From Ktedonobacteraceae bacterium (lineage in GTDB: Bacteria > Chloroflexota > Ktedonobacteria > Ktedonobacterales > Ktedonobacteraceae): 37,479 bases of DNA. Where the stretch lies: assembly GCA_013695595.1 (NCBI GenBank), contig JACDAE010000090.1, forward strand, positions 1-37,479, given 5' to 3'. This document shows, in pieces, positions 1 through 37,479 of the stretch; position 1 is the first letter of the stretch, and the number at the start of each line of letters is the position of its first letter. Position numbers and translations under genes: made by a program. The notes below the pieces were generated by a model. That model saw only the letters and a program-made list of their open reading frames with translations, had not been told where the DNA came from and did no database searches.

Positions 1-7
1 ATATTAC

Positions 8-1783
8 TTAGAGTGGGCTTTGAGTCACCTGAAGTAGCACTCCAGGAGTAGCTACTGGATCGGTGGGAACTGGCGTCGGCGTATCCTGTGGAGTCGGTGT
101 CACTTCCGGCGTGGGAACTGGCGTCGGCGTATCCTGCGGAATCGGCGTATCCTGTGGAGTCGGTGTTATTCTAGGCGCAGCAGTAGGATAGACAACGCCA
201 AGAAGATTACCATTGCTGGCTGACAATCTATAAACTGTCCCCGTATTTGCATACATTATGACGACACCAGTCTCCATCTTTAGTGAAGAGCTGGTAGAGG
301 CATGGGTAGCGTAAGACCACAACAGTGCTCCATTCGCAATCTGTAACGCATAAACCTGACCTTTATCAGTGACTATATACATGACATCCGCGACTACTAG
401 TGGCGACTGAATGATAAGGTCATTTGCTGTATACGTCCAGAAAATAGCATTCCCATTATTACTAATCGCATAGACAGTAGCATTACTAATAGCAAAGTGC
501 ACAGAGGTAGGAGCGTAGCCTGCAACGTAGGGAGCAGGAGCTGAAGAAGGCGGTTGCGCCGTTGGAGAGGGTGTCGCCTTCACTGGTCGAGGTTTATGCG
601 TAGGGGTTGGTGAAGGGAACACTGGTATCTTCTGAAAATTGCTGCTTAAGGCAGAGAGAGGCGAAGACGGAGTTGAACCGAAGCTATGAGTACCCATAAC
701 GATGCCAACGACAAGGGCCTGCAACAGCACAAAAACGAGCACAACTGCGACGAGAGCGCCACGCATGTTTCGCCAGGAGTTATTGAAAGAAGACCACCGT
801 CCTGTACTTTTTGATGATGTGCCCTGGAGTGGATACGCGTTTCTAAGAATATGTACTTGAGCAAGTTGCCGCACAGGATGGACAGAGATATCCACAGGCC
901 ATAGACCTTGTAGACCTGCACTAAAAGCATCTACCAATTCGCCAGCACTGGCAAAACGTTCGGAGGGAGCTTTGGCGAGTGCACGAAGGAGTGCAGCTTC
1001 AGCGGGTTCAGGCAGTTCGGGACGCAGACCACGTGCGGGCAGTGGGGCCTCACTAATATGCTTGATACCTACATCGAGAGGACCCTTCCCCTGAAAAGGA
1101 ACACGTCCCGTGACGAGCTGATAGAGCATGGTGCCCAGGGCATAGACATCTGCAGGTGGCTCAGCCAACTCACCGCGAAAAAGTTCAGGGGCCATGTAAG
1201 AGGGCGTGCCAAATACCTCACCAGTCGAAGTGAGTGAAACCGAAACCGTACTGAGCACATCGGGGCTACTATCGAAAAAGCGTGCGATACCAAAGTCGGA
1301 GAGGAACAGATTCCCATCGGTATCCAGTAAAACATTCCCTGGCTTAATATCACGATGCACGATGCCCTGAGAATGTGCGTAATCCAGCGCACTTGCAAGC
1401 TGATGCGCATAACGGGTAATCTCCGCAAAAGGCAACGGTTTTCGTTTGGCCTGTATGCGTGAAGAAAGCGTACCACCTGGCAGGTAAGGCATAATAATAT
1501 ACGATAAATCATCCTTTTTCCCATAACTAAGTACGGGCACAATATGAGGATGATGAAGCGAACTTAAAGTCTTCGCTTCACGCATAAAACGCGCCTGAAA
1601 CGCTGTACGTGTTTCGGATAGAACATATCTAGAGGGTAAAAGGATCTTGATGGCCGCCTGATCCTGGGAGTCATTGAGACGCTGCCCAAGAAAAACGGCT
1701 CCCATGCCTCCTTTTCCCAGGATGCGGAGCAAGCGGTAATCAGCAATCGTTTGACCGATCAACGCTGTAGCGTCGGCAAACAT
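8..1783 (-). CDS. Serine/threonine protein kinase, TM segment, Pro/Thr-rich linker and PQQ-like beta-propeller repeats
   Basis: Kinase motifs intact: GKGGMGAVF, AAIKIL, HRDIKPGNVLL, SDFGIAR, APE. TM VVAVVLVFVLLQALVVGIVMG. C-terminal PQQ-like repeats (FWTYTANDLIIQSPLVVADVMYIVTDKGQVYAL). RBS-like aagga before ATG. Confidence 0.93.
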   Translation of the reverse strand: MFADATALIGQTIADYRLLRILGKGGMGAVFLGQRLNDSQDQAAIKILLPSRYVLSETRTAFQARFMREAKTLSSLHHPHIVPVLSYGKKDDLSYIIMPYLPGGTLSSRIQAKRKPLPFAEITRYAHQLASALDYAHSQGIVHRDIKPGNVLLDTDGNLFLSDFGIARFFDSSPDVLSTVSVSLTSTGEVFGTPSYMAPELFRGELAEPPADVYALGTMLYQLVTGRVPFQGKGPLDVGIKHISEAPLPARGLRPELPEPAEAALLRALAKAPSERFASAGELVDAFSAGLQGLWPVDISVHPVRQLAQVHILRNAYPLQGTSSKSTGRWSSFNNSWRNMRGALVAVVLVFVLLQALVVGIVMGTHSFGSTPSSPLSALSSNFQKIPVFPSPTPTHKPRPVKATPSPTAQPPSSAPAPYVAGYAPTSVHFAISNATVYAISNNGNAIFWTYTANDLIIQSPLVVADVMYIVTDKGQVYALQIANGALLWSYATHASTSSSLKMETGVVIMYANTGTVYRLSASNGNLLGVVYPTAAPRITPTPQDTPIPQDTPTPVPTPEVTPTPQDTPTPVPTDPVATPGVLLQVTQSPL

Positions 1784-1966
1784 AGTATCCTTCCCCCTGT
1801 AGCCTTGCTGTGAAGAATATTAAAAATCTTCTACATACAAACACGTTTGTAAAGGAATTTAGTTTCTTATTTTCGAGGCTCCACTACTATTGTACATAAA
1901 AAGGTTGCTACATACCTATTCTAAAACGCTATTTTTAAGCGAATATGAAAAATTACCAGAATCACG

Positions 1967-2046
1967 TTAACAAATAGCAAATCAAATGTTGCTCTGTCAA
2001 TTTGCTACCAAATTATATTGACAAATAGCAAATGTAATGCTACTAT
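1967..2046 (+). promoter_or_regulatory. Tandem promoter/operator for the tRNA array: TTGACA-N17-TACTAT (2018-2046) plus a diverged upstream copy TTAACA-N17-TGCTCT (1967-1995)
   Basis: Near-consensus sigma70-type hexamers with 17-bp spacers. The ACAAATAGCAAAT core is repeated at a 51-bp offset. Confidence 0.65.
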
Positions 2047-2087
2047 GTCAAATATGGTAAGGGAATGAGGAGGGAAGGGATAGTCAA

Positions 2088-2158
2088 GGTGCCGTGACCG
2101 AGAGGATAGGTGTTGCTCTGCAAAAGCAATTACGGCGGTTCGACTCCGCCCGGTATCT
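2088..2158 (+). tRNA. tRNA-Cys(GCA)
   Basis: Acceptor ggtgccg/cggtatc, anticodon loop ctGCAaa, T-arm ggcgg-ttcgact-ccgcc, discriminator T73 as expected for Cys. No encoded CCA. Confidence 0.9.
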
Positions 2159-2166
2159 TTTTCAGT

Positions 2167-2237
2167 GGGGCAGTAGCTCAGTGGTAGAGCTCCAGGTTGT
2201 GGCTCTGGCGATGCTGGTTCGATTCCAGCCTGTCCCT
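2167..2237 (+). tRNA. tRNA-His(GTG), apparently without an encoded G-1
   Basis: Acceptor ggggcag/ctgtccc, anticodon loop ttGTGgc, T-arm gctgg-ttcgatt-ccagc. Confidence 0.82.
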
Positions 2238-2271
2238 TTTATGGTGGCAATTAGTTCAAGGCCATCATTTT

Positions 2272-2345
2272 GTTGGTGTGGTGCAATCGGTAGACACGCT
2301 TGTCTTAGAAGCAAGTAGTTGAGAGTTCGAGTCTCTCCACCAACA
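2272..2345 (+). tRNA. tRNA-Leu(TAG)-like with a short (5-nt) variable loop
   Basis: Acceptor gttggtg/caccaac (7 perfect bp), anticodon loop ctTAGaa, T-arm gagag-ttcgagt-ctctc, Leu-like D-arm (tggtgcaatcggtagacac), A73. Confidence 0.82.
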
Positions 2346-2348
2346 TGA

Positions 2349-2421
2349 GCGGGTGAGGACAAAGGGTAGCGTCATCTGTCTGTCGAACAGAACATAGTGG
2401 GTTCGAGTCCCATCTCCCGCG
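2349..2421 (+). tRNA. tRNA-Asp(GTC)
   Basis: Acceptor gcgggtg/ctcccgc (one T-T mismatch), anticodon loop ctGTCga, T-arm gtggg-ttcgagt-cccat, discriminator G73. Confidence 0.86.
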
Positions 2422-2447
2422 TTTCAAGGTTACGTCAATTTGTGTAT

Positions 2448-2520
2448 GGGTCCGTGGCGCAATTGGTAGCGCACCTGTTTTGCATACAGGGGGTTGAGGG
2501 TTCGAGTCCCTCCGGTTCCA
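2448..2520 (+). tRNA. tRNA-Ala(TGC)
   Basis: Anticodon loop ttTGCat, G3-U70 Ala identity pair, A73, D-stem gcgc/gcgc, T-arm gaggg-ttcgagt-ccctc. Confidence 0.88.
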
Positions 2521-2524
2521 CTCT

Positions 2525-2606
2525 GGATGGTTGGCAGAATGGCGATTGCACCTGTCTGTAAAACAGCGCCCTTTGGGGCATGGAGGTTCGAATCCTCCAC
2601 CATCCA
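2525..2606 (+). tRNA. tRNA-Tyr(GTA), class II with long variable arm
   Basis: Acceptor ggatggt/accatcc, anticodon loop ctGTAaa, variable arm gcccttt-ggggc, T-arm ggagg-ttcgaat-cctcc, A73. Confidence 0.9.
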
Positions 2607-2729
2607 TTTTTCTGCTTAAGCACTTGAAAATCATGACAGTTACACTGTAACATCTCTCATGTCATGACAGTTATGCTGTTATATATGAATTTGGAGCTTA
2701 TTCTATTAAAATTTATGAGGTCACTACCC

Positions 2730-4133
2730 CTATTGGCCCTGACCAAGGGTAAGTTGAGCCATCATCTGACCCTCATTGTAGGCAATAAGCGCACCGGCTT
2801 CGCCTGTAACAGGGTCAACCTGTCCATCATCATCACGATCAACGCCGTTCAATACATGATCGGCAAGCGTAGCGATCTCTGTGATGAGAGCGGTATTGAC
2901 AGGATTAGCGACGAGTTGCTGAGCATCATTGTCAATGGTTGTGACCCACTTTTTGATATTGGCTGTGGCAATCTGCACATGTTGCGCATGCATTCTCACA
3001 GTGGGAGTTGCATCACTCTGGATAGCTGCCAATGCTGCATGCTCCGCCGAAAGGACGATATACCCAGCGTTGGGATCACCTGGATTCAGCAGACCAAAGC
3101 CATCGCCCACATTGGTCACGTTAAACGCTGCACAATCATCGGCAAGTGGCAGGGCATTCTTTCCACCAGTACCTTCGATAAGATTAACAATATTTTGCGC
3201 TGCACAGGCCGTTTTATGTTGCCCCTTGCCAGAAAATCTTTGCAATAGTTGCGCCTGCTGCTTTAACACCTGAGCTTGACTACGTAAACCAACCAGCAGT
3301 CCTATTTTGCCAGGCGTAGTATCGAAACGGACAAGCAAGTGCCGTATATGAATCAGAGCCAGAGGAGGGAGCGTTCCCGATAGCACCACTTCTCCTGCCG
3401 GGAACATAGGATTTCCGGGTTCCTGGGTAATTTCCAATTGATCACCCAGGCCAAGCAGGTTGATTTTATCTGTAAAGGCCAGGTTAAAATTCTGACCTTG
3501 AGCGGCAAGCCTCCCCAGTGCCACAGTTTTCTCTGAGGCGGCATCAACGATCCAGGCGTAATAGTGTAGATTATTTGGAGGTACACCCAGGCCACTGATC
3601 TTCAGGTTGAGGGTATTCGTCTGCCCCTGACCATTTTGACTATCACTAAAAGAGACTAAACCTCTGGCACCAGTACTGGTAATAGCATTTTTTGCATTTG
3701 TATTATCGCTTTTGTGATGTGCTAGAGCGATGAGGCCAGCGGAAGTACCAATAACAAGCATGAGGAGGAGAAGCACAATAAACACATTGCGTACAAGATA
3801 TTCAGGCTGTGTACGCCAGGGGAATAATGGTGCCGGTTCGTTTGAAAGTGCAGATGGAGTTGGATCAGAGCGTACAGGTACAGGAGTCTGCTTAATGGCA
3901 AACGACGCGGGTGAAAACGATGATTGTGGCGGGGGAGGAGGCATCTGCATTACAGGTCTGCGGGGTATAGCATTCCTATAAGGAGTGCTGCGCTTCAATC
4001 CATCTGAGCCGACACTTACAATAGGTTCGGCAACAGTTGCTCCTCGCGCTCTGAGTGGCACTATCTGTTTACCACAATTACCACAGAAGATCGCATCCTC
4101 ATCGCATAACGTCTTACAACCTGGACAGAACAT
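2730..4133 (-). CDS. Zinc-ribbon (CPGC...CGNC) membrane protein with large extracytoplasmic domain
   Basis: MFCPGCKTLCDEDAIFCGNCGKQ, TM NVFIVLLLLMLVIGTSAGLIAL, EF-hand-like DRDDDGQVD near C-terminus. RBS ggaggggg before the ATG at 4133 (longer ORF to 4163). Confidence 0.8.
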   Translation of the reverse strand: MFCPGCKTLCDEDAIFCGNCGKQIVPLRARGATVAEPIVSVGSDGLKRSTPYRNAIPRRPVMQMPPPPPQSSFSPASFAIKQTPVPVRSDPTPSALSNEPAPLFPWRTQPEYLVRNVFIVLLLLMLVIGTSAGLIALAHHKSDNTNAKNAITSTGARGLVSFSDSQNGQGQTNTLNLKISGLGVPPNNLHYYAWIVDAASEKTVALGRLAAQGQNFNLAFTDKINLLGLGDQLEITQEPGNPMFPAGEVVLSGTLPPLALIHIRHLLVRFDTTPGKIGLLVGLRSQAQVLKQQAQLLQRFSGKGQHKTACAAQNIVNLIEGTGGKNALPLADDCAAFNVTNVGDGFGLLNPGDPNAGYIVLSAEHAALAAIQSDATPTVRMHAQHVQIATANIKKWVTTIDNDAQQLVANPVNTALITEIATLADHVLNGVDRDDDGQVDPVTGEAGALIAYNEGQMMAQLTLGQGQ

Positions 4134-4198
4134 GGATATTTCCCCCTCCAGCCAACTAGACAAACGGCATGAAAAGACTTCTTTACATCACTAAACGC

Positions 4199-5092
4199 TT
4201 ATGCCGCAGCAATAATGTGGAATACATTTGTCAATAACTCCATAACGCCGTGATAACTGATAACAAGCAATGCGATACAGGCCAATGTGATGTGGGTAGT
4301 GCGCCAGACACGCATGATCAAACGCGCACGCTGCTGACGCCTGCATGACTGTAAGAGATCCGCACGAGTAACCAGCGTATCGTGAGCATTTTGAAAATCG
4401 GAGCGTTCAGCTACAGGAATGGCTGGAAATTTGCTTTGGAGGTTGCCCGAACCAAGGGCTTGCATACAATATTTCTTGAATAGCTCAGACTTGCCAGCAC
4501 AAAGACGCTCAACGGTATACTCTAATTCAAGAATACGTTCTTCCACAGCACGCACGATCCCTACCCCATTGGTGTTCGCTTCACGCGCAATTACGTGCGT
4601 CTGCCACAGATCTAACAGACGGCCAGTAACACCGCTGATGACCAGGAAGATGAGAGAGAAGAGCGCTAAACCAGCCCAGTAGGTATCTGTCAGATCACTA
4701 AATTTGGTAACAAAACTATTCGTAACGAAGGCATAATTTTCATGCAATAAGGCAATTGTGATAGTAATGACACCGAGCCATGTATGCATCCATAGCCAGC
4801 TTTGCACCTTGCCTGGCAGACTGCGTACAAAACGGCGACGCAGCGAATAGGCGGCGGTACTCAGAACCAGAACATACGCAAGAATGCCAAAGAGGCGGAA
4901 GGGATCATTTCCGGGCGCAGCATCACCCTGGGCTTTGCTGGCCAGGTAGAACCAGACATAAATAGCAACATAGAATAGGATGCTGCCAATGAGCCAGAAC
5001 CATTTCGTCCGGGCGGCGGGAGTGCGCCAGATGCGTCGTAATGGGCGCTCGCCTGATGTCTGTACCGATGGTCGTTTTACTACAAGAGACAT
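4199..5092 (-). CDS. Membrane cytochrome b / ferric-reductase-like protein
   Basis: About five TM segments. Candidate heme-ligand His pairs MHTWLGVITITIALLHENY and THITLACIALLVISYHGVM. Start MSLVVKRPSV inferred, avoiding overlap with the upstream gene. Confidence 0.72.
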   Translation of the reverse strand: MSLVVKRPSVQTSGERPLRRIWRTPAARTKWFWLIGSILFYVAIYVWFYLASKAQGDAAPGNDPFRLFGILAYVLVLSTAAYSLRRRFVRSLPGKVQSWLWMHTWLGVITITIALLHENYAFVTNSFVTKFSDLTDTYWAGLALFSLIFLVISGVTGRLLDLWQTHVIAREANTNGVGIVRAVEERILELEYTVERLCAGKSELFKKYCMQALGSGNLQSKFPAIPVAERSDFQNAHDTLVTRADLLQSCRRQQRARLIMRVWRTTHITLACIALLVISYHGVMELLTNVFHIIAAA

Positions 5093-5109
5093 ACTCTCTA
5101 TTTCCTCCT

Positions 5110-7062
5110 CTATCGGGCACGTCGTCGAAGAATTTCTTCGGTTGACCCAAAAAATGTAGTTGGATTCACGCGAATTGCAGCTCCCGTAGGGCATGCCTGC
5201 ACGCACGCTTGATTATCATAACCAGCACATAGATCACATTTGATTGCCAGTTTTTTGCGCATCTCTTCAAAAGCTCCACCAGGGCGCTGGATATTTAGTG
5301 GACCAGGAGCCGCAGCCATGGGAAGTAATTTCTGTCCACGCTCTTTTCCCGCGCCCTTCGTGAAAAAAGTACTGAATTGCTGCCACGTCGATGGTGCATT
5401 CTCGTTCGCATTACGATCATCATCATCATCAAGCGAGACAATAGAAATATTATCGTATGGACAACGTTCAGCACAGATGCCACAACCAATACAACTCTCG
5501 GTGATGTAGACTTCTCCACCAGGCATGCGAGCAATACCCGCACGGCTACAGAGCATACAGACCGGGTCCTGACATTGTCGGCAGGCGGTCGCAATGCTAA
5601 TATTGCCAACGACCATCCCTTTACGATTCATGCGTGAATGCCCATGACGGCGTTCACATGCTTCTTCGCATTCGTTGCAGTGGATGCACTTATCAAGATC
5701 GATCACCAATACTTCGGTCCCCTCGACCACACCATCAGCAACCAGAGAATGCAAACCGGCGCGAGTCGCAGCATCTGAGAGCGAGTTGACTTCTTCTGGC
5801 TCCGCGAAATTGAAGGGTTCAAAGACTGCACTATAGGCAATCTCAGTCGCATCGCGATAGAGTTGCAGGCGCTCCTGGAAGCGTTGATTGACCTCAGGAT
5901 AGCGTGTGAGAAGTGACATAAGAACCGGGCGTGGTAATTGAGCAACGCTAGTACGTGTAATAGCAGTGACGGTGACGGCGCGTCGATCGCCGAGCATATC
6001 CAGGCCCCCAGCGAAGTAATCACCGCCCTGACGATAGGCGATAATGCGTTCATCAGACTTGTCTCGACCAGTGCCTGCGGTTGTACGTCGCGCAACTTTG
6101 ACGAAGCCTTCCAACAATATATGCAATGACTCGCGCGAGGGCTGATCTTTACTATCTTCACCGAAAAGGCGCTCGTCGCGATCATGGCGCTGAATCTGGG
6201 CCTGTTCAGCAATCTGGCGAATATCAGTAGCCATCACGCCCTGGAAAAGAGACATGCGTTTAAGGATGGACTCAGTAGAGCGGGTGGCGCTCAAACGATC
6301 GAAGAACTGGCGTACGGGAGGAACGATCTCCATCAGGCGCTGCATAACCTGTTCTGGCACTCCCAGTACAATCGAAGGGGTCTGAGCACGAGCACTCACA
6401 TTCTGCGGCTGACCCGTCAGCATACCATATTCGCCCATATACTCACCACGCCGCAGCACTGCAACAGGAAGTTCTTCGCCATCTGGCCCTGTGGAAGAAA
6501 GCTCAAATCGTCCTTCCAGAATGAAGTATAGTTCGCGTCCAAACTCGTTTTCACGCAGAACAACGGAACCTGGCATGAGTGCAATCACTTTGGAGGTCGC
6601 AACAAAATGCAGCAGATAATTGTCTGGTACCAGGCGTGGATCGCTAAACATTGGTTGTTCGCGCAAATGACTCAACAGACGCGGCACATCCCAACCAGGC
6701 GGTAGATAATTGAGGACGCGCGTCATATCAACCTTGCCATCCCAAGGTATACCGAGGCGCTGCTTGAGCGAAAGCATAAGGAGATCGCGGTGATTATCAA
6801 CCGGACAAACAGGCACGCATGAGCCGCACATAACACATTCATCGATGAAGCGTGCTACAGGCGGTGAAATCTCATCTGAGACATTGGCACGGTTCAAAGC
6901 AGCGATATTGATCATTGACGATAATGGAACTGGACAGGCACGCATGCAACGATCGCAGCCGATACACATATCAATCTCAAAACGTACTTCCTCTTCAGTG
7001 AGAGGTTGTATATCTGTGCGATGCGATAACCCTACTAAAAAAGGTGTATTTTGTACCTGCAT
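5110..7062 (-). CDS. Multi-cluster 4Fe-4S ferredoxin with two cyclic-nucleotide-binding (CAP_ED) domains
   Basis: CIGCDRCMRACP, CVMCGSCVPVCP, then two cNMP-binding-type domains, then DmsB/HycB-like CIHCNECEEAC, CIGCGICAERCP and CDLCAGYDNQACVQACP. Confidence 0.88.
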   Translation of the reverse strand: MQVQNTPFLVGLSHRTDIQPLTEEEVRFEIDMCIGCDRCMRACPVPLSSMINIAALNRANVSDEISPPVARFIDECVMCGSCVPVCPVDNHRDLLMLSLKQRLGIPWDGKVDMTRVLNYLPPGWDVPRLLSHLREQPMFSDPRLVPDNYLLHFVATSKVIALMPGSVVLRENEFGRELYFILEGRFELSSTGPDGEELPVAVLRRGEYMGEYGMLTGQPQNVSARAQTPSIVLGVPEQVMQRLMEIVPPVRQFFDRLSATRSTESILKRMSLFQGVMATDIRQIAEQAQIQRHDRDERLFGEDSKDQPSRESLHILLEGFVKVARRTTAGTGRDKSDERIIAYRQGGDYFAGGLDMLGDRRAVTVTAITRTSVAQLPRPVLMSLLTRYPEVNQRFQERLQLYRDATEIAYSAVFEPFNFAEPEEVNSLSDAATRAGLHSLVADGVVEGTEVLVIDLDKCIHCNECEEACERRHGHSRMNRKGMVVGNISIATACRQCQDPVCMLCSRAGIARMPGGEVYITESCIGCGICAERCPYDNISIVSLDDDDDRNANENAPSTWQQFSTFFTKGAGKERGQKLLPMAAAPGPLNIQRPGGAFEEMRKKLAIKCDLCAGYDNQACVQACPTGAAIRVNPTTFFGSTEEILRRRAR

Positions 7063-7072
7063 AAGCGTTTTC

Positions 7073-9556
7073 CTATATCATCGATGCTAATGGCGCACTA
7101 CAACTGGCGCAAAATCGTGCAATACGCGTATTTACTCCACCACATTTACTACAAACAACGAGTTGTGGCAAGGAAGCAGATTGACTGCTATCTTGCTTCA
7201 CAACCTGTCGACGTGTAACAGGTTCCCGTTCCCGCTGTGGAGCAGGAGGAGAAGCGACCTGAGGTCGTCGTTCCATCTTTTCCCCGACCTGGGCAACATT
7301 CTGTTGAACATTCCTGTTCACAGTAGCAGCAGGCCGCCTGCTAGTCTCTGTCTTTTCCGCAACTTGAGGCGCACGAACCGTAGTCTCAGCCATAGTGCGT
7401 AGATCGACGAAATAAAGCATACATCCACCTAGAGAAACATGGTCACCGTGCGAGAGCCGATATGGATTATCAATGCGCGTCTGATTCACCATAACGCCGT
7501 TACTGCTGCCCAGGTCGCGAATATAAAAACCAGTCGGGCCAGTGAAGACTTCAGCATGTCGGCGCGAAACGACTGGATCTGCAAGCTCAATATCCATACC
7601 TTCCTCTCGTCCGAGCAGCATTCGCTTCTCATTATTAAGGAGAAAGACTATAGGAGGGCGATTGCCTTCTTGCGTTGTATCCTCTGTCAGTACAATGAAT
7701 GCGGCAGATTCTTTAAAGGTGGCAACAACTCCAGCGGGAAGGGACATCTTTGCGCCGGGTAGAAGGAGCGAACCATCGAGTTTGAGCACTGGTTGGCCCA
7801 GTTTACCTGCATCTGCTTCCTGCATCTCTGGAATACCTGCCAGAGAAGGGCTGCCTTCGGGAATCTTTTTTGCCTGCTTATCGATACTACGCATAACGAA
7901 ACTAAATTTTACGACTTTCCCAAAACGTACTATGTCCCTGGTTTTGAGTATATACGTACTTGAAGGTTCCAGGCGCATATCGTTCACGAACGTACCATTG
8001 GAGCTACCCAGATCATGAAGGATATATTGACCATTGAGGTAGCTAATTTCGGCCTGACGGCGTGAAACGGTCGCTTCATCGAGCAAAAGCTGCACACCTG
8101 GTTGACGACCAATGGTAAGCACTTTCGTCTGACTTAGCAGCATCTCCCCGGACTGGCCGGGCGTTTGATCTATTGGAACCAACAAAGCTTCAACGAGAGG
8201 TCGTTGCTCAAGCACGATATTGGTTGACATTCCTTCCGGGTATGCCGCACGCTTAAGCGCGGCATCTCCTGATCTGCTGACACTCAAAATAGGCGGTGGA
8301 ACGCCCTGTCGATCGAGCCACTCATTCAATTTGAAACTATCCTCAAACAACACAGAGGCTACAGGGAGCAGATTAACGCGATGATCGATGGCACGTTTGA
8401 AAGTAAGCGCCTGTTTGCGATTGCCAAGCGAGAGCATACCCACTGGTATACCATCTTTTAGCAACACTTTACGATACATACGCGGCCTGGGTTTGGCAAT
8501 AATCTCCTGATAGCCTGGAGCATTTGTAATACCAACCGAGGCGAAATCGAGTCCATAGAGAAACGTAGCATTATAGAAAGTGCTGGCTTGAAAAGAAGTG
8601 TTGTTGTCAAGTAGATCAAGCATACTATATGCTGCGGCGCGTGCCTGCTGAACGGCGGGATACCATTGTCCAAGCACACGTGTACGACCAGTGAGTTGAT
8701 CTGTCGTTTCAACGACATCGCCGGCGGCATAGATATCAAGGGTATTGGTACGCATCCTACTATCAATACGCACACCTCGTCCGCAGGCAATCCCACTTGC
8801 TTTAATAAAATCTATTATCGGTTCGATGCCAATGGCAATAACAACCGTTTCACAGGCAATTTGTTCGCCGCTCTTCGTCACTAACCCGCTCACGCTCCCT
8901 TGATCCCCAAAAATCTCAACGACTTCTTCTTCCAGCCGCACATCGACTCCATCGCGTTGTTCTTGCTGTAGTACGAGGTCAGAGGCAGTCGCATCGAGAA
9001 CTTCAGACCAGACCGTACGTCGTCGTAAAATATGAGTGACGGAATAATTGCGGTGCCTCAGCGTCTCAATAGTTTCCAATGCCAGGGTACCACTTCCAAT
9101 AACCACAACATGCCGTGTCTCATTCAGATTCTGCAATAGCGCCTGATAGTCATTGACATGGCGTAAAGTGTAGACGCCTTGTAACTGTTGACCTGGACAA
9201 TTCAGGCGTGCGGGACGGGCACCATTTGCTAACAATAAACGGTTATAGCTAAGCTGACGACCACTTTGAAGCTGCACACGATGTTGGGCTGGCTGTATAC
9301 CTACAACGCGCTCAGGCAAAAAGCGAATCATATGATCCTGGTAAAAGCTGGTAGAGCGTGCACTCAATTTATCTTCGGAGAGGCGACCACCTAGATAATC
9401 TTTCAAGGCAGGACGATAATAAACAGGAGAGGGATCGTCGGCAATCACCCCAACAGTCGCTGCGGAATCTTCTGCACGCAAAATCTCAGCGGCAGTTGCA
9501 CCAGCAATGCCGTTTCCAATAACCAGATATGTTGGGGCTATTTGCTCCTCAGCCAT
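7073..9556 (-). CDS. FAD-dependent NAD(P) oxidoreductase (NirB/rubredoxin-reductase-like) fused to two FHA domains and a C-terminal zinc ribbon
   Basis: YLVIGNGIAGATAAE FAD motif, YAAGDVVE. FHA motifs GRQPG..VSRRQAEI..DLGSSNGTFVN and GREEG..VSRRHAEV..DLGSSNGVMVN. CSKCGG...CASCSAP. RBS ggagg before MAEEQ. Confidence 0.9.
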   Translation of the reverse strand: MAEEQIAPTYLVIGNGIAGATAAEILRAEDSAATVGVIADDPSPVYYRPALKDYLGGRLSEDKLSARSTSFYQDHMIRFLPERVVGIQPAQHRVQLQSGRQLSYNRLLLANGARPARLNCPGQQLQGVYTLRHVNDYQALLQNLNETRHVVVIGSGTLALETIETLRHRNYSVTHILRRRTVWSEVLDATASDLVLQQEQRDGVDVRLEEEVVEIFGDQGSVSGLVTKSGEQIACETVVIAIGIEPIIDFIKASGIACGRGVRIDSRMRTNTLDIYAAGDVVETTDQLTGRTRVLGQWYPAVQQARAAAYSMLDLLDNNTSFQASTFYNATFLYGLDFASVGITNAPGYQEIIAKPRPRMYRKVLLKDGIPVGMLSLGNRKQALTFKRAIDHRVNLLPVASVLFEDSFKLNEWLDRQGVPPPILSVSRSGDAALKRAAYPEGMSTNIVLEQRPLVEALLVPIDQTPGQSGEMLLSQTKVLTIGRQPGVQLLLDEATVSRRQAEISYLNGQYILHDLGSSNGTFVNDMRLEPSSTYILKTRDIVRFGKVVKFSFVMRSIDKQAKKIPEGSPSLAGIPEMQEADAGKLGQPVLKLDGSLLLPGAKMSLPAGVVATFKESAAFIVLTEDTTQEGNRPPIVFLLNNEKRMLLGREEGMDIELADPVVSRRHAEVFTGPTGFYIRDLGSSNGVMVNQTRIDNPYRLSHGDHVSLGGCMLYFVDLRTMAETTVRAPQVAEKTETSRRPAATVNRNVQQNVAQVGEKMERRPQVASPPAPQREREPVTRRQVVKQDSSQSASLPQLVVCSKCGGVNTRIARFCASCSAPLASMI

Positions 9557-9637
9557 TCCAATCCTCCACAATTCCAGGCAAGCAACCCAATATATAGGTA
9601 AAGCTACTACTATATAGTTTCAAATAACCAGCCATTT

Positions 9638-11104
9638 CTATGTTGTGATCGTGCCATCAGCAAGAACAGTGATTTTAATAGAAGCAAGGGGGGTTTGTGC
9701 TGGCCCCTGAACAACTGCAGCATTCCGAGCCGGGTTGAAAGCAGCATCGTGACACGGACATTTTAGTAAGCTATCCTGCACATCATAATGAACCGAACAG
9801 CCAGCATGAGTACAGGTCGTATCGAATGCAACAAACTTGTTATCTGGCAAATGAATAATCACACCAGGATTATGCTGATTAGCAATAGGAAAAGTTCTCG
9901 CGCTATTCAGCGGCAGATCTGCACGATGCGCCAGAACGCTGCCATTTCCTCCCGGCTTTCCTTTGGCAGGTGCTGGCGCAGCAGGCAGAGTTTGCTGTGT
10001 ATTTGGAGCACCCTTTCCACCAACAGGAGAGTTATTTTGCACTATTTTTACGCCCGCAATGCCTCCCACCGTCACTAGACCACCACCAGCAGCAAGCAAT
10101 ATAACCAGGCGGCGACGCGACATATGTACCCGTTTACGTTTCAATTTCACAAGCTTCAACGAAGAAGAGGTCTGATTCAATGATTGCATTGGAAACGGTG
10201 TAACAGGTAGTACAGTATTTATAGGAGAGTATGGCTCGTCCGGCGCAACGATCTGATGATAGGCCTGAGCAAATGCGACAGGCTGACGATAGCGCTGCAT
10301 AGGCTCCTTCGCCATAGCCTTTGTGATAATAAGATTGAGTCCAACTGGAAGTCCCTCACGCCACACCTTCAAAGATGGAACCTCCGCATAGAGATGCTGG
10401 CGTGTGACCTCCTCGCGCGACTTCCCACTAAATGGGGAATGGCCGGTAAGTAAGCGATAAAGCACGGCACCCATTGCATAAATATCTGTATAAGCGTCAA
10501 CTGGCTTGCCAAGCAACTGCTCTGGAGAACTGGATTCGCTACTACCGCTAAATTTGTTGGTTCGTTGATCCTCATGGAGGCTTAATTCATACATACGCAT
10601 CAACCCAAATTCACCTACCGTCAGTTGTCTGTTCGCTTGCATATAAATGCAGGCAGTTGACAGATTGCGGTGAATTACCGCATGCTGATGTGCATATTCA
10701 AGGGCGGAGGCAAACTGATCAAGGTAGCGACCAACCGAATTCAGATCGGTGGGAACATTCTGTGCGAGCAGGCTACGCAGGGAAGTCAGAGGAACATGTG
10801 GATAGACCAGATATGGGATGCTCTGATAGTTACCATAATCGAGAAGTGGCAAAATGTGAGGATGCTGAAGGGATGCGACCTGATTTGCCTCCTGTTGAAA
10901 GCGTCCCAGAAAGACAATATGCGCATCGGTATTGAGTTCATTCTCTTGAAATTGGGTGCCCACAAAGCGAATGACATAGGAAGTTCCAGCTCGCGAGCTC
11001 GCCATGAAGACAGGACCCCATTTGCTCTGTTCCAGCAATTGTTCCAGATGATAATTGCCCACAGTGGCCCCAATAAATTTCTCCAGAAATGGACGCTCAA
11101 TCAT
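9638..11104 (-). CDS. Pseudokinase-TM-Rieske [2Fe-2S] fusion protein
   Basis: Kinase fold with degenerate motifs (VIRFV, HRNLSTACIY, VGEFG). SRRRLVILLAAGGGLVTVGGIAG membrane segment. Rieske motifs CTHAGC and CPCHDA. RBS ggggagg before MIERPF. Confidence 0.9.
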   Translation of the reverse strand: MIERPFLEKFIGATVGNYHLEQLLEQSKWGPVFMASSRAGTSYVIRFVGTQFQENELNTDAHIVFLGRFQQEANQVASLQHPHILPLLDYGNYQSIPYLVYPHVPLTSLRSLLAQNVPTDLNSVGRYLDQFASALEYAHQHAVIHRNLSTACIYMQANRQLTVGEFGLMRMYELSLHEDQRTNKFSGSSESSSPEQLLGKPVDAYTDIYAMGAVLYRLLTGHSPFSGKSREEVTRQHLYAEVPSLKVWREGLPVGLNLIITKAMAKEPMQRYRQPVAFAQAYHQIVAPDEPYSPINTVLPVTPFPMQSLNQTSSSLKLVKLKRKRVHMSRRRLVILLAAGGGLVTVGGIAGVKIVQNNSPVGGKGAPNTQQTLPAAPAPAKGKPGGNGSVLAHRADLPLNSARTFPIANQHNPGVIIHLPDNKFVAFDTTCTHAGCSVHYDVQDSLLKCPCHDAAFNPARNAAVVQGPAQTPLASIKITVLADGTITT

Positions 11105-11384
11105 TATCAACCTCCCCAGACGCATACAAGCACACGTTCTAAATTTGCTATCATATCAGAGTATACGTCAGAGATGTGGCTTGCAGCATCAAACACATTA
11201 CCCATTTCCTACACAGACATACCCAAAAATACATGATGGCAAAAAATAGACAAGATTTGCACGTGATAGAATCTTCAATGTGGTAGTCTGGATAACAACT
11301 ATTGTGATGGCAGTTTTGACATTGCTCATCATTCTGACAACAATCTTTCCCAACCTCTAACAAGAGTAGATCATAGGAGAAAAC

Positions 11385-12491
11385 ATGTCTGTACGAGCCG
11401 TAGTGCTACCTGCACCAAATTCTGCCCCTATAATACGCGAGTTTGAGGATCCGATACTGGAGGATGGTGCAGTATTATTGGAAACGATTGCCTCCGAAGT
11501 CTGTGGAACCGATGTCCATCTGCTCCATGGGCACCTGAGTGGTGTACCGTATCCGATTATTCCAGGGCATGTCAGCGTCGGACGTGTGCTCCAGGTTAAA
11601 GGAATGGTGCGAGATGTCGAAGGAGAAGCGATTGTAGCAGGCGAGATCGTGACCTTCCTCGATGTCCATCGCACCTGTGGGCATTGCTGGTATTGTCAGA
11701 TAGCGAAGGCGTCGACGCGCTGTCCTGAACGCCGCGTTTATGGTATCACGTACTCATCTAATGAAGGCTTGCTGGGTGGGTGGAGCGAACGGATCTTACT
11801 GCTACCAAGCGTCCATATTGTAAAACTGCCGCCAGCGCTTCCGCCAGATGTGTTCATGGCTGGCGGCTGTGGTCTTCCCACCGCTCTGCACGCTGTACAA
11901 CGTGGCGATGTGACCTTTGGAGATACCGTGGTCGTCCAGGGTGCAGGACCTGTAGGATTATGTAGCGCTGTCCTGGCTCAATTGCAGGGTGCCAGCAAGA
12001 TCATTGTCATCGGTGGGCCACCGCAACGATTGGCAATTGCACGTGCGCTTGGTGCAGATCTGACCATTGATATAGCCGAACACGGCCCGGACGAGCGTTT
12101 GCGTATTGTGCGCGATCTTACACATGGTCGAGGTGCTGATATCACGATTGAGGCGACAGGTGTTCCATCTGCCGTTGCTGAGGGGCTACGCCTGACACGT
12201 GATGCTGGTACGCTGGTTGTAGTGGGACAATATACCGATCACGGAGCGGTTAGCATTAACCCGCACCTGGAACTCAATCGTCCACATCTACAAATACGTG
12301 GCTGCTGGGGTAGCGATCTGGGCCATCTTTATCGTGCGGTAAACACGCTGGCTCGCCATGCCGAACGCTTTCCCTGGCGCTCAATGATCAATGGCCGTTA
12401 TACACTGGAGCAGGCTGATCAGGCGCTGTTAGCGGCGGAGCGGCAGGAGAGTATTAAGGCGTTGATTTTGCCGAATGGGCCATTGATTTGA
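11385..12491 (+). CDS. Zinc-dependent medium-chain alcohol dehydrogenase family protein
   Basis: GHVSVGRV, CGHCWYCQIAKASTRC structural zinc motif, VVQGAGPVGLCSAVLAQ Rossmann motif. Confidence 0.9.
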   Translation: MSVRAVVLPAPNSAPIIREFEDPILEDGAVLLETIASEVCGTDVHLLHGHLSGVPYPIIPGHVSVGRVLQVKGMVRDVEGEAIVAGEIVTFLDVHRTCGHCWYCQIAKASTRCPERRVYGITYSSNEGLLGGWSERILLLPSVHIVKLPPALPPDVFMAGGCGLPTALHAVQRGDVTFGDTVVVQGAGPVGLCSAVLAQLQGASKIIVIGGPPQRLAIARALGADLTIDIAEHGPDERLRIVRDLTHGRGADITIEATGVPSAVAEGLRLTRDAGTLVVVGQYTDHGAVSINPHLELNRPHLQIRGCWGSDLGHLYRAVNTLARHAERFPWRSMINGRYTLEQADQALLAAERQESIKALILPNGPLI

Positions 12492-12616
12492 CCGTATTTT
12501 TTACAGAAGTGAGACTGCCATACAATAATTTACGAATTAAATACTAATTTTTAGGTATTGACGTATCTAAGACAATAGATCGTGTTAGCTGTTTTTATAT
12601 TAGTGGAGGCAAATAG

Positions 12617-13507
12617 ATGTCAAAGCACCCGCTGGCTGAAGTATTTGGATTTACTACCCGTGATTTCTCTTCAGATGCCGAGAGATATCGGAGAAACAAG
12701 TTGTGCCCGTTTAATAATAAAGTTCCCTCGTGTACAAAAGATAAAGCTGAGAAGCCGCTAGGAGTTTGTAGTGTATACGATGCAGATAAAGTAGTCATTA
12801 CCTGTCCAATACGCTTTCGTCAAGATTGGCTGATAGCTGAAGATGCTGCTTCCTTCTTCTTTCCAGCAAATTTATCCTGGACCTCCCTTACAGAAGTCCG
12901 CATCAATGATAAATATGGGCGTTCAGCGGGCAATATAGATGTGGTACTTGTTGCATATGACGATACTGGCCGCATTGTTGATTTTGGTTCGCTCGAAGTC
13001 CAGGCTGTCTATATTTCAGGCAATATCCGTAGAGCATTTGAATACTATATGGAAGCACCGACTGATCGTGCAAATATGGACTGGTCGAAGCAACGCAACT
13101 ATCCACGTCCAGACTATCTCTCTTCTTCACGTAAGAGATTAGCTCCTCAACTCATTTACAAAGGTGGTATCCTTCATGCGTGGGATAAAAAGCAAGCAGT
13201 TGCAGTAGATAATAACTTCTTCAATACTCTGCCTCGTATGGATGAAGTTTCGCAAGAAGAGGCTGAAATGGCATGGCTAGTTTATGATCTTGAACTTAAT
13301 TCATCACAAACCCGCTATCGTTTGAGCCGTTCCAGGACAGTTTACACGCAATTTATCCCCGCGTTGGATAAAATCACAACAGCGGAACCTGGCAATGTAC
13401 AAAATTTCATTGAACATCTACAGGAGAAACTAGATGAAAAGTTAGAAAGCGGCGCACCTCCAGACGCCCCTACATTGCTTGATGCTCTTGGAGGAGAGAG
13501 CTTGTAG
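12617..13507 (+). CDS. NotI-family type II restriction endonuclease
   Basis: Resemblance to NotI recalled from family knowledge: CPF..C..GVCS..CP metal-binding cysteines and the LEVQ (LEIQ-like) catalytic segment. Adjacent methylase. Confidence 0.8.
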   Translation: MSKHPLAEVFGFTTRDFSSDAERYRRNKLCPFNNKVPSCTKDKAEKPLGVCSVYDADKVVITCPIRFRQDWLIAEDAASFFFPANLSWTSLTEVRINDKYGRSAGNIDVVLVAYDDTGRIVDFGSLEVQAVYISGNIRRAFEYYMEAPTDRANMDWSKQRNYPRPDYLSSSRKRLAPQLIYKGGILHAWDKKQAVAVDNNFFNTLPRMDEVSQEEAEMAWLVYDLELNSSQTRYRLSRSRTVYTQFIPALDKITTAEPGNVQNFIEHLQEKLDEKLESGAPPDAPTLLDALGGESL

Positions 13508-13559
13508 AGATTTGTCTCCTTGTATTTGTTTACGATGCGATATTCTTGTGGAGTAATAG

Positions 13560-14477
13560 ATGCAATACACATTATTTGATAATGTCAGATCTATATCAAT
13601 TGTAAATGTAAGCTCAGTCCCTAAGCGTAGTCCTTTCCGTTATGCGGGTGGCAAAACCTGGATCATTCCTCATATCAGGCTATGGCTATCTTCACAAATC
13701 AGGCAAAGGTACAATCTCACACCTATTCAACCCTTACTACTAGTTGAACCTTTTGCGGGAGGAGCAGCTGTAAGTCTAACCGTAGCAGCCGAGAAGCTTG
13801 CTGACCACGTTATCATGGTCGAATTAGACGAAGAAGTGGCGGCGGTATGGCAAACTATTCTTGACGAAAACAATTGGGCATGGCTTGCAGACGAAATCGA
13901 AACTTTCGATCTCATCAATAAGAATGTTGAAGCTCTTCTCGCAAAAACCAGCCTCACGCAAAAAGAACTGGCATTTAAAACTATTATCAGAAATCGTGTC
14001 AATCGTGGTGGTATTTTAGCCCCTGGTGCCGGTATTCTTAAAGAAGGTGAAAATGGAAAAGGACTTAAATCACGCTGGTACCCAACTACACTCAAAAAAA
14101 GAATACAGGCAATTGTAAAGATGAGAGATACCATCAGCTTCATAGCCGGTGATGGGCTGCAAATCCTTAAAGAGAATAGCGAACGTCCTGACACAGTATT
14201 CTTCATCGATCCTCCATACACAGTGGGAGGGAAAAAAGCAGGAAAGCGCCTTTACAAGCATTTTGAGCTAAACCATGAAGAGTTATTTGAAATTGCTGAC
14301 AAGTTGCAAGGTGATTTTCTAATGACCTATGATGATACAGATGAAATACGAGCACTTGCAAAGGCACATAATTTTGATGTCCAGACTGTGCCTATGAAAA
14401 ATACGCATCATGCAAAAATGAATGAATTATGCATAGGCCCCAACCTGGAATGGTTGCGGCCGGCTTTACAGTTGTAA
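13560..14477 (+). CDS. DNA adenine methylase, D12/Dam class
   Basis: PFRYAGGKTWIIP (SAM motif), FAGGAAVSL, FIDPPYTVGG (DPPY catalytic motif). Confidence 0.92.
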   Translation: MQYTLFDNVRSISIVNVSSVPKRSPFRYAGGKTWIIPHIRLWLSSQIRQRYNLTPIQPLLLVEPFAGGAAVSLTVAAEKLADHVIMVELDEEVAAVWQTILDENNWAWLADEIETFDLINKNVEALLAKTSLTQKELAFKTIIRNRVNRGGILAPGAGILKEGENGKGLKSRWYPTTLKKRIQAIVKMRDTISFIAGDGLQILKENSERPDTVFFIDPPYTVGGKKAGKRLYKHFELNHEELFEIADKLQGDFLMTYDDTDEIRALAKAHNFDVQTVPMKNTHHAKMNELCIGPNLEWLRPALQL

Positions 14478-14580
14478 GACGGGTCCATACCACCATCCTC
14501 TTCAACAACAGGGCTACATGTAAAACAAAAGCAAGGTCAATACGTTCTATACAATGAACGTACCAATTCTTTCTCAACTC

Positions 14581-14609
14581 TTGACAATTAGAACATATTT
14601 TCTTATACT
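14581..14609 (+). promoter_or_regulatory. Promoter for dnaE: TTGACA-N17-TATACT
   Basis: Near-perfect sigma70-type consensus, 36 bp upstream of the dnaE start. Confidence 0.75.
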
Positions 14610-14644
14610 TTAGATGCAACATATTTTAATGGAGGTCCTTCCGC

Positions 14645-17600
14645 ATGGGCATAGATTTCGCTCATTTACATGTTCATACCGAATACTCGCTTTTAGATGG
14701 TTTTAGCCGTACTAAAAAGATTGTACAACAGGCGAAAGCCAAAGGGATGCAACATCTTGCTATTACCGATCACGGCGCAATGTACGGCGCAATTGAGTTT
14801 TACAAGGCATGTAAAGCGGGAGGCATCAATCCTATCATAGGCATTGAGGCATATCTCACCGAAGATATGCATGATCACTCCAAGCGCTACAGCGACGATT
14901 ATCATCACTTGCTCTTGCTGGCGAAGAATGATATCGGTTATCGTAACCTGCTCAAACTGACCACTATCGCCCATACGGAGGGATGGCACCTCAGGCCACG
15001 TATCGACAAAAGAGTGTTGCAACAATATTCGGAAGGACTGATCGTCACTTCGACCTGCCTCTCAGGCGAAATCCCCAAGTTGCTTCTGAAAGAGAAGGTA
15101 GACGAAGCATATAAAATGGCCGATTGGTATCGCGATGTCTTTGGGCCTGAGCACTTCTATCTGGAAATTCAGGAACACCACGGTATATTTGATGATGGTA
15201 AACCTTCACCACAGGCACAACTCAACCAGTTGCTGTATCGCATGCATAAAGATAAACAGATCCCACTGGTGGCAACAAACGACCTGCATTATATCGACGA
15301 GCACGACCACGCCTCACACGATGTCCTTCTCTGTGTCCAGACTGGCAAACAACTTGATACTCCCAAACGCATGCGCTTTGATAGCCAGGAATATTATCTG
15401 AAAAGCCCAGAAGAGATGTCTCAACTCTTTCCTGAATTACCCGATGCTCTACTCAATAGTGTGCGTATTGCTGAGCAGTGTAGCGTTGATCCTCTCTCTT
15501 ATAAAGCTCAATTGCCCAACTATCCAGTTCCTTCCGGATACGAATCATCTGATCAGTACCTCTATACGCTTTGTATGCAAGGGCTTCGGGAGCGCTTTGG
15601 AGAGGTAACAGAGCAGGCAAAACGACAACTGGACTACGAATACAACATGATTGCGGAGAAAGGTTTCGTGCCCTACTTCCTCATTGAGTGGGACTTTGTG
15701 AACTATGCTCGCTCGAATGGGATTCGCTGTTCCGCAAGAGGTTCTGCCGCCGGAAGCCTGTTAGCCTACTCGCTTGGTATCACCAATGTTGATCCGTTGC
15801 GCTATCAGTTGCCATTCGAGCGGTTCTTCAATACCGAACGTGCCGACATGCCTGATATAGATATGGACTTTCCTGATGATCGGCGTGAAGAAGTCATCGA
15901 ATATGTCGCCCACAAATATGGTGATGACTGTGTCGCACAGATGGTCACCTTTAATACGATGGCAGCAAAAGCGGCAGTAAAAGATGTTGCCCGTGTCATG
16001 GGACAGCAAGATGTCGGGGACCGTATCACACGCCTCATTCCTACCGGCCCAAAAGTAACCTTGCAGGGATCGCTGGACTCGGTAAGAGAACTCAATGCCC
16101 TCTACAACGAGAGTAAACCTGTACAAGAGATCATCGACCAGGCATTGAAATTAGAAGGATCAGTACGTACAACGGGAGTCCACGCGGCAGGTGTGATCGT
16201 CGCCAATGAATCCCTGGAGCATTTTGTTCCATTGCAATTGCGCGACCCCAAAGATCCATCTAAAGGTCGTATTACACAGTATGAACAGATGCACCTGGAA
16301 GAGTTGGGATTGATCAAGTTTGACTTTCTAGGGCTCTCCAACCTGACCATTCTGGATAATGCAGTCAAGTTTATTAAGCTCTCGCGCAATGAGGATATAG
16401 ACCTGGAAAGGGTGCCACTCGATCCAATCGGCGATGAGATACAAGATGAAAAGCGTCGCAAGTCGTTTGAGTTGCTGGCAAGCGGTGAAACAACAGGTGT
16501 CTTCCAGTTGGAAGGACCCAAGATGCGTGAGTACATCAAACAGCTCAAACCGACGCGAGTAGAAGATGTAATGGCAATGATCGCCCTGTATCGCCCTGGC
16601 CCAATGGATAGTATTCCTGATTTTGTTGCCGCGAAACATGGAAGAAAGAAGATCACCTATCTTGACCCGCGTCTAGCTGAATGGTTGGAAGAATCCTATG
16701 GCATCATCGTGTATCAGGACCAGGTGCTATTCATCGCGGTAAACATGGCTGGTTTCTCCTGGGGCAAAGTCAATAAATTCCGTAAAGCACTCAGCAAAAA
16801 GATGATGGATGAGGTAGAGGGGTACAAGGTTGATTTTGTGAAGGGTTGCGTCAAAAGTGGCATGAAGCAGAAGGATGCAGAAGAACTTTTCACGTTGGTC
16901 CTCCCATTTGGTGGATATGGCTTTAACAAGGCTCACGCGGCAAGCTACGCGGTCGTCGCCTTCTATACAGCTTATCTCAAAGCAAACTACACAGCCGAGT
17001 TCATGGCCGCCACAATGACAACAGAGGCTGCTGACGCCAAGAAGATCGCAAATGCTATCGCCGAATGCAAGCGTATGGGCGTCGAAGTACTTGGACCTGA
17101 TGTAAACAAAAGTGATCGCGGCTTTGCAGTAGAGAACCAGGGTGTGCGCTTTGGTCTTCTGGCAATCAAAGGCATCGGTGAGGGGCCAATCGGTGAGATC
17201 GTGCGTGCCCGCAATGAAGGTGGCCCCTTTAAATCGCTGGCTGACTTCTGCACACGCGTCGATCCCAAATTTGTTGGTAAGGGTGCCATTGAAACGTTGA
17301 TCAAGGCGGGTGGCATGGATTCGCTGGCTGATGGCAAGCGGCATATGTTACTTGATGCTGTAGACCGTGCCATGCAATTCGGTAAAAGTGAACGAGCGGC
17401 AAAAGAACATGGAATGGTCAGCCTCTTTGGTGATATGCAGGAGATAGAAAGCGCAATAGAGTTTGCCCTCAATCTAAAGGCGCTAGAGATCTCGCGCAAG
17501 CAACTTCTAGCATGGGAGAAAGAACTTATCGGCGTCTATATCTCCAAGCATCCGCTTGCGTATCTCAGCGACCTTTTCGCCGAACATGTCACGCATAGTA

Positions 17601-18163
17601 CAGCGGAAATCAATGAAGAATTGGACAAGCACAGAGTTGTTATGGGTGGCACTATTATAGAAGCACGACGTATCACTACTAAGAAGGGCGATACAATGTG
17701 CGTCGTGAAACTGGAAGATATGTTCGGTACTATCGATGTCACAATCTTCCCGAAAACATATGAGGAAACCGCCGAACTCTGGGTAGAAGAGACGGTCGTC
17801 ATTGTACACGGCGAGATACAGGTACGGCGAGATGAACCCGGATTGCTTTGTAATCGTGTTGAAAAATTAAATGCGATTGAAGAAGAGATGAACCGCAAAC
17901 ACTATCAAGTCTGGCTCACATTGCAACTGAGCGGCACGGATGAGATTGCTGTCTCTAACGATATCTTGAAGGTACAGGACATCTACCGCTTCATTCAGGA
18001 GCGTCCTGGCCGTGATTATTACGAAGTGTTCGTTGCCAATGGCGAATGGCAGGCTCGCCTGGTGCCAGGGAACAATACGATGCATTATGATCAAGCGCTC
18101 CATAATAAATTGGAAGCATTGTTGGGAAAGGGCGCAGTCGAAGTCCAGGTATTGGAGAGATAA
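14645..18163 (+). CDS. dnaE: DNA polymerase III subunit alpha
   Basis: PHP domain FAHLHVHTEYSLLDG, catalytic PDIDMDFPDDRR, RPGPMDSIPDF, FNKAHAASYAVVAFYTAYLK, C-terminal OB fold. Confidence 0.98.
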   Translation: MGIDFAHLHVHTEYSLLDGFSRTKKIVQQAKAKGMQHLAITDHGAMYGAIEFYKACKAGGINPIIGIEAYLTEDMHDHSKRYSDDYHHLLLLAKNDIGYRNLLKLTTIAHTEGWHLRPRIDKRVLQQYSEGLIVTSTCLSGEIPKLLLKEKVDEAYKMADWYRDVFGPEHFYLEIQEHHGIFDDGKPSPQAQLNQLLYRMHKDKQIPLVATNDLHYIDEHDHASHDVLLCVQTGKQLDTPKRMRFDSQEYYLKSPEEMSQLFPELPDALLNSVRIAEQCSVDPLSYKAQLPNYPVPSGYESSDQYLYTLCMQGLRERFGEVTEQAKRQLDYEYNMIAEKGFVPYFLIEWDFVNYARSNGIRCSARGSAAGSLLAYSLGITNVDPLRYQLPFERFFNTERADMPDIDMDFPDDRREEVIEYVAHKYGDDCVAQMVTFNTMAAKAAVKDVARVMGQQDVGDRITRLIPTGPKVTLQGSLDSVRELNALYNESKPVQEIIDQALKLEGSVRTTGVHAAGVIVANESLEHFVPLQLRDPKDPSKGRITQYEQMHLEELGLIKFDFLGLSNLTILDNAVKFIKLSRNEDIDLERVPLDPIGDEIQDEKRRKSFELLASGETTGVFQLEGPKMREYIKQLKPTRVEDVMAMIALYRPGPMDSIPDFVAAKHGRKKITYLDPRLAEWLEESYGIIVYQDQVLFIAVNMAGFSWGKVNKFRKALSKKMMDEVEGYKVDFVKGCVKSGMKQKDAEELFTLVLPFGGYGFNKAHAASYAVVAFYTAYLKANYTAEFMAATMTTEAADAKKIANAIAECKRMGVEVLGPDVNKSDRGFAVENQGVRFGLLAIKGIGEGPIGEIVRARNEGGPFKSLADFCTRVDPKFVGKGAIETLIKAGGMDSLADGKRHMLLDAVDRAMQFGKSERAAKEHGMVSLFGDMQEIESAIEFALNLKALEISRKQLLAWEKELIGVYISKHPLAYLSDLFAEHVTHSTAEINEELDKHRVVMGGTIIEARRITTKKGDTMCVVKLEDMFGTIDVTIFPKTYEETAELWVEETVVIVHGEIQVRRDEPGLLCNRVEKLNAIEEEMNRKHYQVWLTLQLSGTDEIAVSNDILKVQDIYRFIQERPGRDYYEVFVANGEWQARLVPGNNTMHYDQALHNKLEALLGKGAVEVQVLER

Positions 18164-18227
18164 TTCCTTTTAAGGGTGGGACTCATGTATAAAGAGTCTA
18201 TTTCTATGTATAAGTTCCACCCCAATT

Positions 18228-18256
18228 TTGACACTTTATCAATATATCGTTATACT
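18228..18256 (+). promoter_or_regulatory. Promoter TTGACA-N17-TATACT upstream of the PrsW-like gene
   Basis: Consensus hexamers with 17-bp spacing. Confidence 0.7.
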
Positions 18257-18341
18257 TGATAAGAAACCTTTGCCATGACCTATTCGTATACTCCTTGATG
18301 GTCAGTTTAACGCATATATAACGCAGAAAAGGCTTGAAATC

Positions 18342-20111
18342 GTGGGCTCCGAATATATAGGACCAGTACCAGACCCCGAAATGCAGAAGAAACGCTCATT
18401 TCCAACGAAAACACATTTTTTCCCTCATGGAGGGGAAAATGTGTTTCCTGATGCTTCTGATGACCGTGAATCAATCATTGATGATGATGATCAGACACAG
18501 CCTCTACGGGCAGTTGCAGTTCCTCAAAAAACTGAGGGGTATCAGGAACCTGCCTATCGCGAACATGTAAGTGGTAATCTTGTTGTGCATCCAGCAGAGG
18601 CACCTGATTTTCGTCCAGCATATCAACCCTATCAGCCGCCAGTGCAACAACAGGGCAATTCCTATCCAGCCGCTCCCTACCAATTACCACAACAAAATAA
18701 TGGTAATCAGTATCCGCCATCATATTATCCATATGCCCAATACCCGCCTTATCCTGGACCTCCCGGACACCCGGCTCAGGGACAGATCTATTATTCAGGC
18801 GCTCCAACACCCTATTATCCTGCCTATGGATATCAGCCATATGGGTATCCTTATTATCCTTATGCCTGGCAGCCGCCAAAGCCAAAACGTGATGGCTACC
18901 TACTTGGTATGTCGATCACTGCATTTGCTGGCTCAATCCTGGTATTTTTTGCGGGTATTGTTAGCCTGTTGTTTCTTCTACTCATCGCTGTGCTTCCTTC
19001 GACAACAAATTTGGGAGCAGGACAGAAATTTGGCAGCGTGGTAGAGTTTTTTGCATTCACGGTCGCAGGTCTTGTAGGCGGTGGATTTACGTTCTATCAT
19101 AGTCTCCGCTCACTTTTCTTAAAGAAACCTTCGGCAGAACTTAAATTGCCCTGGTTCTGGATCTTTTTTGTCTTCTATCTTGTAGTTCTCTTGATTGCAG
19201 GGGCAATGCATGCTCAAGGACAATCAATCACAAATGAGCCGCTAACGATTTTCATGATCTCATTAGCTGGTATCCTTCCTTCACTTACGATTGTTTCTCT
19301 TGGCGTACGACGAGTGCACTTTCCGAGGAATGCACCCTGGCCCACAACCTGGCGACGTTTCACAGTGGCAATTGTTAGTGGAGCAACGCTTGCGATTCTA
19401 CTTGCTCTCATTTTTGAGCTTGTTCTCACGGTTGTTTTACAGAAAAGCCTGGGTGTGAGTGTCTCGCTGGATAACCCTGATCAGCAGATACCAAAGGATC
19501 CGAAGTCAATACTCTTTCTGTTTCTGCTCGTCTCGGTAGTTGCGCCGCTGGTTGAGGAAGGTGTGAAGCCGCTAGGTGTAGCGATTATGATTGGTCGCAT
19601 ACGTAATGCTGGCGAAGCCTTTATCCTGGGCCTGGCCTGTGGCACCGGCTTTAATCTCATTGAAACAGCCGGATATATGGGTATGGGCTACAATGACTGG
19701 CTAAATACGGCTATTGAGCGTACCAGTTCTGGCCTGCTGCATGGTTTTGGCGCAGCAATGGTCTCTCTTGGCTGGTACTACCTGACCCATCCTAAGGAGA
19801 GTCGGCACCGCTTTCTACTCCCTCTTGGATGCTGGGGTTATGCAGTATTACAACATGCAATCTGGAATGGCTCGTTTGGTCTGCAATTGTTGCCAGCTCC
19901 AATTGGCCCTTACCTGGATACCGGGGTTGTGCCACTCGGCCCGCTCTCGTTCCCATCTATCATGCTCGTCTATGGCGTCCTGACGATATTGATGTTGACA
20001 TTCTTTCTCTATATGACGAAAAAAGTACGCCCTACCACTGTGTCAACACAATCAAAGCCTGTTGAGTCAGGGAATACATCCTCACGAGAATCGGTTGTCG
20101 CACGAGCGTAA
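18342..20111 (+). CDS. PrsW-family intramembrane metalloprotease-like protein with Tyr/Pro-rich N-terminus
   Basis: VEEGVKPLGV, GTGFNLIETAGYM, LLHGFGAAM, LQHAIWNG motifs, multiple TM segments. GTG start. Confidence 0.85.
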   Translation: MGSEYIGPVPDPEMQKKRSFPTKTHFFPHGGENVFPDASDDRESIIDDDDQTQPLRAVAVPQKTEGYQEPAYREHVSGNLVVHPAEAPDFRPAYQPYQPPVQQQGNSYPAAPYQLPQQNNGNQYPPSYYPYAQYPPYPGPPGHPAQGQIYYSGAPTPYYPAYGYQPYGYPYYPYAWQPPKPKRDGYLLGMSITAFAGSILVFFAGIVSLLFLLLIAVLPSTTNLGAGQKFGSVVEFFAFTVAGLVGGGFTFYHSLRSLFLKKPSAELKLPWFWIFFVFYLVVLLIAGAMHAQGQSITNEPLTIFMISLAGILPSLTIVSLGVRRVHFPRNAPWPTTWRRFTVAIVSGATLAILLALIFELVLTVVLQKSLGVSVSLDNPDQQIPKDPKSILFLFLLVSVVAPLVEEGVKPLGVAIMIGRIRNAGEAFILGLACGTGFNLIETAGYMGMGYNDWLNTAIERTSSGLLHGFGAAMVSLGWYYLTHPKESRHRFLLPLGCWGYAVLQHAIWNGSFGLQLLPAPIGPYLDTGVVPLGPLSFPSIMLVYGVLTILMLTFFLYMTKKVRPTTVSTQSKPVESGNTSSRESVVARA

Positions 20112-20145
20112 GTTTTTACTTACGCCCGCATCCTTCATTCCTCTC

Positions 20146-20176
20146 CTTACCTCAGCTTCTACAGAGCTGAGGTAAG
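20146..20176. terminator. Hairpin CTTACCTCAGCT/AGCTGAGGTAAG between convergent genes
   Basis: 12-bp perfect stem overlapping the end of the minus-strand ORF. Confidence 0.5.
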
Positions 20177-20946
20177 GATTAATTTTGCTTCTTCAACGTT
20201 CTTCGCTGTCAGCAATTTGAGCGTTACATTTTGGATTACAGTGGGATCTTTCATCGATGGCACTCGCTTTACTGCAAGTGGAACAAGATCAGGGAAAGTT
20301 GCTTGCAACAGGCCGATCAGGAGACTTCGTAAGGTTTGCAGAGATTCTTCATGTTCTTGCTGAATACCTTGTTGGATACCTTTCTGCATACCTTGTTGGA
20401 TACCCTGCTGCATACCTTCTTGCAGCCCCAGGCGTAATCCTTCATCGCGTCCTTCATCCATAATTTCTCGGTAGACCCAGGAATCTCGTAATATCTCTCC
20501 AAGCATAGCAAACCTCCTTTTCAACATCTTTCTGTCGGCTTCACTTCTGAACACCAATCCTGCAAGTGTATATGCGATTGTCAGTAATTCTTGAGATAAC
20601 GTAGTATCTCCCTACCATCTGGTAGAGTTTTAACTAGAGGAGGTTCAGATATGTTGCCGTCCTCGACTAGATATATAACGTACGAATAGACAGGTAGCGG
20701 TCCGTACTCTCGGTTCGCCTGTATATTATACTCTAAAAGTCGCTCTGCCATCTTGGGGTTCTGGCGCTTCTGAAATTCAATGTGTAACAGAACTGGTTCA
20801 CCTTGTAACATGATCTTATAAAGACCATCAGCATGTATGTAGGTGTCACGCCGCTTTAACTCAATTGATAACGCTTCAACAAATGTACTTCCCTCCACCA
20901 GCCATTCTGTGAATTGCTGAGGTTTTTTCCGCAACAAATCTTTCAT
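20159..20946 (-). pseudogene. Rpn-family (recombination-promoting nuclease / putative transposase) gene, internally deleted and frameshifted
   Basis: N-terminal half (MKDLLRKKPQQFTEWLVEG...EILRYLKNY*) and C-terminal half (ELLTIAYTLAGLVFRSEADRKMLKRRFAMLGEILRDSW...) lie in different frames. Mid-region absent. Confidence 0.72.
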
Positions 20947-21174
20947 TAGTATCACATAGAAAAATGTAAGAAATATTCTAACAATCTCGCTCTTTTTGCG
21001 ACACAATTAAGACACATACTTGATAGAAATCTGACAAAAACCCTGTATCATTATTATCAGAACAAAACTTTATATACCTACAGAAAAAATCAAAGCCACC
21101 GATAGAGTTATGTAAATTACTGTTTCAGATAAAGATGTCTGCGAACAATACAGAGAGACGAGAGGGATCATCCC

Positions 21175-21708
21175 ATGTTGTACGACCTGCTAAAAAAATG
21201 TGTGAGCATCTTCTTCAATTTGTTCAATAAGCTTCTAGGCGGAAAATTACCACCATTTGGGAGCGCCTGTGTGATTACTGAAAGTCAGAATTATTATCTT
21301 GTCATTGAATTGCCTCACAACCGGGTCGTCTTCCCCGGTGGCTTTATGAACTGGAATGAAACACCGCAACAGGCCGCCGAGCGGGAAGGGAGAGAAGAGA
21401 CTGGACTTATTCTACAGACGGACGATCTCGTTGGTTACTACCCAAGTACCAGTGACAAACTCACGAATATGAGCACAATTAGTTTTGTCTATCATGCCAG
21501 AGTTATCAGTGGAGCCTTGCATATGAATGCTGAGGGCCAACCTCGCTGGGTCCATGAAAAGGATCTGCGTCCTTTGCTTAGCCCTCATTCACTATGCATC
21601 CTAGATGATTACTTGAAGTATCGTCTGCGCCAGAAAGCAAAAACAGATCCCCTTTTATACGAAAATAGCCGGCAGCTCGTTCATTCAGGAAGGCTCTCTA
21701 TGTACTAA
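21175..21708 (+). CDS. NUDIX hydrolase
   Basis: Nudix box GGFMNWNETPQQAAEREGREETGL. Confidence 0.92.
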   Translation: MLYDLLKKCVSIFFNLFNKLLGGKLPPFGSACVITESQNYYLVIELPHNRVVFPGGFMNWNETPQQAAEREGREETGLILQTDDLVGYYPSTSDKLTNMSTISFVYHARVISGALHMNAEGQPRWVHEKDLRPLLSPHSLCILDDYLKYRLRQKAKTDPLLYENSRQLVHSGRLSMY

Positions 21709-21784
21709 GAAATGAGAGATACAAGCCTGCATTCGTTTGACTTTTCGCAAATGTCATGCTATAGTTAACATTAAATAATAACTT

Positions 21785-22060
21785 GAGAGGCTATGAAAGG
21801 GACATATCGAGTAGCCTGCCGATAGTATAGAGAGCGATGCACATGCTGCAAGCGTCGTCTTCGGAACCACTCGATGACACCCTGAGCCATGACGGTGAAC
21901 CACCTTCATTGAGGAGGCTTAGTAGCTGGCATTCGGAACGCATCCGTTATCATGCGACGGTTTATTCCCTACATAACACATAGAATGCAGAGGAAAGAAC
22001 CGGTAGAGGTCTCTTTTCAAACAGAGACAAATGGTGGTGGTACCACGACAAGGCTATAAC
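21785..22060 (+). ncRNA. T-box leader riboswitch, predicted Asp specifier GAC at 21876-21878
   Basis: Stem I fold ggct/agcc, K-turn-like tGA motifs, ggg/ccc, internal loop acat/GACa, atcgagt/actcgat. Stem III gtctct/agagac. T-box GGTGGTACCACG before a terminator. Confidence 0.85.
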
Positions 22061-22093
22061 GCCCTCGTCCTCCAAAAAGGATGAGGGCTTTTT
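22061..22093 (+). terminator. T-box-associated intrinsic terminator
   Basis: gccctcgtcc-tccaaaaa-ggatgagggc-ttttt, 10-bp stem and U-run. Confidence 0.9.
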
Positions 22094-22135
22094 GTTGCGC
22101 TTGAACGTGGTTGCGATATACAGAAAGGAAACCGT

Positions 22136-22180
22136 ATGGATAGTGACGATAACAGCGACGATCTTGAGGAAGACACCTGA
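22136..22180 (+). CDS. Candidate Asp-rich 14-aa leader peptide MDSDDNSDDLEEDT
   Basis: ATG with upstream aaagga RBS at about 6-nt spacing. 6 of 14 codons are Asp. Lies between the T-box terminator and aspS. Confidence 0.5.
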   Translation: MDSDDNSDDLEEDT

Positions 22181-22266
22181 TATCTGGAAAGATGAGTCTG
22201 CCAGGGTGTGCTTCCTGATTGGTTATAGGGTAGGCTCATTGAATAACAGATAGCAAAGGAGTCATT

Positions 22267-23574
22267 ATGAAACGTACTCTTACATCAGAAGTTTCATCTC
22301 ACGCGGGTGAACGTGTACGCGTGACGGGCTGGCTACATTCATTGCGTCAACTAGGAGGCCTCAATTTTCTTGTGATCCGCGACGGCTGGGGATTGGTACA
22401 GGCCATCGCTGAATATGAGGAGGAAATTGCTCCCCTGATTGAGAACAAACTGAGTGTTGAAAGTGTCATTGCCGTGGAAGGGCTTGTTGTCAATGAGGCA
22501 CAGGCACCTGGTGGCGCTGAACTTCACAATCTCTCCATCGAAATCATTACCCCCATCAAAGAGGCACCACCCATCCCGCTTAACAAACGCAAGATTTCAG
22601 CAAACATCAGTACATTGCTGGACCAGGCGGTGGTTATGAATCGCCACCCAACACGGCGAGCAATCTTTTCTCTGGCGGCAGGCATGCTGGATACTTTCCG
22701 TCATACCTTGACGACACAAGGGTTCACAGAGATCCAGACGCCCAAAATCGTTGCCGCCGCTACTGAGAGTGGTGCCAATGCATTTAAGCTCGATTACTTT
22801 GGGCGACCTGCATACCTGGCACAGAGTCCTCAATTCTACAAACAGATCATGGTTGGCGTCTTTGAGCGCGTCTTTGAGGTTGGCCCTGTCTTTCGGGCTG
22901 AACCTCACGATACAACACGCCACCTTAATGAATACGTTAGTCTGGACGTTGAAATGGGTTTCATCGAAAATCATTTTACAATCATGGCGCTCCTACGCGA
23001 CGTTATTGCCAACATCCTGGACACGTTTAATAAGCATTATGGTAATGAGTTGGCTTTGCTCAACGTACAAATGCCTGCGGTGCCAGCGACGATACCGCAT
23101 ATCCATTTTGCGGATGCTCAAGAACTGATTCTCAAATTACATGGTGTAGATGTGCGCGGCGAACCGGATCTTTCACCGCAGGACGAACGCTGGTTGGGCG
23201 AATGGGCACAACACGAATTTGCAAGTGACTTCTTGTATGTCACAGGGTATCCAATGCGCAAACGGCCATTCTATACCCATCCTGATCCCGACAGACCTGA
23301 GTACTCAAACTCATTTGATCTGCTCTTCCGAGGTACTGAGTTGGTAACAGGAGGACAGCGTTTGCATCTTTATGCCGACTACATAGCTGCTTTAGAGAAG
23401 GCACAATTGCCCCTGGACCCTTTTGAGTCCTACCTGGAAGCTTTTAAGTATGGGATGCCGCCTCACGGTGGATTTGCGATAGGCTCCGAGCGACTCTTGA
23501 TGCAGTTGATCGGCACATCCAATGTACGTCTGACAACAGCATTTCCAAGGGATTTGAACCGCCTGGATCCATAG
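22267..23574 (+). CDS. aspS: Archaeal-type aspartyl-tRNA synthetase (class II, 435 aa)
   Basis: VTGWLHSLRQLGGLNFLVIRD OB fold, FRAEPHDTTRHLNEYVSLDVEMGF motif 2, FGIGSERL-like AIGSERLLMQLIG motif 3, FDLLFRGTELVTGGQR. Preceded by Asp-type T-box. Confidence 0.87.
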   Translation: MKRTLTSEVSSHAGERVRVTGWLHSLRQLGGLNFLVIRDGWGLVQAIAEYEEEIAPLIENKLSVESVIAVEGLVVNEAQAPGGAELHNLSIEIITPIKEAPPIPLNKRKISANISTLLDQAVVMNRHPTRRAIFSLAAGMLDTFRHTLTTQGFTEIQTPKIVAAATESGANAFKLDYFGRPAYLAQSPQFYKQIMVGVFERVFEVGPVFRAEPHDTTRHLNEYVSLDVEMGFIENHFTIMALLRDVIANILDTFNKHYGNELALLNVQMPAVPATIPHIHFADAQELILKLHGVDVRGEPDLSPQDERWLGEWAQHEFASDFLYVTGYPMRKRPFYTHPDPDRPEYSNSFDLLFRGTELVTGGQRLHLYADYIAALEKAQLPLDPFESYLEAFKYGMPPHGGFAIGSERLLMQLIGTSNVRLTTAFPRDLNRLDP

Positions 23575-23605
23575 TACATCCTTTAAATCACAATGTGGCA
23601 GCAAA

Positions 23606-23638
23606 AAGGCTCAATGTTTCACGTGAAACATTGAGCCT
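23606..23638 (-). terminator. Hairpin GGCTCAATGTTTCACGTGAAACATTGAGCC followed on the minus strand by TTTTT (fabI terminator), with parS embedded
   Basis: Perfect 30-bp palindrome between convergent aspS and fabI. Confidence 0.75.
23615..23630. promoter_or_regulatory. parS site 1
   Basis: TGTTTCACGTGAAACA, exact match to the classic bacterial parS consensus. Confidence 0.92.
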
Positions 23639-23654
23639 TCCTCTTATGGAAATA

Positions 23655-24428
23655 CTATGCTCCCATGATGTTATAGCCAGCATCGACAAACATAATCTCA
23701 CCGGTAATAGCGCGAGCATAATTGCTGGACAGGAACAGAGCGACATCGCCCACTTCACTCTGCTCGATGTTGCGGCGCAAAGGTGCAACGCTGCCCATCT
23801 GCTCACGAAATGCCGTGAATCCTGAAACTCCACGCGCAGCCAGCGTATTGAGTGGACCTGCTGAGATGGCATTCACACGAATGTTATGTTCACCCAGTTC
23901 AAAGGCCAGATAACGTACGCTGCACTCTAGAGCGGCCTTGGCAACTGCCATAACATTATATTTGGGCATCACACGCTCACTTGCCATATACGTCAAAGTA
24001 AGAATGTTGCCACCGCCGCGTGGCTTCATCAGAGGAGCTGCCCTTCGTGCCATCGCAACCAGCGAATAAGCGCTGATATCGAGAGCGGTATGGAAGCCAG
24101 CACGTGTGGTCTCCAGAAAAGGATTCTCCAGCTCACTGGGAGGTGCAAACGCGACACAGTGAATGAGGATATCTAGCTCACCACCAAAGATCTCACTCGC
24201 CTTAGCAAAAGCGCTATCCAGTTGATCATCTTGCTGTACATCGCATGGTATGACAGCAGTACCAGGAATCTTCTCTGCCAGATCGCGCACATATTTCTCC
24301 ATGCGCTCCTGATAGGCCAGAGCAATCTGAGCACCTTCACCGGCCAGAGCCTGAGCAATAGCCCACGCGATAGAGCGATGATTGGCAACACCAAAAATAA
24401 AAGCCTTTTTTCCTTCTAGTAACGGCAT
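23655..24428 (-). CDS. fabI: Enoyl-[acyl-carrier-protein] reductase (NADH)
   Basis: LLEGKKAFIFGVANHRSIAWAIA, YMASERVMPKYNVMAVAKAALE. RBS before MPLLEG. Confidence 0.95.
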   Translation of the reverse strand: MPLLEGKKAFIFGVANHRSIAWAIAQALAGEGAQIALAYQERMEKYVRDLAEKIPGTAVIPCDVQQDDQLDSAFAKASEIFGGELDILIHCVAFAPPSELENPFLETTRAGFHTALDISAYSLVAMARRAAPLMKPRGGGNILTLTYMASERVMPKYNVMAVAKAALECSVRYLAFELGEHNIRVNAISAGPLNTLAARGVSGFTAFREQMGSVAPLRRNIEQSEVGDVALFLSSNYARAITGEIMFVDAGYNIMGA

Positions 24429-24525
24429 ACAGGGTCTCCTCTCAATATCTAAAAAAAATGCTAACAGGCTATCCCCAGGTAACAAAGCGGATTGAGAGAT
24501 TACCAGGGGGATAACCGAATGCTTT

Positions 24526-24879
24526 CTAACGTTCTACAGGGTAGCGTCGGTTTACCCAACCATTCATTCCATTCGCCAGGTTATATACTTTATTCAACCC
24601 GGTTACCAATGCAATTTCAGAGGCGACGCTGCTACGTTGTCCTGACGCGCAGACGAAAATTACATCCTCGTCAGCAGGCAAGTTCAGCTCTTTTAATGCT
24701 TTGCCAAACGCGTAGATACCATCTAGTGGTACCAATTCGGCTTCAGTAATATGACCCCGATTCCATTCATCGGGTTGCCGCACGTCAATCACATGGGTAC
24801 CGGCTTCAATCATAGTTTTCGCTTCGTCGGTGCCAATTGTAGCGTAAGGTAACTTCTCATCTTCATCATCATATGCCAT
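24526..24879 (-). CDS. Rhodanese-like domain protein
   Basis: VIDVRQPDEWNRGHITEAELVPL, VFVCASGQRSSVAS active-site loop. Confidence 0.93.
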   Translation of the reverse strand: MAYDDEDEKLPYATIGTDEAKTMIEAGTHVIDVRQPDEWNRGHITEAELVPLDGIYAFGKALKELNLPADEDVIFVCASGQRSSVASEIALVTGLNKVYNLANGMNGWVNRRYPVER

Positions 24880-25166
24880 TATTTTTTCTCCTCGTTGTTA
24901 TATTGTTCTAGCCAGAGACGACCTACAAGGGTGGGAGTAATCAGATACTCATCCCCTACGAAGTGCATCGTCAGTAGGCCTTGATCTTCCATCTCTCGGA
25001 AATCGTCAGTGATAAGATAGTAATCATGTAGCATGCGTGCTACATCGCTCTCAGGTAATCGCTTCCAGTTTAACAAGATCTGGAGCACGGCTGCATACCT
25101 GGGATTGCTATCATCAACTGCTCGCATAAAATGCTCCTTGCTTCGGATCCAGTGATTTTTACTCAT
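24879..25166 (-). CDS. Conserved hypothetical protein, possibly winged-helix-like
   Basis: ORF overlapping by one base with the rhodanese gene (ATGA-type coupling). Helical N-terminus and hairpin-like GLLTMHFVGDEYLITP. Confidence 0.65.
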   Translation of the reverse strand: MSKNHWIRSKEHFMRAVDDSNPRYAAVLQILLNWKRLPESDVARMLHDYYLITDDFREMEDQGLLTMHFVGDEYLITPTLVGRLWLEQYNNEEKK

Positions 25167-25276
25167 TGGAAGAGGTCATGATACAGCTTACCACATCGCT
25201 TCCATGCCTCATATCTTCTCAGGACAATTACTGCCCACAGTGTAACAAATCCACCTGTATAGAGCAAGTACGAGAA

Positions 25277-25292
25277 TGTTTCACGTGAAACA
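25277..25292. promoter_or_regulatory. parS site 2 (inside a 28-bp palindrome CGAGAATGTTTCACGTGAAACATTCTCG, 25271-25298)
   Basis: TGTTTCACGTGAAACA exact. Confidence 0.92.
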
Positions 25293-25301
25293 TTCTCGCC
25301 T

Positions 25302-26048
25302 TTAGCGCATAACCATTCCCCCATTGACGAGAAGCACCTGCCCAGTAATAAACGCGGCAGCAGGGGATGCAAGAAACAGGGCTGCACCCAGAACATCTTC
25401 AGCCATTCCCCAGCGTTGCAATGGAATCTGTTGTGTAATATTTTGACGTGAGTTTATTGGGAGAGATTGAGACCACTCATTCTCGATAAAACCAGGGGCA
25501 ATACAATTCACACGGATACGAGGCGCATACTCTACAGCAAGGCAACGCGTGAGAGAAATTATGGCTCCTTTGCTCATGGCATAGACTTGTCCGGAAAATC
25601 CTGAAATCCCACTCAACGCACCATCCCAGCCAGTAGTCAGAATGCAGCCACCATTATGCATATATGGCTCTATTTCGCGGCAGCAACGCCATGTTCCCAA
25701 TACGTCAACATCCATCACACGTTCAAAAATCTCTACCTCGCTCAGGCCACGCGTTTCCTTCGAGTTCGCGCTGGCCCCGGCGTTATTAACCCACACATCG
25801 ATATGACCATATAAATCATACGCCTCTTTGACAAAACGCGTGACCTCCTCTGGCTTACTCAGATCAGCTTGTACGAGGTTTGCCTGTCCGCCTGAGGCAA
25901 TAATTTGTGTCACAACATCTTTGGCCTCATGCTCTGAGTGGGCATAGTGCACCAGTACTCTGGCCCCTTGCGCCGCGAAGCCTGTTGCCAGTGTACGACC
26001 AATGCCGCGACCAGATCCTGTAACAACAACCGTTTTATTTTGGAACAT
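25302..26048 (-). CDS. SDR-family oxidoreductase (3-oxoacyl-ACP reductase-like)
   Basis: VVVTGSGRGIGRTLATGF, NNAGAS, YAMSKGAI catalytic YxxxK, FITGQVLLVNGG. Confidence 0.93.
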   Translation of the reverse strand: MFQNKTVVVTGSGRGIGRTLATGFAAQGARVLVHYAHSEHEAKDVVTQIIASGGQANLVQADLSKPEEVTRFVKEAYDLYGHIDVWVNNAGASANSKETRGLSEVEIFERVMDVDVLGTWRCCREIEPYMHNGGCILTTGWDGALSGISGFSGQVYAMSKGAIISLTRCLAVEYAPRIRVNCIAPGFIENEWSQSLPINSRQNITQQIPLQRWGMAEDVLGAALFLASPAAAFITGQVLLVNGGMVMR

Positions 26049-26064
26049 AGCTCTAACACTCCAA

Positions 26065-26080
26065 TGTTTCACGTGAAACG
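26065..26080. promoter_or_regulatory. parS site 3 (one mismatch)
   Basis: TGTTTCACGTGAAACG. Confidence 0.85.
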
Positions 26081-26363
26081 TTTATGCATTTTTGTTTCCT
26101 GATCTCTATATAAAGAAGCCAGCCCTCATGCAAAATTATGTATCGTTCTTCTCTCATGCGCTGGCTCCATCCCCTACATTGTGCGACACAACTAACCATA
26201 AAACCAATCGATGAAGATTGTCTACCTTATATTGTAATAATTATAGATATTTTTGCTATGCTAGCCCTCTTGCACGCTTTCGCATAAGATGATACCCTTA
26301 TGAATGGATACGACAAGTAATTATCGCATCCTTGATTTGTAAACATACATACCACTCAGGCAA

Positions 26364-26379
26364 TGTTTCACGTGAAACA
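26364..26379. promoter_or_regulatory. parS site 4
   Basis: TGTTTCACGTGAAACA exact. Confidence 0.92.
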
Positions 26380-26633
26380 TCAGGCACTTTTCATATCCCA
26401 GTTTAAAGATCTAGTCTGGAAAATCTGTCGTATATTTTCTTTTAGGCAACCTCAGAGACTGATCTGAAATGGCACAATTTCAATTAATTGGAAACTTGTT
26501 TCGGACCATCTCTCGTAAAGTCGTGATGATTTTGTGTTAGAGGGCAACAAGACTGTGATCAATATGTAACACTGGTGTCATATATTTCAATCATAAGACT
26601 TGCCAGCATTACAGTGGTTACCTGAGGAAATAG

Positions 26634-27686
<1,053 letters not shown>

Positions 27687-27688
27687 AT

Positions 27689-27808
27689 GGGCTTATAAAT
27701 CGCGCCCCTACACCATGTCCGGACGCGAAATCAACCATCAGACCGCCTATTAATGACAGGCTTATAAATCGCGTCCGGACATGGTGTAGGGGCGCGATTT
27801 ATAAGCCC
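27689..27808. repeat. 39-bp perfect inverted repeat (27689-27727 / 27770-27808) with an additional nested copy; REP/MITE-like
   Basis: GGGCTTATAAATCGCGCCCCTACACCATGTCCGGACGCG and its exact reverse complement. GGCTTATAAATCGCG also at 27759-27773. Confidence 0.9.
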
Positions 27809-27883
27809 GTGCCGGGGATTTTATTACGCCCACGATATTATCGTTCGTCCCTCGTTTGTTTATCTTCTCGACAGGACACATAT

Positions 27884-29080
27884 ATGAACAAAAAAACAAT
27901 TCGTGATATCGACGTTGCTGGCAAGCGCGTGCTGGTACGCGTCGATTTTAACGTGCCACTGAACGCGGAGCGACAGATCACCGATGATACACGCATTAAA
28001 GCAGCCCTGCCTACGCTAACATATTTGCTCGATCATGGAGCGGCCCTTATCTTGATGTCACACCTGGGGCGTCCTAATGGACAGGTTGTCGATAAACTAC
28101 GCCTCACTCCTATTGCACAACGCCTCAGAGAACTCTTAGGGCATCCCGTACAAACTGCCAGTGATAGTATAGGACCAGAAGTAGAAGATCAGGCCAGCGC
28201 ATTACAACCAGGGCAGGTTTTGCTGCTGGAAAATCTTCGTTTCCATAAAGAAGAAGAGAAGAATAATCCAGACTTTGCGCGCCAACTCGCCAGCCTCGGT
28301 GATCTCTATGTCAACGACGCATTTGGAACCGCTCACCGTGCCCATGCATCGACCGAAGGCGTGACAAAGACGCTTCCAGGTGTGGCTGGTTTCCTGATGG
28401 AAAAAGAACTCAATTTCCTTGGCTCGGCGCTGGAAAATCCACAACGTCCTCTAGTAGCTATTATCGGTGGCGCAAAGGTCTCCGACAAAATCGCAGTTCT
28501 GGAGCGCCTGATTAGCCTTTCCGATAGCATCTTGATCGGTGGCGGCATGGCAAACACCTTCCTCAAAGCGCAGGGGTACGAAATTGGCGACTCCCTATTC
28601 GAGGAGAGCAAGTTAGATGTCGCCCGCAACCTCATCGCTCAGGCGCAACAAAAAGGGAGCAGATTTCTGTTGCCCTCTGATGTTGCTATCGCCGATCGCT
28701 TTGCCGCTGATGCAGATCACAAAATTGTCGCCAGTAGCGCAGTTCCTCAGGGATGGCGCATTCTAGACATCGGACCCGCTGCAATTGAGGAGTTCCGTCA
28801 GGTACTCGCTGAAGCCAGAACGATTGTCTGGAACGGTACGCTGGGCGTCGCAGAATTTCCAGAGTTTGCAAAAGGGACTGATGCAATCATCGATATTCTA
28901 GCTGAGCGCACAAAAGCAGGCGTACTTACGATTATCGGTGGTGGCGACTCTGCGGCAGCCGTCGAGCAAGCTGGGGCAGCCACAAAGATGACGCATGTCT
29001 CTACAGGTGGTGGAGCATCGCTTGAGTTCCTCGAAGGGCGTACGTTGCCTGGCGTGGCCGCATTAGCAGATAAGGGGTAG
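27884..29080 (+). CDS. pgk: Phosphoglycerate kinase
   Basis: [45 protein letters not shown]. Confidence 0.98.
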
Positions 29081-29086
29081 AAAAAC

Positions 29087-29890
29087 ATGGCTCATACGCG
29101 CACCGCTATCATTGCGGGCAACTGGAAGATGAATTATGGCCTAAAACAAGCCAGAGAATTTGTACAAGAGATCCTACCAGCACTTGAACAAGTTGTGGCA
29201 TCTTATCCTCACATCCTGAGTATTCTCTGTCCACCAGCGATCTCACTAGAAACAGTGCATGCAATTCTGAGTGAAAAGCCGGTTCCTCACATCGAACTCG
29301 GCGCACAGAATATGTACTTTGAGGAGAAGGGAGCCTTCACAGGTGAAATCTCGCCTCTCATGGTACGTGAGCTATGCAGCACAGTAATTCTTGGACATTC
29401 AGAGCGCCGTACCTACTTTGGTGAGAGTGACGAACAAGTCAATAAAAAGACGCTGGCAGCTCTCATTCATGGTCTGCGCCCAATTGTCTGCATTGGTGAA
29501 AACCTCGAACAATATGAAATGGGTGAGACCGGTGAGGTAATCCATACACAGATTAAAGGAAGCCTTGCTAATCTTCCTACACAGCAGGCACAAGAGATTG
29601 TTATCGCTTACGAACCAATCTGGGCCATTGGAACGGGGAAGGCCGCGACCGGCGAAGGTGCTGGCAAAGTCGTTCATCTTATCCGTCATCTCTACGGAGA
29701 GATGTATGGGAGTGAAGCGGCAGCCTCTTTACGCATCCTTTATGGTGGCAGTGTCACCTCTGGTAATATCAGCGAATTCATTGCCCATCCAGACATTGAT
29801 GGTGCTCTGGTAGGTGGTGCCAGTATTAAAGCTGACTTTGTGGAGATCGCCCGTAAGATGGTCGAAACAATGACTCAAGTGGTGGGATAA
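29087..29890 (+). CDS. tpiA: Triosephosphate isomerase
   Basis: [35 protein letters not shown]. Confidence 0.98.
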
Positions 29891-29897
29891 ACAGGCA

Positions 29898-29941
29898 TTC
29901 CCGTTGACGCCTGTCCGGGGCAAGACAGGCATCAACGGGAA
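29898..29941. terminator. Long hairpin after tpiA (TTCCCGTTGACGCCTGTC/GACAGGCATCAACGGGAA)
   Basis: 18-bp stem with one mismatch, 8-nt loop, 7 bp after the tpiA stop. No strong U-run, so it may be REP-like. Confidence 0.5.
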
Positions 29942-30516
29942 GCTCCGAATAGATGCTTCTCTCCATGTCACACTGAGACGCAGCAGGCAGCATGGGAGAT
30001 GCGGAAGATTTCTACTAAATTTGCTGTGAATGTAAGCTCGATGGCTTGCTAGCGCTTTATGTATATACACACGACAAGGCTCTACATTTTTTACCATCTT
30101 CGTTATTCTTCTTCAACAGGCACTCACCAGCAAGCATTCAAGGTTATAATAAAAACAAACATCATAAATTCGTGTAACAGATGTTTGAAAATAATTTATA
30201 CCCTCTGAAGACATTATATACATCACACCAAAACAGGGATACTGCCACCATTGGATAAGTGGATAGGGGTAATTCCTTGGCCAAAACATTGGTTTTCTGC
30301 TTCTAAACCTTTATGTGGCTTAGAGAGTTAGTTAGGTACCCGTCCTTCAGGGTCTTCGTTTTCCTTATATCACCTTCCTTTACAATGTTCATTCATCTAC
30401 CCTTTAAGCATATCATAAAGAATAAATACGACAAAGAAAGATATCTGTTTCTCAAGACTATTTCCTCCAGTAATTTGTATAACACTTATTATTAGTTCGA
30501 TATACAAGGAGATTTT

Positions 30517-30705
30517 ATGAACGCTGAAACCGAAGAACAGGAATCTTCATTTTATATCGCTGTAATTGTGTGTGAATTTTCTTTGGATGCACCAGATGAC
30601 CAACCATTATATCGAGAAGCTTATGTACTAGTTAATGAGTTCTCTGGCTTGATAGGTAAGGATCGAAGTGGACCATTACTTTGCTTCACCATTTTTCTCG
30701 CTTAG
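30517..30705 (+). CDS. Short hypothetical protein, possibly a truncated DUF4288-like protein
   Basis: RBS aaggag 7 nt before ATG. ESSFYIAVIVCEF...PLYREAYVLV resembles the family from memory. Confidence 0.45.
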   Translation: MNAETEEQESSFYIAVIVCEFSLDAPDDQPLYREAYVLVNEFSGLIGKDRSGPLLCFTIFLA

Positions 30706-30714
30706 CTACACAAA

Positions 30715-30747
30715 AATGAGGATAACGTTTATGGCGTTATCCTCATT
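30715..30747 (-). terminator. Intrinsic terminator of rpoD
   Basis: 13-bp perfect stem AATGAGGATAACG/CGTTATCCTCATT followed on the minus strand by TTTTTG. Confidence 0.85.
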
Positions 30748-30774
30748 GAAGTTATCTCTACCTACACAACATTC

Positions 30775-32040
30775 TTAGTCCAGGTAATCTTTCAGCTTGC
30801 GGCTGCGGCTAGGATGACGTAACTTGCGCAGAGCCTTGGCCTCGATCTGGCGGATACGTTCACGGGTCACGTGAAACTCTTTACCAACTTCTTCGAGGGT
30901 ACGGCTGCGGCCATCATCCAATCCAAAGCGCAACTGTAACACTTTACGCTCACGCTCGGTCAGGCTATCCAGAACATCCTCAACCTGCTCTTTCAGCAAC
31001 TGGTGGCTTGCGGCATCAGCTGGTGCCAGGGCAGTGTGATCTTCGAGGAAATCGCCAAGGTGGCTGTCGTCCTCTTCACCAATAGGAGTCTCCAGACTGA
31101 CTGGCTCTTGACTCACTTTAATGATCTCGCGCACTTTCTCCGCAGTGATCTCCATTTGTGCAGCGATCTCTTCGGACGTTGGTTCACGTCCAAGATCTTG
31201 CAGCAAGCGGCGACTGATGCGGATGAGGCGGTTGATCGTCTCGACCATATGCACCGGGATACGAATGGTACGAGCCTGATCAGCGATAGCCCGTGTGATG
31301 GCCTGACGGATCCACCAGGTGGCATAGGTACTGAACTTGTATCCCTTAGTGTAGTCAAACTTCTCAACGGCGCGGATCAGCCCGATATTGCCTTCCTGGA
31401 TAAGATCCAGCAGGTTCATACCACGACCAATATACTTCTTAGCCACGCTTACCACGAGACGCAGGTTGGCCTCCGTCAAGCGGCGCTGTGCCTCTTCGCC
31501 ATCCAGGATGTAGCGGCGATTGGACACAGGCTTCAGACGCTCGGCCTTGCCACGCTCCATGCGTTGTGCAAGGCGAACTTCCTCTTCTGCTGTGAGCAAG
31601 GGCACGCGCCCGATCTCGCGCAAGTACATGCGTACGGGATCGTCTAAGCTACTCTCCAGGTCAGCAACAACGATACCTAAGCCGTCTTGCAGGTCATCCC
31701 ATTTGGGATCAGTTAGAACTTCGGTATCAACCACATCGTCCGGGCCTGGTTCCCAATCCGCTGGCGGCTCCTTAGTAGGATCCAGGGCGTCCATAGGCTC
31801 CTCGTCTTGTAGCTTAAACAGGTCAAATGTCTCATTCTCATCGATAGGAGTCACGAGACTACCACCATCCGAAGGATGAGTATGATGACCTACGGTCTCA
31901 ATATCAAAGACATCATCCGTATTACCCAACATAGACTCTTCAAAAGGATCGAGTGCGAATACATCCTGTAACGGTTCCGTGGTAACGGTACCACGCCCAT
32001 CGTGTACTCGATCCATCACTTCTTGTTCCCGATTCACCAT
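30775..32040 (-). CDS. rpoD: RNA polymerase primary sigma factor
   Basis: [11 protein letters not shown], region 2 [57 protein letters not shown], region 4 [22 protein letters not shown]. Confidence 0.97.
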
Positions 32041-32175
32041 TCTGGCATCCCCCTTCAGAAAACAGGCTTGCTATGATAAACGAATAAAAAAGGATAAAAA
32101 CTCCTGCTTCCTGATCCGAATTTGGTAAAAATGATTTCGTTAAAACTTTATCGCACACTCTTTACTACGACCTGA

Positions 32176-34251
32176 CTATCGAGAAGCAGTATCGATTGTA
32201 CGTAGCTGGTGATCAACCTCTGACTTTTGTTTCATAAGCTGCCGCATATTATCGGTATTACCCGCACGGTAAGCTTCATCTAAAAGATATTTTAGTTCCA
32301 TATTCAATTGTAACAAACGCGTCCGCTTGAGCCGGGTGGCGCATTGGACTGCTTCCTTCACCAGCCCGGCTCCATCTCGGGCTGCTCCCGATTCAACACA
32401 TTTTTGTACTCGGGCTACTGTTGCCAGCAGCTCAGAAGGCACAAATTGCTCAAAGGGTTGATTAGAGGGAGAAGAAGCACGATGATACACAGAGTTGAGA
32501 ATGTGGTACAACTCTCGCGTGTCTGTCCCGGCGAAGTCACCATCATTAATTATAACACAAACATGTGAAATCAACGCAGGATTCTGCACGAGTAGCCCAA
32601 TTAGGTAGTCCTCCCATTGTAACTTATTATCCCTCTGTCTGTCAAGAGTTTGTAATGACTTACTCCTCTTGATAGCAGATCCTGCTTGAGTGCCTTCTTC
32701 TCTCTTGTCGCTGATCCATTCAGGTTCGTCTTTTTCGCTCTCTTGCTGCTCTCTAATCACTGAGATCTTCGCGGGTGGAAGCATTGTGCCGCCATGACCT
32801 CTCAAAACATGTTGCAATTCATCATGCAAACTACGCTCTTCGGTGCTAATCATCCTTGCTAGCTTGCGCACATAAGCATCACGCCTGATACGGTCATTAA
32901 TCATACCGATGACTGGCAAAAGACGCTTCGCAGCCTCTGTTTGCCCTGCCGGTTCATGTAGATCAAGATCAACCAGCTTCGTCTTAAAGTAGTAGTCAAT
33001 GAGTGGTACTGGATGAGAGACTGCATAGATCCAACCAGGTAGATCCTGCTGGATCATTTCGTCTGGATCTTTCCCATCTGGTAACATCATCACATTGATC
33101 TCTGCATCCACCTGCTCCTCTAGGCGAACAATTCCTTGCAATTGTTGGCGAGCCTGGCCGCGCGTTTTAAGCTGTCCATTCTGCCTCTTTCCCTCTGCTC
33201 TCCCACCAGGAAGGGCAATCGGCACCATCACCCGATCATAGGAGCTGAGCGCTTCCTGAATGCCATGCTCGGTAGCTGCACTCCCCGCCGCATCGGGGTC
33301 GAGTGCCAGCGTCACCTGCCGAGTCAGCTTTTTCAGTTGTTGAATGTGCTTTTCGGTGATTGCACTCCCAATGCATGCCACCGTCTGCTTCGTTCCGTAT
33401 TGGTGAGCAATAATAGCGTCTACATACCCTTCTACGATAACAACTTGATGAACCTGTTTTATTGCATCTCTCGCCATATCTATAGCATATAGTACACTAT
33501 TTTTCTCGAATAACAGTGTTTGTGGCGAATTCAAGTACTTTGGTTTACCTTCACCTAGAGCACGTCCCCCAAAGCCTATCACACGACCACGGGTATCTCT
33601 GATGGGGAAAATTAAGCGATTCCTAAAGTAATCATATACCCCAACACTATTCCCTCCCAACGTTCCCCCCCCACTCTTCTCTTCACGTTCTCGTGCCAGG
33701 CCTCCTACCACTAACTCACGTTCTGTGTAACCCTGTTTTAACAGATAGTGAGACAGGCCTTCCCATTGATCTGGCGCATAACCAAGAGCAAATGAAAGTA
33801 CAGTATCAGATGAAATCCCGCGTCTTTGTACATAGGCTCTTACTTCGGCGGCCTCTTTTGAACGCAGTAACATCTGGTGAAACCAGAGTAATGCATCCTC
33901 ATTCAGCTTACGCAACCGCTCTCTAGTAGCATTGGCCTCGCGCTCTGCTTCCGGATCACGATCACTTTGCTCCTCAACCTGCACTCCGGCCTTCTCAGCC
34001 AGATAATGCAAAGCCTCCCGAAATTCAAACCCCTGTTGCTTCTGCACAAACGAGAAAACATCCCCACCCTCGTTACAACCAAAACAACGCCATGTCTGGC
34101 TTTCCGGAAACACATAAAATGATGCCGTTCGCTCGTTGTGGAACGGACAAAGTCCCTTCAAAGCCTTTCCCGACTTTTGAAGAGCGACTACCAGCCCGAT
34201 CTCCTCTGCGACATCAACTTTTGCCTTGATCGTCTCAATAATAGATGCCAT
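32176..34251 (-). CDS. dnaG: DNA primase
   Basis: CPFHNERTASFYV...WRCFGCNEGGDVFSFV zinc finger, FGGRALGEGKPKYLNS, VVIVEGYVDAIIAHQ Toprim. Confidence 0.97.
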   Translation of the reverse strand: MASIIETIKAKVDVAEEIGLVVALQKSGKALKGLCPFHNERTASFYVFPESQTWRCFGCNEGGDVFSFVQKQQGFEFREALHYLAEKAGVQVEEQSDRDPEAEREANATRERLRKLNEDALLWFHQMLLRSKEAAEVRAYVQRRGISSDTVLSFALGYAPDQWEGLSHYLLKQGYTERELVVGGLAREREEKSGGGTLGGNSVGVYDYFRNRLIFPIRDTRGRVIGFGGRALGEGKPKYLNSPQTLLFEKNSVLYAIDMARDAIKQVHQVVIVEGYVDAIIAHQYGTKQTVACIGSAITEKHIQQLKKLTRQVTLALDPDAAGSAATEHGIQEALSSYDRVMVPIALPGGRAEGKRQNGQLKTRGQARQQLQGIVRLEEQVDAEINVMMLPDGKDPDEMIQQDLPGWIYAVSHPVPLIDYYFKTKLVDLDLHEPAGQTEAAKRLLPVIGMINDRIRRDAYVRKLARMISTEERSLHDELQHVLRGHGGTMLPPAKISVIREQQESEKDEPEWISDKREEGTQAGSAIKRSKSLQTLDRQRDNKLQWEDYLIGLLVQNPALISHVCVIINDGDFAGTDTRELYHILNSVYHRASSPSNQPFEQFVPSELLATVARVQKCVESGAARDGAGLVKEAVQCATRLKRTRLLQLNMELKYLLDEAYRAGNTDNMRQLMKQKSEVDHQLRTIDTASR

Positions 34252-34565
34252 ACGTTATGCCTCAACCCGGCTGGATAATGCTCGCCTAAGGGGTTTTGTT
34301 TCTCTCACATCAGATATAACGATTGATATTACGGAAAGTCGCGCTACGGGTAATTTGTCTTGTACATTGGAACAAGGATATACCTATCGTACTATTGTCT
34401 TCCAAAAATGATCAGATCCAGAGGTGGGAAACAGTCAAAACCTTTTTTTCACTACCTTTTTAACGATTGACATAATCCTGTAGTGACAGTTTTCTCTCTA
34501 ACACATCTTTATTGATCTTCTTTTATTTAAGTGCTTCGACAAAAAGTTATCCACATTTTGCACAA

Positions 34566-34645
34566 GCGTATTAACTACTATTGTATATCTATATATTAAT
34601 AAAAATATATAACAGTAGTAGTAGGGACTGTGGATAAGTGGATAA
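34566..34645 (-). promoter_or_regulatory. Predicted basal unwinding element (DnaA boxes, GC cluster, DnaA-trios, AT-rich DUE)
   Basis: Minus strand: TTATCCACTTATCCACA-GTCCC-CTACTACTACTG-TTATATATTTTTATTAATATATAG. Confidence 0.65.
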
Positions 34646-34904
34646 CTTTGCTCCGGAGATGTTTCTTTGTATTGCCGTTTCCTGTGGTAGAGCAGCCTCA
34701 GGAGCCATGTGATAGAGTTATCCACAGCCCTTCCAGAAGTGTAAAAAAAGAGGTTTTCTTTGTGGATAAGTTGGCAGAGGTGGTGGATAAGTTGGGGATA
34801 ACTCGGAGATAAACAAGATCCAAGAAGATATATGTGGATAAGTTATCCACCATCATTGTGGATAAAGTAGGGTAGTTATCCACAGGGATGAGCCTTGAAA
34901 AAAT

Positions 34905-35757
34905 GATATAGCGGCTCAATATATCAGCGCGCTATATCAGACCTTCTCTGTGGATAAAATGTGGAAAACTTATCCACATTTTGTGTGGATAACTTTTGCT
35001 GGAAAATACATCCATTGGAACTAATCTATTTCAAGGTCATAAATTGGGGATTTATCCGCAATTTAGTAAAGAAGTTCCTTATTTTACGAGCCTCTATATA
35101 TAAATATTCCCAAATTTAGAAGCGAGGATGCATAAAATTCATAAATGTACCACTTTATGAGTGCACAACTATCATATCAAGCCGGCTTGTCGATGGGGAA
35201 ATGTGGACAGTGTGGAAAACTTATCCACATTTTGTGTGGATAACTCCGTTATGGCAAGTACGATATAGCGGCTCAATATATTGAGCCGCTATATTAGGCT
35301 CTTCCTGTGGATAAAATGTGGAAAACTTATCCACATTTTATGTGGATAACCTCATTGATCGTGATGGATTGTGAGGATATCGTGAAAAGTAGCTTTAAGT
35401 GCACCTATCACGCCGCTATATTACCTAAGAAAAATGTGGATAATGTGGAAAACTTATCCACACAAAATGTGGATAACACGACTGTATCCTGTATGATATA
35501 GCGCGCTGATATATTGAGCCGCTATATCAAACCTTCCCTGTGGATAAAATGTGGAAAACTTATCCACATTTTGTGTGGATAACCTCATTGATCGTGATGG
35601 ATTGTGAAAATGGTGTGAAGGATATAGCGCGCTGATATATTGAGCCGCTATATCAAACCTTCCCTGTGGATAAAATGTGGAAAACTTATCCACATTTTGT
35701 GTAGATAACCATATTATGGCAAGTACGATATAGCGCGCTGATATATTGAGCCGATAC
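34905..35757. repeat. Five copies of a 31-34 bp palindromic module GATATAGCGSGCTSAATATATTGAGCCGCTATATC interleaved with DnaA-box triplets
   Basis: Copies at 34905-34938, 35262-35295, 35495-35528, 35621-35654, 35727-35757. The copy at 35263-35294 contains a perfect 32-bp palindrome. Confidence 0.88.
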
Positions 35758-36008
35758 ATTGTGGTCATTGTGTGGATAACTGGTGGAAAACTTATCCACA
35801 GGGGAAGAAAGACGTTCATAGGGTTCCTTTTTGTTTTCTGGATAGGTAAGGGCACTATATTACCATGATTGATTGAACATGTAAAAGGAGTTATCCACAA
35901 ATTCTGTGGATAACTCCCTTAAAAAATGTGCAGAAGTCAATCTGAGTAACCAAAAATTGCTAGTGCGGAGGTGAAAAACTCCAGAGAGTACCATTTCAGT
36001 ATTATTTT

Positions 36009-37479
36009 TTATCTTTGCGGAGAGAGCATAGATGCGACATGCATCTCATGCATCTGTGCCAGTGCATTGTATATGCGCAGAAGCTCTCCTGTACTGATAG
36101 CGGATGCACAATTTTGGCCGCTTGAGTGAGGAGGATCTCCATCGAATACTCCTTCATTCATGCCTAATAACCCTTCACGGAAATTTTCATTGAAAGGCTC
36201 TAATAGGAGGAGACATTTGCGCCATAAATATTCCTGAAGGGAATCATTCTGATGTGAAGCGGTTTTGTTGTAGGGGTTGTTTTGCTGCATGAGCATTGCA
36301 TCGATATAAGGACCAAGTAGCCAGGTCCAGGTACTACCTTGATGTAAAGCTTGTTGTTGTTCTTCCCATGATGAGCCTGGATGACCTTTGTAGGCAGGAT
36401 TTTGTGGACTGAGCGTGCGCAGTCCTTGTGATGTGAGCAGGTGTCTCGTCACAATCTCTAATACGCTCTGCCGTTGCCCTTGAGTCACTGCTGAATAGCG
36501 TAGAGACAGAGCAAGCAGCTGATTGGGACGTAGTGCCGGGTCGTCGCCATTTTGTCCATCAATGACATCGTAGAGATAGCCGCCCTCATTATACCAGAAG
36601 CGTTTTTGAATGCTCCGTTTACAAAGAGTCATGAGTTCCTGGTAGTAAGAAATTGCATGACTAAGGTCACCTTTAGAATTGAGATGTTGTGACCACTCGA
36701 CCATAAATGAAAGCGCAGCATACCATAAAGCATTGACCTCAATAGGCTTTCCTCCACGTGGTGTAACTGGAATACCATTGATAAGAGCATTCATCCAGGT
36801 CAGACCTTTGCCGGGTATACTGACCAATCCATCTTTGGGATCAGCATGAATGCCGTTAAACGTTCCTTGGATATACCTATGAATGCTTGTTACCAAGTGA
36901 GGGTAGAAGTCTTCTAGAAACTCATAATTTCGCGTTACTTGTAAGTAACAGTCAAGCGCATAGAAAAACCAGAGTGTAACATCAGCACTCCCATAATCAT
37001 CGCTCGTTAAACGTTGACCAGGGAGTGGTAGCCGATCTGGTAGGAGTCCATCTTTGAAGTGGCGTGCAACTTCTTGCAAGATGCTGAGAGCCTTATCATA
37101 GCGTTCAGGAACAAGTGTAAGGCCTGGCAGTGCAATGAGAGCGTCACGAGTTCTGTTCTCCATTTCATAATAGTTGGCTAGCAGAACAGGAACATTTCTA
37201 GCTTTTTTGCCAGGAAGATCATGGTTTGTATCTCGATCATGCAGCAGTATGCGGTGTGTAATGAAGCGGTTTCCTGCCTGTAATAGAAATTGCAAATAGT
37301 CTTCTCCATTTGCGTAAGGATCAGAACTTGTCATTAAGGGTAATGCACGTATATAATCTGCTTGTGCTGCTTCACCCCCTTCTCCAAAGAAACGTTGAGG
37401 TTGTGAAGCATGTTGATAAAGTTGTTGTTGCTGTTCGACGCTTCGTTGATAAGAGAAATTTGCCTGTGCTGGCTGGAAC
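36009..37479 (-). CDS. Glycogen debranching enzyme-type amylo-alpha-1,6-glucosidase C-terminal region (5' end outside window)
   Basis: GKGLTWMNALINGIPVTPRGGKPIEVNALWYAAL and GSSWEEQQQALHQGSTWTWLLGPYIDAM are GDE_C-like. The frame stays open to the window end (SYQRSVEQQQQLYQHASQPQRFFGEGGEAAQADYIRALPLMTSS). Confidence 0.88.
   Translation of the reverse strand, partial: FQPAQANFSYQRSVEQQQQLYQHASQPQRFFGEGGEAAQADYIRALPLMTSSDPYANGEDYLQFLLQAGNRFITHRILLHDRDTNHDLPGKKARNVPVLLANYYEMENRTRDALIALPGLTLVPERYDKALSILQEVARHFKDGLLPDRLPLPGQRLTSDDYGSADVTLWFFYALDCYLQVTRNYEFLEDFYPHLVTSIHRYIQGTFNGIHADPKDGLVSIPGKGLTWMNALINGIPVTPRGGKPIEVNALWYAALSFMVEWSQHLNSKGDLSHAISYYQELMTLCKRSIQKRFWYNEGGYLYDVIDGQNGDDPALRPNQLLALSLRYSAVTQGQRQSVLEIVTRHLLTSQGLRTLSPQNPAYKGHPGSSWEEQQQALHQGSTWTWLLGPYIDAMLMQQNNPYNKTASHQNDSLQEYLWRKCLLLLEPFNENFREGLLGMNEGVFDGDPPHSSGQNCASAISTGELLRIYNALAQMHEMHVASMLSPQR

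What the first reader, a model, noticed from the sequence alone, without database searches (positions are those of the whole stretch)
2730..11104. Five-gene operon: apparent signal-controlled transmembrane electron-transfer chain
Seen: five minus-strand genes with short gaps (about 81, 10, 17 and 65 bp) in the order pseudokinase-TM-Rieske, FAD/NAD(P) reductase-2xFHA-zinc ribbon, six-motif 4Fe-4S ferredoxin with two cNMP-binding folds, His-rich membrane cytochrome b-like protein, zinc-ribbon TM protein. Known: FHA domains bind phosphothreonine, cNMP folds sense ligands or redox state, and Rieske plus b-type hemes plus Fe-S plus FAD make a complete electron path. Inference: an electron wire from NAD(P)H across the membrane, gated by kinase/FHA signalling. 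An active-type Ser/Thr kinase sits only about 1 kb past the operon end, beyond the tRNA array. I know of no named system with this composition.
Basis: partly seen in the sequence, partly recalled or inferred. Interest (0 to 1): 0.85.

Follow-up and report, generated by a model that had tools for sequence, protein, structure and literature searches.

The report
Signal-domain-laden transmembrane electron-transfer operon
In soil bacteria of the family Ktedonobacteraceae, five neighbouring genes look like the parts of a wire that carries electrons from NAD(P)H in the cell across the membrane, and several of these parts are fused to signalling domains that could switch the current on and off.

Summary
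The five-gene operon is real. It comes from a Ktedonobacteraceae MAG (Chloroflexota). The block p4-p3-p2 (FAD reductase-FHA / ferredoxin-cNMP / cytochrome b) recurs in 18 Ktedonobacteraceae genomes and was found nowhere else among 400 Chloroflexota.

New findings: (1) The redox core is older than the signalling parts. A bare ferredoxin + FAD reductase + cytochrome b set is near-universal in the family. In other Chloroflexota it sits beside a 15-30-haem cytochrome c; a Sphingobium plasmid joins similar parts differently. (2) In 25 such cytochromes b only four histidines are invariant (H-x13-H twice), as expected for a two-haem membrane wire. (3) All 24 cysteines of p3 are invariant, enough for six clusters. 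(4) The kinase part of p5 lacks Lys, HRD-Asp and DFG-Asp; its Rieske ligands are intact. (5) In relatives the p5-type pseudokinase and the p1 ectodomain are one protein. (6) p4 and p3 are fused in three genomes.

Best reading: an outward NAD(P)H electron conduit in which Rieske/p1 replaced multihaem cytochrome c, with FHA, cNMP and pseudokinase regulation. The redox path is well supported; gating is inference; the final acceptor is unknown.

The parts
9638..11104 (-). p5: pseudokinase-TM-Rieske protein; start at 11104 (homologs begin M-V/I-E-R)
10226..11086 (-). p5 pseudokinase domain (VAIK Lys to Arg, HRD to HRN, DFG to EFG)
10049..10105 (-). p5 transmembrane helix, preceded by RRR (Tat-like)
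9647..9934 (-). p5 Rieske domain outside the membrane, CTH...CPCH intact
7073..9556 (-). p4: FAD/NAD(P) reductase - FHA1 - FHA2 - zinc ribbon
8342..9529 (-). p4 ferredoxin-reductase-type FAD/NAD(P) domain
7895..8122 (-). p4 FHA1
7406..7621 (-). p4 FHA2 (canonical GR / SRRH / SSNG)
7088..7159 (-). p4 C-terminal zinc ribbon
5110..7062 (-). p3: six-cluster ferredoxin with two cNMP-binding folds
6793..6981 (-). p3 N-terminal 2[4Fe-4S] domain, homologous to the stand-alone ferredoxin of the minimal triad
6313..6600 (-). p3 cNMP fold 1 (Glu kept; cassette Arg kept in 12 of 16 homologs, Gln here)
5863..6180 (-). p3 cNMP fold 2 (cassette Glu lost)
5167..5715 (-). p3 C-terminal four-cluster HydN/DmsB-type ferredoxin domain
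4199..5092 (-). p2: five-TM ferric-reductase-like cytochrome b
4742..4786 (-). p2 TM3 predicted haem ligands H103 and H117 (H-x13-H)
4250..4294 (-). p2 TM5 predicted haem ligands H267 and H281 (H-x13-H)
2730..4133 (-). p1: zinc ribbon - TM - RskA_C-like beta domain - helical domain
2733..3686 (-). p1 ectodomain, in other Ktedonobacteria fused directly to a p5-type pseudokinase

Best explanation
The operon encodes a membrane complex that moves electrons outward from NAD(P)H. p4 oxidises NAD(P)H on FAD, passes electrons to the 4Fe-4S clusters of p3, then to the inner haem (H103/H267) and outer haem (H117/H281) of p2, and on to the Rieske cluster of p5 outside the membrane, which reduces a still unknown acceptor. 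It derives from a simpler ferredoxin/reductase/cytochrome b module whose outside partner in other Chloroflexota is a multihaem cytochrome c. In Ktedonobacteria, where that cytochrome family was not found, p5 and p1 fill the outer and receptor places. FHA domains on p4, cNMP folds on p3 and the pseudokinase of p5 probably control assembly or flow. Shown: anatomy, conserved ligands, synteny, natural fusions. Inferred: direction, complex formation, gating.
For: p4-p3-p2 are contiguous and co-directional in every intact Ktedonobacteraceae locus inspected; p4+p3 are one polypeptide in three genomes. 24 of 24 Cys of p3 invariant. Four His, and no other His, invariant in 25 cytochromes b from Ktedonobacteria, other Chloroflexota and Sphingobium; five predicted TM. 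Rieske ligands invariant in all six kinase-Rieske proteins aligned; kinase catalytic residues lost in all five whose motifs are covered. A bare triad exists across Ktedonobacteraceae; ferredoxin/reductase/cytochrome b/15-30-haem c operons in other Chloroflexota; FAD-2cNMP-ferredoxin, cytochrome b and FHA-10-haem c together in Sphingobium. No Cytochrome_C7 match in 47 Ktedonobacteria genomes. Pseudokinase fused to the p1 ectodomain, beside a FAD reductase in two genomes.
Against: No biochemistry. p5 is adjacent in only eight of the 18 genomes (plus a divergent kinase-Rieske in another genus) and absent near the operon in Dictyobacter, so it cannot be the only outlet. Foldseek gave no significant match for the p2 model, and only 8 of 17 cytochromes match Ferric_reduct. 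The acceptor is unidentified. cNMP1 lost its Arg here and cNMP2 its Glu, so cyclic-nucleotide binding is doubtful in this copy. No evidence that any of the proteins is phosphorylated.
Confidence: 0.6

Rival explanations
1. A redox sensor rather than a power line: the chain reports NAD(P)H or envelope redox state, and the FHA, cNMP, zinc-ribbon and pseudokinase parts transmit that state to kinases or other regulators.
For: High density of signalling domains; the p1 ectodomain carries an RskA_C-like domain and is a receptor ectodomain in relatives; no catalytic end enzyme in the operon.
Against: Six clusters, FAD and two haems are excessive for sensing; the signal-free core is kept on its own and with multihaem cytochromes, so electron transfer looks like the ancestral job.
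Confidence: 0.17
2. A quinone-linked enzyme: p2 reduces menaquinone with electrons from NAD(P)H (an alternative NAD(P)H:quinone oxidoreductase), and the Rieske works elsewhere or oxidises the quinol.
For: Many multi-subunit Fe-S/cytochrome b complexes are quinone-linked; the operon lacks a dedicated end acceptor; the Rieske resembles the bc1/b6f type.
Against: p2 has no recognisable quinone-site family match; its relatives sit beside multihaem cytochromes c outside the membrane, which points to an outside acceptor.
Confidence: 0.13
3. A split NADPH oxidase or ferric reductase: p2 itself passes electrons to O2, Fe(III) or Cu(II) outside, and p5 and p1 are accessory or regulatory.
For: Ferric_reduct match and NOX-like H-x13-H pairs; elaborated operons exist without p5.
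Against: The outer haem has a conserved bis-His set and a conserved partner gene in many lineages; a Rieske beside it would be pointless.
Confidence: 0.07
4. Independent genes that merely share a transcript, without a common electron path.
For: p5 and p1 are not always present next to p4-p3-p2.
Against: p4-p3-p2 order is conserved family-wide, p4-p3 fusions occur three times, and the bare triad has the same composition.
Confidence: 0.03

Closest known systems
NADPH oxidase / ferric reductase transmembrane superfamily (NOX, FRE, MsrQ)
   Same: H-x13-H pairs on two TM helices, as expected for two stacked b haems; NAD(P)H-FAD electrons cross the membrane outward.
   Different: Five TM and no fused FAD/NADPH domain; electrons arrive through a separate six-cluster ferredoxin and seem to leave to a Rieske or multihaem protein.
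Ferredoxin/FAD reductase/cytochrome b/multihaem c operons of other Chloroflexota (found here)
   Same: Homologous reductase and four-His cytochrome b, plus a small 2[4Fe-4S] ferredoxin.
   Different: Outside partner is a 15-30-haem cytochrome c; no FHA, cNMP, kinase or Rieske parts.
Sphingobium pMSHV cluster (FAD-2cNMP-ferredoxin / cytochrome b / FHA-10-haem c)
   Same: The same set of part types including FHA and two cNMP folds; the cNMP-ferredoxin and the cytochrome b are homologous to p3 and p2.
   Different: Reductase of another (TrxB-like) type and fused to the ferredoxin; FHA sits on the multihaem cytochrome; no kinase or Rieske.
BphA4/HcaD/putidaredoxin-reductase-type ferredoxin reductases
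   Same: The N-terminal 400 residues of p4 (PDB hits to 1.6e-39).
   Different: Two FHA domains and a zinc ribbon added; partner is a 4Fe-4S cNMP ferredoxin; basic instead of acidic residues at the end of the second nucleotide strand.
Cytochrome bc1/b6f and actinobacterial QcrA Rieske proteins
   Same: TM-anchored Rieske domain with the same ligands and disulfide.
   Different: N-terminal pseudokinase instead of a short tail; no bc1-type cytochrome b in the operon.

Membership tests
NOX/ferric reductase superfamily (p2) | Pfam Ferric_reduct match above cut-off | tested here: met
   29.1 bits against 28 for p2; only 8 of 17 homologs match at E<=0.1
NOX/ferric reductase superfamily (p2) | Four conserved His, two per helix, about 13 residues apart | tested here: met
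   H103/H117/H267/H281 invariant in 25 sequences
NOX/ferric reductase superfamily (p2) | Fold match to solved NOX/STEAP structures | tested here: inconclusive
   No significant Foldseek hit; the model's last helix is drawn as one long helix
NOX/ferric reductase superfamily (p2) | Fused FAD/NADPH-binding domain | tested here: not met
   p2 ends after the fifth TM helix; the reductase is a separate gene. So it is not filed as a NOX, only as NOX-like in action
Cytochrome bc1/b6f complex | bc1/b6f-type cytochrome b gene with the Rieske | tested here: not met
   p2 matches Ferric_reduct; no bc1-type cytochrome b match in the operon proteins
Rieske proteins (p5) | C-x-H-x15-17-C-x2-H ligand motif | tested here: met
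   Invariant in six homologs
Active Ser/Thr protein kinases (p5) | VAIK Lys, HRD Asp, DFG Asp | tested here: not met
   All three replaced in five proteins
FHA domains (p4) | GR, SxxH and N-G phosphothreonine-site residues | tested here: met
   FHA2 canonical; FHA1 has Q for H in the window
Cyclic-nucleotide-binding regulators (p3) | Phosphate-binding cassette Glu and Arg | tested here: inconclusive
   cNMP1 keeps Glu but Arg is Gln here (Arg in 12 of 16 homologs); cNMP2 lacks the Glu
Multihaem-c electron conduit | Adjacent multihaem cytochrome c | tested here: not met
   None in the operon; no Cytochrome_C7 in 47 Ktedonobacteria genomes, present beside the homologous core in other Chloroflexota
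Functional electron-transfer complex | Haem and Fe-S content, NAD(P)H-dependent reduction, complex formation | not testable with these tools
   needs protein

The most novel reading that the evidence does not exclude
A bacterial transmembrane electron conduit whose flow is gated by phosphothreonine (FHA on the reductase), by ligand binding to cNMP folds on the ferredoxin, and by a pseudokinase fused to the Rieske outlet: a modular bacterial analogue of the regulated phagocyte NADPH oxidase, evolved from a signal-free core after loss of a multihaem cytochrome.
Probability: 0.35. Interest if true: 0.9.

Novelty: new variant of a known kind. Interest (0 to 1): 0.7.

Why it matters
It would be a respiratory-type electron path with eukaryote-like signalling modules built directly onto its redox subunits, including an apparently undescribed pseudokinase-Rieske fusion, and a case where a multihaem outlet was exchanged for a Rieske protein. 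It also points to a wider, apparently unnamed ferredoxin/FAD reductase/four-His cytochrome b/multihaem c conduit in Chloroflexota, with a related assembly in Alphaproteobacteria. Cultured hosts of the p4-p3-p2 block (Dictyobacter, Ktedonosporobacter, Thermosporothrix) make both testable.

Tried and rejected
Foldseek of p2 and p1 models against the PDB gave nothing significant; the p1 top hit (Cu-only SOD, E 0.05) is not used. Sequence search of the PDB with p2 and p1 profiles: nothing useful. NCBIfam gives no model above its cut-off for any of the five among the rows shown. PADLOC matches are generic kinase or cNMP hits, so a defence reading is rejected. The active kinase at 8-1783 as dedicated partner: not beside the operon in relatives, rejected as an established part. 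Nine paper searches found no description of this composition; the library is open-access only. Searches outside Chloroflexota were limited to plasmids, so wider distribution was not measured. Promoter and terminator scans were at chance level and are not used. A contig with the end of another four-His cytochrome b gene in the same genome (L158) could not be linked to the second p4-p3 copy (L016).
Full report
What is there. The window is contig C660 of a 6.7 Mb Ktedonobacteraceae (Chloroflexota) assembly. Domains: p5 pseudokinase-TM-Rieske; p4 BphA4/HcaD-type FAD reductase with two FHA domains and a zinc ribbon; p3 ferredoxin with two cNMP folds; p2 ferric-reductase-like cytochrome b; p1 zinc ribbon-TM-RskA_C-like domain plus a helical domain.

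Is it conserved? Full-length p3 occurs in 18 of 400 sampled Chloroflexota genomes, all Ktedonobacteraceae. Around it p4, p3 and p2 keep order and strand in every intact locus inspected. p1 follows in many of them. p5 precedes in eight genomes of five genera (positions), and a divergent kinase-Rieske gene lies beside the fused version in another genus (L015/L055). In Dictyobacter, Ktedonosporobacter and the window a dnaE gene lies nearby, which points to vertical descent. p4 and p3 are one chain of 1,384-1,397 residues in L013 and L015, and one chain in a second copy in the window's own genome (L016). In one genome (L053) an IscB-like element sits between p5 and p4.

Redox anatomy. All 24 Cys of p3 are invariant in 16 homologs, enough for six 4Fe-4S clusters: two in the N-terminal domain and four in a HydN/DmsB-like domain. 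In p2, four His are invariant in 25 homologs, including Sphingobium and other Chloroflexota: H103/H117 on TM3 and H267/H281 on TM5 of a five-helix model with mean pLDDT 81. By the positive-inside rule (inference) H103/H267 face the cytoplasm and H117/H281 the outside. The reductase has no redox-active CxxC, and its second nucleotide strand ends in basic residues, suggesting NADPH (inference). The Rieske domain keeps its ligands and, in the p5 orthologs, the disulfide cysteines, but has mostly Ala/Phe where high-potential Rieske proteins have Ser/Tyr (CPCHGAVFD against CPCHGSHYD), so a moderate potential is expected (from general knowledge of Rieske proteins).

Signalling anatomy. The kinase domain has lost the VAIK Lys, HRD Asp and DFG Asp in the window and in four further proteins. 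It forms a clade (support 0.97) next to pseudokinases fused to the p1 ectodomain (0.91). Those fusions occur in seven loci of other Ktedonobacteria, two of them beside a FAD reductase of this family. So the two ends of the operon, p5 and p1, correspond to one receptor-like protein elsewhere. FHA2 is canonical; FHA1 has Gln for His here. cNMP1 keeps the cassette Glu, but the Arg is Gln in this copy; cNMP2 lacks the Glu. Class III nucleotide cyclases exist in the genome. None of this shows gating.

Where it comes from. Nearly all Ktedonobacteraceae carry a bare operon of FAD reductase without FHA, a 100-residue 2[4Fe-4S] ferredoxin about 49% identical to the N-terminus of p3, and a four-His cytochrome b. 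In other Chloroflexota, homologous reductase and cytochrome b genes with a small ferredoxin sit next to a 15-30-haem cytochrome c (L150-L153, L159). A Sphingobium plasmid has FAD reductase-2cNMP-ferredoxin, a cytochrome b and an FHA-TM-ten-haem cytochrome c; its cNMP-ferredoxin matches p3 at 31% identity over 471 columns. None of 47 Ktedonobacteria genomes has a Cytochrome_C7 match. The simplest story is that the multihaem outlet was lost, and in part of the family a Rieske fused to a pseudokinase took its place while signalling domains were added to reductase and ferredoxin. The order of these events was not tested with a rooted tree.

Mechanism, with status. NAD(P)H to FAD to 4Fe-4S to inner haem to outer haem: strongly implied by conserved ligands, synteny and fusions. 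Outer haem to Rieske: inferred, and only where p5 is present. Final acceptor: unknown. Gating by phosphothreonine, ligand or pseudokinase: inferred from domain content. Rivals are a redox sensor, a quinone-linked enzyme, and a split NADPH oxidase or ferric reductase.

Novelty. No paper found in the open-access library describes this composition. The kind (haem-b transmembrane electron transfer) is known; this arrangement is a new variant, with an apparently undescribed wider core family.

Noticed in passing
window 12617-14477 (+): A NotI-family restriction endonuclease (PF12183, 213 bits) followed by a D12-class adenine methyltransferase: a type II restriction-modification pair beside the operon.
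   Followed up: partly
window 2087-2607 (+): Six tRNA genes in 520 bp (Cys, His, Leu, Asp, Ala, Tyr), between the operon and the active kinase gene.
   Followed up: no
L053 4612-5829: An IscB-like RRXRR + HNH ORF inserted between p5 and p4.
   Followed up: partly
L168 4932-7265, L173 4004-6556: A FAD reductase of this family with a long C-terminal extension, matched to AAA_25 (KaiC/RecA-like) in L168, next to a pseudokinase-p1-ectodomain fusion and, on its other side, a membrane protein that is FixH/YtkA-like in L168.
   Followed up: partly
L047 6795-7157, L050 4127-4501, L048 7031-7432: A small, apparently exported protein with a conserved HxxxH precedes the minimal triad: a possible metal- or haem-binding acceptor.
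   Followed up: no
L105, L108, L111: In several Ktedonobacteria the closest Rieske domains are fused to DoxX-like membrane domains (recognised by eye).
   Followed up: no
L158 578-1498: In the window's own genome a cNMP_binding + DUF1003 protein lies beside the end of another four-His cytochrome b gene.
   Followed up: no
L015 5388-7394: A divergent kinase-Rieske that has lost both disulfide cysteines while keeping the cluster ligands.
   Followed up: partly
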